Positions 1 to 64,000 of a stretch of DNA of 64,000 nucleotides are shown here, one piece after another. The translations under genes and the position numbers were made by a program. The stretch covers positions 1,980,501 through 2,044,500 of the forward strand of contig NZ_CP018632.1 in assembly GCF_002215215.1 (NCBI RefSeq), given 5' to 3'. The first letter of the stretch is position 1. Each line of letters starts with the position of its first letter. The DNA comes from Granulosicoccus antarcticus IMCC3135 (lineage in GTDB: Bacteria; Pseudomonadota; Gammaproteobacteria; Granulosicoccales; Granulosicoccaceae). The notes beneath the pieces are model-generated. The model saw only the letters and a list, made by a program, of their open reading frames with translations. It was not told the origin of the DNA and did no database searches.

Positions 1-953
1 GTAAATCCAGTTTCAGGCCAGGTTTGCTGGCACGTGCCCACAGGGGTGTGCTGTATGTCGACGAAATCAACCTGCTGGCGGACATGCTGGTAGACCTTCT
101 GCTGGATGTTTGCAGTAGTGGCATGAATCGCGTCGAACGCGATGGCGTTTCTCATCAGCATGCAGCAGAAATAGTACTGGTCGGCACGATGAATCCGGAA
201 GAAGGTGAGTTGCGTCCGCAGCTACTCGACAGATTTGGCTTGTTCGTCAATGCCGATGCGTCGATCTCGATGGACATGCGCCAGCGCATTGTGCGTTCTC
301 GAATGGCTTTTGATGACGATCCCGTTGCTTTCAATTTGCACTATGCGGATCAACAACAGAAACGTATTGCACAGCTGGTGTCTGCCCGGCAGAGTTTGAG
401 CCAGATAGTCTTCACTGATGATGACTACGCGCGAGTGGCTCGAAAATGCCATGAAGCGCAGGTGGATGGTGTACGGGCTGACTTGGTGATGTTGCGAGCC
501 AGCCGGGCCATGGCGGCTTTGAAAGGGCGTCTGCATATTACCGATGAAGATATCGATGCGGTCGCTGATATGGTTCTCGCACATCGTCGTAAAGGTGGCG
601 CCGAGGCATCCGGAAACTCATGCGAGTCGGATACGATTGATGATGCTGCACAAGCAGGGAGCTCAGGGCAGTCAACTGCGGACAAATCTGCCTCCGGGGG
701 CCCAGCCGAATCGCGCGAATCCGGGGCGAGCCAGGAATCGCAGTCGAGATCGAGTGATGATTCAGGTTCGAGTGAGGGGGCAGGATCGAGTGAGAGTGCT
801 AATTCGAGTAAGGATTCAAATTCGATGGCGGAGGCGAGCTCAAGCGTTGACGAGGATGCTCAATGGGGGGCAATGCCTGCACAGGCTGTAGCCACTCGTC
901 AGGTCGCCTGGCCAGCAGTACAAAATGGGGCACCGAACGGAAAAAAGTCCTGA
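1..953 (+). CDS. Chelatase AAA+ ATPase subunit (ChlI/BchI-like), 5' end outside window
   Basis: Open from the window edge, so the N-terminus and Walker A motif are not visible. The visible part reads LLARAHRGVLYVDEINLL (Walker B region) and then GTMNPEEGELRPQLLDRFGL, the sensor/arginine-finger region typical of magnesium/cobalt chelatase I subunits. After the AAA+ lid (to about residue 195 of the visible part) comes a Ser/Glu/Asp-rich low-complexity tail of about 100 residues, like the acidic linker of ChlD/BchD proteins. It ends one base into the start of the VWA gene (TGATG), so the two are probably translated together. With the CbiM-like gene two genes downstream, the likely role is ATPase motor of a CobN-type cobalt chelatase in the cytoplasm. 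Magnesium chelatase is the alternative, but no bacteriochlorophyll genes are seen. Confidence 0.85.
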   Translation, partial: KSSFRPGLLARAHRGVLYVDEINLLADMLVDLLLDVCSSGMNRVERDGVSHQHAAEIVLVGTMNPEEGELRPQLLDRFGLFVNADASISMDMRQRIVRSRMAFDDDPVAFNLHYADQQQKRIAQLVSARQSLSQIVFTDDDYARVARKCHEAQVDGVRADLVMLRASRAMAALKGRLHITDEDIDAVADMVLAHRRKGGAEASGNSCESDTIDDAAQAGSSGQSTADKSASGGPAESRESGASQESQSRSSDDSGSSEGAGSSESANSSKDSNSMAEASSSVDEDAQWGAMPAQAVATRQVAWPAVQNGAPNGKKS

Positions 954-1651
954 TGCGTCCGGCATCCGGTACCGGTACGGTTGCCGGAGGCGGACAGTCA
1001 GTGCGAAGCAAGCACAAGTCCGGGCAACGGACTATGACGACAAGCCGTCGCATTCACTGGCCGCGCACCCTTGCGGCCAAACGCACGGCCAGGTTGGGAG
1101 TCGAACATTTGCGCTTCAAGCAGGAAGCACAGGGTTCTGATGCTCTGCATTGTGTGCTGCTGGATTGTTCTGCATCGATGATGCGCGGGGGGCAGCTGGC
1201 CTTGGCAAAAGGTATCTTGTTGGCGCTCAGTAAACAGCTTTATCGTCAACGTGACAGGCTTGCCGTTATTGGTTTTGGCGGAGAGTCCGTTCAGATGCTG
1301 CAGCATGCGCAACGCGTCTCGGTATCAAATGTAGATTGGATTGAAGCGATAAGGGGTGGTGGAGGCAGTCCCGTGACAGCCGCCGTACAGCAGGCTGAAC
1401 GCCTTCTGCATAGCGAGAAAAAACAGCTTGGACAGCCTCGAACATTGTGGTTGCTGAGTGATGGACGCTACGATCCCTTGCCGCCGTTGCCCCGGCATGT
1501 GGATGAGTGCCATGTAGTGGATTTTGAATCTGGCCATCTGCCGCTAGGACGTATCAGGCGGCTGGCTGAACTATGGCATGCGCAATACACGCATGCCAGT
1601 CATTGGGTTGATGTCAATGCAACCCTAACCCCCGGCAGGTATACAGCCTGA
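953..1651 (+). CDS. VWA-domain chelatase subunit (ChlD/BchD C-terminal-like)
   Basis: 232-residue protein beginning at the ATG that overlaps the stop of the preceding ATPase gene (TGATG). After a basic N-terminal stretch it holds a von Willebrand A domain with the metal-ion-dependent adhesion motif DCSASM, a GGGGSP loop and the strand-loop LWLLSDGRYD. This is the layout of the integrin-like domain at the C-terminus of magnesium/cobalt chelatase D subunits, here on its own polypeptide. Known I/D pairs of this kind power the large CobN subunit. The open frame extends upstream to 863 inside the ATPase gene, but the start at 953 is favoured because of the coupled overlap. It could in principle be a frameshifted single D subunit, but split ATPase and VWA genes are common in cobalt chelatase loci. 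Confidence 0.8.
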   Translation: MRPASGTGTVAGGGQSVRSKHKSGQRTMTTSRRIHWPRTLAAKRTARLGVEHLRFKQEAQGSDALHCVLLDCSASMMRGGQLALAKGILLALSKQLYRQRDRLAVIGFGGESVQMLQHAQRVSVSNVDWIEAIRGGGGSPVTAAVQQAERLLHSEKKQLGQPRTLWLLSDGRYDPLPPLPRHVDECHVVDFESGHLPLGRIRRLAELWHAQYTHASHWVDVNATLTPGRYTA

Positions 1652-1671
1652 CATTTTTACAGGAAAAGCAG

Positions 1672-2355
1672 ATGCATATAGAACCCGGAGTTGTGGAAGG
1701 ATCGAAGATCCTGTTGAGTTATGGAACGGTGGCGGTATCGATCGCCATCGCAGTCAAGCACCTGAAAGAGGCGGTTGATGAGAACGGTTGGTTACCGTTG
1801 ATTTTGAGGAGTGGCATCGCCAGTGTGTTGGTTTTCATGTTCTTCGAGCTGTTTCCTCACTACGCCGTGGGTGTGTCGGAAGTTCATTTGATTCTGGGAA
1901 CCAGCTTGTTATTGCTCTTCGGCATTGCACCTGCCGCGGTAGGTCTGATGGTTGGTTTGCTGGCTCAGGGTGTCTTGTTTGCAGCCCCCGATTTACCTCA
2001 GTACGGCATGAACGTAACGACTCTGTTGATCCCCTTGTTTGCTGCCAATGCGCTGGCCCGCCGCATCATTCCGGCACGGACAGCCTATGTTGATATCAGT
2101 TATGCACAGGCATTCAAACTGTCCCTGGCCTATCAGGGCGGAATCGTCGTATGGGTGGGGTTCTGGGCTGTCTATGGCAATGGTTTTGGTGCCGAAAATC
2201 TGGTGCAGATCTCGTCCTTTGGTGCTGCTTATCTGACTGTGGTGCTGGTTGAGCCTTTGCTGGATCTGGCCTTGCTGGCCGGTGCAAAGAGCATCCATCA
2301 ATTCAACGGCAGCATGTTGGTACAGAGACGAGTGCACAATGCGCAAATTAGCTGA
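1672..2355 (+). CDS. CbiM-like cobalt transport membrane protein (ECF permease family)
   Basis: 227 residues with six or seven hydrophobic segments. The N-terminus MHIEPG matches the CbiM/NikM pattern in which Met1 and His2 coordinate the metal, and the conserved region LFGIAPAAVGLMVGLL follows near residue 80. CbiM is the substrate-binding component of energy-coupling-factor cobalt transporters. No CbiN, CbiQ or CbiO gene lies next to it in the window. The start has a good ribosome site (AGGAAA, 6 bases upstream). It lies 20 bases after the VWA gene, so the three genes look like one operon coupling cobalt entry to cobalt chelation. The metal is inferred from context; nickel is possible. Confidence 0.75.
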   Translation: MHIEPGVVEGSKILLSYGTVAVSIAIAVKHLKEAVDENGWLPLILRSGIASVLVFMFFELFPHYAVGVSEVHLILGTSLLLLFGIAPAAVGLMVGLLAQGVLFAAPDLPQYGMNVTTLLIPLFAANALARRIIPARTAYVDISYAQAFKLSLAYQGGIVVWVGFWAVYGNGFGAENLVQISSFGAAYLTVVLVEPLLDLALLAGAKSIHQFNGSMLVQRRVHNAQIS

Positions 2356-2361
2356 TGCCAT

Positions 2362-3372
2362 TTGCAGGCTCGGTTATACGATCTGATGGAGCTTGATTGT
2401 GAAAGTATTGACCAGAGCGTTCGTGACGCTCTGGTCAACTGGGAGTTGCCTGCGAAGGTGACGCTGCGTCTGATCAATATTTCTGAAAACAGAACCTACC
2501 TGATAGAAGGCAGTTGCGGTTATCGCTCTATCCTCAGGCTTCATCGATCTGGGTATCACACACGTCTGGCCATCGAGAGTGAGCTGGCATGGATGCAAGC
2601 ATTGCAGAGGCAAGGTTCGATCATTACACCGACCATCGTCGCCGGGCGTGATGGCCAGACAATCCAGGCACTCCTACCAGGCAAGCAGGCCTCGCCCCGA
2701 TATCTGGTGATGTTCGAATACCTGGAGGGCGTTGAACCGCAATTTGGTGAGAACCATGAGGTCATGTTCGAGACGCTGGGTGCTATGGCCGCCTGTATGC
2801 ATTTACACGCCATAGCCTGGCAGCGGCCAACGGAATTTCAGAGGCTGGTCTGGGATCTGGATGCCGTATTTGGTGATAAGCCTACCTGGGGTGACTGGCG
2901 AGATGCGCCTGGCATGAGTGACAAGGCGCAAGCGTGTCTTGAGCAGGTGCAGGTAGTCGTGGTGCAAAGACTGCTGGCGTATGGGAGTACGGCTGATCGT
3001 TTTGGTCTTATCCACGGTGACATGCGTCTGGCCAACCTGCTCATTCATGAAGAAGAGACTCGCCTGATTGATTTCGATGACTGCGGCATTGGCTGGTATC
3101 TGTTTGATTTTGCCGCTGCCATCAGTTTCATGGAAGATCATTCACAAGTACCTCGTTTACTGAAGGCCTGGTTGTGCGGTTATCGCCGCCACCGAGCCCT
3201 GGATGAAGAGCAGGTGGCCGTGATCCCCACGCTTGTAATGCTCAGGCGCCTGTCTCTATGTGCCTGGATGGGAACCCATCCCGAAGTCGATGTCGTGCAG
3301 CAACTGCGCGCAGACTTCGTCAGCAATACGCTCAGGCTGGGGGAGACCTATCTGCGCGAGCAGCGAGGGTAG
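2362..3372 (+). CDS. Aminoglycoside-phosphotransferase-fold kinase, substrate unknown
   Basis: Up to 336 residues. The catalytic loop LIHGDMRLANLLI and the metal-binding LIDFDDCGIGWYLFDFA are the Brenner and DFD motifs of the APH/choline kinase/homoserine kinase II superfamily. The N-lobe is recognisable from RSILRLHRSGYHTR. The start is uncertain: TTG at 2362 gives the full frame, ATG at 2386 is the first ATG, and neither has a strong ribosome site. Family members phosphorylate small hydroxylated molecules such as amino alcohols or sugars. It lies 6 bases after the CbiM-like gene and about 70 bases before a dipeptidase gene. Context gives no firm substrate; a Srk-like protein kinase role is also possible. 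Confidence 0.7.
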   Translation: MQARLYDLMELDCESIDQSVRDALVNWELPAKVTLRLINISENRTYLIEGSCGYRSILRLHRSGYHTRLAIESELAWMQALQRQGSIITPTIVAGRDGQTIQALLPGKQASPRYLVMFEYLEGVEPQFGENHEVMFETLGAMAACMHLHAIAWQRPTEFQRLVWDLDAVFGDKPTWGDWRDAPGMSDKAQACLEQVQVVVVQRLLAYGSTADRFGLIHGDMRLANLLIHEEETRLIDFDDCGIGWYLFDFAAAISFMEDHSQVPRLLKAWLCGYRRHRALDEEQVAVIPTLVMLRRLSLCAWMGTHPEVDVVQQLRADFVSNTLRLGETYLREQRG

Positions 3373-3443
3373 GGGCTCATTGAGGAGGCATCGCAGTGCT
3401 ATGCTGGGTTGAAGACCAGCAACATAGATGATTGGAACACTTC

Positions 3444-4523
3444 ATGGCAGGTAGTAATCATGTCAATTCCTCAGGCCGTGTGTTTGACGGACATAACGAT
3501 GTACTGAGCAAGCTGATGACGGCTGGTGGTGTTGCCGCTGCCGAATCCTTTCTTGGCAGTACTGATTTTGATATCGACCTTCAGAAAGCTGCGGCAGGTA
3601 ATCTGGGTGGTGGCTTCTTTGCTATGTGGGTGGCCTCGCCCTCCACCGGTGTCGACTATCAGGAAATGATGACGCAGGCAAAGTATGACGTGCCCTTGCC
3701 CGAGTTGGTTGAGCGCCGCGCAGCCCTGGATGTGGTTATGCAGCAGGCAGCCATCCTCATGCGTTTACAGGAGCTGGGCGCTGTTGAAATCTGCACCTCA
3801 GTGAAGTCTCTGCGGCAGTGTTTCAAGACAGATCGTCTGGCAGCAGTGCTCCACCTGGAAGGTTGTGAAGCTATTGATCCCGAATTTCATGCATTGGATG
3901 TTCTGTATGCAGCCGGTCTGCGTTCGCTCGGCCCGGTCTGGAGTCGTCCGACTGTTTTTGGCGAGGGTGTGCCATTCCGTTTTCCCGCAACGCCCGACAT
4001 TGGTGCGGGGCTGACGGATCTTGGCCTGGAGCTGATCAGGCGCTGCAATACCAAGGGTATCCTGGTTGACTTGTCGCACCTTAATCAGAAAGGCTTTGAA
4101 GATGTGGCACGGCTCAGCCGACACCCCTTGGTAGCCACTCATTCCAACGCTCACCCCTTGTGCAAGCATGCTCGCAATCTGACCAATGACCAGCTGGAGC
4201 AGATCAAGGCAAGTCGCGGAATGGTCGGGTTGAATTTCGCCTCAGCCTTTTTGCGTGAAGATGGGCGCATGCTGAAGGATGTGCCGATTGAGCAGATGTT
4301 GCGACATCTGGATCACCTGATTGAGTTTGTAGGTGAGGACAGTGTAGGCTTAGGTTCGGATTTCGATGGAGCGGAGATACCCGAAGATATACAGGATGCC
4401 AGTGGTTTACCTAAGCTGGTCGCAGCCATGCAACAACATGGCTACGGCGAAACGTTGATTGCCAAGTTGTGCCACGGCAACTGGTTCAGGGTTCTTGAAG
4501 AAACCTGGCATGCCCAGGATTGA
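3444..4523 (+). CDS. Membrane dipeptidase, peptidase family M19
   Basis: 359 residues from the ATG at 3444. Zinc-binding motifs of renal dipeptidase-type enzymes are all present: FDGHNDVL near the N-terminus, HLEGCEAID about residue 140, VDLSHL and THSNAHPL in the middle, and GLGSDFDGAEIPED in the C-terminal third. The family hydrolyses dipeptides, often with a C-terminal D-residue, using two zinc ions. No clear signal peptide is visible, so a cytoplasmic location is likely. It directly precedes a five-gene peptide importer, which suggests that imported dipeptides (perhaps cell-wall-derived or D-amino-acid-containing) are cleaved by this enzyme. Confidence 0.9.
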   Translation: MAGSNHVNSSGRVFDGHNDVLSKLMTAGGVAAAESFLGSTDFDIDLQKAAAGNLGGGFFAMWVASPSTGVDYQEMMTQAKYDVPLPELVERRAALDVVMQQAAILMRLQELGAVEICTSVKSLRQCFKTDRLAAVLHLEGCEAIDPEFHALDVLYAAGLRSLGPVWSRPTVFGEGVPFRFPATPDIGAGLTDLGLELIRRCNTKGILVDLSHLNQKGFEDVARLSRHPLVATHSNAHPLCKHARNLTNDQLEQIKASRGMVGLNFASAFLREDGRMLKDVPIEQMLRHLDHLIEFVGEDSVGLGSDFDGAEIPEDIQDASGLPKLVAAMQQHGYGETLIAKLCHGNWFRVLEETWHAQD

Positions 4524-4575
4524 CCATACACATTGGCTTTCGCCAATGAATTGAAACGAAGGAGATCGCAGAAAG

Positions 4576-6201
4576 ATGACGAGTAATTTCAGCAAGCCGT
4601 TACGACGGCGTGTATTTTTCAAGCAATCACTGTTCTCTCTGGCGCTGTGCGCGACAGTGGGTATGGGCGGCACTTTGCAGGCTGCTACCCCCGATAACAT
4701 GTTGGTTATTGCGCACCGCATCGATGACATAGTCACGCTGGATCCGGCTCAATCATTCGAGTTTGCCGGTGCTGACGTTAACTACAACATCTATGGAAAA
4801 TTGGTCAACTTCGACCCTTTGAACCTGGATGCAGGCTATCAGCCAGATCTGGCAGAGAGCTGGGAAGTCTCGGAGGATGGTAAATCCATCACTTTCACGA
4901 TGCGTGAAGGGGTGAAATTCCACTCAGGTAATCCAGTGACCGCTGAAGACGCTGCATTTTCACTGCAACGGGTCATCAAATTGAACAAGACTCCGGCGTT
5001 CATTCTCACGCAGTTTGGTTTCACGCCGGAAAATGTTGAAGAGACGATCGTTGCCGACGGCAATACACTGACGATCACGACTGACAAGAAATACGCCACC
5101 TCTTTCGTACTCAACTGCCTGACATCCACGATTGGCGCTATTGTTGAAAAAGCCCTGGTCATGGAAAACGAGAAGGAAGGGGATCTGGGTAATGACTGGC
5201 TGGCTACCCATTCAGCGGGATCCGGTGCCTACAAGCTTGTTAACTGGAAGCCATCCGAATCCTACACGCTGGCTGCAAACCCCGATTTTTACCTGGGTGA
5301 GCCCGGCATGAAGCGGGTTATCGTGCAGCACATTCAGGAATCCACCACGCAGCGTCTGCTGCTGGAAAAAGGCGATGTTGACGTTGCGCGTAATCTGAAT
5401 CCTGAAGATGTCGCAGGACTGGAAGGTAATGAAGAGGTGGCTGTCGATACCGATCTGAAGGGCAACCTCATGTACATCTCCTTCAACCAGAAGAATGAGC
5501 AACTCTCCAACCCCAAGGTCATTGAAGCGATCAAGTACCTGGTCGACTATAACGGTATGGAAAACAGCTTCCTGAAAGGGCAGTGGCGCGTGCATCAAAG
5601 CTTTCTGCCAGCGACCTACCTGGGAGCCATTGAGGACAAGCCATACAGCTTCAACCTGGAGAAGGCCAAGGCACTGCTGGCTGAATCGGGTGTAGAGAAT
5701 ATCGAGTTCGAGGCCGGTGTACGTGAAGCACAAGAGCGTATCGAGATCGCCCAGTCATTGCAGAATACCTTTGCTCAGGCGGGTATCAAGATGAACATCA
5801 CAGTCGGAACCGGCAAACAGATTCTGACCCGCTTTCGAGCACGTGAACTGGATATGTATCTGGGTGCCTGGGGACCGGATTACCCTGATCCACAGACCAA
5901 TGCGGGTACTTTTGCCTTCAATCCTGACAACTCGGACGAAGCACAGGCAACAGGCCTCCTGGCGTATCGAAACGCATGGGATCCGGGTCCGTTTACCGCT
6001 GTTGTCGAAGAAGCTGTGGTTGAGGGTGATAACGACAAGCGTCGAGCCATGTACGAACAGTTGCAACGTGACTTTCAGGCGACTGCGCCTTTTGTGATCA
6101 TGTTCCAGAAGACTGAGCAGAGCGGACGTCAGGCGAAAGTACAGAACTTCACCATTGGTGGTCCTGTAACAGCGTCTGCTTACTGGCCTGTCTCTAAATA
6201 G
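4576..6201 (+). CDS. Peptide ABC transporter substrate-binding protein (SBP family 5)
   Basis: 541 residues. An N-terminal export signal (basic RRRVFFKQS followed by a hydrophobic stretch, cleavage near LQAAT) resembles a twin-arginine signal, although Sec export cannot be excluded. The mature protein has the SBP_bac_5 layout: the DPAQSFEFAGADVNYNIY region, LAESWEVSEDGKSITFTMR, then FHSGNPVTAEDAAFS. These proteins bind di- or oligopeptides (sometimes nickel or opines) in the periplasm. A purine-rich GAAGGAGA ribosome site precedes the ATG. It follows the M19 dipeptidase by about 50 bases and precedes the two permeases, so it is the receptor of this transporter. Confidence 0.92.
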   Translation: MTSNFSKPLRRRVFFKQSLFSLALCATVGMGGTLQAATPDNMLVIAHRIDDIVTLDPAQSFEFAGADVNYNIYGKLVNFDPLNLDAGYQPDLAESWEVSEDGKSITFTMREGVKFHSGNPVTAEDAAFSLQRVIKLNKTPAFILTQFGFTPENVEETIVADGNTLTITTDKKYATSFVLNCLTSTIGAIVEKALVMENEKEGDLGNDWLATHSAGSGAYKLVNWKPSESYTLAANPDFYLGEPGMKRVIVQHIQESTTQRLLLEKGDVDVARNLNPEDVAGLEGNEEVAVDTDLKGNLMYISFNQKNEQLSNPKVIEAIKYLVDYNGMENSFLKGQWRVHQSFLPATYLGAIEDKPYSFNLEKAKALLAESGVENIEFEAGVREAQERIEIAQSLQNTFAQAGIKMNITVGTGKQILTRFRARELDMYLGAWGPDYPDPQTNAGTFAFNPDNSDEAQATGLLAYRNAWDPGPFTAVVEEAVVEGDNDKRRAMYEQLQRDFQATAPFVIMFQKTEQSGRQAKVQNFTIGGPVTASAYWPVSK

Positions 6202-6215
6202 GTCATCTGGTCATT

Positions 6216-6323
6216 ATGCTATTGAACGGATCGGCTCGAGACAGGGCTTTGGATAGTATCCTGGGCAGATTCCTGGACAGGTTCCTGAACAGAGTTCTGG
6301 ACAGGGGGCTTCTGTCAATATGA
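6216..6323 (+). CDS. Possible 35-residue leader ORF built on a 12-bp repeat
   Basis: ATG at 6216 opens a 35-codon frame whose TGA (6321-6323) overlaps the ATG of the downstream permease (ATATGA). The C-terminal half consists of four-residue units of the pattern F/V-L-D/N-R encoded by four 12-bp repeats, and would form an amphipathic helix. There is no strong ribosome site for it. It may be a translation-coupling peptide for the permease or a chance frame through a short tandem repeat; the latter is at least as likely. Confidence 0.25.
   Translation: MLLNGSARDRALDSILGRFLDRFLNRVLDRGLLSI
6259..6306 (+). repeat. Four tandem 12-bp direct repeats between receptor and permease genes
   Basis: Four consecutive 12-base units close to TCCTGGACAGGT (6259-6270, 6271-6282, 6283-6294, 6295-6306), each differing from the others by two to four bases. 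The last unit also supplies the AGGGGG that is the probable ribosome site for the permease start at 6320. The degeneration suggests an old slippage-derived array. Confidence 0.8.
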
Positions 6324-7405
6324 ACGAGCCGGTCTCTCAATCTTTATCCGCGGCCTCTCGTCCACCACGCTCACAGTGGTGGATGAGGACAGGTGTTCGG
6401 GTATTGAGCACGCTGGGCATGATTCTGGTAACCATGCTCGGCCTGCTGTTCGTAACGTTCATCATCGGCCGTGTCATGCCCATTGATCCAGTACTCTCAA
6501 TTGTGGGAGAGCGTGCGAGCAAGGAGGTGTACGATGCCGCCTATCTGGCCATGGGGCTGGACAAACCCTTGCTGGTTCAATTCTTTGTCTACCTGTGGGA
6601 CGTCATCCATGGAGACTTTGGCCAATCCCTGTTGAATTCTCGCCCGGTTCTGGAAGATATCAAGCGCGTCTTTCCAGCCACACTGGAGCTTGCGACACTG
6701 GGGACCTTGATGGGAGTTCTGATCGGTGTGCCGCTGGGTGTCATTAGTGCCGTCAAGCGAGATTCCTGGATCGATCAGATTACCCGCGTCGTTGCGCTGG
6801 TGGGCTATTCCATGCCTATCTTCTGGCTGGGCCTGGTAGGTCTCTTGGTATTTTACGGCGTGCTAGGGTGGGTTGGAGGCCCGGGTCGTGTCGGTATTTT
6901 CTATGTGGATATCGTGCCTGTCGTCACCGGCATGATTCTGGTAGACAGTGCGCTTGATGGTCAGTGGGACGTATTTCGCGATGCTCTCAGTCATATCGTT
7001 CTTCCTGCCAGTATTCTGGGCTATTACAGTCTGGCCTATATCAGCCGCATGACACGTTCCTTCATGCTGGAACAGTTGGGGTCGGAATACATCACTACCG
7101 CGCGCGTCAAGGGTCTTTCGGAATGGACCGTCATCACGCGCCACGCATTCGGTAACATCAAGGTGCAGCTGATCACCGTGATTGCCCTGAGTTATGCCAG
7201 CCTGCTTGAAGGCTCGGTGTTGACTGAAATCATTTTTGCCTGGCCGGGAATAGGCAGCTATATCACTACCGCCTTGTTGTCGGCAGACATGAATGCGGTG
7301 CTGGGAGGCACGGTAGTCATCGGACTTGTATTTGTGTGTCTCAACGTTTTCTCTGATCTGCTTTATGCCTTCTTCGATCCACGCTCCCGTGATGATGCCT
7401 TGTGA
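6320..7405 (+). CDS. Peptide ABC transporter permease, DppB/OppB type
   Basis: 361 residues with a long N-terminal hydrophobic segment (from about residue 28), the FVTFIIGRVMPIDP motif typical of the first periplasmic turn of DppB-type permeases, and an inner-membrane EAA-like loop (YITTARVKGLSEWTVITRHAFGN) that contacts the ATPases. Six membrane segments are expected. The probable ribosome site is the AGGGGG about 11 bases upstream. It is followed by the second permease with a GTGA overlap (7402-7405). It forms the inner-membrane channel with the next gene product. Confidence 0.92.
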   Translation: MNEPVSQSLSAASRPPRSQWWMRTGVRVLSTLGMILVTMLGLLFVTFIIGRVMPIDPVLSIVGERASKEVYDAAYLAMGLDKPLLVQFFVYLWDVIHGDFGQSLLNSRPVLEDIKRVFPATLELATLGTLMGVLIGVPLGVISAVKRDSWIDQITRVVALVGYSMPIFWLGLVGLLVFYGVLGWVGGPGRVGIFYVDIVPVVTGMILVDSALDGQWDVFRDALSHIVLPASILGYYSLAYISRMTRSFMLEQLGSEYITTARVKGLSEWTVITRHAFGNIKVQLITVIALSYASLLEGSVLTEIIFAWPGIGSYITTALLSADMNAVLGGTVVIGLVFVCLNVFSDLLYAFFDPRSRDDAL

Positions 7406-8307
7406 GTAATCTGCAAAGTTGGCTCAACAGCGATAGTCCTGAATCACGACTGCAGGCTCGCGTGGCAGCGCTCTACCACGGCTGGCAGGAATTCAAGACC
7501 AACCGTCTTGCACTGTTGGGTCTGTTCATACTGATCCTGCTGCTGCTTATTGCTGTGTTCGCCCCCTGGATCAGTCCACACGATCCTTTCGAGCAGAATC
7601 TGGCTGGTCGTCTTCAGCCCATGGGTGCTGAAGGGCATTTGCTGGGCACCGATTCTCTGGGGCGAGATATCCTCAGCAGGCTGATCCATGGCTCAAGAAT
7701 CACCTTGTATATTGTGGGCCTGGTGGCCTTGATTGCCCCGGTCCTGGGTTTGCTGATCGGTACCGTTGCTGGCTATCTGGGCGGTTGGGTGGACATCGTG
7801 CTGATGCGATTCACGGATATTTTTCTGGCGTTCCCAAGGCTGGTGCTGGCGCTGGCATTCGTTGCGGCACTGGGTGCGGGTATTGAAAACGCTGTGCTAG
7901 CCATTGCTCTGACAGCATGGCCGCCCTATGCGCGTATTGCGCGTGCCGAGACTCTCAGTATTCGACGCTCTGACTACATCAGTGCCGTCAAGCTGCAGGG
8001 GGCGGGGGCGCTACGTATCATTACGCGTCATATCTGGCCACTGTGCATCGCATCGCTGGTGGTACGTATCACACTGGATATGGCTGGGATCATTCTGGCG
8101 GCAGCCGGCCTGGGCTTTCTGGGGCTGGGCGCACGCCCGCCTTCGCCCGAATGGGGCGCCATGATAGCGGAAGGGCGCCGTTTCATACTGGATTTCTGGT
8201 GGGTTGCCACTATCCCCGGTATTGCCATATTTGTTGTGAGCCTTGCATTCAATCTGCTGGGTGATGGTCTGCGTGATCTTCTGGATCCGAAGAGTGGTGC
8301 CTCATGA
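7402..8307 (+). CDS. Peptide ABC transporter permease, DppC/OppC type
   Basis: 301 residues starting with GTG inside the stop of the previous gene. Shows the DppC-type N-terminal segment (LALLGLFILILLLLIAVFAP), the sequence HLLGTDSLGRDILSRLIHGSR conserved in this subfamily, and an EAA loop (SDYISAVKLQGAGALRII). It pairs with the preceding permease in the cytoplasmic membrane. The ATG of the first ATPase gene overlaps its stop by four bases, so translation is coupled through the operon. Confidence 0.92.
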   Translation: MSNLQSWLNSDSPESRLQARVAALYHGWQEFKTNRLALLGLFILILLLLIAVFAPWISPHDPFEQNLAGRLQPMGAEGHLLGTDSLGRDILSRLIHGSRITLYIVGLVALIAPVLGLLIGTVAGYLGGWVDIVLMRFTDIFLAFPRLVLALAFVAALGAGIENAVLAIALTAWPPYARIARAETLSIRRSDYISAVKLQGAGALRIITRHIWPLCIASLVVRITLDMAGIILAAAGLGFLGLGARPPSPEWGAMIAEGRRFILDFWWVATIPGIAIFVVSLAFNLLGDGLRDLLDPKSGAS

Positions 8308-9140
8308 ATTTGCTGGAAGTTGAAGACCTCAAGGTTTCTTTCCCGACACGTAATGGTGTGTTCGATGCTGTGCGAGGTGTCTCGTTCTCTCTGGGTCATG
8401 AGCGTCTTGGGATCGTGGGTGAGTCCGGGTCAGGGAAGTCGCTGACTGGCCGCGCCATATTGCGCCTGATTCGACCGCCCGGAAAGATGAGTGCTGCCCG
8501 AATGTCGCTTGAGGGCGATGATCTGCTCGCCATGAGCGACAAAGCTATGCGTGCGGTACGCGGTCAGCGAATCTCCATGGTTATGCAGGATCCCAAGTTT
8601 TCTCTGAACCCGGTGATGACAGTCGGTGCGCAGATTGTTGAGGCCTACCGACAAAACGATCGAAGCAGCCGTCGTGAGCGCCGTCAGAAGGCGCTGGACA
8701 TGCTTGATGCGGTAGCTATCCGTGATCCGGAGCGTGTTTTCAATGCCTACCCGCACGAGTTATCCGGAGGTATGGGGCAGCGCGTGATGATCGCCATGAT
8801 GCTTATTCCGAACCCACGTATTCTGATTGCTGATGAGCCGACCTCGGCACTGGATGTGACGGTGCAGATGCAAGTGCTCAATATCATGGACAAGCTGGTA
8901 TCACAGAGGGGGATGGGACTGATTTTCATCAGCCACGATCTCAATCTGGTCTCCTCTTTCTGTGATCGGGTACTGATCATGTACGGTGGACGGGTGGTGG
9001 AAACCTGTCGAGCGGATGAGCTATACCAAGCCAAGCATCCCTACACTCAGGGGTTGCTTGATTCATTACCCAGACTGGATGCACCCAGCAAGCGCTTATC
9101 CGTGCTTCAGCGTGATCCTGCGTGGAGGGACGCCGGGTGA
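8304..9140 (+). CDS. Peptide ABC transporter ATP-binding protein, DppD type
   Basis: 278 residues. Walker A GESGSGKS, ABC signature HELSGGMGQR, Walker B ILIADEPTSALD and the switch histidine in FISHDLN are all visible. It is about 50 residues shorter than E. coli DppD and lacks the C-terminal cysteine cluster of the oligo/dipeptide extension, a form common in Ddp-like systems. It overlaps the upstream permease by ATGA and is separated from the second ATPase gene by 79 bases. Energises the importer as one half of the ATPase pair. Confidence 0.92.
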   Translation: MNLLEVEDLKVSFPTRNGVFDAVRGVSFSLGHERLGIVGESGSGKSLTGRAILRLIRPPGKMSAARMSLEGDDLLAMSDKAMRAVRGQRISMVMQDPKFSLNPVMTVGAQIVEAYRQNDRSSRRERRQKALDMLDAVAIRDPERVFNAYPHELSGGMGQRVMIAMMLIPNPRILIADEPTSALDVTVQMQVLNIMDKLVSQRGMGLIFISHDLNLVSSFCDRVLIMYGGRVVETCRADELYQAKHPYTQGLLDSLPRLDAPSKRLSVLQRDPAWRDAG

Positions 9141-9219
9141 GAAAGCCTTTTCAGAAGTCGGCTGTTCTTGCAGGTCGTGGGTATGCAGATCCGGCAGGCA
9201 ATCTGGTTAAACAAAGCTC

Positions 9220-9984
9220 ATGAGCGACGGTATCGTCATAGACCAGCTGAATGTCTGGTTCGGTCAGCATCATGATCGTGTGCAGGCTGTGAAGGATGTG
9301 AGCCTGAAGGTACCCGCCGGTGCTTCGGTTGGTCTTGTCGGTGAAAGTGGTTCCGGCAAGTCGACTATCCTGCGAGCACTGACAGGGTTGGTCAATACCT
9401 GGTCAGGAACTTTAGAGGTTGCCGGAGAAACGTTGGGCAAACAGCGCTCCCGGTCGTTCTACAACACGGTGCAAATGGTGTTTCAAGACCCCTATGCGTC
9501 ATTGCATCCACGTCATTCGGTCGATCAGGTGCTGAGCGAAACACTCTCATTGCACAAGCTGGATAATATAGACGGTCGCATTGTCAGTCTGCTGGAGGAT
9601 GTCGGTCTGGGTCGCCAGTTCCGGTTTCGTTATCCGCATCAGCTCTCGGGCGGGCAGCGTCAGCGAGTTGCTATTGCTCGTGCCCTTGCTGCAGAGCCAT
9701 CTATTTTATTGCTGGATGAGCCGACGTCAGCCCTGGATGTTTCGGTACAGGCAGAAATTCTCAATCTGTTGAGTGATCTGCGCGAGCAACGTCAATTGAC
9801 CTATCTGATGGTGTCTCACAATCTGGCTGTCGTCGGCCACCTGTGTGAGTCGGTGGCTGTCATGCAAAGTGGTGAAATTGTGGAGATGCTGTCAGTGGAA
9901 GATTTACGCAGCAACAATGCAACCCAGCCGTATACAAGGGAGTTGCTGACAAGTTCACTGGGGTATGTGCGCTCAGACATCTAG
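9220..9984 (+). CDS. Peptide ABC transporter ATP-binding protein, DppF type
   Basis: 254 residues with Walker A GESGSGKST, signature HQLSGGQRQRVAIARAL, Walker B ILLLDEPTSALDVSVQ and the switch loop MVSHNL. Like its partner it lacks the usual C-terminal extension. It is the last gene of the importer operon; its 3' end overlaps the end of the convergent tag gene by 12 bases (9973-9984), and no terminator is visible between the two. Confidence 0.92.
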   Translation: MSDGIVIDQLNVWFGQHHDRVQAVKDVSLKVPAGASVGLVGESGSGKSTILRALTGLVNTWSGTLEVAGETLGKQRSRSFYNTVQMVFQDPYASLHPRHSVDQVLSETLSLHKLDNIDGRIVSLLEDVGLGRQFRFRYPHQLSGGQRQRVAIARALAAEPSILLLDEPTSALDVSVQAEILNLLSDLREQRQLTYLMVSHNLAVVGHLCESVAVMQSGEIVEMLSVEDLRSNNATQPYTRELLTSSLGYVRSDI

Positions 9985-10644
9985 AATGGTTGCTTGCGCA
10001 GTTGGCTCAGCATGTTGGCATTCTAAGCTCTGAGGATCGCACAACGGACGCTTGAACGTTTTCCGTGCCTGTTCAACGGGTTGTCGGCAGTGGCAATCAG
10101 ACACATGATCATTGACGATTCCCAGTGCCTGCATCAACGCATACATGGTAGTCGGGCCGACAAAGCTCCAGCCACGCCGTTTCAGGGCCTGGCTCAGGGC
10201 CGTGGATTCTATGGATGTCGGATTGACCTCCAGCCAGTCACGCGTCACGCAGGCGGGACGTTGCGCAGCTGGCGGCTCGAACTGCCAGAAGAAGCCTGCG
10301 ATAGACCCAACCTCATCCTGAAGAGCGAGTGCACATTGCGCATTGTTGATTGTTGATCGAATCTTGCGCCTGTTTCGAATGATGCGAGCGTCCTGCATCA
10401 GTCTGTCTACATCAGTATCAGTAAACTGTGCGACAAGGGAAATGTCGAATCCCTTGAACACCTCTCTGAACGCGGGCCTTCGATGCAGGATGGTGCGCCA
10501 GCTGAGTCCTGACTGGAATCCCTCGAGACATACTTTCTCGAAGAACAGCTGATCGCAGTCTATCGGGTGTCCCCATTCAGTGTCGTGATAGTGCTGGAAT
10601 ACGGGATCATTGACTGGAAGAGGGCAGCCGACACTATCTGTCAT
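9973..10644 (-). CDS. tag: DNA-3-methyladenine glycosylase I
   Basis: 223 residues from the ATG at 10644. It contains the Tag pattern DPVFQHYHDTEWGHP followed by LFFEKVCLEGFQSGLSWRTIL, the central KIRSTINNAQ region and the TTMYALMQALGIVNDH C-terminal part. Cys7 and the HVSDCHCR segment supply the expected zinc-binding Cys and His residues. The enzyme excises 3-methyladenine from alkylated DNA, leaving an abasic site. The open frame continues about 60 residues upstream without similarity to the family, so the internal ATG is the better start. Divergent from the ribosomal cluster and convergent with the peptide importer. Confidence 0.9.
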   Translation of the reverse strand: MTDSVGCPLPVNDPVFQHYHDTEWGHPIDCDQLFFEKVCLEGFQSGLSWRTILHRRPAFREVFKGFDISLVAQFTDTDVDRLMQDARIIRNRRKIRSTINNAQCALALQDEVGSIAGFFWQFEPPAAQRPACVTRDWLEVNPTSIESTALSQALKRRGWSFVGPTTMYALMQALGIVNDHVSDCHCRQPVEQARKTFKRPLCDPQSLECQHAEPTAQATILDV

Positions 10645-11102
10645 GGTTTCAGTCCAGATTTCACGGGTTGATGAGGTTGATTCAGCTATCGGCAATACGG
10701 CGTAGATTATGTGTGCCACGTTCATGAATAGCTGAGAAAGATTAAAGAATGCGGTAGCATTGCCGCAATACCTCGCTCTGACGGCAATCTCTGAGTCTGT
10801 ATTTTCAGGATTACACCTGATGAGCGCATCCATAACACCGGTATTGGTAAAAAGGCGATCGTAAGGGTAGCGATAGCGATATTTAGGTGTTATAGTGGTG
10901 CACTAACCAACTCGGCGTGGTCACCCCGCTGAGTTTTGTATTTATTTCGGTTGTATTACTTCGTTCCGGGCTGCACGGCTCGGCTACAAATCAACCCCCG
11001 ATAAACAGTTCGCCGCCAAGCGATCTGCACCACATGGGGGGATGGCGAGTGGTCCCACTGTGCGTGCTGTTTTGGACGTTATTGAGTATGTGGGAGAAAA
11101 CG
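10645..11102 (+). promoter_or_regulatory. Leader and promoter region of the ribosomal cluster (no gene)
   Basis: 458 bases between tag and rplC without a supportable gene. An upstream extension of the rplC frame to 10917 does not look like protein, and there is not enough room for rpsJ (about 310 bases) in an open frame. A TATAGT box (10891-10896) is a plausible -10 element; the -35 is poor. The attenuator-like hairpin listed separately follows. A long leader ahead of this operon recalls the L4-controlled S10 leader of enterobacteria, but conservation of that control here is inference. Confidence 0.5.
10911..10950 (+). terminator. Attenuator-like hairpin with T-rich tail in the rplC leader
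   Basis: A stem of seven pairs (CTCGGCG 10911-10917 with CGCTGAG 10927-10933, one G-T pair, plus two more inner pairs) is followed directly by TTTTGTATTTATTT. This is the form of an intrinsic terminator, placed about 170 bases upstream of rplC and pointing into the operon. It could be a regulated attenuator, or a relic of the terminator of a gene formerly upstream. Confidence 0.5.
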
Positions 11103-11756
11103 ATGACTCTTGGTGTAGTTGGCCGCAAACTGGGCATGACGCGTGTATTCGACGACACGGGCGTTTCAACGCCTGTTACGGTCATCGAAGTAGCGAAAAA
11201 CCGAATCACTGCTAGAAAAACCATGGAACGTGACGGTTACGTCAGCGTTCAGGTGACTACCGGTGAAAAGAAAGCCATTCATTTGAGCAAAGCGCAGATT
11301 GGCCATTTCGCCAAAGCTGGCGTTGGTGCTGGACGTGGTCTCTGGGAATTCCGTCTTGAAGGCGAAGAAGGTAGCGACCTCGAAGTAGGTGGCGAATTTG
11401 GCATGGAGATCTTTGAACTCGGCCAGAAAGTAGACGTATCAGGCACCAGTATCGGTAAAGGTTTTGCCGGTGGTGTGAAGCGTCATAACTTCCAGATGCA
11501 GGATGCCACTCACGGTAACTCTCTGTCTCATCGTGCGCCCGGTTCAATCGGTCAGAACCAGACGCCAGGACGAGTGTTCAAAGGCAAGAAAATGGCAGGA
11601 CATATGGGTGCAGTCAGTCGCACTACACAAAACCTGCAAGTGGTACGAATCGATGAGGGTCGTGAAGTCATTCTCATTAAGGGTGCAGTGCCCGGCGCCG
11701 ATGGCAGCGACGTTATCATCAAGCCGGCCGTCAAGCAAAAGAACGCAAAGAGCTAA
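11103..11756 (+). CDS. rplC: Ribosomal protein L3
   Basis: 217 residues from the ATG at 11103, with ribosome site GGGAG just upstream. The start [16 protein letters not shown] and the [17 protein letters not shown] and [23 protein letters not shown] segments are characteristic. L3 is an early assembly protein of the large subunit, binding 23S rRNA near the 3' end; the Gln in the GQNQTPGR region corresponds to the methylated Gln of E. coli L3. It is the first gene of the cluster here, whereas rpsJ normally precedes it. Confidence 0.98.
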
Positions 11757-11760
11757 GACG

Positions 11761-12363
11761 ATGGATTTAAAAACACATAGCGGCGGATCTGTATCCGTTG
11801 CAGACTCCGTTTTTGGAGTTGATTACAACGAAGGTCTGGTTCACCAGATCGTGACTGCCTATCTGGCAGCGGCACGTGCCGGAACTTCAGCGCAGAAAAC
11901 GCGTTCAGAAGTTAGCGGTGGTGGTGCAAAGCCTTGGCGTCAGAAGGGTACAGGTCGTGCTCGTGCTGGTACTTCACGTAGTCCTATCTGGACTGGTGGT
12001 GGCGTAACGTTCGCTTCCAAGACTCGTGATTACTCACAGAAAGTCAATAAGAAAATGTATCGCGGTGCGATTCGTTCGATTCTGTCGCATGCAGCAGCTG
12101 AAGGTCGGTTGATTGTTGTTGACAGTCTTGAAGTTACAGAGTCCAAGACCAAGGCTATGAAGGCGAAGATGGCCGAGCTGGGTGTCAAGAAAGTTCTGTT
12201 TCTGATGGATGACGTGACTGAGTCCGTTTATCTGGCCAGCCGTAATATTCCCTACGTACAGGTGCTTGATGTCGAAGGCGTCGATCCTGTCAGTCTGGTG
12301 CGTTTTCCGCACATCGTCGCCACTGCGGCGGCCGTGAAGCAGCTGGAGGAGCGCTTTTCATGA
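11761..12363 (+). CDS. rplD: Ribosomal protein L4
   Basis: 200 residues from the ATG at 11761, four bases after rplC. The long extended loop (SGGGAKPWRQKGTGRARAG) that lines the peptide exit tunnel is intact. In enterobacteria L4 is also the repressor of its own operon by acting on the S10 leader; whether it does so here is not shown by the sequence. It overlaps rplW by ATGA. Confidence 0.98.
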   Translation: MDLKTHSGGSVSVADSVFGVDYNEGLVHQIVTAYLAAARAGTSAQKTRSEVSGGGAKPWRQKGTGRARAGTSRSPIWTGGGVTFASKTRDYSQKVNKKMYRGAIRSILSHAAAEGRLIVVDSLEVTESKTKAMKAKMAELGVKKVLFLMDDVTESVYLASRNIPYVQVLDVEGVDPVSLVRFPHIVATAAAVKQLEERFS

Positions 12364-12659
12364 ATGACCAACGTCTCTATCAGGTGATTCTCGCACCTCA
12401 TATTTCGGAGAAGACTGCAACTGCATCCGAGCTGGAAGGTCGTCATACCTTTCGTGTTGCCAATAACGCAACAAAGCTGGAAGTTCGCAAGGCCGTCGAA
12501 AAATTATTCGATGTGACTGTGCGCAGCGTGCAAATTGTCAATGTTCACGGCAAGACCAAGCGATTTGGTCAAAGTGAAGGCAAGCGCTCTGATTGGAAAA
12601 AGGCCATCGTCCGCCTGGCTGAAGGGCAGGACATCGACTTCATGGGTATGGAGGCTTAG
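12360..12659 (+). CDS. rplW: Ribosomal protein L23
   Basis: 99 residues, usual length. The N-terminal YQVILAPHISEKTATASE and the NKATKLEVRKAVEKLF-like segment mark L23, which sits at the exit of the peptide tunnel and docks trigger factor and SRP. Start overlaps the rplD stop by four bases; rplB follows after three bases. Confidence 0.98.
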   Translation: MNDQRLYQVILAPHISEKTATASELEGRHTFRVANNATKLEVRKAVEKLFDVTVRSVQIVNVHGKTKRFGQSEGKRSDWKKAIVRLAEGQDIDFMGMEA

Positions 12660-12662
12660 ATC

Positions 12663-13490
12663 ATGGCTCTCGTAAAGTCAAAACCGACATCGCCCGGAAA
12701 GCGGTTTCAGGTTCGAGTAGTTAACAAAGACCTTTCCAAGGAAGGTCCATACGAGCCATTGGTCGAAAGTCTGTCCAAGTCTGGTGGTCGTAACAACAAA
12801 GGTCGCATCACTACCCGTCATATCGGTGGTGGACACAAGCGTCGTTATCGAGTAATCGATTTCAAACGCAACAAGGACGGCATTCCCGCAGTAGTTGAGC
12901 GTCTGGAATACGATCCTAACCGTACAGCCCATATTGCTCTGCTCAAGTATGCAGACGGTGAGCGTCGTTATATTCTGGCTCCCAAGGGTGTTGCTGCTGG
13001 CACACCTCTGATGTCAGGTCGCGAATCTGCAATCAAGCCAGGTAACTGCTTGCCATTGGCCAACATTCCAGTTGGTTCGACTGTTCATGCAATCGAGCTC
13101 AAGCCAGGTCGCGGTGCACAGGTTGCTCGTAGTGCCGGCGCTGCTGTTCAGTTGGTTGCACGAGAAGGCATGTACGCCACGTTGCGTTTGCGTTCTGGTG
13201 AGATGCGACGTGTGCAGACTGATTGTCGCGCCACTATTGGTGAAGTTGGCAACTCAGAGCATTCATTGCAGAAACTCGGTAAGGCTGGTGCTCAGCGCTG
13301 GCGTGGTGTTCGTCCAACCGTTCGCGGTGTGGCGATGAACCCGGTCGATCATCCACATGGTGGTGGTGAAGGCCGTACATCGGGTGGTCGTCATCCTGTA
13401 AGTCCTTGGGGCACGCCTACCAAGGGTTACAAAACTCGTTCAAACAAACGTACCGACAGCATGATCGTGCGTCGTCGCAGCAAGAAATAG
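12663..13490 (+). CDS. rplB: Ribosomal protein L2
   Basis: 275 residues. The C-terminal part carries the conserved [13 protein letters not shown] segment with the histidine close to the peptidyl-transferase centre, followed by the basic tail. L2 joins the subunits and is needed for peptidyl transfer. Tightly packed between rplW and rpsS. Confidence 0.99.
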
Positions 13491-13503
13491 GAGGTAGAGA
13501 CTC

Positions 13504-13776
13504 GTGCCACGTTCCCTGAAAAAAGGCCCGTTCGTCGATTATCACCTCGTTAAGAAGGTCGATGAAGCTCGCGCCGCAAATAGCAAGCGTCCAATCAAGA
13601 CATGGTCGCGCCGATCAATGATCCTGCCTGACATGGTGGGCCTGACCATAGCCGTTCATAACGGTCGTGTACATGTGCCGGTATTGGTTTCCGAAAACAT
13701 GGTAGGGCACAAGCTTGGTGAGTTCGCGGCTACGCGTACTTACAAAGGCCACGTCGCTGACAAGAAATCGAGATAG
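13504..13776 (+). CDS. rpsS: Ribosomal protein S19
   Basis: 90 residues with a GTG start preceded by GGAGG. Sequence [18 protein letters not shown] and the [14 protein letters not shown] segment are standard for S19, which contacts the head of the small subunit with S13 and the A-site tRNA. Separated from rplV by two bases. Confidence 0.98.
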
Positions 13777-13778
13777 TC

Positions 13779-14117
13779 ATGCAAGTCGAATCAACATTGA
13801 AGATGGCCCGCATCTCACCGCAGAAAGTGCGGTTGGTTGCAGATCAGATCCGTGGGCTCCCTGTCGAAGGTGCGCTGGAGCTTCTTACTTTTAGTGAGAA
13901 GAAAGCCGGTGGCCTTATCAAGAAGCTGGTAGATAGTGCTATTGCCAACGCCGAGCACAATGAAGGCGCCGACATCGATGAGCTGAAAATTTCAGCCATA
14001 CAAGTTAATGCAGGGCCAGTCATGAAGCGCCTGCGAGCCAGAGCAAAAGGCCGAGGTAACCGAATTCTCAAGCGTACCAGTCATATTACCGTGACCGTTT
14101 CGGACGGCAGGAGCTAA
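13779..14117 (+). CDS. rplV: Ribosomal protein L22
   Basis: 112 residues. [18 protein letters not shown] near the N-terminus and the C-terminal hairpin ([18 protein letters not shown]), which reaches into the exit tunnel and is a known site of macrolide resistance changes, are intact. Three bases before rpsC. Confidence 0.98.
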
Positions 14118-14120
14118 ACG

Positions 14121-14804
14121 ATGGGTCAAAAAGTACATCCGATTGGTATCCGCCTGGGTATATCCCAGGATTGGAATTCCACCTGGTATGCCGGTAGTGA
14201 AGACTATGCGAACTACCTGAACGATGACATCAAGATTCGAAAATTCCTGAAAAAGGAACTTTCACATGCTTCTGTCAGCCGTATTCAGATTCAACGTCCT
14301 GCCAAGTCGATCATCATCACGATCCACTCAGCTCGTCCGGGAATCGTCATCGGTAAGAAGGGTGAAGACGTAGAACGTCTGCGCCGTGTACTGGCGCCGA
14401 TGCTGGGAATCAACATCAACAATGTGAAGATCAACATTGCTGAAATCCGCAAGCCGGAGTTGGATGCTCAGCTGGTCGCTGAAGGTGTCGCTCAGCAGTT
14501 GGAACGTCGAGTCATGTTCCGACGTGCCATGAAGCGTGTATTGACTAACACCATGCGCCTTGGTGCTCAAGGTGTGAAGATTGCCGTATCCGGTCGACTG
14601 AACGGGGCAGAGATTGCTCGTCGCGAGTGGTATCACGATGGACGTGTTCCATTGCATACTCTCCGTGCTGACATCGACTACGGCGTTGCCGAGGCGCATA
14701 CTACCTATGGTGTTATCGGCATCAAGGTCTGGATCTGTCACGGTGAAGTGTTCGACCTCGAAGAAAAACGCTCTAAAAGCGTTGCTAACACCACCAGCAA
14801 GTAA
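14121..14804 (+). CDS. rpsC: Ribosomal protein S3
   Basis: 227 residues. N-terminal [14 protein letters not shown], a KH domain with GxxG as VIGKKGED, and the C-terminal [20 protein letters not shown] region are present. S3 forms part of the mRNA entry helicase. Followed by an unusually long 99-base gap before rplP. Confidence 0.98.
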
Positions 14805-14837
14805 AAGGCTGGCGATTCAAATCAAGAGACCTGGCTG

Positions 14838-14861
14838 AACATGAACCGTAAGGTTCATGTT
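14838..14861 (+). other. GNRA-tetraloop hairpin between rpsC and rplP
   Basis: Perfect ten-pair stem AACATGAACC / GGTTCATGTT closed by the tetraloop GTAA, in the 99-base gap between rpsC and rplP. It lacks a T tail, so an RNA stabiliser, processing site or protein-binding site is more likely than a terminator. Confidence 0.7.
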
Positions 14862-14903
14862 TCGCAAAACAATGAGTCTCGGTAGTAGACAGAGCAACGA
14901 GAA

Positions 14904-15317
14904 ATGCTTCAACCAAAAAGAACCAAATTCAGGAAACAGCACACGGGGCGAAACCGTGGTCTGGCTCAGAACGGCAACAAGGTCAGCTTCGGCGAATATG
15001 GCCTGAAAGCGACTGCTCGCGGTCGTTTGACTGCCCGTCAGATCGAATCTGCCCGTCGTGCCATGACACGTCACATCAAGCGTGGTGGTAAAATCTGGAT
15101 CCGAATCTTCCCTGACACACCTGTCACCAAGAAGCCAATCGAAGTTCGAATGGGTAAAGGTAAAGGTAACGTCGAGTACTGGGTAGCCAAGATCCAACCT
15201 GGCAAGATGCTCTATGAAATGGAAGGCGTTTCAGAAGAGATAGCACGCGAGGCATTTGCCCTGGCAGCTGCTAAATTGCCGCTCGGTACCCAATTTGTTG
15301 TGAGGACTGCAGCGTAA
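14904..15317 (+). CDS. rplP: Ribosomal protein L16
   Basis: 137 residues. [19 protein letters not shown] at the start and [10 protein letters not shown] near the end identify L16, which binds near the A-site of the large subunit. Shares its last base with the rpmC start region (TAATG overlap). Confidence 0.98.
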
Positions 15318-15523
15318 TGGCTGATACAAACGCATCAGAGCTCAAGACCAAATCGGTTGAAGAGCTGAACACAGAGCTTAGCGGCCTGTTTCGTGAACAA
15401 TTCAACCTGCGTATGCAGCGTGGATCGGGACAAGACGTAAAGCCGCACAATTTCAAGCGGGTGCGCCGTCAGATCGCGCGCATCAAGACTATCATCCACC
15501 AGAAGCAGTCTGCAGGGGCCTGA
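15317..15523 (+). CDS. rpmC: Ribosomal protein L29
   Basis: 68 residues, two helices. [24 protein letters not shown] then [13 protein letters not shown] identify L29 at the tunnel exit beside L23. The start overlaps the rplP stop by one base and rpsQ follows after two bases. Confidence 0.97.
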
Positions 15524-15525
15524 TT

Positions 15526-15807
15526 ATGAGTGAGCAGAACGAATCAGCCACAGTAGGCTCTAGTACTCGGACAGTTGTTGGTCGTGTTACCAGCAATAAG
15601 ATGGAACAAACTGCCACTGTGCAGGTTGAACGTCGCATCAAGCATCCTATCTATGGCAAGTACATGCGCCGTAGTAAGAAGTATCATGTGCATGATGAAA
15701 AGAACGAACTGAACATCGGCGATATGGTTCAGATCAAAGAGTGCCGACCTTTGTCCAAGACCAAATCCTGGACTCTGGACAAGGTACTCGTCGAAGCAGC
15801 TGAATAA
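15526..15807 (+). CDS. rpsQ: Ribosomal protein S17
   Basis: 93 residues. [21 protein letters not shown] and the [18 protein letters not shown] segment are typical of this OB-fold, early-binding small-subunit protein. A 55-base gap with no gene separates it from rplN. Confidence 0.98.
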
Positions 15808-15862
15808 GGCTGTTGTCGATAATGAACATTAACAATCGTGGCTGGATAAAGAGTAGCGTCCG

Positions 15863-16231
15863 ATGATTCAAATGCAAACTGTCCTCAATGTGGCAGACAA
15901 CAGTGGCGCACGCCGAGTAATGTGCATCAAGGTGTTGGGTGGATCGCACCGTCGATACGCGCGAGTAGGCGACGTCATCAAGGTTAGTGTCAAAGACGCT
16001 ATCCCTAGAGGCAAGGTCAAGAAGGGTGAAGTCTATAATGCAGTAGTAGTACGTACTGCAAAGGCAATTCGCCGCGGTGATGGTTCTGCAATTCGATTTG
16101 ACGCCAATGCGGCTGTCATCCTGAATGCAAAGCTGGAGCCGGTAGGAACCCGTATCTTTGGCCCCGTGACTCGTGAACTTCGTAACGAAAAGTTCATGAA
16201 GATCGTCTCCCTCGCACCTGAAGTGCTGTAA
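15863..16231 (+). CDS. rplN: Ribosomal protein L14
   Basis: 122 residues, the standard length. Begins [19 protein letters not shown] and contains [13 protein letters not shown] near the C-terminus. L14 bridges to the small subunit. In enterobacteria it opens the spc operon; here no break in gene order is visible before it. Confidence 0.98.
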
Positions 16232-16276
16232 GGCGCGGACGGGATCGACAAGCCAAAACGGCGAATAGGCAAGAAT

Positions 16277-16591
16277 ATGCAACGTATCAAACAAGGCGAC
16301 GATGTCATCGTACTCGTCGGTAGGGACAAAGGTCGACGGGGTAAGGTTGAATCCATACTCGGTGACCGTGTAATTGTTGACGGAATCAACCTGGTCAAGA
16401 AGCACGCCAAGGGCAACCCTCAGATGGGTGATCCGGGTGGCATCCAGGAAAAGGAACTGTCAATTCATATATCGAATGTTGCGCTGTTCAACGCTTCTTT
16501 AAAGAAGGGTGGGCGCATCGGGTTTCGCACAAACGATGAAGATCAGAAGGAACGTTTTTTCCTTTCTGATTCTTCCTCAGTGGACAGTTGA
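16277..16591 (+). CDS. rplX: Ribosomal protein L24
   Basis: 104 residues. [20 protein letters not shown] is the KOW motif, and the [12 protein letters not shown] segment follows. L24 starts 50S assembly. Its 3' end lies a few bases from the rplE start. Confidence 0.98.
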
Positions 16592-16596
16592 GCGTC

Positions 16597-17136
16597 ATGG
16601 CCAGGTTAATAGCAGATTACCGCGAGAGAATTATTCCTCTGATGATGGAGGAGCATAAGTACCAAAGCATCATGCAGGTACCTCGCATTGAGAAGATCAC
16701 CATCAACATGGGTCTCGGTGAGGCTCTGGGTGACAAGAAGGTACTTGAGCATGCTGTCAAGGACATGACTGCAATCAGCGGGCAGAAGCCTGTCGTGACT
16801 GTTGCTCGCAAATCAATTGCGGGTTTCAAGATTCGTGACGGTTATCCTATCGGTGCCAAAGTGACTTTGCGTCGGGCTCGTATGTTTGAATTTCTCGACC
16901 GTCTTGTTGCAGTATCCATTCCCCGTATTCGTGACTTTCGTGGCATCAGCCCCAAGTCATTTGACGGACGTGGCAACTACAGCATGGGCGTGAAGGAACA
17001 GATCATCTTCCCTGAGATCGAATACGACAAGATTGATGCAGTGCGTGGTATGGATATCACTATCACTACCTCTGCGAAGACTGATGCAGAAGCCTTGTCA
17101 CTGTTGAAGAAATTCAACTTTCCTTTCCGCCAATAG
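16597..17136 (+). CDS. rplE: Ribosomal protein L5
   Basis: 179 residues from the ATG at 16597 (a TTG nine bases earlier is less likely, as family members start with MARL-like sequence). [16 protein letters not shown] and [20 protein letters not shown] are diagnostic. L5 carries 5S rRNA in the central protuberance. Confidence 0.98.
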
Positions 17137-17149
17137 GAACGCGACACTC

Positions 17150-17455
17150 ATGGCAAAGAAATCAATGATTGCGCGCGAGAACAAGCGCACCAAGCTGGTA
17201 AAACAGTTTGCAGACAAACGAACTGTTCTGAAAGAGACGATCTCTTCAGAAGAAGTAAGCTTTGAAGAAAAAATGGAAGCGGTTACCGCTTTGCAAAAAC
17301 TGCCGCGTGATTCTTCACCGGCACGTCAGCGTAACCGCTGCCGTATCACAGGTAGGCCTCATGGGTACTATCGTAAATTTGGCCTTAGCCGTAACAAGCT
17401 TCGTGAAGCAGCCATGCGCGGTGACGTGCCTGGTCTTGTTAAAGCAAGCTGGTAG
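17150..17455 (+). CDS. rpsN: Ribosomal protein S14 (long, zinc-free form)
   Basis: 101 residues. [17 protein letters not shown] at the start and [21 protein letters not shown] mark the long C-minus S14 that lacks the four-cysteine zinc site, the usual form in gammaproteobacteria. Twelve bases before rpsH. Confidence 0.98.
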
Positions 17456-17467
17456 GAGAATTCAATC

Positions 17468-17863
17468 ATGAGTATGTCTGACCCCATAGCCGACATGCTG
17501 ACCCGTATTCGTAACGGTCAGCAGGCGCGCAAGGTATCGGTATCCATGCCCGCAGCGAAACTGAAGTCCAGTGTCGCGCAGGTATTGCAAGATGAAGGTT
17601 ACGTTGGAAGCTTCAGCACTGAAGTTGTCGACGGCAAGCCCACTCTGACCGTTACATTGAAGTATTTTGATGGTAAGCCCGTCATCGACAAGATCAAGCG
17701 AATCAGTCGTCCTGGTCTACGACAGTATGAAGGTGCCAACTCAATCCCCGAAGTTCTCGGTGGGCTAGGTATTGCCGTTATCTCCACCTCTCATGGTGTG
17801 ATGACTGGTAGACAAGCCGCCGCCCAGGGTTTTGGTGGCGAAATCATCTGCACCGTCAGCTAA
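17468..17863 (+). CDS. rpsH: Ribosomal protein S8
   Basis: 131 residues, with ribosome site AGGAG 10 bases ahead of the [18 protein letters not shown] and the C-terminal [19 protein letters not shown] identify S8, a primary 16S binder and the spc-operon repressor in E. coli. Confidence 0.98.
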
Positions 17864-17886
17864 TCGGCGCTCCGGAGAATATAACA

Positions 17887-18420
17887 ATGTCACGCGTAGC
17901 AAAACAACCGATTGAGGTGCCTAAGGGCGTCGAAGTCACAATTAGTGGTCAGGACGTTAGTGCCAAGGGTCCCAAGGGACAAGAGTCCGTTACTCTGCAC
18001 AAAGATGTCGCTGTAACTCTCGAAGATGGTGTTTTAGGTGTTTCTACATCTAGCAAGGACCAGAAGTCCGTCGCCATGACAGGCACAATGCGTTCACTGT
18101 TGAACAACCTGGTAACAGGCGTCAACACAGGCTTTCAAAAGAAGCTGGAACTGCGTGGTGTTGGATATCGTGCGCAGGCTCAAGGTAGTAACCTGAACCT
18201 GACTCTCGGTTTTTCACATCCGGTAGTTCACAAGGTGCCGAACGGCATTACGATTGAAACACCGAGTCAAACCGAAATCATCGTCAGTGGAATCAACAAG
18301 CAGGTTGTTGGTCAGGTAGCTGCTGACATTCGTGGTTATCGTCCTCCTGAGCCTTACAAGGGCAAGGGTGTTCGATATGTCGACGAGTACGTCGCCATGA
18401 AAGAAGCCAAGAAGAAGTAG
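17887..18420 (+). CDS. rplF: Ribosomal protein L6
   Basis: 177 residues. SRVAKQPIEVPKGVEV at the start and RGYRPPEPYKGKGVRYVDE near the end are standard. L6 lies near the factor-binding site of the large subunit. Confidence 0.98.
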   Translation: MSRVAKQPIEVPKGVEVTISGQDVSAKGPKGQESVTLHKDVAVTLEDGVLGVSTSSKDQKSVAMTGTMRSLLNNLVTGVNTGFQKKLELRGVGYRAQAQGSNLNLTLGFSHPVVHKVPNGITIETPSQTEIIVSGINKQVVGQVAADIRGYRPPEPYKGKGVRYVDEYVAMKEAKKK

Positions 18421-18444
18421 AGCCGCGCAGAAGAGAATTCGAGA

Positions 18445-18798
18445 ATGGATAAGAAAATTAGTCGTCTGCGTCGTGCCAAGCGTACGCGCGCCAAAATCCG
18501 CGAACTCAGTGTTGCTCGCCTGACCATTCATCGTACACCACGGCATATCTATGCCCAGGTGATCGATGCTGATGGTAGTCGAGTACTGGCTGCAGCTTCG
18601 TCCGTGAGCAAGGACCTTCGTGGTTCCTTGAAGAATGGCGGTAATGTCGATGCTGCTGTCAGCGTTGGTAAAAGCATCGCCGAAAAAGCCACTGCCGCAG
18701 GAGTTAGCCAAGTTGCTTTCGATCGTGCTGGCTTCAAATACCACGGTCGTGTGAAAGCGCTGGCCGATGCAGCCCGTGAAAACGGTCTGAAATTCTGA
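18445..18798 (+). CDS. rplR: Ribosomal protein L18
   Basis: 117 residues. [19 protein letters not shown] with the [21 protein letters not shown]-terminus is typical. Binds 5S rRNA with L5. A 65-base gap with a hairpin follows before rpsE. Confidence 0.98.
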
Positions 18799-18818
18799 TT
18801 ACGGCGCAGATTGCGGCA

Positions 18819-18838
18819 TGGCTGCCTTTGTGCAGCCA
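18819..18838 (+). other. Hairpin between rplR and rpsE
   Basis: Seven-pair perfect stem TGGCTGC / GCAGCCA with a six-base loop in the 65-base rplR-rpsE gap. No T run follows. One of several clean hairpins in gaps of this cluster. Confidence 0.6.
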
Positions 18839-18863
18839 AAACCCCGGGACTCGGTAAAAAAGT

Positions 18864-19373
18864 ATGGCACAGAACGATTACAATCAAAGCAGCGACGGAT
18901 ACATCGAAAAGCTGGTCACGATCAACCGCGTGGCAAAAGTAGTTAAAGGCGGACGTCAGTTCGGTTTTACAGCACTGACAGTTGTTGGTGATGGCAATGG
19001 TCGTGTAGGACTTGGCTATGGCAAGGCGCGTGAAGTGCCTTTGGCTATCCAGAAGGCTATGGAAAAAGCCCGTCGCGACATGAAGACTGTTTCTCTGAAT
19101 GATGGAACACTTCAGTACCCGTTGAAGGGTCGTCACGGTGCAGCACGTGTTTACATGCAACCTGCATCTGAAGGTACTGGTATCATTGCGGGCGGTGCTA
19201 TGCGCGCTGTTTTCGAGGCTGTTGGAGTACGCAACGTCCTGGCAAAGATCATCGGCACTAACAACCCAATCAACGTTGTGCGCGCCACTATCGCTGGCCT
19301 GAACAGCATGCAGAGCCCTGAGACTGTAGCCGCAAAGCGTGGCAAGACAGTCGCAGAGATCAAGGGAGAGTAA
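18864..19373 (+). CDS. rpsE: Ribosomal protein S5
   Basis: 169 residues. The double-stranded RNA-binding fold is shown by [19 protein letters not shown], and the loop GYGKAREVP, in the region where ram and spectinomycin-resistance changes occur in E. coli, is normal. rpmD starts immediately after its stop. Confidence 0.98.
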
Positions 19374-19374
19374 A

Positions 19375-19563
19375 ATGACTACTAAGACTCTCAAAGTTAC
19401 ATTGGTCAAGAGCATGAACGGTCGCATCAAGAACCACCAGGCCTGCGTTCGTGGCTTGGGTCTGCGTCGTATGCATCAGACAGTCGAAGTAATCGACACG
19501 CCTGAGAACCGCGGCATGATCAACAAGGCGTACTACATGTTGCGCCTGGAAGAATCAGCTTAA
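19375..19563 (+). CDS. rpmD: Ribosomal protein L30
   Basis: 62 residues from the ATG at 19375; the open frame extends 12 codons upstream into rpsE but family length supports this start. [19 protein letters not shown] and [15 protein letters not shown] identify it. Confidence 0.97.
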
Positions 19564-19587
19564 TCGCTGTTCTTCGCACAATTCTCC

Positions 19588-19610
19588 TGGCCCGTACCAG
19601 CTACGGGCCA
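19588..19610 (+). other. Hairpin between rpmD and rplO
   Basis: Perfect nine-pair stem TGGCCCGTA / TACGGGCCA with a five-base loop (CCAGC) in the 77-base gap between rpmD and rplO. No T tail, so probably RNA structure rather than a terminator. Confidence 0.65.
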
Positions 19611-19640
19611 CTAACGAAATGACAGACAAGAGCTTACGTC

Positions 19641-20096
19641 ATGAGTCTCAATAATCTGAAACCAGCGGCCGGCAGTCGCAAGGTCGGTACCCGCGTAGGT
19701 CGCGGCATCGGGTGTGGAAAAGGCAAGACCTGTGGCCGTGGTCACAAAGGACAGAAGTCACGTTCCGGCGGCTGGCACAAAGTAGGTTTTGAAGGTGGGC
19801 AGATGCCTATCCAACGTCGTTTGCCGAAATTCGGCTTCACTTCACGCATGGCTCGGCATTACGCCGAAGTTCGTTTACACGAACTTGACATGATTGAAGG
19901 CGGCATTATCAACGTGGAAGCGCTGATCACTGCAGGTCTCGTCCCTTTACAGACTAAAACTGTAAAAGTGATTCTGTCTGGAGCCGTCACGACTTCTTGT
20001 ACTGTAACGGGCTGCCGCGTCACTAAGGGCGCTAAAGCTGCTATCGAAGCAGCTGGTGGATCCGTGACAGAGCTTGTTGCAGTGGCTGCCAGCTAA
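19641..20096 (+). CDS. rplO: Ribosomal protein L15
   Basis: 151 residues. Glycine-rich basic N-terminus ([20 protein letters not shown]) and the [15 protein letters not shown] segment mark L15. The secY start lies four bases after its stop. Confidence 0.98.
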
Positions 20097-20100
20097 GATC

Positions 20101-21441
20101 ATGGCCGCTGACAAGAACAAGGCTGCGTTATCCGGTATCGGCGGTTCCGCCGAGCTGCGTTCGCGCCTGATGTTCGTGCTGCTTGCGATGATCATCTTCC
20201 GGACGGGTTCGCACATCACCATTCCTGGTGTTGATCCGCGCGTCATGGCAGATTTGTTTGACCAGCAGAGCGGCGGCATCCTTGGCATGCTGAACATGTT
20301 TGGCGGTGGTGCACTGTCACGCATGTCATTGTTTGCGCTAGGTGTTATGCCCTATATATCTGCTTCGATCATCATGCAGTTGATGACTCACGTCATTCCT
20401 CAGTTAGAGCAACTGAGGAAAGAAGGTGAGAGTGGTCGACGGATTATCACCAAGTACACGCGTTACGGAACGCTGATACTGGCCTCAGTGCAAGCGGTGG
20501 GTATTGCCATTGCCTTGCAAAGTCAGGGAGCCAATGGGCAAAACGTTGTATTTCTGACGGGTCCTGGTTTCGTACTGACAGCGGCTATCACATTGGTTAC
20601 CGGCACCATGTTCCTGATGTGGCTGGGTGAGCAGATCACCGAGCGTGGTATTGGTAACGGTATATCCATCATCATCTTTACTGGCATTGTTGCTGGTCTG
20701 CCTGCAGCGATAGGCGGCACCTTGCAATTAGCCCGTACAGGTGAGTTAGGTTACTTTGTCGTTATATTGCTGTTTGCAATGGTTCTGGCTGTCACTGCTT
20801 TCGTTGTATTCGTAGAGCGCGGACAACGTCGAATCACGGTAAACTACGCCAAGCGACAGCAAGGTCGCAAGATGTATGCTGCTCAGACTAGCCATTTGCC
20901 GCTGAAGTTGAACATGGCAGGAGTTATTCCTCCTATTTTCGCCTCCAGTATCATTCTGTTTCCGGCAACTCTGGGTGACATTGCAACAAGTAATACCAAT
21001 TCGTTCCTAAACACTATCGTATCGACGTTGCAGCCCGGGCAGCCGGTCTATATACTGCTGTACGCATCGGCAATAATCTTTTTCTGCTTTTTTTACACGG
21101 CACTGGTTTTCAATGCCAAGGAAACAGCGGATAATCTGAAGAAATCGGGTGCTTTTATTCCCGGTATCCGTCCAGGTGAAAAGACAGCTCGATACATCGA
21201 CGGTGTTCTAACTCGTTTGACCTTTTACGGAGCGTTGTACATAACGCTCGTCTGTCTATTGCCCGAATTCCTGATCCTCTTCTGGAATGTGCCTTTCTAC
21301 TTCGGTGGCACCTCCTTGCTGATCATTGTTGTTGTGGTAATGGATTTTGTAGGCCAGGCGCAAGCGCACATGATGAGCCATCAGTATGAAGGCTTGATGA
21401 AGAAGCAAGGTACCAAGGGAGTTCCGAAGGGAACGCGCTAG
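20101..21441 (+). CDS. secY: Preprotein translocase subunit SecY
   Basis: 446 residues with ten membrane segments. The plug region ([19 protein letters not shown]), the cytoplasmic loop [13 protein letters not shown] that meets SecA and ribosomes, and the [13 protein letters not shown] segment are all typical. Forms the protein channel with SecE and SecG. The start at 20101 is chosen over an upstream in-frame codon because it lies just beyond the rplO stop. A G-T-containing hairpin (21429-21452) overlaps its stop codon. Confidence 0.98.
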
Positions 21442-21452
21442 CGTTAGCGTGT
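21429..21452 (+). other. Hairpin spanning the secY stop codon
   Basis: Stem GAACGCGC / GCGTGTTC with one G-T pair, loop containing the secY TAG and a GTTAGC repeat. A T-rich stretch follows about 20 bases later, ahead of rpmJ. Possible partial attenuation or processing site. Confidence 0.4.
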
Positions 21453-21500
21453 TCCTGTTAGCGTTGCCCGTTCGGTTTTCCCTTTTTTGGAGATATATAC

Positions 21501-21617
21501 ATGAAAGTCAGAGCATCAGTGAAGAAGATCTGTCGCAACTGCAAGGTAGTCAAACGTAAAGGCGTTGTTCGCGTCATTTGCAATACTGACGCCCGGCATA
21601 AGCAGCGTCAGGGTTAG
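21501..21617 (+). CDS. rpmJ: Ribosomal protein L36
   Basis: 38 residues, read directly: [17 protein letters not shown], then a middle stretch with a single Cys, ending KQRQG. The zinc ligands CxxC, C and H are present, so this is the zinc-binding form. It lies in its usual place between secY and rpsM, with GGAG upstream. Confidence 0.97.
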
Positions 21618-21643
21618 TTAAAATACTTTAGGCGGAGATAAGC

Positions 21644-22000
21644 ATGGCACGTATTGCCGGCATTAACATTCCGGTCCAGAAACATACCTGGATCGCATTG
21701 ACATCAATATACGGAATAGGGCGTACACGCGCGTACCAGATTTGCGGTACTGCAAATGTTGCACCTGAAACCAAGGTTCGTAATCTCTCAGAAGTCGAGA
21801 TCGAGAGTCTACGTACCGAAGTAGGAAAATTTATAGTCGAAGGCGACCTGCGTCGCGATGTTTCGATGAACATAAAGCGTCTGATGGACCTCGGTTGTTA
21901 CCGTGGAATTCGCCATCGTCGGGGCTTACCCCTTCGCGGTCAACGTACGAAGACTAATGCGCGCACGCGTAAAGGTCCGCGTAGACCGCTCAAGCGTTAA
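21644..22000 (+). CDS. rpsM: Ribosomal protein S13
   Basis: 118 residues. [19 protein letters not shown] with the C-terminal [20 protein letters not shown] that touches P-site tRNA. In E. coli this gene opens the alpha operon. Confidence 0.98.
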
Positions 22001-22011
22001 TAGAGAAAGTT

Positions 22012-22395
22012 ATGGCAGCTAGTAGCACCAAAAAGAAGGTTCGCCGTACCGTTACTGACGGTATTGCACACATTCATGCATCGTTTAACAATACGATTGT
22101 CATGATCACTGACCGACAGGGCAATGCACTGTCGTGGGCCACTGCCGGTGGTTCAGGTTTTCGTGGTTCGCGTAAAAGTACACCGTTTGCTGCCCAGGTA
22201 GCTGCGGAGCGAGCAGGTGAAGCCGCCAAGGAATATGGTCTGAAGAACATCGATGTACACGTCAAGGGCCCTGGTCCTGGTCGTGATTCAGCTGTGCGCT
22301 CGCTGAACAACGTCGGTTTCAAGATCAGCAGCATCCTTGACGTTACGCCTATTCCACACAACGGTTGCCGTCCGCCGAAAAAGCGCCGTGTGTGA
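22012..22395 (+). CDS. rpsK: Ribosomal protein S11
   Basis: 127 residues. [20 protein letters not shown] and the C-terminal [15 protein letters not shown] are standard. S11 forms the platform of the small subunit. Confidence 0.98.
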
Positions 22396-22439
22396 GATGA
22401 CTCGCCCAACCTTGAAGATCAGCAGTAGGAGTGTGAACC

Positions 22440-23060
22440 GTGGCTAGATATATAGGCCCGAAGTGCAAACTAAGCCGCCGTGAAGGCACCGACCTTTTCC
22501 TGAAATCAGGAATTCGTCCGCTTGAGTCAAAATGTAATCTGGAGACACCTCCAGGTATGCAAGGCGCTAAGCGTGGTCGTCCGTCTGACTATGCAATCCA
22601 GTTGCGTGAAAAGCAGAAGCTGCGCCGTATTTACGGTGTATTGGAAAAGCAATTCCGTAACTACTACAAGGCCGCTGCAGCACGCAAGGGCTCAACAGGT
22701 GAAAACCTGTTGTCACTGCTCGAGCAGCGTCTGGACAATGTGGTTTACCGCATGGGTTTCGGGTCTACTCGCGCTGAAGCCCGTCAACTGGTTTCGCACA
22801 AGTCAATCATGGTAGACGGCAAGATCGTCAACATTGCTTCTTACCAGATTCAACCTAACCAGGTGATCACTATTCGTGAGAAGGCGCGCAAGCAGGCTCG
22901 AATTTCTGACGCTCTGCAACTCGCTCAACAGCGTGGTGTTCCAGGCTGGATTGAAGTAGACGCGAAGAAATTTGAGGGCATGTTCAAGTCAGTTCCTGAT
23001 CGTGCTGATCTGCCGGCCGAGATCAACGAATCTCTGGTTGTGGAGCTGTACTCAAAGTAA
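22440..23060 (+). CDS. rpsD: Ribosomal protein S4
   Basis: 206 residues with GTG start preceded by [25 protein letters not shown] start and the S4 RNA-binding domain ([19 protein letters not shown]) are clear. In enterobacteria S4 represses the alpha operon. A hairpin-bearing 84-base gap follows before rpoA. Confidence 0.98.
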
Positions 23061-23095
23061 GCAGTTGGTTTTTGCTTGCTGATTACAGCTTTAGG

Positions 23096-23121
23096 GTGGA
23101 GTAGCGATCTGGCTGCTCCAC
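23096..23121 (+). other. Hairpin between rpsD and rpoA
   Basis: Ten-pair stem GTGGAGTAGC / GCTGCTCCAC (one G-T pair) with a six-base loop, 24 bases before the rpoA start. May set the relative yield of RpoA, or act as a processing site. Confidence 0.65.
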
Positions 23122-23144
23122 TAACATTTAGGGGTTGAATTACG

Positions 23145-24146
23145 TTGAATGCCATGCAAACTGAATTCTTGAAACCACGTATTGTCGATGTAACGGCGTC
23201 CAACGCAAATCATGCGAAGGTAACGCTCGAGCCATTGGAACGTGGGTTCGGCCACACGCTGGGTAACGCGTTGCGTCGAATTCTGTTGTCATCCATGCCC
23301 GGTGCAGCTTTTTACGAAGCTGAAATCGAAGGTGTATTGCACGAATACACCACAATGGAAGGCGTACAGGAAGATGTACTTGATATTCTGCTGAATCTGA
23401 AAGGTGTCGCTATCGTGATGCATGCTAAAGATGAAGCAAATCTGAAACTGGTCAAGCAAGGCCCTTGTGTTGTTACGGCCGCAGATATCAGCCTGGATCA
23501 TGATGTTGAAATCGTTAATCCGGATCATGTTATCTGCCACCTGACTGGTGATGTCAATCTGAATATGACATTGCGTGCTCGAGTAGGCCGAGGTTACGAA
23601 CCAGCTTCTCATCGCACATTGGAAGAAGGCGAAAGTCGTCCCATTGGTACACTGCAGATCGATTCTTCGTTCAGTCCTGTGCACCGTGTGGCTTACAACG
23701 TCGAAAGTGCGCGTGTTGAACAGCGTACCGATCTGGACAAGTTGATCGTTGATCTTGAGACAAACGGTACTATCGATCCTGAGGAAGCTATCCGCAAGGC
23801 AGCAACCATACTTCAGGAACAATTGTCCGTATTTGTCGATCTGAAAGCAGAGACGGCGACACCGGAAGAGGAACAGGCATCTGATATCGATCCGATTCTG
23901 TTGCGTCCAGTAGATGATCTAGAACTGACAGTACGTTCAGCAAACTGCCTGAAAGCAGAAAACATCTATTACATAGGTGATCTGATTCAACGCACTGAGG
24001 TTGAACTACTGAAAACGCCTAACCTGGGCAAGAAATCCCTGACTGAAATCAAGGATGTTCTGGCTCAGCAGGCACTATCGTTAGGCATGCGCCTTGAGAA
24101 CTGGCCACCACCCGAGTTGCAAAAGCAGCGCGAGCTGGTCAAGTAA
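23145..24146 (+). CDS. rpoA: RNA polymerase alpha subunit
   Basis: 333 residues if the TTG at 23145 is used. That start gives [12 protein letters not shown], the same length ahead of the TEFLKPR motif as E. coli RpoA, and places the AGGGG ribosome site about 10 bases away, whereas the ATG at 23154 is about 19 bases from it. The N-terminal dimerisation domain ([19 protein letters not shown]), the linker near residue 240 and the C-terminal domain with two HhH turns ([16 protein letters not shown]) are complete. Confidence 0.97.
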
Positions 24147-24161
24147 GAACGGAATAAGAAC

Positions 24162-24527
24162 ATGAGACATCGTAAGAGCGGGCGCAAGCTCAACCGTAAT
24201 TCCAGCCATCGCAAGGCCATGTTTCGCAACATGGCAGCTTCATTGGTAGAGCACGAGTCAATCACGACGACTGTGCCTAAAGCCAAAGAGCTGCGTCGTG
24301 TCATCGAGCCGATGATCACGAACGCGAAGCAAGACAATGTTGCCAAGCGTCGCCAGGCTTTTGATCGCCTGCGCGACAAAGCAGCAGTAGGAAAGCTGTT
24401 CAGTGAACTGGGTCCTCGTTTTGCCAACCGTCCAGGTGGCTACACTCGAATCCTGAAGTGCGGCATGCGCCCTGGCGATAATGCACCAATGGCTATCATT
24501 GAGTTCGTTGAGCGTAGCGAAGTATAA
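24162..24527 (+). CDS. rplQ: Ribosomal protein L17
   Basis: 121 residues. [24 protein letters not shown] and the [13 protein letters not shown] segment are typical. Last gene of the cluster, followed within 55 bases by the terminator. Confidence 0.98.
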
Positions 24528-24542
24528 TTCTGTTGTTCTTTA

Positions 24543-24618
24543 CTGATCATCTTTCGATGGTCAGTATTCAAGAAGGTCTGCAAAAAGCTCGTTGCTTACC
24601 CAAGCACGGGCTTTTTGC
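24543..24618 (+). terminator. Two hairpins terminating the ribosomal cluster
   Basis: First a nine-pair stem CTGATCATC / GATGGTCAG (24543-24564, one G-T pair). Then a strong stem GCAAAAAGC / GCTTTTTGC (24580-24618), whose 3' side holds a T5 run and whose 5' side is A-rich, so it can act in both directions. It lies between rplQ and the exporter gene on the same strand. Confidence 0.85.
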
Positions 24619-24643
24619 GTTCTGAACGGGAAGAAAATCAGAC

Positions 24644-26455
24644 GTGAGCAATACCGTACCACTGAGCGACAGTAGCTTCAGCGCGTTGATACAACTGCTC
24701 CGTTATGCAAAGGGTTATCGTCGTCGCATTGTCTTGGCGAGCTCTTGTTCGGCGTTGAATACCTTGTTCGACATCATGCCCGAGATACTCATCGGTATAG
24801 CCATCGATGTGGTGGTGAACAGAGAAGCCAGTTTTCTGGCCGGTTTCGGTTTCCAGACTCCGCAATCCCAGATTCTCATGCTGGGCGTGCTCACCTTCGT
24901 GATCTGGGCGGGCGAATCCATCTTCCAGTATCTCTATCTGATCCTGTGGAGAAATCTTGCTCAGGATCTGCAGGCGGATCTACGTCAGGATGCCTACGAC
25001 CAGGTGCAAAGCCAGGATATGGGGTTCTTTGAAACTCGAAGCTCGGGAGAGCTGACGGCAATCCTCAATGATGACGTCAATCAATTGGAGCGCTTTCTGG
25101 ATGGCGGTGCCAATGATTTTCTGCAGGTATTTGTCAGTGTTACGCTGATTGGCACCGTCTTCTTCGTGATTTCACCGAGCATCGCGGTACTGGCGTTTAC
25201 ACCCATTCCGCTGATCATCTGGGGCGCATTCTACTTTATGCGACGGGCGACTCCGTTGTATGCCGATGTCCGTCAATGTGTGGCCGATCTAGCTAGTCGC
25301 CTGAGTAATAATATCGGTGGCATGGCGACCATCAAGGCATTCACTGCCGAGCGGCGTGAAAGTGAACGGCTGAGGCTCGCTAGTCGTGATTATGTACAAG
25401 CCAACAGACGAGCCATCAAGGTGTCATCTGCTTTTGTACCGCTGATTCGTATGGCAATTCTCGCAGGCTTTCTCGCTACCTTTGTGATTGGTGGTTTGAA
25501 GGCACTGGATGGCACCCTGAATGTTGGAGCCTACGGCATGCTGGTCTTTCTGACGCAAAGGTTGTTGTGGCCATTAACCATGCTGGCGCAAACGGTGGAT
25601 TTGTTCGAAAGAGCGATGGCCAGTACGCGCCGTATTCTGACTTTGATTACGTCGCAAAATCGGGTCAGAGACGAAGGGACATTGCTGCTGTCAGGAAACG
25701 AGCCACGCCGGATCCGATTTGACTCGATGTCATTTGAATACCCGGGTACACACAGTGGTGTTAAGAACATGTCTCTGGATATCCAGGCTGGCACGACGAT
25801 GGCGCTGGTTGGTGCAACGGGTTCAGGCAAATCCACTCTGATCAAGCTGTTGCTGCGTTTCTATCCCGTATCCGGAGGTAGCATCAGTATTGATGGAGTT
25901 TTGATCAACCAGCTTTCATTGAGATCGTTACGGGAAAGTATTGGTCTGGTAAGTCAGGAGGTTTTCCTGTTCGAAGGATCTATCTGGGACAATATTGCCT
26001 ATGGCAATCCAGATGCCTCCAAAGAGCAGGTTCGACAAGCAGCGCTCGCTGCAGAAGCCATGGAGTTTATTGAACACCTGCCTCATGGGTTTGATACCTT
26101 GGTGGGGGAGCGAGGTATCAAGCTCTCCGGTGGGCAACGTCAACGTTTGTCACTGGCGCGTGCAATTCTCAAGAATCCACCTATTCTGATTCTGGACGAG
26201 GCCACTAGTGCTGTAGATAATGAGACGGAAGCGGCGATTCAACGTTCATTGGCAATCATTTCGAAAAAGCGCACGGTGCTGGTGGTTGCCCATCGACTTA
26301 GCACTATTGTTGCAGCGGATCGGATAGTGGTGATGGAGAAAGGCAACATGGTCGAACAAGGAACGCATGAAGAGTTGGTTTCGCTTAACGGTTTCTATGC
26401 ACGTCAATGGGCAGTTCAGACTGGAGCGGTACAACAGGGAGTAACAACGCCATGA
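24644..26455 (+). CDS. ABC exporter, fused membrane and ATPase domains (MsbA/multidrug type)
   Basis: 603 residues from a GTG start. An N-terminal six-helix exporter domain (about residues 20-330) is followed by an ATPase domain with Walker A GATGSGKST, signature LSGGQRQRLSLARAI, Walker B ILILDEATSAVD and switch histidine AHRLST. Half-transporters of this type work as homodimers and move lipids, drugs or peptides outward across the inner membrane. The cargo cannot be read from the sequence. The gpsA start overlaps its stop (ATGA), which hints at a lipid-related role. Confidence 0.9.
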   Translation: MSNTVPLSDSSFSALIQLLRYAKGYRRRIVLASSCSALNTLFDIMPEILIGIAIDVVVNREASFLAGFGFQTPQSQILMLGVLTFVIWAGESIFQYLYLILWRNLAQDLQADLRQDAYDQVQSQDMGFFETRSSGELTAILNDDVNQLERFLDGGANDFLQVFVSVTLIGTVFFVISPSIAVLAFTPIPLIIWGAFYFMRRATPLYADVRQCVADLASRLSNNIGGMATIKAFTAERRESERLRLASRDYVQANRRAIKVSSAFVPLIRMAILAGFLATFVIGGLKALDGTLNVGAYGMLVFLTQRLLWPLTMLAQTVDLFERAMASTRRILTLITSQNRVRDEGTLLLSGNEPRRIRFDSMSFEYPGTHSGVKNMSLDIQAGTTMALVGATGSGKSTLIKLLLRFYPVSGGSISIDGVLINQLSLRSLRESIGLVSQEVFLFEGSIWDNIAYGNPDASKEQVRQAALAAEAMEFIEHLPHGFDTLVGERGIKLSGGQRQRLSLARAILKNPPILILDEATSAVDNETEAAIQRSLAIISKKRTVLVVAHRLSTIVAADRIVVMEKGNMVEQGTHEELVSLNGFYARQWAVQTGAVQQGVTTP

Positions 26456-27525
26456 GTATTGAAACAACTGTCGCCGATGCGGGTGACCAGATAACAACCA
26501 TGCCTGAGCAGATGCCTGCCATTACGGTGATAGGCGCAGGATCGTGGGGTACGGCGCTGGCGATTCAGCTAGCGCGTGCCGGCAGTGTCGTGACCTTGTG
26601 GGGGCGCGATCGGGATCTGATGAGTCAGATGCAGCAGCAACGTCTGAATGAACGTTATCTGCCCGCTTGTTCATTTCCGGATAACTTGAAGGTGGAAGCC
26701 GATTGGGATAGGGCGGTTGCTGATGCGCAGCGCATACTCGTGTCGGTCCCCAGTCATGCTTTCAGAGCGGTACTGGAACAATTGGCAAGTACGCTGGGCG
26801 AGCGGGTTGCCACTCTGGAGCTAGCCTGGGCGACGAAAGGTTTCGAGCTGAGTACGGGTCTGTTGCCACACCAGCTAGCCCACAAACTTCTGCCAGAATG
26901 CAATAACTATGCGGTCGTCTCAGGCCCCACCTTTGCCCTGGAAGTCGGTGCGGGTCTGCCGACGGCGATCACGGTTGCAGGGTCCAATCCGGAGTGGTCG
27001 ATGCGTATGGCATCAGCGCTTCGTACCAAAAACTTCATTGCCTATACCTCGGAAGATATGGTTGGTGTCGAGATTGGTGGTGCTGTAAAGAACGCTCTGG
27101 CTATCGGTGCGGGTCTGTCCGACGGTCTTGGATTTGGTGCTAATGCACGGATAGCCATGATCAATCGGGGATTGCGCGAGTTATCGCGTCTGGGCTTGGC
27201 TATGGGGGCAGAGGCAGAAACTTTTGTCGGTCTGGCTGGAATGGGAGATCTGGTGCTGACTTGCACCGATGACCAATCTCGTAATCGGCGCATGGGGCTG
27301 GCATTGGCTTCTGGAAAATCCATAGACGAGGCTGCGGAAGAGATTGGACAGGTCGTTGAGGGGATTGGAGCTGCTCGTGCAGTTTATGAGCAGGCGAAGC
27401 GCCTCAATGTTCGTATGCCCATCATTGAACAGATCTACCGGGTGGTCGTGGAGGGGGTGGCGCCCAGAGATGCGGTAGAAGCTTTATTAAGTCGGGAGCT
27501 GGGTGCCGGCAAGGAACACGGCTAG
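26452..27525 (+). CDS. gpsA: Glycerol-3-phosphate dehydrogenase [NAD(P)+]
   Basis: 357 residues from the ATG at 26452; an internal ATG at about 26500 would remove a non-conserved leader of some 16 residues. Rossmann motif GAGSWGTALA, LAWATKGFE, the SGPTFALEV substrate loop and the catalytic lysine region GGAVKNALAIGAG are all present. The enzyme reduces dihydroxyacetone phosphate to sn-glycerol 3-phosphate for phospholipid synthesis. Translationally coupled to the preceding exporter gene. Confidence 0.95.
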   Translation: MSIETTVADAGDQITTMPEQMPAITVIGAGSWGTALAIQLARAGSVVTLWGRDRDLMSQMQQQRLNERYLPACSFPDNLKVEADWDRAVADAQRILVSVPSHAFRAVLEQLASTLGERVATLELAWATKGFELSTGLLPHQLAHKLLPECNNYAVVSGPTFALEVGAGLPTAITVAGSNPEWSMRMASALRTKNFIAYTSEDMVGVEIGGAVKNALAIGAGLSDGLGFGANARIAMINRGLRELSRLGLAMGAEAETFVGLAGMGDLVLTCTDDQSRNRRMGLALASGKSIDEAAEEIGQVVEGIGAARAVYEQAKRLNVRMPIIEQIYRVVVEGVAPRDAVEALLSRELGAGKEHG

Positions 27526-27693
27526 CAGCCTGGCTAAAAAATCGAGTCCGCAGCAGATCAGTCCATTCTCGAACAGGCTCCTGCAACACTGCATCGATTC
27601 ATACTGGTGAACGTCAACACAAGATTGATCTCATACCCTCCGGTTTAACTGCAAATGAGGGGTTTTCAAACGCAATCAGGGTAATCAGTCTAT

Positions 27694-29127
27694 ATGTCCT
27701 ATCTGCCATCAAAATTGCCAACGCAACTCACCGTTGGCATTGTCCATCTGGGACTGGGTGCTTTTCATCGAGCACATCAAGCCGTCTATACAGAGGATGC
27801 CATAGTCAGCGAACCAGGTAACTGGGGTATCTGTGCCGTTGCCATGCGTAGTCGGGAGCTTGCCAATGTCATGCAACAGCGAGACGGGCGTTACTCCTTG
27901 ATTGAGCAACAATCCGCTGGACCTGTCTTGCGAGAGTTATCGGTTATCAGGGAGGTGCTTTGCTTGCCAGACACACCCGATGCGGTAGCAACTCGTATTG
28001 CAGATCCGGATGTTCATGTGGTGACGGTGACTGTTACGGAGAAGGGTTATTGTTTCAGTGGTGCTGATAGAACACTGAATATTGATGACCCGCTTATTGT
28101 GCGTGATCTGGCTAACTCGACTCAGCCTGCAACGATGCCTGGGATACTGGTACGCGGTCTGCAGTTGCGTCAGATTGCCGGAGGCCGCGGCTTGTCGATT
28201 CTCTCTTGCGATAACTTGCCAGCTAATGGGAGGCTGTTGCAGCGTATCGTGCTTGCCTATGCCGCGCTGATCGATGAAGAGTTGGTCAACTGGATTGCGG
28301 ATCAATGTCGCTTTCCGGATTCCATGGTGGACAGAATTACGCCAGCTTCAAATGCCACAACTCTGGCCCTTGCGCAAAAGTTGCTGGGAGAGCCTGACCT
28401 TGCCGCCATTGAGACCGAGCCGTTCAGTCAATGGGTGATAGAGGACAACTTCGCAGGCCCTCGTCCGGCGTGGGAAAAGGCCGGGGCAATGTTAGTCGAG
28501 GAGGTTGCACCGTTTGAGGATATGAAGTTGCGAATGCTCAATGGCGCTCATTCTCTGATTGCTTATCTGGGAGCGGTAACCGGGTTAGCTGCTGTACGAG
28601 ATGTCATGGCGGTGCCGGCCTATCGAGCGCTGGTTGATTGGCATATGAGCGATGCGTCGGAAACACTGGAAGAGATGAATGCGGATGATGCAGCCCGGTA
28701 CAAGGATAATCTTCTTGCTCGATTTGAGAATACGGCTATTGATCACCGCTGTTTGCAAATAGCGATGGATGGCAGTCAGAAACTGCCTCAAAGAATATTC
28801 ATACCGGCCATGCAACGCCTTGAGCAAGGCAAAAGTGTGGACACCAGTGCCTTGGCGACAGCCTTGTGGTTCCGGTATATACAGGGCATGAATCAGAATG
28901 GCGATATTATCGAGTGCAATGATCCGCTGAAGGCAGAGTTGGAACAGATCATCAACTCCGATCGATCGGCAACAGAACGAGTAGCTGCTTTGGGCGGCTT
29001 GCCGGGAGTGCCCAGTGGCTTGTTCGACAATATCATTTGGGTAGAGAAGGTCGCCTCCCTGGTTGACGGACTGACTGTTGACGGTGCACTGAGGACCCTG
29101 TCGCAGATGAGTGCTGCTCGACAGTAG
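27694..29127 (+). CDS. Mannitol dehydrogenase family oxidoreductase
   Basis: 477 residues. The NAD-binding start GIVHLGLGAFHRAHQAVYTED, the central EKGYCFSG and LPANGRLLQRIVL segments and the catalytic-lysine region DMKLRMLNGAHSLIAYLG are characteristic of polyol/hexuronate dehydrogenases (mannitol 2-dehydrogenase, fructuronate reductase UxuB, altronate oxidoreductase UxaB). The exact sugar is not decided by these motifs. It stands alone, 168 bases after gpsA, with no sugar transporter or isomerase beside it. Confidence 0.9.
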   Translation: MSYLPSKLPTQLTVGIVHLGLGAFHRAHQAVYTEDAIVSEPGNWGICAVAMRSRELANVMQQRDGRYSLIEQQSAGPVLRELSVIREVLCLPDTPDAVATRIADPDVHVVTVTVTEKGYCFSGADRTLNIDDPLIVRDLANSTQPATMPGILVRGLQLRQIAGGRGLSILSCDNLPANGRLLQRIVLAYAALIDEELVNWIADQCRFPDSMVDRITPASNATTLALAQKLLGEPDLAAIETEPFSQWVIEDNFAGPRPAWEKAGAMLVEEVAPFEDMKLRMLNGAHSLIAYLGAVTGLAAVRDVMAVPAYRALVDWHMSDASETLEEMNADDAARYKDNLLARFENTAIDHRCLQIAMDGSQKLPQRIFIPAMQRLEQGKSVDTSALATALWFRYIQGMNQNGDIIECNDPLKAELEQIINSDRSATERVAALGGLPGVPSGLFDNIIWVEKVASLVDGLTVDGALRTLSQMSAARQ

Positions 29128-29177
29128 TCGCATATCAGTGGGTACTGATGCAGTTGTGAATATCATTGATATGAAAA

Positions 29178-29213
29178 TGTGATGATTCTGTGATAACTCC
29201 TGCCCATGGGCAG
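29178..29213 (+). promoter_or_regulatory. Direct repeat and palindrome upstream of the spondin-domain gene
   Basis: Two TGTGAT half-sites 11 bases apart (29178-29183 and 29189-29194), followed by the perfect 14-base palindrome CTGCCCATGGGCAG (29200-29213). One-helical-turn direct repeats are how OmpR-type regulators usually bind, and such a regulator is encoded just downstream. The link is inference. A 5'-UTR inverted repeat (29232-29263) follows before the start codon. Confidence 0.4.
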
Positions 29214-29297
29214 AGTCAGTATGTGTAGTCGCAAACAGACGGCAGCAATTGCTGTGTCGTTTGTTTCACTTCATACACATACTCACGGAGTTACCGC

Positions 29298-30302
29298 ATG
29301 CATCACTATCGTTCTGCTTTGACCCTTTCAGCGCTTGTTCTCAGCGTTGCCACCGCCGCACCGGTTCTGGCATCAGACTACGAAATCACTATCACCAACC
29401 TGACTCGTGGCATTCATTTCACGCCGTTGATCGCAGCGGCTCATGATCAGAACATACGGATGTTTCATGCAGGCATGGAAGCCTCCAGCGAATTACAGGC
29501 AATCGCCGAAGGGGGTGATATCCAGTCCATGAATGATCTGTTGACCGGTTTCGGATCTGATGTGGCAGCTGGTGATGGCCTTCTGGCTCCGGGTGCCAGC
29601 GTCACTTTGACGCTGAATGATGTCGCTGCTGTCAACTCCGTTCTGTCGATCAGTGGCATGCTGTTACCTACCAATGATGGTTTTGTGGGTATCGATTCTG
29701 CGGCTCTGCCACGCGCTGATGGCGAGTCGATCACATTGTTTGCCAGAGGCTACGATGCAGGCACAGAGGCAAACGACGAGCTGGTTGGTAGTGGTGCACC
29801 GGGAGTTGCCGGTTTTCCTGCTCCGCCTCCTGTGGTGGCCACTGGTACGGGCGTGGGCGGTACGGGGATCAACACCGTAGCTGAAGGCTATGTGCATGTG
29901 CACCCGGGTGTGCTCGGCGATCTGGATGCCAATGGCGGCATCAGTGATATCAACTCAGTCGTACATCGCTGGCAGAATCCGGTTGCCAGAGTGGTCATCA
30001 CGAATCAGGGCGGCGAGCAAGGTGGCGTTGGTGGAGTTTCCACAGTAGGCAATCTTGCGGGAACCGTGTACTCGGGAACCGCACTGGAACTATTCTGGGA
30101 GCGTGCAAGTAGCGATGAGGCGAGTGTTGTGGGCTATCGTATAGAGCGTGATGGTGCGGCGCTCCTGACTCTGGATGGTATCAGCTACTTCGACCAGGGT
30201 TTGTCAGCAGACACCACCTATTCGTATTCGGTCAGTGCCATTGACGCCAATGGTTCGGCGGGTCAGGCTACAGATATTCAATTGACGACTAATGCACGGT
30301 AG
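29298..30302 (+). CDS. Exported spondin-domain protein with fibronectin type III C-terminus
   Basis: 334 residues with a clear Sec signal (SALVLSVATAAPVLA, cleavage near residue 25). The mature N-terminus YEITITNLTRGIHFTPLI, the MFHAGMEASSELQAIAEGGD region and the closing VHRWQNPVARVVI match the bacterial spondin_N pattern. Residues from about 255 to the end form one fibronectin type III-like repeat (ELFWERASSDEASVVGYRI, TTYSYSVSAIDANG). Such proteins are secreted or surface-bound with unknown ligands. A two-component system follows on the same strand after about 90 bases. Confidence 0.75.
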   Translation: MHHYRSALTLSALVLSVATAAPVLASDYEITITNLTRGIHFTPLIAAAHDQNIRMFHAGMEASSELQAIAEGGDIQSMNDLLTGFGSDVAAGDGLLAPGASVTLTLNDVAAVNSVLSISGMLLPTNDGFVGIDSAALPRADGESITLFARGYDAGTEANDELVGSGAPGVAGFPAPPPVVATGTGVGGTGINTVAEGYVHVHPGVLGDLDANGGISDINSVVHRWQNPVARVVITNQGGEQGGVGGVSTVGNLAGTVYSGTALELFWERASSDEASVVGYRIERDGAALLTLDGISYFDQGLSADTTYSYSVSAIDANGSAGQATDIQLTTNAR

Positions 30303-30348
30303 TGTGTTGATTTAGTTGATCCAACGATCATCCTCAGAACTGTGAAAG

Positions 30349-30375
30349 CCGGGTATGTGAACTTCACGTGCCCGG
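30349..30375 (+). terminator. Strong hairpin between spondin gene and response regulator
   Basis: Thirteen-pair stem from 30349-30361 and 30363-30375 (two G-T pairs) with essentially no loop beyond the turn. There is no T run. It probably limits read-through from the spondin gene and contains the upstream GTG at 30368, which makes the ATG at 30392 the better start for the regulator. Confidence 0.5.
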
Positions 30376-30391
30376 TCTGCTCAAACAACTC

Positions 30392-31150
30392 ATGACTGAA
30401 GCAATTCACAAGGCCGCGTTGTCACCAGTAGAGCGAACTACAGGCGAGCCGCTGTCGCTGAGTTCCCGAAGCATTCTGCTGGTCGAAGATGATCCGGATA
30501 TTGCCCGGTTGATTGATCTGCACCTGTCAGATGCCGGAGCACGGGTCGATCTGGTGGCAGATGGGATTGATGCACTGGCGAGGGCACTGAGCGAACCGTG
30601 GGACATGATCATTCTGGATCTGGGGTTGCCCGGTATTGATGGTATGACGCTCATGCGGCAAGTCAGACGGGTGTTACCGGCTTTGCCCGTATTGATGGTG
30701 ACGGCACGTGGTGCTGAGGCAGACAGAATTGAAGGACTGGATGCAGGGGCGGATGACTATATCGTCAAGCCGTTCTCCATGATGGAGCTGGTGGCGCGCG
30801 TAAGAGCGGTGATACGCCGAGCAGAATCCAGCGTTCATGCCAAACGGCAATCGGTTCTGGTTGCTGGAGATCTGATTCTGGATACGGACAATCATACGGT
30901 GAACGTGGCTGGCAGGGCCGTGGATCTGACGGCAAGAGAGTTTGCCTTGTTAGGCGAATTTGTCAAAACCCCCGGCAAGGTATTCCGTCGCAGCGAGTTG
31001 CTGGAGCGTGTGTGGGGTTCCAGTTATGAAGGGTATCGGCATACGGTGAATACGCATATCAACCGACTTCGGATAAAAATCGAAGCTGATTCAGCCAACC
31101 CGAAATATATCCAGACCGTTTGGGGTGTCGGTTATCGACTGGATTGCTGA
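30392..31150 (+). CDS. OmpR/PhoB-family response regulator
   Basis: 252 residues from the ATG at 30392. The receiver domain (residues about 27-140) has the acidic pair in VEDDPD, the phosphorylation site Asp76 in IILDLGLPG and the lysine in DDYIVKPFS. The C-terminal winged helix (LTAREFALLGEFVKTPGKVFRRSELLERVWG) binds DNA. It is followed after seven bases by its sensor kinase. The adjacent spondin gene with direct repeats in its promoter is a plausible target. Confidence 0.92.
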   Translation: MTEAIHKAALSPVERTTGEPLSLSSRSILLVEDDPDIARLIDLHLSDAGARVDLVADGIDALARALSEPWDMIILDLGLPGIDGMTLMRQVRRVLPALPVLMVTARGAEADRIEGLDAGADDYIVKPFSMMELVARVRAVIRRAESSVHAKRQSVLVAGDLILDTDNHTVNVAGRAVDLTAREFALLGEFVKTPGKVFRRSELLERVWGSSYEGYRHTVNTHINRLRIKIEADSANPKYIQTVWGVGYRLDC

Positions 31151-31157
31151 AAGATAG

Positions 31158-32675
31158 ATGAGTTCTCTCTTTATACGTCTGTCTCTGGTCTTCAGTGCCA
31201 TTCTGCTGTGTCTTGGCATGGTCACGTTGAATATCGGACATCGCAGTCAACAACGCTATTTCGAAGAATTCACTCAGGAGCTGAATCGCCCGGTTGCCAT
31301 GTATATGGTTAATCAGACGCGTCTGTTTATTGATGGCAAACCTGACAAGCAGGCGCTGGCAGAACTAGCCGTGCATCTGGCGATGATCAATCCCAGTCTG
31401 GACGTTTTCTTGCTGGATCCACAGGGGAATATCCTGGCAGGTGCGCTCGATGTCGATGTGCAGTACGATCAAGCCGTTGACATGCAGCCGCTGCAACGTT
31501 TCATCGCGGGTCAGGATCGCCTGCCTATTTACGGTGTCAATCCGTCGGTTCCGGGGCAACTGCGAGTCTTCTCCGCGTTTCCTGTGAGTGGCACGGAAGC
31601 GGGTAATAGTGGCTGTGAGCCGTGTGGTTACGTTTACGTGGTGCTTGGAGGTGCCAGGCACCGTTCTTTGTGGCATAGCTTGTCCTCCAGTTATACCTTG
31701 CAAGCCGGGGCTACGATGTTTGGTGGCGTGCTTGTATTCGCATTGTTTGCCGGTATAGCGGTGTTTTTCATGATGACTCGTCCTTTACGGGCCATGACCA
31801 GGGCGCTGAGCGAATGGCGACTGGCGGCAGTGGACCAGACCACTCAGGCTCTGCCACCCAAGCTCAGTGCTGGTCGCATGGCAGATGAGTTGCAAGCTCT
31901 GGAACAAACGTGTCATGGCATGGCTAAACGCCTGGATCAGCAGTTCATTGCTCTGAACAAGGCCGACAAGCAGCGCAGGCGATTTTTGACGAGTGTCTCG
32001 CACGACTTGCGTACGCCACTGACCAGTCTGAGCGGTGCTATTGAAACCGTTTTGCTCAAGCATGAGCAGCTGACCCCGTCAGATAGCCAACGATATCTCT
32101 TGCTGGCACAACGTCAGGCCAATCGCCTTCGCAGTCTGATCTCGCAGCTGTTCGAGATGGCGCGGCTGGACTCAGGGGATGTGAAGCCGCAGATAGAACA
32201 GATGTCCTTATCGGAACTGGTTTTCGATACGGTACAGGATATGGAGGCAGAGGCCTCCAGAGTGGGCATAGCGCTGACAGTATCCAGCTCTGCCGATAGC
32301 ACGAATGTGATCGTGCTGGCGGATATGAGCATGATTCAACGTGTTCTGGAAAATCTGGTTTTCAATGCGATTAGACATACGCCGGAAGGTGGTCATGTCT
32401 CAGTAACTGTCGGTCAGGATGCTGATCTTCACGGGGTTGTGGAGGTCGCAGACTCAGGCCGTGGATTTGCCACCCCCATGGATGCCTGTCCGTTGATGGT
32501 TTGCATTGATCAGGGTGAAGTCATGGCCAGCATGAACAGCGCAATGAGCGAAGGTAGTGGATTGGGTTTAGGTATTGTGCAGCGAATTCTGGTTTTGCAC
32601 GGTAGTCAGGCTCTGGTATGGAGCCAGCCTGGAGAAGGTACGAGAGTGAAATTTTCCTTGCCCTTATCAGTTTGA
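31158..32675 (+). CDS. Membrane sensor histidine kinase
   Basis: 505 residues. Membrane segments at about 7-25 and 184-206 enclose a periplasmic sensor region of some 155 residues containing a CEPC motif. A HAMP linker follows, then a HisKA domain with the phospho-accepting His282 (SVSHDLRTPLTSLSGA) and an ATPase domain with N box ENLVFNAIRHTPEGG and G boxes ADSGRGF and GSGLGLGIV. Partner of the preceding regulator. The signal is unknown. Confidence 0.92.
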   Translation: MSSLFIRLSLVFSAILLCLGMVTLNIGHRSQQRYFEEFTQELNRPVAMYMVNQTRLFIDGKPDKQALAELAVHLAMINPSLDVFLLDPQGNILAGALDVDVQYDQAVDMQPLQRFIAGQDRLPIYGVNPSVPGQLRVFSAFPVSGTEAGNSGCEPCGYVYVVLGGARHRSLWHSLSSSYTLQAGATMFGGVLVFALFAGIAVFFMMTRPLRAMTRALSEWRLAAVDQTTQALPPKLSAGRMADELQALEQTCHGMAKRLDQQFIALNKADKQRRRFLTSVSHDLRTPLTSLSGAIETVLLKHEQLTPSDSQRYLLLAQRQANRLRSLISQLFEMARLDSGDVKPQIEQMSLSELVFDTVQDMEAEASRVGIALTVSSSADSTNVIVLADMSMIQRVLENLVFNAIRHTPEGGHVSVTVGQDADLHGVVEVADSGRGFATPMDACPLMVCIDQGEVMASMNSAMSEGSGLGLGIVQRILVLHGSQALVWSQPGEGTRVKFSLPLSV

Positions 32676-32720
32676 CGGGGCTCGCTCGCACAAGGCCTTC
32701 CAGCGCAACGATAATACTTG

Positions 32721-33674
32721 CTATCCGTTCGTGGGCTCCAGGCTGTTGCTACCCTGACGCTGCTCACGCACAAATACATACAGACCACTCATTACAATGA
32801 CCGCTATTCCCAGCCAGGACAGCGTGTCTGGCCATTCATCAAAAATCAACCAGCCCAGGTAGGTGGCTGCGATGATTTCTACATAGCCGAAAGGTGCCAG
32901 TAGAGATGCGGGTGCCCGGTTGACGGCAATGACAACCAGAAGATGACCTGCAGCTGCAATCACGCCGATCAACATCAGCCAGCCCCACTGAGGCAGGTCA
33001 GGAACCACCGGGGTCCAGGCTGGGCTATCCAGCAACATGCCAAGCAGTAATGCCAGTGATAATGCAATAGTGGCACCAAACCCTGATGCGAACTGCATGA
33101 TCAAGGGGTGGTCAACATTGGCCACAGAACGTGTGACGACCAGATAGCAGGAGAAGAAAAAGGCTGCACACATGGGGAGCAAGGCTGCCAGTGTGAATGA
33201 ATCGCTACCAGGCTGAATCACCAGCAAGGCTCCGAGAAAACCTGCCAGTACTGCCGCTTTACGATGCCAACCGATCTTTTCACCCAGAAACAATACCGCT
33301 AACAGGGTTAAAAGCATTGGCTGAACGAAAAAGATCGCAATCGCATTGGCCAGTGGCAGAAACTGGAGAGAAAAGAAGAAAAACGTGGTGGCAACGGCCA
33401 GCAGAACACCTCGCACCGCGTGTATTGCAGGACGTTTAGGCCATAGTGCCTTGAAGCCGTAGAGAGGGATGATAGCCATGCCCATGATGATGAACTGAAA
33501 GGTGAAGCGGCCCCAGGTGATTTGTACCGGTGACATGCTGTCGCCCAGAAATTTTGCAATGGCGTCCATCACCGGCACGATCATGGTGCCCGTGACCATG
33601 AAGATTATTCCCCAGCTAGGCGAAGAGGTTTTCCCTTGCCAGTGCTGTAGCGAGGCGGGTGTGGTGGTTTTCAC
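32721..33674 (-). CDS. EamA/DMT-family transporter
   Basis: 317 residues with about ten membrane segments in two EamA repeats; the first begins after a short tail (WGIIFMVTGTMIVPVMDAIAKFLG) and the second near residue 165. Proteins of this family export or import small metabolites such as amino acids or nucleotide precursors. The substrate cannot be inferred. Its start overlaps the stop of the App1-like gene by four bases (ATGA), so it is the last gene of a uvrA-led operon. Confidence 0.85.
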   Translation of the reverse strand: MKTTTPASLQHWQGKTSSPSWGIIFMVTGTMIVPVMDAIAKFLGDSMSPVQITWGRFTFQFIIMGMAIIPLYGFKALWPKRPAIHAVRGVLLAVATTFFFFSLQFLPLANAIAIFFVQPMLLTLLAVLFLGEKIGWHRKAAVLAGFLGALLVIQPGSDSFTLAALLPMCAAFFFSCYLVVTRSVANVDHPLIMQFASGFGATIALSLALLLGMLLDSPAWTPVVPDLPQWGWLMLIGVIAAAGHLLVVIAVNRAPASLLAPFGYVEIIAATYLGWLIFDEWPDTLSWLGIAVIVMSGLYVFVREQRQGSNSLEPTNG

Positions 33675-34798
33675 AGCTGCACTTCAAGCTTCTGGTCGTC
33701 AACAGCTTGCTGTATGACTGGCAAGGAATCCTTGTTGATATAATTCTGAGCTATCGCATGAGTGGCTGCTGCCTGGGTGTCCGGTGTCAGCAGCATGTCT
33801 ATATCCATTTCTTTCAAGCGCTGAATCAGGAGCTGAATGGCGGAGCTTCGCCACTGATCGCTGACGTCACGGATGTAGATGGTTTTGATCTGATCCGGAT
33901 ATTCTTCGGCGATAGTGGTGTAGATTTCCGGATCATCCTGGCCACTGTCACCGCAGAGAATGAAAGATAGCGTCGGATAGAGATCGATTATCGCTCTGAT
34001 CTGTTCCAGCTTGTGTTCCTTGTGTGGGCCGGCGATGAATTTGGTCTCGTCAATGCCTAAGTCCCGCAACATCATTGGGCCAGCGACTATATGGTTCAGA
34101 CGCATGAAGTCGGTCAGGAATTCGTACAGATTCCAGGGGCTGCTGGATACATAGAAAAACGGATTGACTGTTCCGTGCAGGGCCTGGTAGAAATCAGCGA
34201 CACCATCGAAGGCAAGCCTGGTGGTGGCGGACTCCAGCAGTGTCAGACGCATCATTCGCCGTAACGAGGTGGCGTTGGTAACCAGCAGGGTATCGTCGAT
34301 GTCGCTGATGACTGCAAAGCGTGCGGCCGGATCCGGCAGGTTGATCACAGGGTCACCGTCGATCTGAATCGTTGTGAACCCCGGGAGTGTCAGCTCCACC
34401 GGGATGGTATTGCCAGGTTCGTCGCTTGTACGGATATTGAAATCGAGCCTGAAATACCCCTCTTCATCAGTGATGCTCTCTACCTGCTCTGCACCCACAC
34501 GACCGCGCACCGTGACGCCTTCCAGCTCATCGGTTGCAAAGCGTGCATAGCTGGCTTGCAGATTGTTCCACAGTGTCGAGATGCCGGGCAGGGAGGGTTG
34601 CTTGTAGCGCAGCACCCGACCATTGATGCTGCCTTGCCAACCGCCTGATAGCCTGGTTGCCAGGCCACGATAGGCAATCACATGCAGATGAACTTCCGGA
34701 TGCAACTTTTCGCGTGCACGGGAGCGGACAACATCAAGCACATTTTCAGTGCCCATGCCGAGGCGATGGAACAGGGTTTTCCAGTGATCACTAGCCAT
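33671..34798 (-). CDS. App1-like phosphatidate phosphatase (DUF2183)
   Basis: 375 residues. The C-terminal half holds the HAD-like catalytic signature VISDIDDTLLVTNAT, followed by the conserved FYVSSSPWNLYEFLTDFM and HKEHKLEQIRAI segments and CGDSGQDDPEIY, all typical of App1 catalytic domains; yeast App1 dephosphorylates phosphatidate. The N-terminal half is less conserved and contains a beta-rich region (VRGRVGAEQVESITDEEGYF). No signal peptide is seen. It starts on the last base of uvrA (TAATG) and overlaps the next transporter gene. The lipid substrate is inference from the family. Confidence 0.85.
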   Translation of the reverse strand: MASDHWKTLFHRLGMGTENVLDVVRSRAREKLHPEVHLHVIAYRGLATRLSGGWQGSINGRVLRYKQPSLPGISTLWNNLQASYARFATDELEGVTVRGRVGAEQVESITDEEGYFRLDFNIRTSDEPGNTIPVELTLPGFTTIQIDGDPVINLPDPAARFAVISDIDDTLLVTNATSLRRMMRLTLLESATTRLAFDGVADFYQALHGTVNPFFYVSSSPWNLYEFLTDFMRLNHIVAGPMMLRDLGIDETKFIAGPHKEHKLEQIRAIIDLYPTLSFILCGDSGQDDPEIYTTIAEEYPDQIKTIYIRDVSDQWRSSAIQLLIQRLKEMDIDMLLTPDTQAAATHAIAQNYINKDSLPVIQQAVDDQKLEVQL

Positions 34799-37617
34799 TA
34801 TCGAGATAAAATGCGTTTGAGGTATTGACCGGTATAGGAGGAGGCACAGCCGATGATATCTTCAGGTGTTCCAGCTGCAACGACAGTCCCACCACCTTGA
34901 CCGCCTTCGGGGCCCATGTCGATGATCCAGTCTGCAGTCTTAATTACATCCAGATTGTGTTCGATGATAATCACGGTATTGCCGGCATCACGTAGTCGCT
35001 GTATGACCACAAGCAAAGCCTTGACATCTTCAAAATGCAAACCTGTTGTCGGCTCATCAAGGATATACAGAGTGTCGCCTGTGTCGCGCTTCGAAAGCTC
35101 TCGTGCCAGTTTGATGCGTTGAGCTTCACCGCCGGATAGCGTTGTCGCATTCTGTCCCAGCGTTATATAGGACAGGCCGACATCCATCAGAGTGGCCAGC
35201 TTGCGATGCAGTACCGGCACTGCGCCGAAAAACTCATGTGCCTGTTCAACTGTCATCGTCAGGACCTGGTGAATATTCTGCCCCTTGTAGCGTATGTCCA
35301 GTGTTTCGCGGCCATAGCGCTTGCCTTGGCAGACGTCACAGGGGACATAGACATCGGGTAGAAAATGCATTTCCACCTTGATCAGGCCATCTCCCTGGCA
35401 AGCTTCACAGCGACCCCCCTTGACATTGAAACTGAAGCGTCCTGCCTTGTAGCCTCTGGAGCGTGCTTCGTGAGTGCCTGCGAACAGATCTCTGATCGGC
35501 GAGAACAGGCCGGAGTAGGTGGCAGGGTTGCTGCGTGGGGTGCGGCCAATGGCGCTCTGGTCAATGTCCACAATTTTGTCGAACACCTTCAGGCCGGTAA
35601 TGCTTTTCAATGGCGATGGGGTATGACGGGCGTTATTGATGGCATTGGCCGCGTGCTTGTAAAGGGTATCGTTGACGAGTGTCGATTTCCCCGAGCCTGA
35701 GACGCCTGTGACTACCGTACAGATGCCGACAGGAAATTTCACATTGACAGATTTAAGGTTGTTGCCAGAAGCTTTGGTGATGCTGATGAACTGTTTACCC
35801 GGTTTCTTGCGTTCGGGAATGGGAATGAAGCGCTTGCCGGACAGATACTGGCCGGTAATCGAGGCGCTATTGCTGATGATCTGCTCTGGTGTGCCAGAGG
35901 CCACTATGTTGCCACCATGAACACCGGCTCCCGGTCCTATGTCCAGTACAAAATCGGCCGCCCGGATGGCGTCTTCATCGTGCTCCACGACAATGACGGT
36001 ATTGCCCAGATCACGCAGGTATTCCAATGTCTTCAGCAGCTTGTCGTTATCACGCTGATGCAATCCGATTGAGGGTTCATCCAGTACATACAGAACACCT
36101 TGCAGACCTGCACCTATCTGGCTGGCGAGACGTATGCGCTGTGCTTCGCCTCCGGAGAGGGTGTCAGCGCTGCGATCCAGTGAGAGGTAATCCAGGCCTA
36201 CGTTGATCAGGAAGTTCAGTCGCAGCAGGATTTCACCGGTAATCTTGCTGGCGACTTCTTTGCGCTGACCTGTCAGCTTCAGCGAGTCGATCAGAGAGCG
36301 GGTGTCACCGATGGAATGGTTCACGATCGAGGGTAGGCTGTGCCCATCGACCAGGACGTGCCGGGCAGCCTCATTCAGACGCGCGCCCTTGCAATCAGGG
36401 CAGGTCTGTGAGGAGAGCAGTTTGCCAAGCTCTTCACGCACTGCATTCGATTCGGTGTCCTTGTAGCGGCGCGTCAGGTTGGGAATGATGCCTTCAAAGG
36501 GGCGTACGGACTCATAGCTGGCCTGACCTTTTTCGCTCTGGTAGTGGAATTTGATCTTCTCCGTACCGGATCCGTGCATGATCAGATGTCGGATAGCTTC
36601 TGGCAATTCATCAAAAATCGTATCGACATCGAATTTATAATGAAGGGCCAGTGACTTGATCATCTGGAAGTAGTAGGCATTGCGCTTGTCCCAGCCACGA
36701 ATGGCTCCACCAGCAAGGCTGACAGAAGGGTTCACGATGATAAGTGCCGGATCGAAGAACTGACTCAGGCCGAGTCCATCACAGGTTGGGCAGGCGCCAT
36801 GGGGGCTGTTGAACGAGAACGCGCGAGGTTCCAGCTCCGGTAGAGAATAGCCACATTGACTGCAGGCAAAGCGCGTAGAGAAGACCATGTCATCGCCATC
36901 ATCGCGCAGTGGTGTGACAATGGCGTTGCCATCACCCAGTGTCGTGGCTGTTTCAAAGGACTCGGTGAGGCGCAGGCGCAGGTCGTCCCGTACCTTGAAG
37001 CGGTCCACGACGACATCAATGGAATGTTTCTGTTTTGCAGGCAGTGAGATGTCACCTTCCAGCTCTGTGATGACCCCGTCAATTCGTGCTCGCAGATAGC
37101 CTTGTGCCCGCAAACGTTCCAACAGGGTCGCATGGTCGCCTTTGCGATCCCGGATGACAGGTGCCAGCAGCGCCAGGGTGGTTCCCGCATCCAGAGCCAT
37201 GACAGTATCCACCATCTGACTCAGAGTCTGGGCTTCCAGTACTTCGCCGTGAATCGGGCATGTGGGTGTGCCGGCACGGGCGTACAGCAGGCGCAGATAA
37301 TCATATATTTCGGTGATGGTACCAACCGTGGAGCGCGGGTTGTGGGAGGTTGATTTCTGCTCAATGGCGATCGCCGGAGAAAGCCCGTCTATCAGATCCA
37401 CGTCCGGTTTGTCCATGATGGACAGAAACTGGCGTGCGTAGGCTGACAGCGATTCCACATAGCGGCGCTGGCCTTCTGCGAACACGGTATCGAAAGCCAG
37501 AGATGACTTTCCACTACCGGATAGTCCGGTAATGACGATCAAAGAGTCGCGCGGCAGGTCAACATCGATGTTCTTGAGGTTGTGCGTGCGTGCGCCACGG
37601 ATGCGAATAGTATCCAT
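34798..37617 (-). CDS. uvrA: Excinuclease ABC subunit A
   Basis: 939 residues from the ATG at 37617, starting [20 protein letters not shown]; the open frame extends 45 codons further upstream without similarity. Two ABC ATPase modules are complete: Walker [10 protein letters not shown] and GVSGSGKST, with signatures [13 protein letters not shown] and [13 protein letters not shown]. Both zinc modules are present (CSQCGY...CPTCDG and CEACQGDG...CDVCQGKR). UvrA finds bulky DNA lesions and loads UvrB. No recognisable LexA box was found in the 101 bases between this gene and the divergent MFS gene. Confidence 0.99.
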
Positions 37618-37718
37618 TGCCGAGTTCTGGTGAGCGGTGATTGAGGAAAGGGCGTGTGTCAGCAGGGCTTGAGCCCTGATACTATACGCCGCTTGACCCG
37701 TACCCTTGCAGGGGCCCA

Positions 37719-39107
37719 TTGAACGATAGCAATCAAAGTACTCCGGCCGCATTACTGCCCCGTGAACGGCGCGCCGCCTGGTCCCTGTCTCTGATCTATA
37801 TGATCAGAATGGTGGGTCTGTTCATCGTGCTGCCGGTATTCAGCCTTTTTGGTGATCACTATACGGACAGTACGCCATTTCTGATCGGCCTGGCCATTGG
37901 CATTTACGGATTGCTGCAGGCCTGTCTGCAGATCCCGTTTGGGATGCTGAGCGATCGTATAGGGCGCAAGAAAGTGGTGACTATCGGGTTGCTACTGCTG
38001 GCACTGGGAAGCGTGGTGGCAGCGAGCTCTGAGAGCATCTATGGGGTCATCATCGGTCGTACGCTACAGGGTTCCGGGGCTATTGCTGCGGCCCTGATGG
38101 CACTGGCTGCCGATCTCACACGAGATGAGCAGCGTACCAAGGTCATGGCGAGTATCGGTGCCAGTATCGGGTTTGCGTTCATTCTGGCGCTGATTCTCGG
38201 GCCTTTGCTGATTGGCTGGTTCTCGATCAACGGACTGTTCTGGTTGACTGCGGCCTCTGCACTGGTGGCGATCCTGCTCTTGCATACGGTGGTGCCCAAT
38301 CCTGATCGATGTCATTACAGCGCCGATACCGGGGCCAACCTGACCACCATGAAACGCCTGTTCCATCATCCTCAGTTAGTGCGCCTCGATATCAGTATTT
38401 TCATGCTGCATCTGATGATCACGGCCATATTCTTTGCCGTGCCGTTAGGCTTGCGGGATGCCGGCATGCAATCGGACAGGCAATGGCTGATTTATCTACC
38501 GGCTGTCGTGCTGTCTTTCGCCGTCATGATTCCGCTGATCATCTGGGGGGAGCGCAAAGCCATGCGTGCCGTGCTATTGCTATGCATTACGGGGATGGCA
38601 CTGACGCAGCTCCTGTTTGCAGGGCCTCTGATCATGGGCATTGATGCCAGCGTGCTACTGCTGTTTCTAGGGATTACGGTGTTTTTCTGCTTCATGAATA
38701 CACTGGAAGCCTTGTTGCCCTCGCTGGTATCACGTCTGGCTCCGGCGGCAGCCAAGGGCAGTGCCATGGGCATCTACAGTACGAGCCAGTTCATGGGATC
38801 CTTTGTCGGTGGTGTGGGAGCCGGCTGGCTGTACGGCACGGTGGGGCCTGTTGGGTTATTTGCCACAATGGCCGTGCTGTGTGTCGTCTGGTTATTGCTG
38901 CTGGCAGGTTTTGAACCACCACGTAAAATGGCGACTCATCGGCGTGCGCTGAGCGATGCCGAGCGTCATTCAACCCAAGAGTTGTTGGCTGAGCTGAAAT
39001 CGACGCCGGGGGTGGAGGAGGTCGTTATTGCGATGGATGAAGGTGTCGCCTATCTGAAAGTTGACAAGGCCCGGTTTGAGCAGCCTGGTCCGGTTGGCGA
39101 ACTGTAA
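37719..39107 (+). CDS. MFS transporter, YajR-like with C-terminal YAM domain
   Basis: 462 residues. The probable start is TTG at 37719, placed five bases after AGGGG; the first in-frame ATG lies about 27 codons on, inside the first helix. It has 12 membrane segments with the MFS motif [12 protein letters not shown] in loop 2-3. The last 60 residues form a soluble ferredoxin-like tail ([25 protein letters not shown]) as in YajR. Divergent MFS genes next to uvrA are common in gammaproteobacteria. Substrate unknown. Confidence 0.88.
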
Positions 39108-39133
39108 ATGCCGTCGCTGTGATTGCAAAGCCG

Positions 39134-40429
39134 CTACTTCAGTTTTTCCAGCTGCACGTAGTACCACATGCCCAGAGAAATTGCGGCGTTGCCGAACCAT
39201 TTGCCAAAGGGTAGTTTCGTATGGGGCACATTAGCGAAGATATCGAATTCTTCCAGGCTGCCTGTGATGGTATTAGCCATGATCTCTGCAACGATATGTG
39301 ATGTCGCCATGCCGTGGCCTGAGTAGCCTTCGGCAAAGAATACATTGGGTGCAATCTTTCCGATATGGGGAATACGATTGATGATGATTCCTGCTTGTCC
39401 AGACCATTGATAGTCGATTTTGACGCCTTTGAGGCGTGGGAATGTACGTTCCAGCGCCGGGCGTAGCTCGTTCTCAACTGCCGTGGTGTTATAGCCGCCA
39501 CCACTATATTTTGTGCCGCCACCAAAGATCAGCCGCTTGTCCGCAGTCAGGCGAAAATAATCCAGAACCATGCGGCAGTCGTAGACCGCAATGTCATGAG
39601 GGTTGATCTTGTTGGCAACCTCTTCGCTCAGAGGCTCGGTGGCCATGATACCTAGTGAGGCCGGAAACAATACGCCCTTCATGCTGCCTTGTGCCAGTTG
39701 ATGGTAGGCGTTGCCTGCCAGTAAAACCGTATCTGCCGTCACTTGTCCGTGCTGCGTTTTTACGATCGGACGTTTTCCGTGCACGATTTCAGTGACACGT
39801 GAGGAACAGAAAATTTGTCCACCCAGCGATCGGACAGCATCGGCTTCACCCAGGCAAAGGTTCAATGAATGGAGGTGCATGTTTTTATTGTTAAGCAAGC
39901 CGGCAGGGTATAAATCGCTTTCCAGGTAGTCTTTTACATCTGCCCCTTCGATCAGCTCGACCTGATCTTCCATGCCATTCTCACACGCCTCGTGGTACAT
40001 GGCTTTGAGTGCAGGAATATGAGACGGTTTGTAGGCCGTCAGCATGTGGCCATGTTTCAGGTCGCACTGAATACCGTACTTTTTGACACGATCTTCTATG
40101 ATGTCGTGACCACGCCAGCGCAAGTTCCATACATAGTTGCTGGCCTCCGCCCCCAGCGTTTTCCTGAACTCTCGTTCCATCGCTTTATCGCCAGACAGCG
40201 AACCAGTTACCTGTCCACCATTGCGCCCGGTCGCACCCCATCCAATCTGGTTCGCTTCCAGAACGGCGACACGAAAACCACGTTCGCTGAGTTCCAGAGC
40301 CGAGGCAATACCGGTGAACCCACCGCCAATGATGGCAACGTCTACATCGATGTCGCCATCCAGCATTGGGAATGCTGCTGTTTGATTGGCGCTAGCTGCG
40401 TAATAAGAATTGCAATAAGGTTCAGTCAT
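39134..40429 (-). CDS. FAD-dependent oxidoreductase, gamma-glutamylputrescine oxidase-like
   Basis: 431 residues. The N-terminal dinucleotide motif DVAIIGGGFTGIASALELSE and the following GWGATGRNGGQV loop mark the DAO family. The N-terminus and overall length fit PuuB/OrdL-type enzymes that oxidise gamma-glutamylated polyamines. It lies 38 bases downstream of a PuuA-like ligase gene on the same strand and near a polyamine importer, which supports that role. AAGGAA precedes the ATG. Confidence 0.85.
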   Translation of the reverse strand: MTEPYCNSYYAASANQTAAFPMLDGDIDVDVAIIGGGFTGIASALELSERGFRVAVLEANQIGWGATGRNGGQVTGSLSGDKAMEREFRKTLGAEASNYVWNLRWRGHDIIEDRVKKYGIQCDLKHGHMLTAYKPSHIPALKAMYHEACENGMEDQVELIEGADVKDYLESDLYPAGLLNNKNMHLHSLNLCLGEADAVRSLGGQIFCSSRVTEIVHGKRPIVKTQHGQVTADTVLLAGNAYHQLAQGSMKGVLFPASLGIMATEPLSEEVANKINPHDIAVYDCRMVLDYFRLTADKRLIFGGGTKYSGGGYNTTAVENELRPALERTFPRLKGVKIDYQWSGQAGIIINRIPHIGKIAPNVFFAEGYSGHGMATSHIVAEIMANTITGSLEEFDIFANVPHTKLPFGKWFGNAAISLGMWYYVQLEKLK

Positions 40430-40467
40430 TCGTTTGAATTCCTTTTAAAGTCTGCATGGAAACGAGG

Positions 40468-41784
40468 CTAGACGGCATCGAGATAGGCCTGATATTCGAA
40501 GTCTGTAACCAGCGCTTTAAAAATGTCCTGCTCTTGCTTCTTGCAGGCAAGGAACATTGAGATCAGGGACGGATCAAAAATCGTCGCTATTATCTCATCG
40601 ACTTCAAAGGCCTCAGTCGCATCACGCCAATCCAGAGGCAGCTGCCTGGCATTGGCTTCATGGGCGTTGCCAACTTGCGGCCTGGGTGGTGTTTGTTTTT
40701 CTTTGATACCGATAAGCGCGGCGCCAAGAATGGCTGCCAGAACCAGGTAAGGGTTTGCATCTGCTCCGGCGACCCGATGCTCAATCCGACGTGCGGCCTG
40801 TGATCCACCCGGAATACGGATAGCGGCAGTGCGGTTTTCATATCCCCAGGCCGCGGTTGTCGGGGCCAGACCGCCCAGGCATAACCGGCGGTATGAATTC
40901 AGGTGGGGCGCAAATACAAGCATTGTTGCAGGCATCGCATTGATCAGCCCGGCGAGCGCCTGTTTCATGAGCTGAGATCCTTCTTCGGTGCCATTATCGA
41001 AGACATTCTCATCGTTGGCGTTCAACATGCTGAAATGCACATGAAAGCCGTTTCCCGCCTGATCCTGATAAGGCTTGGCCATGAAGCTGGCGGAAAATCC
41101 ATTGTCGTTAGCACAAGTCTTGACGATCTGCTTCAGAATAACCGCATCATCAGCGGCCCTGAGTGCATCGTCGACATGGGTCAGGTTGAATTCAAATTGT
41201 CCTGGTCCGCCTTCGGAAACGGCAGTTTCGACCGGTATATTACAAGTCGCAGCCATGGCGTAGACGGCATCAAGAAAGGGCGATATTTTAGCGATTTCAT
41301 CCAGCGAGTAGATAGCGTCATCGTTTTTCGGTTGACCGCTGCGGGCATTGATCGTCGGGGTCGCCCTGACACAGCTGGAATCAACCAGATAGAATTCCAG
41401 CTCAGTGGCTACCACCGGCCTCAAACCTATCTGTGCAAACTGATTCAACACATGGGCAAGGGCGCGACGTGGGTCAGCCAGAAACGGTGTGCCTTCCTCC
41501 AGATTCATCCACATTGGGATTAGTGGACAGCTACCCATCGGGCCCATGATTGGCAGTGGTCCACGCCCGGTTGGTTCGCAGACACCATCTTTGTCACCGT
41601 TCTCCATTACCAGAGAGTTGCCATCAACATCGGTGCCCCATATATCAACGCCAATGCTGGACATCGGCATTCGAAACGCGCCTGATCCAAGCTTGTCTGC
41701 CAGCTGGGCGGGGAGGCGTTTGCCACGCAGGCATCCATTCAAATCATAAACCCCAGCAAGAAAGCTATGGCTATTCTCAGTCAT
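40468..41784 (-). CDS. Glutamine-synthetase-family enzyme, gamma-glutamylpolyamine synthetase-like
   Basis: 438 residues. It has the GS beta-grasp N-terminus (GVYDLNGCLRGKRLP), the metal-site ATELEFYLVD, a central GPGQFEFNL and the ATP-site NSYRRLCLGGLAPT with ENRTAAIRIPG. The N-terminus and the absence of the adenylylation tyrosine loop typical of GlnA favour a PuuA-like enzyme that joins glutamate to putrescine or another amine. First gene of the puu-like pair, divergent from the polyamine importer. AGGAT lies eight bases ahead of the ATG. Confidence 0.85.
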   Translation of the reverse strand: MTENSHSFLAGVYDLNGCLRGKRLPAQLADKLGSGAFRMPMSSIGVDIWGTDVDGNSLVMENGDKDGVCEPTGRGPLPIMGPMGSCPLIPMWMNLEEGTPFLADPRRALAHVLNQFAQIGLRPVVATELEFYLVDSSCVRATPTINARSGQPKNDDAIYSLDEIAKISPFLDAVYAMAATCNIPVETAVSEGGPGQFEFNLTHVDDALRAADDAVILKQIVKTCANDNGFSASFMAKPYQDQAGNGFHVHFSMLNANDENVFDNGTEEGSQLMKQALAGLINAMPATMLVFAPHLNSYRRLCLGGLAPTTAAWGYENRTAAIRIPGGSQAARRIEHRVAGADANPYLVLAAILGAALIGIKEKQTPPRPQVGNAHEANARQLPLDWRDATEAFEVDEIIATIFDPSLISMFLACKKQEQDIFKALVTDFEYQAYLDAV

Positions 41785-42111
41785 CAGTTGTCATCCTGTG
41801 TGCTATCGATCTGTTGTTTCTGGCGTGGAAGGTTCGTTGCATTCTACTGCCTTTGTACTTGCACGGTCATGGCGCACGGCAAACACGTTCTTGCATTAAT
41901 TTGGTTCGGATTTTGTAGCACCATTGAGCTGTCCATGCTGTTGTCTGCTGGTGTGAAAATTGTAAATGCATTGCACTCAACTCCGCCGTTGAAATAAGGT
42001 ATAAGAACAGTGAAGGAAATGATTGCCGGTTGTACCTGCCTGGGGATACAGTTCATTTATGACATCCAGAAATTTTGGTAATCGATAGCACAAGATCTCA
42101 ATGAGCCGATC
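41785..42111. promoter_or_regulatory. Divergent regulatory region between polyamine catabolism and uptake genes
   Basis: 327 bases without a supportable gene, AT-richer than its surroundings. It must hold promoters for the puuA-like gene (leftward) and the potA-like gene (rightward). I could not identify convincing -35/-10 pairs or a clean operator by eye. No polyamine regulator gene (PuuR-like) is in the vicinity. Confidence 0.5.
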
Positions 42112-43254
42112 ATGAATAACCCAAGTGAGCACGAGGCCAGTGACACGGCCGCGATAGAGGTTCGGAACGTTCGGAAAGTCTTCGACTCCGGGGGCAAGCA
42201 AGTCACGGCATTGAATGATGTAAATGTTGCGATCAGGCGAAACGAGTTCTTTACCTTGCTGGGACCGTCTGGTTGCGGGAAAACGACTCTGCTTCGCTTG
42301 ATTGCTGGCTTTGAGTTTCCTACCGCTGGCAGTATCAGGCTCAACGGCAAGGACATCGCAACGCTGCCTCCCTACCGTCGTCCGGTCAATACCGTATTCC
42401 AGAGTTATGCCCTGTTCCCGCACATGAGTGTTGCGCAGAACATCGGCTTTGGTCTGAAGATGTTAGGCAAGCCAAAAGCGGAAATTGCTCATCGCATCGA
42501 TGAAGTGTTGCGTCTGGTGCGTATGGAGGATTTGCGTGATCGTGCTACCAGTGAGATATCCGGTGGTCAGCAGCAACGTGTTGCACTGGCACGTGCACTG
42601 GCCCCTAGTCCTGAAGTACTGCTGCTTGACGAACCTCTGTCAGCATTGGATTACAAGTTGCGAAAGCAGATGCAGATCGAACTCAAACGCATGCAGAGTG
42701 ATACTGGCATAACGTTCATATTCGTCACGCATGATCAGGAGGAGGCCTTGACGATGTCCGATCGAATTGCCGTCATGTCTGCTGGCAGAATATTGCAAGT
42801 AGGTAGTCCACACGATATCTATGAGCGACCTGTCGATCGATTCGTAGCAGGTTTTATTGGTGAGAGCAACTTTCTTCAGGGGCATATTCTCACTACTCGT
42901 GAAGGGTTGACTCAGGTATCTCTGGACGTGGGGGAGGTGAGTGCAGCCACACTCTGGGCAAGTTGCAATGAACTACCCGCTGATGCAGACCAGGCAGATA
43001 ACAAGGCGGTTACCGTCGTGGTTCGCCCTGAACATGCCAGTTTGACTGATGACATTGACAGAGCGACGTTGACCGGCAAGCTGGAAAACATTGTCTACTC
43101 TGGTACCGACACTCATTACCATGTCAGTCTGCCGAACAGGCAGAGCTTCATCATACGTTCTCAGAACCGCAGAGGCGGCACGGCGGATCATGAGCAGGGT
43201 CAATTGGTTGGTATCAGCATTGATGAAGCGGCTGCCCAGCTGGTCACTCAATGA
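42112..43254 (+). CDS. Polyamine ABC transporter ATP-binding protein (PotA/PotG type)
   Basis: 380 residues. Walker A GPSGCGKTT, signature ISGGQQQRVALARAL, Walker B VLLLDEPLSALD and the switch histidine in VTHDQEEAL are followed by a C-terminal TOBE domain (from about residue 245) as in Pot ATPases. It overlaps the first permease gene by four bases. Supplies energy to the putrescine/spermidine importer encoded by the next three genes. Confidence 0.92.
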   Translation: MNNPSEHEASDTAAIEVRNVRKVFDSGGKQVTALNDVNVAIRRNEFFTLLGPSGCGKTTLLRLIAGFEFPTAGSIRLNGKDIATLPPYRRPVNTVFQSYALFPHMSVAQNIGFGLKMLGKPKAEIAHRIDEVLRLVRMEDLRDRATSEISGGQQQRVALARALAPSPEVLLLDEPLSALDYKLRKQMQIELKRMQSDTGITFIFVTHDQEEALTMSDRIAVMSAGRILQVGSPHDIYERPVDRFVAGFIGESNFLQGHILTTREGLTQVSLDVGEVSAATLWASCNELPADADQADNKAVTVVVRPEHASLTDDIDRATLTGKLENIVYSGTDTHYHVSLPNRQSFIIRSQNRRGGTADHEQGQLVGISIDEAAAQLVTQ

Positions 43255-44246
43255 ACAATACGCAGCACAGTCAAGAGAACAAGTACGGGGTTGATCCCGA
43301 CTCTGCTCCTTCCATGGTAGCTGCGGATACGCTCGGCAGTGCTGATGATCCGCATAAGCGCAAGGCTATACGAGATCGCTGGCTGTTATCGGCACCGGCT
43401 CTACTGATTATATTTTTCGCAGCCGCAGGTCCTCTGCTGGTCATGTTGCTGTATTCGTTCATGGCCAAGGGAAGCTATGGTGATGTCAAGCTCTGGGAAT
43501 TGTCCGGCGAGGGCTGGTTCAATGTGTTTCTGCAGCGCGATATCTTTGACGATACTCTGTCCTTTGCCAATGCGCATCTGAGTATTTTCTGGCGCTCTGT
43601 CAAACTCTCGTTATCGACAACGCTCATTACCTTTCTGCTCGGATTTCCTACTGCTTATTTCATTGCAACCAGGCCTGCTCGTACACGCGATATCTGGTTG
43701 TTTCTGGTGACGATCCCGTTTTGGACAAACCTGCTTATTCGTACGTTTGCCATTCAGGAGGTGATCCGGAACGAAGGTATTCTGAATTCTGCCCTGGTTG
43801 GTTTGGGTCTCATTGATCAACCCATTCAGATCATGTTCACAGACAAGGCGATACTCTTCGGGATGGCCTATGTGTATCTGCCACTGATGGTGCTGCCTCT
43901 CTACGCAAGCATGGAGAAGCTTGACTTCCGTCTTGTAGAGGCAGCCTATGATCTGTACGCCAATCAATTTCGAGTGCTGTGGCATGTCATTGTGCCACTG
44001 GTCAAGCCCGGCATAATTGCAGGCTCCATTCTGGTCTTCATTCCTGCACTGGGGGCCTATGTGACCCCGCGTGTACTCGGAGGTGGCAAGAACATGATGC
44101 TGGGCAACCTGATCGAGCTTCAATTCGGACCCGGTCGCAACTGGCCACTAGGGGCTGCCATTTCTGTCACTCTGATGGTGGTGGTCATGCTGGCCCTGAT
44201 GGTCTATGTTCGTAACGTCGGCAAGTCGGAGACGCGTCGTGGCTAG
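43251..44246 (+). CDS. Polyamine ABC transporter permease (PotB/PotH type)
   Basis: 331 residues. After an approximately 40-residue hydrophilic N-terminal tail come six membrane segments, and the cytoplasmic EAA loop with EAAYDLYANQFRVLWHVIVPLVKPGI. The FPTAYFIATRP motif before the third segment is typical of PotB/H. Overlaps the preceding ATPase gene and the next permease gene (GTGGCTAG). Confidence 0.92.
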   Translation: MNNTQHSQENKYGVDPDSAPSMVAADTLGSADDPHKRKAIRDRWLLSAPALLIIFFAAAGPLLVMLLYSFMAKGSYGDVKLWELSGEGWFNVFLQRDIFDDTLSFANAHLSIFWRSVKLSLSTTLITFLLGFPTAYFIATRPARTRDIWLFLVTIPFWTNLLIRTFAIQEVIRNEGILNSALVGLGLIDQPIQIMFTDKAILFGMAYVYLPLMVLPLYASMEKLDFRLVEAAYDLYANQFRVLWHVIVPLVKPGIIAGSILVFIPALGAYVTPRVLGGGKNMMLGNLIELQFGPGRNWPLGAAISVTLMVVVMLALMVYVRNVGKSETRRG

Positions 44247-45039
44247 AGCATTCAATATCCGTTCGCAGCCGGGTTTTGCAACCATTGCGATGTTCTGTTT
44301 TTTTCTGCTATACCTGCCCATTGCAACACTGGTTGTTTATGCCTTTAATGCGGGTACTTCCATTGCGTTGTGGGAAGGCTTCTCGTTGCGCTGGTTTGTC
44401 TCGGCATGGAACAACGATGCGATTCAAGACGCTGCATTACGCTCGGCGCTGGTTGCTATAGTTGCCGCCAGTATTGCAACTGTGGTTGCCACCCTTGCTG
44501 CACTGGCGACCACTCGTACACAGCCTTACCCCGGGCTGAGTTTCAAATATGCGCTCATCAATCAGCCGCTGATGGTCCCGGAGATTGTCACAGCCGTGTC
44601 TTTGCTGATCGTATTCTCTCGTATCAAGGTGTGGACCGGTTATTCGGGTATAGGCTTTCTGATGGCAGCACACACCGCTTTCTGCATTCCATTTGCCTAC
44701 CTGCCAATTCGGGGGCGGTTACAAGGCATGGATCTGACTCTGGAGCAGGCTGCCGCCGACCTCTACGCAACGCCGTGGCGTGGTTTTTTGCATGTGACTC
44801 TACCTTTGTTACGGCCAGGCATCATTGCGGGCTTCATGCTCGCCTTCGTTATTTCACTGGATAATGTTGTCATCACCGAGTTTGTCAAATCAGGTGGTCA
44901 GGAGACACTGCCGACGTATATGCTCGGACAGCTACGCCGGGTTGTCACCCCTGAAATCAACGCTATTTCCACTATATTTCTTGCCTTTTCCGTAGTGATC
45001 GTGACAGGATTCTTTTTGTTAAGCCGGAAAAGAAATTGA
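44239..45039 (+). CDS. Polyamine ABC transporter permease (PotC/PotI type)
   Basis: 266 residues from the GTG at 44239, which overlaps the end of the previous gene; an upstream ATG at 44206 is possible but would give an unusual tail. The EAA loop reads EQAAADLYATPWRGFLHVTLPLLRPGI. It forms the membrane channel with the preceding permease. Confidence 0.9.
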   Translation: MARAFNIRSQPGFATIAMFCFFLLYLPIATLVVYAFNAGTSIALWEGFSLRWFVSAWNNDAIQDAALRSALVAIVAASIATVVATLAALATTRTQPYPGLSFKYALINQPLMVPEIVTAVSLLIVFSRIKVWTGYSGIGFLMAAHTAFCIPFAYLPIRGRLQGMDLTLEQAAADLYATPWRGFLHVTLPLLRPGIIAGFMLAFVISLDNVVITEFVKSGGQETLPTYMLGQLRRVVTPEINAISTIFLAFSVVIVTGFFLLSRKRN

Positions 45040-45175
45040 CAGAAGCGTGTTGTAAAACCGATGTGCTGGCAATGCTGCGCGTGAGCCAATTGAATGTTAA
45101 ATGAGCGGGTCTGAATCAAATCCCTGACTTTGCCCGTTATCGTCAACGTTACCGATTCAACGACAGGAGACGTAC

Positions 45176-46222
45176 ATGTTTCGCCAACTATGCTCTACCG
45201 GCCCCGTCACGACTTTGATGGCGGCCTGCCTTTTGATGACAGGTCCAGCCCAGGCAGCAGGGGAATTGAACATATTCAACTGGGGCAATTACACCAGCCC
45301 CGAGTTGATCGAAAAGTTCGAGAAAACCTACGATGTAAAAGTCACCATTACAGACTACGATTCCAACGACACGGCGCTGGCGAAGGTACGTGCCGGTGGG
45401 CATGGGTTTGATATCGTCGTTCCCTCAGCACCGTATATGCATATCTGGATTGGTGAAGGTTTGCTGCTGGAGACACGGCCTGATCAAATGGAGAACTTCA
45501 AGAATATGGAAGATCGGTGGACCGGTGTGGATTGGGACGAAGGTCGTCACTATTCCGTGCCGTGGCAGTGGGGTTTGATTGGTACCGTTGTCGATACTTC
45601 TGTATATGACGGTGACATCAATACCTCTTCCATCTTTCTGGATCCACCTGAAGAGTTGATTGGCAAGGTCAATGTGGCGCCAGAAATGACGGACGTCATG
45701 TACAGCGCTATCAAGTATCTGGGTGGAGAGTGGTGTACTGATGACAAGGAGTTTCTGCGCACTGTTCGCGACAAGCTTGTAGAAGCCAAAACCAAGTGGA
45801 TTGCCATGGACTACGGCACCATTGAGAAATTTGCCAGCCGCGATTACGCCGCCGCTTTTTACTGGAATGGCGCCGCTATGCGTGCTCGTGAAAAGAACCC
45901 GGATGTACGCTTCGGTTTTCCTAAAGAAGGTTTTGCCTATTTCATGGATAGCGCAGCCGTACTTGTGGATGCAAAGAATCCTGGTAATGCAAAACTGTTT
46001 CAGAACTTCATCATGGATCCGGAGAATGCCGCCATGATTTCCAACTTTGCCAAATACGCCAACGGCATCAAGGGGTCGGACGAATATCTGTCCGAAGAGC
46101 TGAAAACCGCTCCAGAATTGAGCGTGCCACCAGAGCTTGAAGCATCCGGTGCATTCCTGGCGGTGTGCCCGGTAGAAGTGAATGATCTGTATGCACGGAT
46201 CTGGACGGATATCAGCAAGTAG
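45176..46222 (+). CDS. Polyamine-binding periplasmic protein (PotD/PotF type)
   Basis: 348 residues with a signal peptide (LMAACLLMTGPAQA, cleavage near residue 27). The mature start ELNIFNWGNYTSPELIEKFEK, the FDIVVPSAPYM segment and YSVPWQWGLIGTVVD match the PotD/PotF family, which captures spermidine or putrescine. AGGAG is 5 bases ahead of the ATG. It lies 136 bases after the permease gene and is followed by a strong terminator, ending the importer operon. Confidence 0.93.
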   Translation: MFRQLCSTGPVTTLMAACLLMTGPAQAAGELNIFNWGNYTSPELIEKFEKTYDVKVTITDYDSNDTALAKVRAGGHGFDIVVPSAPYMHIWIGEGLLLETRPDQMENFKNMEDRWTGVDWDEGRHYSVPWQWGLIGTVVDTSVYDGDINTSSIFLDPPEELIGKVNVAPEMTDVMYSAIKYLGGEWCTDDKEFLRTVRDKLVEAKTKWIAMDYGTIEKFASRDYAAAFYWNGAAMRAREKNPDVRFGFPKEGFAYFMDSAAVLVDAKNPGNAKLFQNFIMDPENAAMISNFAKYANGIKGSDEYLSEELKTAPELSVPPELEASGAFLAVCPVEVNDLYARIWTDISK

Positions 46223-46271
46223 GGAATTGCGGATACTGTCAGTCTCAGCATCTGTTTGATCATGAAAACAA

Positions 46272-46310
46272 CGGGCAAGACGCGCAAACAATCGTCTTGC
46301 CCGGTTTGCT
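46272..46310 (+). terminator. Terminator of the polyamine importer operon
   Basis: Perfect eleven-pair stem CGGGCAAGACG (46272-46282) / CGTCTTGCCCG (46293-46303) followed by GTTTGCTT. The tail is only moderately T-rich, but the stem is very stable and sits 50 bases after the stop codon. Confidence 0.8.
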
Positions 46311-46352
46311 TCTGGAATTTCAGCTGAGTGCAACTTGATGGCTAGTTGATGG

Positions 46353-46538
46353 CTAGAGTGCGCCAACCTTCATGATTTGCGTCAAATCAACCTTTTGCAC
46401 CATCTTGCTAGAGGGCTGCGGCGTCTCCACTAAACCGGGGGCGAGTTTGATCGCTTGGTGCACTCCCCATTGACCCAGCGGCGAGAGGGTGATAACTTCC
46501 ATCGCGTTCGGGTTCTGTGGCCACATGTGGGTCATGGT
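46353..46538 (-). CDS. Possible small protein antisense to the cob leader
   Basis: A 61-residue frame (MTHMWPQNPNAMEVITLS... to ...IMKVGAL) with codon choice that looks coding (about 70 percent G or C at third positions by hand count). It has no ribosome site, and the frame continues upstream through the riboswitch to 46721, so it could be a 3' gene remnant or chance. I do not recognise it. It is convergent with the importer operon and divergent from cobG. Confidence 0.3.
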   Translation of the reverse strand, partial: TMTHMWPQNPNAMEVITLSPLGQWGVHQAIKLAPGLVETPQPSSKMVQKVDLTQIMKVGAL

Positions 46539-46720
46539 GAAATGGGAAACCGGTGACGCCAATATTGTCAGCATTGAGTGCTGATCGTACTGGTTATTCC
46601 GGTGCAGCCCCCGCTGCTGTAAGCCTGACGGGTTTGTCGTGCACCACTGAGAGCTATCAATCACGCTCTTGGGAAGGTGACAATGCCCGGATGAAGGTGA
46701 GCCAGAAGACCTGCCCGACA
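46530..46720 (+). ncRNA. Cobalamin riboswitch upstream of the cob operon
   Basis: Contains the conserved elements in order: GGGAAACCGGTG (46544-46555), TTATTCCGGTGCAGCCCCCGC with CTGTAAGC (46594-46624, the B12 box core) and the 3' element GAGCCAGAAGACCTGCCC (46700-46716). The first internal stem is longer than usual. Downstream, GGGCAGG (46749-46755) can pair perfectly with CCTGCCC of the 3' element (46710-46716), which offers a switch between two structures. The class binds adenosylcobalamin or related forms and turns off synthesis genes when B12 is plentiful. About 200 bases separate it from the cobG start. Confidence 0.92.
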
Positions 46721-46956
46721 ACAGTGTTCAGTTATTGCTCCGGGGTGAGGGCAGGGCCGATTGTGCAGATCAGTGCGTTCAATGGTTCGCGATTTTGGCG
46801 GTGCAAGACTGCCAGATGAGTTCCGGGTAAGCACAGGGCTTTGCTGGCAATGCTTCGTACAGGCAAGAAACCTGCGATCCTGACGTCAGTACTGCAATAA
46901 CAATCCGTCATACGTTATCCCCGGCTTCTTTGGTATTCATCAGTTGGAGCTTTCGA

Positions 46957-48141
46957 ATGGATGCGTCGAACAAGCCGCTAATTCACGGAGCCTGTCCTGG
47001 CGCACTGCAGCCAATGGCGGCGGCTGATGGATTGATTGTGCGCATTCGCCCGCCGTATGCTCGTTTGAGTCAGCCACAAGCTATCGCGCTAGGCGAACTG
47101 GCACAAGAATACGGGATTGGCCAGATCAGTCTGACATCACGTGCCAATCTTCAAATGCGTGGTATCAGGGCAAGTGAGCACGCAGCGCTGATCAAATCCC
47201 TGATGAAGCTCGACCTTGTTGATGTCAGTATTGATTCTGAGCGACGTCGCAATCTGGTCTTCACCCCATTCTGGATTGATGGAGACGTAAGTCATCAGGT
47301 TGGCGCTCGACTGATACAAGCACTGGATAAGCCGGGTGCGCCAACGTTGCCGGCCAAGTTCGGTTTTGCGGTGGACTGTGGGGCAACGCCAGTGCTAACT
47401 GGAACATCAGCTGACATTCGCATTCAGCATTCAGCTGATGGGGAGCTGATGTGCCTTGCCGATGGTATGGGCTCGGGGGCACGAGTCAGTATTGCTACCG
47501 CTGCCGATACAGCGATGAGGCTGGCTCACTGGTTTCTGGATCATGAAGGTGCGCCGCAAGGCCGCGGTCGCATGGCTTCGTTTCTGGCCAGCGGCGCTAC
47601 GCTACCCGCTGAGTTCCATGAAGTGCTCGCAGCCCCTGGTCTTGCTTGCCGCCCGGAACCTGGAAAGCATGCTCAGGGCTGGCTAGTGGCACCAGAGTTC
47701 GGCCTCCTGAAGAGCGAGGATCTTTACACCCTGGCTCCGCTGGGCAATTTGCGCCTGACACCCTGGCGAATGATCTTGATAGAGGGAGTGGGCGACGGTG
47801 CGGCCGCAGGTGTTGGCTTGCGTGCTGGTGACCCGCGTTTGAATGTCTTTGCCTGCACCGGCGCGCCAGGTTGTGCACAGGCCCATTCATCTACCCTGGG
47901 TATCGCCAGATCGTTGGCTGCGCAGCTTGCCCATGGTGAACGGCTGCATGTTGCAGGCTGCATCAAAGGCTGTGCACACCCGTCATCAGCGGCGATTACG
48001 CTGGTGGCAACAGCGCCTGACGAATACAAGTTGATTCGTAATGGCAAAGCCTGCGATCAGCCAGTGCGCGTTGGTTTGCGCGCAGAACAGATTACCTCCA
48101 CCCCTGAATATCTACTGGATTTCCCTGAAAATGGTGCATAG
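46957..48141 (+). CDS. cobG: Precorrin-3B synthase
   Basis: 394 residues from the ATG at 46957 (GGAG nine bases upstream). It is built like a half of the nitrite/sulfite reductase family: ISLTSRANLQMRGI in the substrate domain, and the cysteine pairs CTGAPGC and CIKGC near residues 310-345 that bind the 4Fe-4S cluster. It uses molecular oxygen to turn precorrin-3A into precorrin-3B, so its presence defines the aerobic route. First gene after the riboswitch. Overlaps cobH by 11 bases. Confidence 0.92.
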   Translation: MDASNKPLIHGACPGALQPMAAADGLIVRIRPPYARLSQPQAIALGELAQEYGIGQISLTSRANLQMRGIRASEHAALIKSLMKLDLVDVSIDSERRRNLVFTPFWIDGDVSHQVGARLIQALDKPGAPTLPAKFGFAVDCGATPVLTGTSADIRIQHSADGELMCLADGMGSGARVSIATAADTAMRLAHWFLDHEGAPQGRGRMASFLASGATLPAEFHEVLAAPGLACRPEPGKHAQGWLVAPEFGLLKSEDLYTLAPLGNLRLTPWRMILIEGVGDGAAAGVGLRAGDPRLNVFACTGAPGCAQAHSSTLGIARSLAAQLAHGERLHVAGCIKGCAHPSSAAITLVATAPDEYKLIRNGKACDQPVRVGLRAEQITSTPEYLLDFPENGA

Positions 48142-48760
48142 TTACCAAACCAATGGCGCTGCCATCTACACGAAGAGCTTCGCCATTATTCGCAGCGAAG
48201 CGCAACTGTCCAGATTCAGTGCGGATGAAGAGCCGGTGGCTGTTCGCATGATTCACGCGGCCGGGCTTGTTGGACTTGAGCGTGATATAGAATTCTCACC
48301 GGGTCTGGTAAACGCTGCACGTGGTGCACTGCAAGCAGGCGCGCCCATACTGTGTGATGCCCGCATGATTTCAGAGGGCATTACCCGTGCTCGCCTACCC
48401 GCGGACAATGCCGTTATCTGCACCTTGCATGATCCGGCCGTACTGGAACTTGCCAGAGTACAATCCAACACACGTTCGGCAGCCGCTCTGGAGCTGTGGC
48501 GAGAGCATCTACAGGGAGCTGTCGTTGCCATCGGTAATGCACCTACTGCGCTATTTCATTTACTGAACATGCTCCAGGATCCAAGCTGCCCTCGGCCTGC
48601 CGCTATCATTGGTTGCCCGGTGGGTTTTGTCGGTGCCGTTGAATCCAAGCTGGCTCTGATGCAGGACTTGCCGGTACCCGCGTTGACCGTACGCGGCAGG
48701 CTCGGTGGCTCTGCCGTCACGGTTGCTGCCGTGAATGCACTGGCAAGCACCGCACAATGA
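48131..48760 (+). CDS. cobH: Precorrin-8X methylmutase
   Basis: 209 residues from the ATG at 48131, giving the family-type start YQTNGAAIYTKSFAIIRSEA. The active-site histidine region AVRMIHAAG and the DARMISEGI segment are present. It moves a methyl group from C11 to C12 to form hydrogenobyrinate. The in-frame extension upstream to 48041 lies inside cobG and is not used. Confidence 0.93.
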   Translation: MVHSYQTNGAAIYTKSFAIIRSEAQLSRFSADEEPVAVRMIHAAGLVGLERDIEFSPGLVNAARGALQAGAPILCDARMISEGITRARLPADNAVICTLHDPAVLELARVQSNTRSAAALELWREHLQGAVVAIGNAPTALFHLLNMLQDPSCPRPAAIIGCPVGFVGAVESKLALMQDLPVPALTVRGRLGGSAVTVAAVNALASTAQ

Positions 48761-49506
48761 AGGCCACAGACACTGCAGGCACAACGCTACGTGGCAAGGT
48801 AACTTGCGTAGGGCTTGGGCCAGGCGATCCTGACTTGATGAGCGTGAAGGCTGACAGGTTGGTGCGTAATGCCAGCCATGTTGCCTACTTTCGCAAGCGC
48901 GGGCGTGCGGGGCAGGCACGCAGCATCGTCGATGGGCTATTGCGTTCAGACGTCACCGAGTTCCCAATGGAATATCCGGTGACGACCGAATTGTGTTTTT
49001 CAGGTGACGATTACAAGCAGCAGCTGGCGGCTTTCTACGAACATTGGACAGCACAGCTATTGTCTTTGTGTGGTGAGACAGATGTGATCGTGCTGTGTGA
49101 AGGCGATCCCTTCTTCTACGGCTCGTTCATGCATCTACACAGTCGTCTGCAGGGCCAGGTGGAGGTGGATATCGTGCCGGGAATCACCGGTATGTCGGGT
49201 TGCTGGACTGCCACGGACATTCCCATCACCTGGGGTGACGATGTACTCACGGTGCTGATGGCAACGCTGAGTGAGGAGGAGCTGACCCGCCGTGCTACTG
49301 GTGATGACGCTCTTGTCATCATGAAGATGGGTCGCAATCTACCTCGCGTTTACCGCGCACTGACTAGCGCAGGGCGGTTGCAGGATGCCTGGCTGGTTGA
49401 GCGCGGCACCATGCCCGGACAACGTGTCCAGCGCTTGCAGGAGGTAGAAGGCACGGTTCCGTACTTCTCCATGGTGCTGGTACATGGCAAGGGAAGGCGT
49501 CCATGA
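48757..49506 (+). CDS. cobI: Precorrin-2 C20-methyltransferase
   Basis: 249 residues. Tetrapyrrole methylase fold with VTCVGLGPGDPDLMSVKADRL at the start, VIVLCEGDPFFYGSF as the second SAM-binding loop and VDIVPGITGM as the third. Adds the C20 methyl to precorrin-2 to give precorrin-3A, the first committed step of this operon. Overlaps cobH and cobJ by four bases each. Confidence 0.95.
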   Translation: MKATDTAGTTLRGKVTCVGLGPGDPDLMSVKADRLVRNASHVAYFRKRGRAGQARSIVDGLLRSDVTEFPMEYPVTTELCFSGDDYKQQLAAFYEHWTAQLLSLCGETDVIVLCEGDPFFYGSFMHLHSRLQGQVEVDIVPGITGMSGCWTATDIPITWGDDVLTVLMATLSEEELTRRATGDDALVIMKMGRNLPRVYRALTSAGRLQDAWLVERGTMPGQRVQRLQEVEGTVPYFSMVLVHGKGRRP

Positions 49507-50240
49507 GCGGCTGGCTAACCGTTGTCGGTCTGGGGCCGGGTGATGATGCAATGACAACGCCGCAGGTCAGTGCCACGTTGCAGGCAGCCACTGATGTGGT
49601 CGGTTACAGCAAATACGTCGAGCGGGTGCCCGAGCGGACAGATTTGACACGCCACGCCAGTGATAATCGTGTTGAACTCGAAAGGGCACAATTTGCACTG
49701 GATCTGGCCGCTGGTGGTTCGCAGGTGGTGATTGTGTCGTCAGGCGATCCAGGGGTATTTGCCATGGCGGCAGCTGTCTTTGAGGCTCTGGAACAAGGTC
49801 CTGAGAACTGGTTGTCGCTCGACATATCCATTCAACCTGGTATCAGTGCATTACTGGCAGCGGCGGCGAGTCTGGGAGCTCCGCTAGGTCATGATTTTTG
49901 TGCCATTAACCTCAGTGACAACCTGAAACCCTGGGCGTTGATTGAGACCCGGTTGCGTCTGGCGGCTCAGGCAGAGTTTGTCATGGCCTTGTACAACCCG
50001 CGCTCGGCTGGCAGGCCTCACCAGTTTGCCAGGGCGCTCGACTTGTTGCGTGAGTGCTGTGGTAACAAGACACTCATCAGTTTTGCACGCGATGTGAGTA
50101 AGCCATCGGAACGGTTGCAGACGATGACACTGGCTGAAGCCAAGCCTGATATGGCTGACATGCGAACGCTGGTGATTGTTGGCAGTGCCTATACGCGACG
50201 TGTCGGACGGTATGTCTACACACCACGTAGCGTTGCATGA
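49503..50240 (+). CDS. cobJ: Precorrin-3B C17-methyltransferase
   Basis: 245 residues. LTVVGLGPGDDAMTTPQV, the VVGYSKYVERV segment typical of CobJ/CbiH, VVIVSSGDPGVFAMA and FVMALYNPRSAGRPHQ are all visible. The enzyme methylates C17 and drives ring contraction to precorrin-4. Its last 25 bases overlap the 3' end of the oppositely oriented cobK. Confidence 0.95.
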   Translation: MSGWLTVVGLGPGDDAMTTPQVSATLQAATDVVGYSKYVERVPERTDLTRHASDNRVELERAQFALDLAAGGSQVVIVSSGDPGVFAMAAAVFEALEQGPENWLSLDISIQPGISALLAAAASLGAPLGHDFCAINLSDNLKPWALIETRLRLAAQAEFVMALYNPRSAGRPHQFARALDLLRECCGNKTLISFARDVSKPSERLQTMTLAEAKPDMADMRTLVIVGSAYTRRVGRYVYTPRSVA

Positions 50241-50977
50241 GCAAGCCAGTCCAGCACCTCATCGACGCTATGGCAACGTGTGCAAGCCTGCTGTATGGGC
50301 CGATTTATCATGACAACCGGCAATTGCAAGTGACGCGCTGCGACCAGCTTGGCAACAGCACCACTACCGCCGGAGTTCTTGCAGACAATGATGTCAATGG
50401 CATGCTCTCGCAGCATTGCCAGATCCTGCTCTACGGTAAAAGGCCCGCGATCGACAACGTAGCTGGCAAATGGAAGAGGCGGAGCCTCTTCTGGTTGATC
50501 GACAAGTCGCAGCAGGTAGTGATGCTGGGCTTGCCGAGTAAAAGCCTTTATATGTTGTTTGCCAATGGCAAGAAATATGTTCGATGCAACTTGAGGCAGG
50601 GCATCGACGGCTGCATCGATATCGCACACGTACTGCCAGTTATCCGCCCCGCCGGCTTGCCAGGCCGCTCGTTCAAAAGAGCACAAATCAACGCCTGTGA
50701 GTGCACAGGCTTGCAAGGCATTGGCGCTGATACCTGCAGCAAAGGGGTGCGTTGCATCAATGACATGGCTGATGTCATGTTGTTGCAGCCAGTCCACCAT
50801 GCCCTCAACGCCTCCAAAGCCACCGATTCGTGTTGGAATGGGTTGCGCTTTCGGCGCTCGCGTCCGTCCGGCATACGAAAACCAGGCATTGATGCCCTGA
50901 TAAGCCATTGCATGCGCCATTGCATGCGCCATATCACTGGCTTCGGTGGTGCCGCCAAGCAGAAGAACGCTTGTCAT
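50216..50977 (-). CDS. cobK: Precorrin-6A reductase, reversed within the operon
   Basis: 253 residues. LLLGGTTEASDMA at the N-terminus, HVIDATHPFAAGISANA, and KNSGGSGAVAKLVAAR near the C-terminus are the CobK/CbiJ motifs. Reduces precorrin-6A to 6B with NADPH. It is encoded on the opposite strand from its neighbours: its 3' end overlaps cobJ by 25 bases, and its ATG shares the bases CATG (50975-50978) with the cobL start. It needs its own promoter, presumably inside cobL. A short repeat near the start encodes MAHAMAHAM. Confidence 0.93.
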   Translation of the reverse strand: MTSVLLLGGTTEASDMAHAMAHAMAYQGINAWFSYAGRTRAPKAQPIPTRIGGFGGVEGMVDWLQQHDISHVIDATHPFAAGISANALQACALTGVDLCSFERAAWQAGGADNWQYVCDIDAAVDALPQVASNIFLAIGKQHIKAFTRQAQHHYLLRLVDQPEEAPPLPFASYVVDRGPFTVEQDLAMLREHAIDIIVCKNSGGSGAVAKLVAARHLQLPVVMINRPIQQACTRCHSVDEVLDWLAHATLRGV

Positions 50978-52163
50978 GGATAAGCCCTGGTTGACTATTG
51001 TTGGTATAGGGGAGGATGGTATATCAGGACTGTCCGCTGCGAGTCGTGATGCTTTGAAGCAGGCAAGCCAGGTTTTTGGTTCGCCACGTCATTTACAACT
51101 GGCCGAGGCAGAGGATCGCGGTTGTGTCTGGCCTTTGCCATTTTCCATACAGGCTGTTCTGGAGCAGAGAGGCAGGCCGGTTGTGGTTCTGGCATCTGGC
51201 AATCCGTTCTGGAATGGAGTCGGTAGCCTGTTGTCTGCCGCCTTGCCTGACGATGAATGGCAGTCATGCTCGTCTCCGTCAAGCTACTCCCTGGCCGCTG
51301 CAAGGCAAGGCTGGGCCATGGAGAGCATCACATGTCTTGGCCTGCATGCAGCGCCCTTTGAGCGTTTGCTACCGGTGCTTTCGCGAGGGGCAAGAATAGT
51401 TTGCCTGTTGCGAGATGGGTCTGCACCTGCGCAGCTGGCACGATGGTTGGCAGAGCAAGGATTTGGTCGTTCCAGATTGAGTGTCATGGAAGCCCTCGGC
51501 GGGCCGCAGGAGCGTATACGGACGGGGTATGCGGATGAATTCAAGGTGTCCGATATTGGTGCACTGGTACTCGTTGCCATAGAGGTGGACGGCGGGCGTG
51601 GATTGCCACGAAGTGCAGGCTTGGCAAACGAGCTGTTCTCCCACGATGGCCAGATAACAAGAAGCGCCGTTCGTGCGTTGACACTGTCAGCGCTAGCGCC
51701 ACGCTGCGGTGAAATGCTCTGGGATATTGGAACAGGGTCGGGCTCGGTGTCGGTGGAATGGTGTTTGACGGCAGACAGAACACAGGCCATTGCGATGGAT
51801 GTTCGATCTGACAGATTGCAAAACGCGGAGAAGAACTGCGCCGCATTTGGTCTGCAGCATCGTATCCGCATCATCGCAGCAACAGCCCCCGATGGACTGA
51901 CTGAATTGCCGCTCCCGGATGCGGTGTTTGTCGGTGGCGGTGCCAGCGAGCACATGCTGGACGCTCTCTGGAAGCTTCTGCCTGAAGGTACACGTCTGGT
52001 TGCCAATGCCGTTACTCTGGAAACCGAAATTCTGCTTGCCCAATGGCATGAACGCGTTGGCGGCAGGCTGATACGCATCGATCTGGCCGAGGCTGGTCCA
52101 CTTGGAGCAGGGCGCGGCTGGCAGTGTGCTCGCCCGATTGTTCAATGGAGTGTCTGCCGGTGA
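50976..52163 (+). CDS. cobL: Precorrin-6B C5,15-methyltransferase (decarboxylating)
   Basis: 395 residues from the ATG at 50976; the frame upstream lies in cobK. The N-terminal half is a CbiE-like tetrapyrrole methylase (WLTIVGIGEDGISGLS) and the C-terminal half a CbiT-like class I methyltransferase with LWDIGTGSGSVSVEW. The fused protein methylates C5 and C15 and decarboxylates the C12 acetate side chain to give precorrin-8X. Its stop overlaps the cobE GTG. Confidence 0.95.
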   Translation: MDKPWLTIVGIGEDGISGLSAASRDALKQASQVFGSPRHLQLAEAEDRGCVWPLPFSIQAVLEQRGRPVVVLASGNPFWNGVGSLLSAALPDDEWQSCSSPSSYSLAAARQGWAMESITCLGLHAAPFERLLPVLSRGARIVCLLRDGSAPAQLARWLAEQGFGRSRLSVMEALGGPQERIRTGYADEFKVSDIGALVLVAIEVDGGRGLPRSAGLANELFSHDGQITRSAVRALTLSALAPRCGEMLWDIGTGSGSVSVEWCLTADRTQAIAMDVRSDRLQNAEKNCAAFGLQHRIRIIAATAPDGLTELPLPDAVFVGGGASEHMLDALWKLLPEGTRLVANAVTLETEILLAQWHERVGGRLIRIDLAEAGPLGAGRGWQCARPIVQWSVCR

Positions 52164-52612
52164 GGGTTGCAGGTCTGGGCTTCAGGCGACAAGTATCACT
52201 GGCATCACTACTGGAAGTCATGTCACGTGTTCAGTTCGAGCATGGCAAGCCGGACGCATTGGCCACGTCAGTATCGAAGTCAGATGCAGGACCTCTGCAA
52301 CTGCTGGCACTGACACTGGGCTTGCCGCTGCTGAGTATCGAACCTGAGCAGCTGGCCCGGCAAGAAACCCATACACAGTCCGCACGGCAACAGGGTTTGT
52401 TTGGAACCGGCTCTCTGGCGGAAGCCGCAGCTTTGGCTGCGGCCGGCCCGGAGGCCTGTCTACTACTGACGCGCATTGTGTCTGCTGACGGAATGGCAAC
52501 AGCGGCATTGGCACTGGCTTCACCATTGAACCAGCAATCCGATAACAGCAACAAGAAAACAACAGGGCATGACTCAGAGAACTCTCAGAAAACCTCTCAG
52601 GAAATCACATAG
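52160..52612 (+). CDS. cobE: CobE/CbiG C-terminal-like cobalamin biosynthesis protein
   Basis: 150 residues from the GTG at 52160 (GTGA overlap with cobL); the family start VRVAGLGFR supports this over the upstream ATGs at 52124 and 52145. It matches the short CobE pattern: LLALTLGLPLLSIEPEQLA, then LFGTGSLAEAAALAAAGPEACLL. CobE is required for B12 synthesis in the aerobic route, perhaps as an intermediate carrier. The last 30 residues are a Ser/Asn/Lys-rich tail of no obvious function. Confidence 0.85.
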   Translation: MRVAGLGFRRQVSLASLLEVMSRVQFEHGKPDALATSVSKSDAGPLQLLALTLGLPLLSIEPEQLARQETHTQSARQQGLFGTGSLAEAAALAAAGPEACLLLTRIVSADGMATAALALASPLNQQSDNSNKKTTGHDSENSQKTSQEIT

Positions 52613-52615
52613 GCT

Positions 52616-53401
52616 ATGACTGTCAATTTCATCGGTGCCGGCCCCGGCGCGGCAGATCTGATTACCGTGCGTGGGCGGGACCTCATCGCAGCCTGTCCAG
52701 TTTGTCTGTACGCCGGCTCACTGATTCCCGAAGCACTGTTGCAGTATTGTCCCGAGGGTGCGCACATTGTCAATACAGCATCACTATCGCTGGATGAAAT
52801 CATGGCTGAGATCAAAAAGGCGCATGAAAACAATCAGGACGTGGCACGGCTGCATTCAGGGGATCTATCTGTCTGGTCAGCAATGGGAGAGCAGATTCGT
52901 CGTTTAAAAGCGCTTGGTATCGAATACAAGGTCACGCCGGGTGTGCCCTCATTTGCCGCCGCTGCCGCAGAATTACAAGCCGAGCTGACCTTGCCCGGTG
53001 TTGCTCAGTCCGTGGTATTGACGCGCACTCAGGGACGAGCCAGTAGTATGTTGCCTACCGAAACGCTGGACAACTTTGCTGCAACCGGTGCCACGCTTGC
53101 TATCCACCTCTCTATTCAGGCCTTGTCAAAGGTGGTGCAACAACTTTTGCCAAGACTAGGGGCTGATTGCCCGATTGTGGTGATATGGCGTGCCAGCTGG
53201 CCCGACCAGCGCATCGTTCGAGCAACGCTTGGCACGATAGAGCAAGCGGTTGGTGAGAACTGCCAGCGTACAGCCCTCATATTGGTGGGCAAGGCCCTGG
53301 ATACCGAGGATTTTTCTGATAGTTGCCTGTACTCCGGCAGCTATGATCGACGTTTTCGACCTGTTGGAACGGCACCCAGATTTCCCACCACGGAGTCTTG
53401 A
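52616..53401 (+). CDS. cobM: Precorrin-4 C11-methyltransferase
   Basis: 261 residues. [44 protein letters not shown] and [17 protein letters not shown] are diagnostic for CobM/CbiF. Methylates C11 to give precorrin-5. Three bases after cobE; its stop overlaps the cobB start (TGATG). Confidence 0.95.
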
Positions 53402-54723
53402 TGAGCATGCCTGCAGGAGTACTGATTTCAGCGCCTGGCTCCGGCGTGGGCAAGACAACACTATGTCTGGGCCTGCTTAGAGCGCTGCGCGATCGGGGCT
53501 TGGCTGTACAGCCCTTCAAATGCGGGCCTGACTATATCGATCCTGGTTTTCATCGTGTGGCGAGCGGTCATGAATCGATGAATCTGGATAGCTGGAGCAT
53601 GCCATCCCATACTATCGAGGCGTTGCTCAATACGGTTGAAGGCAAAGACTTTGTTGTGTGTGAAGGTGCCATGGGCTTGTTTGATGGTGCCGCAAATCGG
53701 GGTGAAAGTGGCACGGGTTCCGCCGCTGATATTGCCGCAATGACGGGCTGGCCAGTCGTTCTGGTGCTGGATGTTTCTTCGCAGGCACAGTCTGCAGTGG
53801 CGGTGGCATTGGGTTTTTCAGCACTGCGTTCAGATGTTCATATCGCAGGCGTTGTGCTTAATCGCGTAGCCAGTTTGAGACACGAAGCATTGATCCGCGA
53901 TGCCATGCAGCAGGCCGGTGTACGCGTGCTGGGTGTGCTGCCACGCAATGCCGACATCCAGTTGCCCGAACGTCACCTTGGGCTGGAACAGTCGAGGGAG
54001 CTGGGTGACAGGGAAGACAGAATGTCGGCGATAGGGAAGTTTGTTGCTGATCATGTGGATCTGGACGCGCTGCTGTCAGTTGCCAGGCCCACGCATCCAG
54101 GTAGCGTCACTGCAGACTGGCCGCAGCCTCCCGGACAACGGATCGCGCTGGCAGACGATGCTGCGTTCTCGTTCATGTATCCGCACCTGCGCAACGCATG
54201 GCAGGCGGCAGGTGCTGAGTTGATACCTTTTTCTCCGTTGGCCAATGAAGCACCCGATGAGCGCGCCGATGTGTGCTGGCTCCCGGGTGGTTATCCAGAG
54301 TTGCATGCAGGAACGCTGGCAGCGGCATCGAAGTTTCGTCAAGGATTGCAAGTTTTTGCCCAGAGTCGACCGGTACATGGTGAATGCGGTGGTTATATGG
54401 CGATGGGAGAGGCATTGATTGATGCCAATGGCGATCGACATGAAATGGCGGGTCTTCTGGGGCTGGTCACATCCTTTGAACGTCGTCGTCTACATCTGGG
54501 CTATCGGTTTTCCCAACTACTGTCGCCCATGCCTGGTCTTGAATCAGGCAGCTGCTTGCGCGGTCATGAGTTTCACTACAGTTCGATCATCGAGCAGCCA
54601 GACGAACCATTGGCACGAGTGCAGGACGCCAGTGGTAAGCAGGTGCCGGAAGCAGGTTCGTGGCGCAACAATGCTAGTGGCAGTTTTTTTCATCTGGTGG
54701 CCAAGGCGGTTAAGCTGACATGA
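53401..54723 (+). CDS. cobB: Hydrogenobyrinate a,c-diamide synthase
   Basis: 440 residues from the ATG at 53401 (GGAG five bases upstream). The N-terminal ATP-binding domain carries GSGVGKTT and FKCGPDYIDPGFH, and the C-terminal class I glutamine amidotransferase domain carries HGECGGYMAMGEAL with the catalytic cysteine. Amidates the a and c side chains using ATP and glutamine. This product is the substrate of the CobN cobalt chelatase, whose probable ATPase partners lie at the left end of the window. Confidence 0.94.
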   Translation: MSMPAGVLISAPGSGVGKTTLCLGLLRALRDRGLAVQPFKCGPDYIDPGFHRVASGHESMNLDSWSMPSHTIEALLNTVEGKDFVVCEGAMGLFDGAANRGESGTGSAADIAAMTGWPVVLVLDVSSQAQSAVAVALGFSALRSDVHIAGVVLNRVASLRHEALIRDAMQQAGVRVLGVLPRNADIQLPERHLGLEQSRELGDREDRMSAIGKFVADHVDLDALLSVARPTHPGSVTADWPQPPGQRIALADDAAFSFMYPHLRNAWQAAGAELIPFSPLANEAPDERADVCWLPGGYPELHAGTLAAASKFRQGLQVFAQSRPVHGECGGYMAMGEALIDANGDRHEMAGLLGLVTSFERRRLHLGYRFSQLLSPMPGLESGSCLRGHEFHYSSIIEQPDEPLARVQDASGKQVPEAGSWRNNASGSFFHLVAKAVKLT

Positions 54724-55490
54724 TTACATTGACTCTGGTAGGGATAGGCACCGGGAATGCAAAGCACTTGACCCTTCAGGCTATAGAGGCGCTCAATCAG
54801 AGCGATCTGATCCTGATTCCCCGAAAAGGGCCTGGCAAGGATGACCTGGCCGAACTACGCCTGGTCATCTGCAATCAGGTCCTGCAACCCGATGGTCCCG
54901 TGATTCATGAGTTTGTCATGCCAGAGCGCGATCCGGCAATTGCTAACTATGAAACAAGAGTGCAAGCCTGGCACTCGCAGACAGCGTTGGTCTGGAGCCA
55001 TGGGATTTCTCAACACCTGGGTAATCGTGGTCGCGTGGCATTTCTGGTCTGGGGCGATCCTTCGCTCTACGACAGTACGCTACGTATTGCTGATCGGCTT
55101 GCCTCGACAATGGCAACACAGGTAGAGATGATTCCCGGGATCACCTCAATACAGACCCTGACCGCAGGTCATGCCATTAGCCTCAATGAATTGGCTGAAC
55201 CATTCATTGTAACGACCGGCCGTCGGTTACGCGAGAACGGATGGCCGGAGGCCGTCAGCACGGTTGTGGTCATGCTCGACAAGGGTGGTGCATTTACCTG
55301 TATTGATCCGGCAGGCGTTGATATCTGGTGGTCGGCCTATGCCGGTATGCCGCAGGAAATAAAGATAGCGGGCCCACTGCAGTCTGTATCCGAACAGATC
55401 GTGCAAACCCGGGCGGTAGCCCGCGAGCGGCACGGCTGGATCATGGATATCTATCTGATGCGACGTAGGTCAGGTACGGCTCTGGCTTGA
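54720..55490 (+). CDS. cobF: Precorrin-6A synthase (deacetylating)
   Basis: 256 residues. LTLVGIGTGNAKHLTLQAIEAL, RVAFLVWGDPSLYDSTLRI and MIPGITSIQTLTAGH identify CobF, which methylates C1 and releases acetate from precorrin-5. It is restricted to the aerobic pathway, in agreement with cobG. Overlaps cobB by ATGA and is the last gene of the operon; no clear terminator follows in the next 80 bases. Confidence 0.93.
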   Translation: MITLTLVGIGTGNAKHLTLQAIEALNQSDLILIPRKGPGKDDLAELRLVICNQVLQPDGPVIHEFVMPERDPAIANYETRVQAWHSQTALVWSHGISQHLGNRGRVAFLVWGDPSLYDSTLRIADRLASTMATQVEMIPGITSIQTLTAGHAISLNELAEPFIVTTGRRLRENGWPEAVSTVVVMLDKGGAFTCIDPAGVDIWWSAYAGMPQEIKIAGPLQSVSEQIVQTRAVARERHGWIMDIYLMRRRSGTALA

Positions 55491-55573
55491 TAAGTCGTTA
55501 TTGAAGGAGTTTAGGGGTAGTGCATGGGTTTTATGCCGGTTCCCGTTTACACTAGCGTCTCTCCAAAAAAGTC

Positions 55574-56353
55574 GTGGAAATCAGCCGCTTGAAAGTCAAT
55601 CGCAACGATCCTTGTCCCTGTGGCAGTGGCAAAAAATACAAAAAGTGCTGCATGCAAACAGCCACAGGCCCGGCGGGACGTGATTTAGTGCGTACTGTTC
55701 GGCATTTGCAGACGTTGATTGAAGACTTTGGCAGGCAGCGCTACGGCGATTCGGCAGCGTTGGCTGCATGGGTAGACTTCAGCCGGTGGGGGCGTTCGGC
55801 AATTGCTCGCGACGAACAAGCCTATCAACCCGCCTTTGTTGCCTGGCGTCTGTTTGCCTGGTTGCCAGATGATGTGGGTTTGGGCGAACAACGCTTCAAG
55901 ACTCCGCCATCCGATCAGGCAATTGCCTATGATTACCTGAAAGCACATCGGGACAGTCTGAGCCAGATGGAAAAGGATGTTATAGAAATCGGCACCAAGT
56001 CGCCTTATAGTTTCTATTCGATTCTCGCTGTGTTATCAAAAAATCGCCTGCAAGTTCAGGACATATATACCGGACAAATACTGATGGTGGAGGATGTAGC
56101 TACTGCGGCTTATTCGCAAGGCGATGTGTTATTTGCTGCGGTGTTGAACATCAATGGCCTATCCGTACTGCTGGGTTGCCTGCCTCAGACTCTTGACTCC
56201 AGTGCGCAGGTGAAGATTGAAGGGCATCGGGAGAAGTGGCGTGCCGAAGAGGGGAAGGCTATCGATCACCGCTTGCTCTACTTGCATGACACCGAGCTGC
56301 GGCGATTCTATTTCATGCTGCTGGAACAGGCACAACGGGCCCAGCTTCACTAG
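55574..56353 (+). CDS. SEC-C zinc-motif protein, function unknown
   Basis: Up to 259 residues. Residues about 10-26 contain [16 protein letters not shown], the SEC-C zinc-binding motif found at the SecA C-terminus and in many small adaptor-like proteins. The remainder has no domain I recognise. The start may be GTG at 55574 or TTG at 55589; neither has a strong ribosome site. The stop codon TAG (56351-56353) lies in the CTAG that flanks the palindromic element, so the native C-terminus may have been changed by that insertion. Confidence 0.75.
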
Positions 56354-56616
56354 TGGGTCGATCGGGAAATAAGGTGATACTCAGAGTCTGCGTGCGCCCG
56401 TCCGACAAGGCGACCCGACGAAGGCGCACTGGAGTGCGGCGAGGAGGGGCAACGCAGGTGGACGGGCGCACGCAGACTCCCGAAGGGCGAGTTTGTCAGC
56501 CGCGCTGCCTGCGTTGTTCCCCCTCGCAGTACTCCAGTACGCCTTCGTGTGAACGCCTTGCCATCACGGCTGACAAACTCGCTGAGTATTACCTTATTTC
56601 CCGATCGACCCACTAG
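56350..56616. mobile_element. 267-bp palindromic MITE/REPIN-like element
   Basis: Outer ends are inverted repeats: 26 bases perfect (56350-56375 with 56591-56616), 35 bases with one mismatch. Inside lie two hairpins: a perfect 20-pair stem (56384-56403 with 56460-56479) and a perfect 16-pair stem (56487-56502 with 56567-56582). The loops of the two hairpins are diverged copies of each other in opposite orientation (compare GAAGGCGCACTGGAGTGC at 56420-56437 with the complement of the segment around 56528-56546). CTAG at both ends may be a target duplication. There is no coding capacity; open frames on both strands are by-products of the symmetry. Confidence 0.85.
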
Positions 56617-57282
56617 CTATAGGACGTGCGTTTCCTGGCGTTATCATGAACGTATACGCTGAAGAGCATGTTATGCCAACTCTTGTACTCGTGAGCGTGG
56701 AAGCTGCCATGGGCACTGGAAGTCTGAAGCCTTTATCATGAGTATTGAGTCCGCCCCTGTTCATGCAAACATTACGCTACTTGAAAGCTATGCAATCTTG
56801 ACATGATTCTTGCCATTGCAAGGGCAGGTGTGGCAATTCATGGTTGCATCGCAGATGATGTGGCAGGTACTCAGATCACGCAAAGCGTGATGAACGGGCT
56901 GGAGCTGCCGCGTGATAAAGTGTCGTTCGCTAAAGATTGGAAGGGAAGGAACAGCACTGATTGTCTGTTTCAATTCGATCTTCATGACGAGTAATTGTTT
57001 CAACAGGCAGCTATGCTCAAGCCACCTCGGCAATACTCGCACCCCCGGCGAGGACCTTGACGATGCCAATCGGGTTCTGAGCGGGGAAGTGCGGTTGTGA
57101 GAGGTGCTGGATGACTGTTCGGTGCCGTGGAAGAAGATGTGATGCCAGTAGATGATGTGAGAGTGGAGTGAATGATAGCCAGGAAGGGCTGAAGCCTGAT
57201 CGACTTGCCCTTGAGTAAGCTGTAATACTTCGGACACACGGGCAAGTTGAGTATCCAATACAAAGCATAATAATAATGAAAC
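56617..57282. other. Gene-poor stretch
   Basis: About 670 bases with no supportable gene. Frames such as 56803-56994 (plus) and 56788-57258 (minus) lack ribosome sites and recognisable motifs. Plus-strand reading between 57030 and 57280 gives short protein-like stretches broken by many stops, which suggests decayed coding sequence, but I could not assign it. Confidence 0.5.
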
Positions 57283-58242
57283 ATGGAACTACTTAGCTGT
57301 CCGCAATGTGCCCAAGTCGTCTATTTCGATAATGACGTTTGTCTCTCCTGCAATACGCGGTTGGCGTTCGATCCTGGTCCTCTGGCTATGGTCAAGGCTG
57401 ATGTTGATGCGGTTATGTGCAAGAACGCATCGAATCATAGTGTTTGCAACTGGACAGCGTTGCCAGACAGCTCGTTTTGCCTGGCCTGCAATGCGAACAA
57501 GACGATTCCAGATCTGTCCGCACATGGAAACCTGTCGCGCTGGCGTGCCATGGAACAGGCAAAGCGTCGGCTCTATTATTCGTTGCGTGAACTTGGCCTG
57601 GTTGAGGTCAGTGCACAACCTTTTCCTGAGCGTGCACCGCCTCTGCGGTTCCAGTTTCTGGGTGCAACCGCGAACAGACCGGTCACAACGGGTCATGAGG
57701 ATGGTCTCATCACCATTGATATTGCCGAGGCGGAGGACGCCGAGCGAGAACGCAGACGTGATGCGCTGGGTGAAGATTACCGGACCCCATTGGGTCACCT
57801 TCGGCACGAAACCGGACATTACTTCTGGTTATTGCTGGTCGACAGCGTCAATCAACATGATGGATTCCGGGCGATATTCGGTGATGAACGGCAGGACTAC
57901 TCCAAGGCGCTGAAGCACCATTATGAGAAGGGTCCGCGTGCCGACCGGCAGGACTGCTATATAACGGCCTACGCGTCAGCGCATCCGCACGAAGACTGGG
58001 CAGAAACGTTTGCTCATTATCTACACATCTACGACACCATGATGACGGCACAGGAAATCGGATTCATTCCCTTGGTAGAGCTGGATGGTCAGACACTGGT
58101 TGAGATGTGGATTCCGTTGAGCGTTCGATTGAATCTTCTTAATCGAAGTATGGGGGTCCGGGATCTTTACCCGTTTGTGCTGACAAAGCCGGTACGTGAC
58201 AAACTGATTTACGTTCACGAGGCCATACAACGCTCGAGATAG
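57283..58242 (+). CDS. Putative zinc-binding metallopeptidase with zinc-ribbon N-terminus
   Basis: 319 residues. The first 75 residues hold cysteine pairs CPQC, CLSC, a CNW region and CLAC, forming zinc-ribbon-like motifs. The core has RHETGHYFW, a variant HExxH zinc site, followed by a downstream acidic/histidine cluster HPHEDWAETFAHYLHI. This matches the bacterial 'putative zinc-binding metallo-peptidase' family (DUF2248/PF15887 type), whose substrates are unknown. No signal peptide, so cytoplasmic. The ribosome site is poor. Confidence 0.8.
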   Translation: MELLSCPQCAQVVYFDNDVCLSCNTRLAFDPGPLAMVKADVDAVMCKNASNHSVCNWTALPDSSFCLACNANKTIPDLSAHGNLSRWRAMEQAKRRLYYSLRELGLVEVSAQPFPERAPPLRFQFLGATANRPVTTGHEDGLITIDIAEAEDAERERRRDALGEDYRTPLGHLRHETGHYFWLLLVDSVNQHDGFRAIFGDERQDYSKALKHHYEKGPRADRQDCYITAYASAHPHEDWAETFAHYLHIYDTMMTAQEIGFIPLVELDGQTLVEMWIPLSVRLNLLNRSMGVRDLYPFVLTKPVRDKLIYVHEAIQRSR

Positions 58243-58349
58243 GGCGCTGTTTGACAGTACCTCAGTCGGCATCACGCAAGAGCAGGAAGGCACTAAGCCA
58301 GCGAGACTGTTTGATTGTTTTGACCAGCCTGGTCTTGACGTTGAGTCAC

Positions 58350-59459
58350 CTACAATCGGGTATTCAGGCCAAGTTGCTTGCGAGTGAGAATGAACCAGTC
58401 ACCGCCTTGCTTTTTCTTTGTATTGCCGTTGTCTCGAACAAACAATACGCCCGAGTCCGGAGAGGGATCAAGATCCATGAGTGCCAGTCCCTCGACACGC
58501 TTCAGCATTTCTTCTTGCTCACCAAGTTCTATTCGAATAGCTGGCTCTTGACCCGCTGCCGGTAATCGCCAGAGCTTGTAGGAATCATCCTTGTGATTCT
58601 CACGGCGGCTAATCAGTAGCAGTTGATCGCTCTGGTCATCATAGGTCATGGCGCGCAATCCGCCTTTATCAAGATCGACCGACCATAGTGTCTTGTCCAG
58701 TTCTGGTTGAGCATCATCATTAAAGTAGGCGGCGGGATTTTTCAGACGAATGATGATTGCGTTACCATTCAATACCGGAGTGCGAAAACCGATCAAGAGC
58801 ACGTCACGACTGCGATCGTATGCCAGCGCTTCGATATTCATGGAAGCTGCCTTTTTTTTGCTTTTTCCTTCAGTATCAGTCGCCAGTTGCGGGTAACTCT
58901 TCAGCAAGTCCCGTCGTAAGGTCAGTTTCGTGGAAACGTTGTGCATTCGTCCGTCGCGGATGGAGAATCGCAGCAGCTTCTGTCGCTCGCTACTCCAGTA
59001 CGGTGTTGAATCATCGTGTGAACTAATGATATAGAGCTGTTGCAGTTGATCATGCGCAGCGCCTTCAAGGTCGTCAAGTACACCAACGGATAGTCGCTCA
59101 GTCAGGCTCGAGGGCAGCTCTAGTCGGGTCTCGTCTTTGAGCGCAACTGCATTGCCTGTCAAGACCTCAGCTGTTACCAGGCGTAGTGCTTGAGCCGGCT
59201 CGTCTTCAACGATCAGGAAACGACCGTTGGGTAAAGGAGCAATGCCAGAGGGCTCGTAGAGCGTTGTGAAGCTGCCATCGAGCTTCATTGACAGATTGTT
59301 TGTGGATGGATCAATCAATTTTTCCTGATCAATCTGCGGAGTGCTTGCCCGGCCAGTGCTGCCCGCCGAAACCATGATGATAGCCAGAATAAAAGCAGGA
59401 ACAGTCCGTGGTTCTGGTTTGCGAGAATGGTTTACAGGAGTGGTAAGTGATTTGTCCAT
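58350..59459 (-). CDS. Exported DUF3616-like beta-propeller protein
   Basis: 369 residues with a hydrophobic export signal or anchor at about 20-38 (AFILAIIMVSAGSTGRA). The mature part has repeated strand patterns: GIAPLPNGRFLIVEDE, QLQQLYIISSHDDS, ASMNIEALAYDRSRDVLLIGFRTPV, GLRAMTYDDQSDQLLLISR, VEGLALMDLDPSPDSGVLFV. These resemble DUF3616/esterase-like phytase propellers. Its start lies 28 bases inside the end of the PycTM gene, so the two are co-transcribed and probably coupled. Function unknown. Confidence 0.65.
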   Translation of the reverse strand: MDKSLTTPVNHSRKPEPRTVPAFILAIIMVSAGSTGRASTPQIDQEKLIDPSTNNLSMKLDGSFTTLYEPSGIAPLPNGRFLIVEDEPAQALRLVTAEVLTGNAVALKDETRLELPSSLTERLSVGVLDDLEGAAHDQLQQLYIISSHDDSTPYWSSERQKLLRFSIRDGRMHNVSTKLTLRRDLLKSYPQLATDTEGKSKKKAASMNIEALAYDRSRDVLLIGFRTPVLNGNAIIIRLKNPAAYFNDDAQPELDKTLWSVDLDKGGLRAMTYDDQSDQLLLISRRENHKDDSYKLWRLPAAGQEPAIRIELGEQEEMLKRVEGLALMDLDPSPDSGVLFVRDNGNTKKKQGGDWFILTRKQLGLNTRL

Positions 59460-60286
59460 TTCATGCTCTCGATAATCAGAAGTGACATAACTGACAAGAT
59501 TATTCCACCAATGAATACTGTATACGAGTAATGCAACTTGCGGTATTTTCTGTCCGCGGTTGAACCCAGTTCATGAACATGAGAGATCATGTTTTTGTAA
59601 ACCCGATCATCGTCTGCCAACATGTATGACATCGCTTCAACGTATTGCTTTTCACTCAGATCCGAAAATTCTTCGAAAGCAAGCAAATGAGCTTTGTTCT
59701 CTTTGAAATCCTTCGGCGTAAATTTCTTGCGGCTGACATCGGGCCGCGCTGCCAGCACTGCAAAGACAGTCGCCATGGCACTGCTCAACAGAAATAGCGT
59801 GATCGGAATGGCAAACCAGATGTCGACGCCAATGAAATGTGTTCCTGAAATAATGAGCATGGATATCAGCAACCCGTTAAGCGAAATCATGATATTCGCT
59901 TTAACTGCAGCCAGAGAGAGCATATCCAACTGAGCTCGGTATGCATTGCGAAGTAACGTATCTATGCCCCGACGAGCGAGTATTTTGTTCTTTTTCCTGG
60001 GCTTGTTCTCTTTTTTCGCCACGTTTTTCTTTTTTGATCTTTTCGGCGTCCCGGTCATGTCTGATTTTTCGGAATTGCCGGGTTTTCTGAGCGGCCCTCT
60101 GCCGACGAGATCGCCCTGGATAACACTGGGAAGCAGAACCGGTGAATCCTTGCGCAGTTCGAAAACAAGAGGGTCGGTAATGTTAGATGTATCATGCGCG
60201 GCAGAGGAACCGTCCGCATTGAGAGGCAGCACATCGAGGCCATTGACTGAATCGCTGAATCTTGCGGTCTCACTGAAATTCGACAT
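59432..60286 (-). CDS. PycTM (Pycsar effector, DUF5706) membrane protein with long basic N-terminus
   Basis: 284 residues. Residues 1-110 are hydrophilic, with a lysine/arginine cluster at about 81-102. From 111 on the protein follows the PycTM pattern: LLRNAYRAQLDMLSLAAVKA, NIMISLNGLLISML (TM1, about 129-149), a second segment ending in FAVLAARP (156-182), a cytoplasmic-type helix pair with FEEFSDLSEKQYVEAMSYML and DRVYKNMISHVHELG, RKYRKLHYSYTVFIGG, and a third segment at 254-274. In Pycsar systems such proteins disrupt the membrane when cCMP or cUMP is made. A strong GGAGG precedes the ATG. No cyclase gene is seen nearby, so its role here is open. Confidence 0.8.
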   Translation of the reverse strand: MSNFSETARFSDSVNGLDVLPLNADGSSAAHDTSNITDPLVFELRKDSPVLLPSVIQGDLVGRGPLRKPGNSEKSDMTGTPKRSKKKNVAKKENKPRKKNKILARRGIDTLLRNAYRAQLDMLSLAAVKANIMISLNGLLISMLIISGTHFIGVDIWFAIPITLFLLSSAMATVFAVLAARPDVSRKKFTPKDFKENKAHLLAFEEFSDLSEKQYVEAMSYMLADDDRVYKNMISHVHELGSTADRKYRKLHYSYTVFIGGIILSVMSLLIIESMKWTNHLPLL

Positions 60287-60471
60287 TCTGGTTCTATTCC
60301 TCCGTCAAGGATGTGAATTTTCACCATTTTCGACCAATGCTCATAGAAACCTGTCCAAGCTCATGGCTACTATTGGGCAAATTCAATATGGTATGGGATT
60401 CACTGGGCCCAGGTATGTAAAAGAGGCCCACGTTCCATGCCAGAGTCATGAGTTTTTATTCATAGTCATTA

Positions 60472-60489
60472 TGAACATGAATATGTTCA
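60472..60489. repeat. Inverted repeat upstream of the PycTM gene
   Basis: TGAACAT and ATGTTCA separated by GAAT (60472-60489), lying about 190 bases upstream of the PycTM start and just beyond the end of the kinase remnant. It could be an operator or structural remnant; no T tail is present. Confidence 0.4.
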
Positions 60490-60508
60490 CTGCTGAGTTC
60501 ATGTCTCG

Positions 60509-61600
60509 TCAAGGCGTTTCAACTTCGGTTTTGGCAAGCATTTGATCTACCAGTGCCTGCGCCAGATCGTTGATCCTGAAAGGTGTTTTGCAAAAACACG
60601 ATACCTTCATCGATGTTCCCATTATGAATTATGGAGCTCTCCGTAAAACCGGACATGAAAATGGTTTTTACGTTTGGCAGTCTAGCCGCAAGTTTCTCCG
60701 TCAGACGCCGCCCATCGGTATTACCCGGAAAGATGATATCGAACAGAATCATATCTACTCTTTTGACGTGCTTGATCAACTCCAGCGATGATGGCTCATC
60801 GAAGGCACAATAATCCAGGCTAGGGATTCCACCTGATTGGCGATCACCTGCCGTAATTGCTCGTTATCCTCGATGCATGAAAACATGCAGGCCTGCGAGT
60901 TGTGTGCGATGATCGATAGGCACCTTGGCTGGCATCTGGGCGACGTCTTGCTTCACCCAGGGCAGGTAGAGCCTGATAGTGGTGCCATGGCGCTCTTCTG
61001 AACAGATCTTTAAATGCCCCTTGGATTGCTTGGCGAAACCGAAGGCCATGGACAGACCCAGACCGGTACCCTGACCGATGGCTTTGGTGGTGAAGAATGG
61101 CTCAATACATTGTTTGATGACATCCTCGCTCATGCCGTGCCCAGAGTCGGTGACTGATATGCAGACATAATTGCCGGGTGCCACTTCCATGTTGGCACGC
61201 GCATAGTTTGTATCCAGCCTTGCATTACTGCATTCGATGATCAATGAGCCTCCATCGGGCATGGCATCGCGTGCATTCACCACCAGGTTGAGCAGCACCG
61301 CTTCCAGCTGAGCCTGGTCGGTGATGGCTCTCCACAGCCCGGCATCGCTTATTATTTCCAGATCGATGGATTCCCCGACAGAGGTTCGTATCAGCAGGGT
61401 TGAGTCTCTGACAAGTTTGCCTACATCCAGAACGACCGGCATCATCGGTTGTTTGCGAGCGAAAGACAAAAGCTGCTGCGTCAGCCTTGCACCTCGTTGG
61501 ACTGCATCGAGCGCGGTATTGTTATGGGAGATAACCACCGGGTTATCGGTGCTGGCGATAGAAAACTCCAGATTGCCGGATATCACTGTCAAAATAGAAG
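60509..61600 (-). pseudogene. Hybrid histidine kinase remnant (ATPase and receiver domains, frameshifted)
   Basis: The frame 61592-60864 reads as kinase from just after the HisKA histidine (TVISGNLEFS), through QLLSFARKQP, the N box LLNLVVNARDAMPDGG and G boxes GHGM and GTGLGLSM. It then shifts frame at about 60880 (VEDNE recovered in another frame) and again near 60800. It continues as a receiver domain (DMILFDIIFPGNTDG, MSGFTES, VFLQ) that shifts once more at an A-run near 60590. The N-terminal sensor and the phospho-histidine motif are missing. Three frameshifts and loss of the 5' half make it a pseudogene. A restored frame would end at 60509. Confidence 0.8.
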
Positions 61601-61619
61601 TGGTTTTACTAGCTCTTTC

Positions 61620-61871
61620 AATACGGTTAGAACGGTAGGTGATAGACGCTTCGTTCTGGATCGTCGTTCAGTAGCCCGCTTGATCATCAACGGTGTGGAG
61701 TTCCAGAAAAACTTATGGATCTGGAGCAACTCCAGTTCAATAATGGAAGCTAGTAGTGAGACGAATTGGTTTCTCCTTCGAACTGGCGACGGATCTTCAG
61801 GGAATAGTCAGTGGCAGAAGGAGCTTCAAGTAGCAAACGTGCTGGAGACTACCGTGGGTCGATCACATTAA
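61620..61871 (+). pseudogene. Possible 3' fragment of an unrecognised gene
   Basis: Plus-strand frame reading RFVLDRRSVARLIINGVEF, then NLWIWSNSSSIMEASSE, NWFLLRTGDGSSGNSQW and ending TTVGRSH. It has the look of a beta-rich exported protein C-terminus rather than random translation. It has no start of its own: on its left the frame runs antisense into the kinase remnant, so both seem truncated at a junction near 61600-61620. Family not recognised. Confidence 0.35.
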
Positions 61872-62441
61872 CGGTAAAACCAAGACATTAAGGCTGGTGA
61901 ATGTTAGTAGTCTACGAGTTTCAGTTGACTTGGCGGCCGACTCGCAACACGACAGCGTCAAACAGAACTATTCAGAGTGTTATGGTGAAAAATCACGTAA
62001 ATTCGTGATCTTCAATTGCTGTTGGCCCTGTCTCAGCGTAATAGTTGATGATTGCTAGTAGCAGCATTTTTTGGAAAACAGGGGACTGCTAAACGAAGCT
62101 GTCACACTATATCGAGGGTGTTTTCTGGAGGGATGCACTGGCAATCTTCGGTGTCACTCATGATCTGGCAGATTTTATCTTTGTTGTATGAATCAGGTTT
62201 TTGCAATCACTATTGCCGGTCTCGCTCAGTACCTTGCGCCGCTCCGCCGTCTGCGTGTTCGCCGACGGACGAGTCGCCGAGAAGCAGGAAGAATCGAAAA
62301 AGCCTCAGGGGTTTGCTGTTGAAATTGTCCCCTAAGTAAAGAGGCCTGCGACAATGGCTCAAACTTGACAATAATGCGGTTAAAACTCTATGGTTAAGCA
62401 GTAAGTCGTAACCATTCAATTGGCCTTTCAGGAGAATTAGT
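61872..62441. other. Intergenic stretch before the VOC gene
   Basis: 570 bases with no supportable gene. A small hairpin ATCACG / CGTGAT lies at 61992-62009. A GC-rich patch (about 62218-62300) inside AT-richer sequence looks like a fragment of foreign coding sequence but could not be assigned. The promoter of the VOC gene must lie near the right end. Confidence 0.4.
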
Positions 62442-62822
62442 ATGGCTAACAATCCAGTAGCTTGGTTCGAGATCTATGTTAACGATATGCCAAGAGCCAG
62501 CAAGTTTTACAGCACCGTATTGGCTGTGGAGTTTGAGCCGTTGGGGGATCCCAATGATGCCTCCATAGAAATGATGGCTTTCCCATCCAACATGGAGCAG
62601 TACGGTGCTGCTGGTGCGTTGGTCAAGATGGATGGTTTTGATGCCGGTGGCAACGGTACATTGGTGTATTTTGGCTGTGACGACTGCGCTGTTGAAGAAT
62701 CGCGCATCGCTTCAGCAGGTGGCACTGTCGTGAAGCCCAAAATGTCCATTGGCGATTACGGCTTCATATCATTAGCATCAGACACTGAAGGCAATATGTT
62801 TGGCTTGCACTCCATGGCATAA
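62442..62822 (+). CDS. VOC (glyoxalase/bleomycin-resistance fold) family protein
   Basis: 126 residues with AGGAGA eight bases upstream of the ATG. It reads NPVAWFEIYVNDMPRASKFY at the start, typical of one-domain VOC proteins, with paired beta-alpha-beta units (FYSTVLAVEFEPLG; VEESRIASAGGTVVKPKMSIGDYGF) and the closing DTEGNMFGLHSM. Members are metal-dependent enzymes or binding proteins of many kinds; the substrate cannot be read. Intact and well expressed in appearance, although surrounded by decayed sequence. Confidence 0.88.
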   Translation: MANNPVAWFEIYVNDMPRASKFYSTVLAVEFEPLGDPNDASIEMMAFPSNMEQYGAAGALVKMDGFDAGGNGTLVYFGCDDCAVEESRIASAGGTVVKPKMSIGDYGFISLASDTEGNMFGLHSMA

Positions 62823-63457
62823 CAGGGCTATGAGCTGGCCAGGATATTGTTGTCGAACAGCAGCATAGGTGATTCATCGTGTTCAAGCTGTTACACCAAG
62901 AGGCAGTCAGGACAAACGTGAAGATTTGCGCCGCAACTCTATAGATGCTCATTTATGACACAGCTGGATTTTATATAGTTTGGCTGAAATAGCTATTATA
63001 TCTCCAAGCTTGCATTATATTGTCGTAATTAGAGAAATACTGGCTGGTTTTGTTCTCACTGATTTGCAACGTATTGGAGAGGCTACTGCGCGCACTTGTC
63101 TGTTGAGTAGCCATCAGAAACCCCCATCAGAATGACTTCCTAAAGCTCCAGTTATTGGGGGGTATACGTATTCTCACACCTGAATCGCATCATTCACGGA
63201 CAGTGAAAGACGTAGTGGTCTTCCGAACGCAGACGTTGGTCAACATAGACATGACCACAAAGCTCATCTGTCGCTCGGGGACCACTGGGTGACGGACACT
63301 AAGCTAGACAGTAGCTTGCCGATGATTTGAGATCACGCAGCATAGATCCTGAATGAAGACTCCCTCACAGGGCACCTGCATTAAAGGCCTGTGCAGGTAT
63401 TTATGCGGCTTTAGGGTTCGTGAAATAATTAGCTATACATTTCACGAGCCTTTAGTC
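62823..63457. other. AT-richer non-coding stretch with several hairpins
   Basis: No supportable gene in about 630 bases. Hairpins seen: TTCAC/GTGAA at 63193-63207; a nested pair with outer arms AGTGGTC (63214-63220) and GACCACT (63280-63286) and inner arms TGGTCA (63237-63242) and TGACCA (63252-63257); and ACCTGCA/TGCAGGT at about 63374-63398. Whether any is a structured RNA is unknown. Confidence 0.4.
63415..63450 (-). terminator. Stem-loop at the 3' end of the leftward small gene
   Basis: Twelve-pair inverted repeat GGTTCGTGAAAT / ATTTCACGAGCC (one G-T pair) with a twelve-base AT-rich loop. It begins eight bases after the end of the minus-strand gene, the usual place for a terminator, but the tail is not T-rich. 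Confidence 0.5.
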
Positions 63458-63700
63458 TTAAGGAAAAGCGTCGATCGCTACTACCCGGCGTATAAATGGA
63501 GCCATTCCAGCCGGTCCAGAATTTCGATCTTTCAGATGAATACAGATATCTGGTCGACGCGATGCAATGATTCCGATTAAATCACCTCGGATGTTGTCAT
63601 CCAGACCCGCTCCAATAATGACGCTACGGATATTCGGCTCGGCTTCAAATTGCCGTATTACTTCCTCGCGATCATGGGCGCCGAGCCATTCTATTGACAA
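63458..63700 (-). CDS. Small conserved-looking protein, 5' end uncertain
   Basis: 80 residues if the TTG at 63700 is used. The sequence SIEWLGAHDREEVIRQFEA, IRSVIIGAGLDDNIRGDL, then RRPDICIHLKDR and GPAGMAPFIRRV looks like a real folded domain (Rossmann-like beta-alpha units) but I cannot name it. The same frame stays open with protein-like sequence to about 63780 without an ATG or GTG, so the true start may be missing, use a rare codon, or the gene may be damaged. It follows the ABC permease gene on the same strand. Confidence 0.6.
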   Translation of the reverse strand: MSIEWLGAHDREEVIRQFEAEPNIRSVIIGAGLDDNIRGDLIGIIASRRPDICIHLKDRNSGPAGMAPFIRRVVAIDAFP

Positions 63701-63752
63701 ATCGTCCAGCTGACTCGCAACATCATCTACTACGCTGGATAGTGACCAGTGA

Positions 63753-64000
63753 TCAGCCAGATGCGTGACTCTGTTCAGCCTTCTCAGGCGCTAGCCCCTT
63801 AGTCGTGCGCTGCCGTGCCACCCGCATTTGCAGCAAAATCACCAGAAACAGGAAGCTGCCTCGAATGACCTGTTGCCAGTAGGCACTCAGTGAAATGGTG
63901 CCGCGACCATTTTCAAAGTTCAGGATGTTGAACACCAGGCCCAACAACAGTGCACCAATCACCGTTGCCGTGACTGACCCTAATCCGCCTGTGAGCAGCG
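63753..64000 (-). CDS. Sugar-type ABC permease, C-terminal end (RbsC/BPD_transp_2 family)
   Basis: Only the last 82 or so residues are in the window; the rest lies beyond the right edge. The visible part LLTGGLGSVTATVIGALLLG, followed by LVFNILNFENGRG and YWQQVIRGSFLFLVILLQM, is the final membrane region of ribose-type (RbsC) permeases. The hydrophilic tail ends EKAEQSHASG. Presumably the receptor and ATPase genes lie further right. Confidence 0.8.
   Translation of the reverse strand, partial: LLTGGLGSVTATVIGALLLGLVFNILNFENGRGTISLSAYWQQVIRGSFLFLVILLQMRVARQRTTKGLAPEKAEQSHASG

Follow-up and report, generated by a model that had tools for sequence, protein, structure and literature searches.

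The 267-bp near-palindrome directly behind a SEC-C motif gene of Granulosicoccus antarcticus IMCC3135 is probably a MITE that is moved by a transposase of the IS630/Tc1-mariner type and carries two folded single-strand modules. The hairpin module inside it occurs outside this element, outside the genus and, apparently, outside the phylum.

Anatomy and insertion site of the element

Within the window, by which we mean the whole stretch of 64,000 nucleotides that was analyzed, the following features were delimited:

55574 to 56353, plus strand: upstream gene, SEC-C motif protein (open reading frame, domain match)
56350 to 56616, unstranded: whole element, a near-palindrome (inverted repeats, folds, genome copies)
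56350 to 56353, unstranded: left CTAG, presumed insertion target with duplicated TA (sequence, open reading frame, orthologues)
56350 to 56384, plus strand: left terminal inverted repeat of 35 nt, type A (sequence)
56384 to 56479, plus strand: hairpin unit 1, sense on the plus strand (inverted-repeat search, covariance model)
56406 to 56457, plus strand: conserved core of unit 1, CAAGGCG ... CGAAG ... tip ... GAG ... CAACGCAG (converted locus coordinates)
56479 to 56487, plus strand: linker CCC-GAA-GGG between the units, CCCTTCGGG on the opposite strand; a potential mini-hairpin (sequence)
56487 to 56582, minus strand: hairpin unit 2, sense on the minus strand (inverted-repeat search, covariance model)
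56509 to 56560, minus strand: conserved core of unit 2 (converted locus coordinates)
56582 to 56616, minus strand: right terminal inverted repeat of 35 nt, ending in the right CTAG (sequence)

The outer 35 nt (56350-56384 and 56582-56616) are inverted repeats that match at 34 of 35 positions, in agreement with an earlier sequence-only reading that had described a 267-bp palindrome with near-perfect ends at these positions and had noted the close likeness of the outer arms beside the divergence of the inner units. Overall, 56350-56458 pairs with 56508-56616 (109 nt, 78% complementary). The "two long perfect hairpins" of that reading are one perfect hairpin (hairpin 1, 20-nt arms at 56384-56403 and 56460-56479) and one nearly perfect one (hairpin 2, 21-nt arms at 56487-56507 and 56562-56582, 90% complementary), joined by CCCGAAGGG. 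The loops are related and inverted, as had been noted, but the kinship covers the units in full: a single covariance model, built from 46 sequences that include both window units, matched 56392-56471 on the plus strand (69.6 bits) and 56495-56574 on the minus strand (70.5 bits), and, with E values of up to 1 admitted, nothing further in the 64 kb. The element folded far better than its shuffled versions both as RNA (z = −16.4) and as DNA (z = −13.2), with 0 of 200 shuffles as good in either case, and a 21-base pattern of its end matched twice in the window (0.00 expected). The only open reading frames of at least 80 amino acids inside it are two 87-amino-acid frames on the palindrome. It thus has the makeup of a MITE, being below 300 bp, bounded by terminal inverted repeats and devoid of a transposase gene.

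The upstream reading frame ends CAC TAG, and its TAG falls within the first CTAG of the element, which bears out the earlier observation of an insertion exactly at the stop codon. Orthologues of the SEC-C gene end in CACTAG in two genomes of the genus, G012 and G024, and in CACTGA in a third, G019. Given the CACTAG ends in G012 and G024, the CTAG probably stood at the window site before the insertion. No recognizable element follows the orthologue in G024 or G019; in G012 it is followed by CTAGTGGGTC, which may be the relic of an old insertion or preexisting sequence.

Several other features of the window were recorded. Rfam matches over the window were confined to a cobalamin riboswitch (46493-46732, plus strand; RF00174, 101 bits) and an Alpha operon ribosome binding site (Alpha_RBS; 21581-21676, plus strand; RF00140, 39.5 bits, barely above threshold), both outside the element. 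The stretch from the cobalamin riboswitch to the element contains tetrapyrrole methylase and CobB/CobQ-like genes (50946-55490). A putative zinc metallopeptidase with a zinc-ribbon is encoded at 57283-58242 on the plus strand (Peptidase_Mx, E = 3.4e-89). A gene with a PycTM (Pycsar effector) domain at 59432-60286 on the minus strand (E = 5.8e-24), possibly a defense gene, adjoins a gene with a weak DUF3616 match.

Copies, target sites and candidate transposase

The genome of G. antarcticus IMCC3135 (7.78 Mb, one contig) holds two full copies of the element (that of the window and a second, 92% identical), two copies broken off within a hairpin and several remnants that keep an intact outer end. 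A further locus (L005) has different ends (type B), which are also found elsewhere in this genome, around related inner hairpins (73% over positions 32 to 236). Of the 57 genomes searched for relatives, five gave matches, every one of them from the same genus (this one, G003, G012, G019 and G024), so that 4 of the 26 other genomes of the genus carry matches and 22 do not; G003 has a third kind of ends (type C). These copies confirm that the element is dispersed, and they differ from what had been named as evidence against it, a single copy with no empty site. Distant-mode blastn searches with the 267-bp element found no match in the plasmid collection or in the phage collection. In G003, six loci (L087, L095, L096, L100, L102 and L109) are solitary single ends, partnerless in the pattern search, and are perhaps products of palindrome deletion. 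Several solitary ends of G003 stand shortly before an ATG.

We also compared occupied and unoccupied sites. At the site of a G012 copy (C30; site L256), G019 has no element; the flanks are 84% identical, and 47 bases in G019 stand against 118 in G012. An unoccupied site of the sort that the sequence-only reading had proposed to look for therefore exists, but without a clean single CTAG: because the intergenic sequence of G019 has diverged, the preinsertion site is not exactly readable. An all-against-all comparison of 116 loci (L117 to L232) found shared insertions and no perfect empty site, and the flanks of L002 found no two-sided site. Target duplication may be reflected in the CTAG at both ends of the element; in G024, the stop-codon CTAG stands without a recognizable element. 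The best-preserved full copies start and finish in CTAG; elsewhere the ends have degraded to CTGG, CCAG or CTAA. Together, these results give good support to a mobile family.

The IS630-family insertion sequences of the same genome (PF13358, DDE_3) provide a candidate motor. One type, represented by L072, is present in seven near-identical copies, with an interrupted eighth (L080) recognized by eye. Its 5′ ends, intact in six of the seven copies (L078 is truncated there), read CTAGTGGTGTAAC-CGCT-TGATA, and the 3′ ends of all seven read CTAGTAGGTTAAC-TGCA-TGATAC (AGCA in L072). The type C ends of G003 read TAGTGGTCTGTC-N4-TGATA and thus have the same two-part form. The sequence of type A differs, and both type A and type B match this form less well than type C when compared by eye. 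A second IS630 (L079) has the ends CTAGTGTACTG and CTAGTGTAGTG; both IS630 elements of this genome with readable ends start CTAGTG. One of the IS630 copies (L075) has inserted precisely into the left CTAG of L009, a 59-bp palindrome with type A ends, and CTAG stands at both junctions of the insertion sequence. This position fits the known preference of IS630 for the TA in CTAG (Tenzen and Ohtsubo 1991, cited in PMC2170065).

For a transposase sharing the element's ends, which the sequence-only reading had proposed to look for, the outcome is mixed: an IS630 resembles the type C ends, but none of the nine PF13358 loci examined for ends is an IS630 with type A ends. Two of the nine have credible ends (the L072 type and L079), neither of them type A. 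At L111 there is just a short palindrome starting CTAGTGT next to the gene, and the remaining six have no usable ends, some being truncated. Within the genus, 4 of 27 genomes had PF13358 matches; there was none in the element carriers G003, G012, G019 and G024, where the motor may have been lost, may lie in assembly gaps or may belong to another family. In Undibacterium hunanense, the end patterns with two mismatches gave 63 and 65 matches (9 and 4 for the reversed control), and inspection by eye of 20 stretches near such matches found no transposon with the element's ends. On balance, we regard IS630 as the motor of the element with moderate confidence. In such a scheme, a DDE transposase of the IS630/Tc1-mariner type, supplied in trans, would most likely recognize the element ends (in type C the two parts TAGTGGT.T..C and TGATA, separated by four free bases), cut the element out and paste it into the TA of a CTAG, with duplication of the TA. 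Insertion at a CTAG that holds a TAG stop would leave the stop codon whole, which would make the window insertion silent for the upstream protein.

Two other kinds of transposase were weighed against this scheme. The first is an IS5-type enzyme with a four-base CTAG/YTAR target duplication. A whole CTAG does stand at both sides of the element, which makes duplication of TA and of CTAG indistinguishable by sequence, and MITEPsy1, which duplicates CTAG or YTAA, is listed as "IS5?" in its description (PMC3189936). However, both readable IS630s of this genome start CTAGTG, and the L072 type has the two-part form of type C; we therefore consider an IS5-type motor unlikely. The second is a REP-associated Y1 (RAYT) transposase, which would mobilize a REPIN-like element in the form of a folded single strand; a REPIN architecture was among those that the sequence-only reading had suggested. 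REP units are short hairpins with a GTAG foot. The two inverted hairpin units, the CTAG tetranucleotide at their foot and the selection on the fold of one strand described below would suit such an element. The sequence, in contrast, does not consist of short REP hairpins with a GTAG foot and no terminal inverted repeats: it has true inverted ends with CTAG at both sides, its target and the type C end layout are shared with the resident DDE IS630, and deleted forms without complete hairpins are dispersed. With an anatomy so unlike that of REPINs, the Y1 reading appears highly improbable and is not upheld.

The deleted forms also bear on what the IS630-type scheme would need. In G012, a 72-bp form was present at 11 of the 38 element places inspected; it runs from the left end into the first core, where it passes at a shared CGACCC straight into the right end, and in consensus keeps approximately 11 bp of matched ends. 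Ten of the eleven have CTAG-like ends (five CTAG itself), the exception being L249. G. antarcticus IMCC3135 and G003 have still shorter forms (42 to 61 bp) that comprise hardly more than the ends, and forms of 67 to 68 bp occur in Undibacterium. These short forms may themselves be mobile, or one deletion may arise repeatedly via microhomology; mobility is the simpler account. Since short forms without complete hairpins are dispersed, the hairpins and core look unnecessary for movement, unless the deletions recur in place.

Recurrence and probable single-strand fold of the hairpin module

To follow the hairpin beyond the element, we searched a species-genome collection with a pattern of the core in which the arms were left free. 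At least 116 stretches matched. They span Pseudomonadota, Actinomycetota, Bacillota and metagenome bins of other phyla; the matches listed include Undibacterium, Janthinobacterium, Massilia, Halopseudomonas, Endozoicomonas and Nocardioides, strains of Paenibacillus montaniterrae and Ruminiclostridium hungatei, and bins labeled Acidobacteria, Eisenbacteria, Planctomycetota and Elusimicrobia, labels that can be wrong. Although the arms formed no part of the search pattern, they were complementary at 8 or more of their first 10 positions (G.T allowed) in 93 of the 101 distinct-core matches among those listed, whereas 11.7% reached this level when arms were swapped between matches. Pairing fell below 7 of 10 in five matches (L151, L164, L212, L231 and the viral L233). 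The last of these was the sole pattern match in viral contigs and, with arms paired at 5 of 10, was taken as chance.

Many of these hairpins lie within short elements that are flanked by CTAG or TA and have inverted ends of quite different sequence. A scan of 100 loci with an E cutoff of 1e-4 detected inverted pairs of units, 104 to 115 bases apart, at 10 of them (L127, L144, L153, L156, L157, L170, L187, L190, L209 and L213), in records that include Granulosicoccaceae, Lysobacteraceae, Alcanivorax, Pseudomonadaceae, Uliginosibacterium and Ruminiclostridium; the L156 and L190 records are the same sequences as two G003 copies. Unlike these pairs, two units in an Oxalobacteraceae bin (L142, 7027-7110 and 7134-7215) are in the same orientation, 107 bases apart. 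When 397 Pseudomonadota genomes with a completeness of 90% or more were searched, the covariance model of 46 units matched 63 (E ≤ 1e-4, G. antarcticus IMCC3135 included), representing 51 of 232 genera; scoring was confined to roughly the 11 best candidates of each genome, and copy numbers are lower bounds.

Longer single-hairpin versions of approximately 185 to 280 bp were noted at seven loci of Undibacterium hunanense G057 (L322, L323, L324, L325, L334, L336 and L340). They carry an extra module of approximately 80 to 90 bases in the core after CAAGGC, with inverted repeats of its own, twice in tandem in L324. An Rfam search of five of these loci (E ≤ 0.1) found nothing.

We then examined the fold in an alignment (A1) of 46 of the 48 listed units, hand-picked from the pattern matches, with L122 and L181 left out for their longer tips. 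Because the search pattern fixed the core letters, their invariance in A1 is no evidence of conservation; the arm, inner-stem and strand tests are independent of these letters. At 20 named pairs, 84.1% of cells were paired, against 54.1% in shuffled and at most 43.3% in slid alignments. Two-sided changes occurred at 17 pairs, a number that is not itself unusual (16.9 in shuffles), but they involved 304 cells, against 113.9 in shuffles. Covariation was likewise strong: the score was 0.724, a value that none of 500 shuffles attained (0.195 when shuffled), and slid alignments gave no more than 0.253.

The mismatches at the 17 variable pairs distinguished the strands, with 74 G.T against 16 A.C on the sense strand, where a G.T share of 59% was obtained when letters were dealt anew (P ≈ 4e-6, sequences treated as independent). 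Grouping by loose arm clusters gave 14 to 1 in favor of G.T with 2 ties (P = 0.001), a coarse sign test given that one cluster holds 21 of the 46 units. All 101 distinct-core matches among those listed gave 225 against 95 in a first count. This excess of G.T over A.C on one strand suggests that a single-stranded fold, of RNA or single-stranded DNA, is under selection; a double-stranded cruciform would give no such difference. The fold that is kept seems to be that of the strand reading CAAGGCG...CAACGCAG, as RNA or as single-stranded DNA, and we hold a single-strand function of the module to be moderately well supported.

An account of arm pairing that needs no function is purely mutational: template switching within a quasi-palindrome would keep the arms alike, and the hairpin would do nothing. 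It draws on the two-ended type C copies of G003, in which the 4-nt spacer is equal in both arms in 9 of 11 copies, and these nine use six different spacers. Two copies deviate: L103 has unequal spacers (CACA/CAGT), and in L088 the left arm stops two bases into the spacer. In eight of the nine copies, the first 20 bases of the arms differed on average by 0.375 within a copy and by 3.1 between copies; when arms were re-paired at random 20,000 times, 3 of the trials equaled the observed pairing. The spacers of the IS630 of G. antarcticus IMCC3135 are unequal between its two ends. Transposition therefore seems possible without matched arms, and the matching would come from the palindrome, either by selection for pairing or because one arm is copied onto its partner. 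The matched outer arms of the window copy, which had been read as a sign of recent movement or of strong selection for pairing, may stem from correction within the palindrome and do not demonstrate recent movement. As a full explanation of the hairpin, the mutational account leaves the G.T excess, a count that already weakens it, and the same core with complementary arms in distant bacteria unexplained, and we judge it improbable.

A second alternative assigns the hairpin a role in cis, as a terminator, RNase site or stability hairpin for neighboring transcripts. Such roles have been proposed for ERIC and Neisseria elements (PMC2229807), tolerance of G.T wobbles suits RNA, and the window copy stands directly 3′ of a stop codon. 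Counted against neighboring genes, however, the orientation of the units was unbiased (19, 18, 12 and 12 of 61 intergenic cases, counting only units with a 130-amino-acid reading frame no more than 600 nt away on either side; by a crude rule, 22 further units lie inside called reading frames). This distribution lends no support to a role in neighboring mRNAs, and a single element holds both orientations; there is perhaps a modest chance that the hairpin acts in this way. The same lack of a tie to gene direction, together with the strand-specific fold, would suit a single-stranded DNA signal that is exposed at replication and read by a host or element protein. No protein candidate speaks for such a signal, and we rate it as a possibility on the weak side, if somewhat less doubtful than a role in cis.

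The reading we prefer, a MITE with folded single-strand modules, would account for the interior as two inverted copies of an 80- to 95-nt hairpin whose core is conserved between phyla and whose arms drift yet stay complementary, on one strand in particular. A conserved core with drifting but complementary arms suggests that the hairpin is a selected folded single-strand module, not a mere by-product of the ends, and the inverted pair would offer one sense copy on either strand.

Relation to known families and implications

We compared the element with described families. In Rfam 15, no family reached its threshold on the element. A loose search (E up to 10) matched five microRNA models, the best with E = 7.7e-8 and 50.1 bits against a gathering threshold of 137, and DUF3800-IV (E = 0.17); all six were rejected as generic matches to a long hairpin. 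Units of 18 diverse loci gave one tRNA and no family for the hairpin. No description of this core was recognized by title or abstract in the literature searched, and an earlier description is possible.

Several small repeats resemble the element in part. RUP of Streptococcus pneumoniae is small, multicopy and intergenic, uses TA sites and is presumed to depend on an IS630 transposase (IS630-Spn1) acting in trans, but it is pneumococcal and, in the account compared, has no other signature of structure or function (PMC2229807), whereas the core described here recurs between phyla. The Caulobacter CerM-associated intergenic repeats (CIR) share two long inverted repeats, two arms with a linker and a conserved fold; compared by description only, they differ in their GANTC motifs and in a mobility that is unclear (PMC2229807). 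MITEPsy1 of Pseudomonas syringae, a 100-nt MITE at CTAG or YTAA with relatives in other genera, differs in its printed ends (GGAAGGTCTGAAAAAGCC), the only part compared (PMC3189936). REPINs, the partners of RAYT, likewise join two inverted hairpins into one mobile unit (PMC3189936), but the window element is bounded by terminal inverted repeats and has an IS630-like target. IS630 of Shigella shares the preference for TA in CTAG, and ISY100 inserts into and duplicates TA; unlike the element, both are autonomous, and the parts of the source that treat them mention no hairpin core (PMC2170065). Within the accounts compared, which are partial, none of RUP, CIR, ERIC, the Correia/Neisseria elements and MITEPsy1 has this core.

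Beyond the MITE itself, we tentatively consider that the true selfish unit could be the single-strand hairpin module of approximately 80 nt, which would have spread between phyla, swapped transposon ends and persisted through an interaction of its core (CAAG-GCG ... CGAAG/CGAG ... CAA-CGC-AG, as RNA or single-stranded DNA) with a widespread factor. This is a possibility that we hold to be clearly less probable than not.

MITEs are usually viewed as lineage-specific debris with an unimportant interior. Here it is the interior that recurs, with the same core and free but complementary arms, in elements with different ends. The matched arm spacers are a natural record of arm homogenization within palindromes, and if the short forms are mobile, movement can do without the long palindrome. 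Taken together, these results would mean that a large unnamed family of structured sequences is present in about one-sixth of the sampled Pseudomonadota genomes, and that a selfish sequence may be far more widespread than known.
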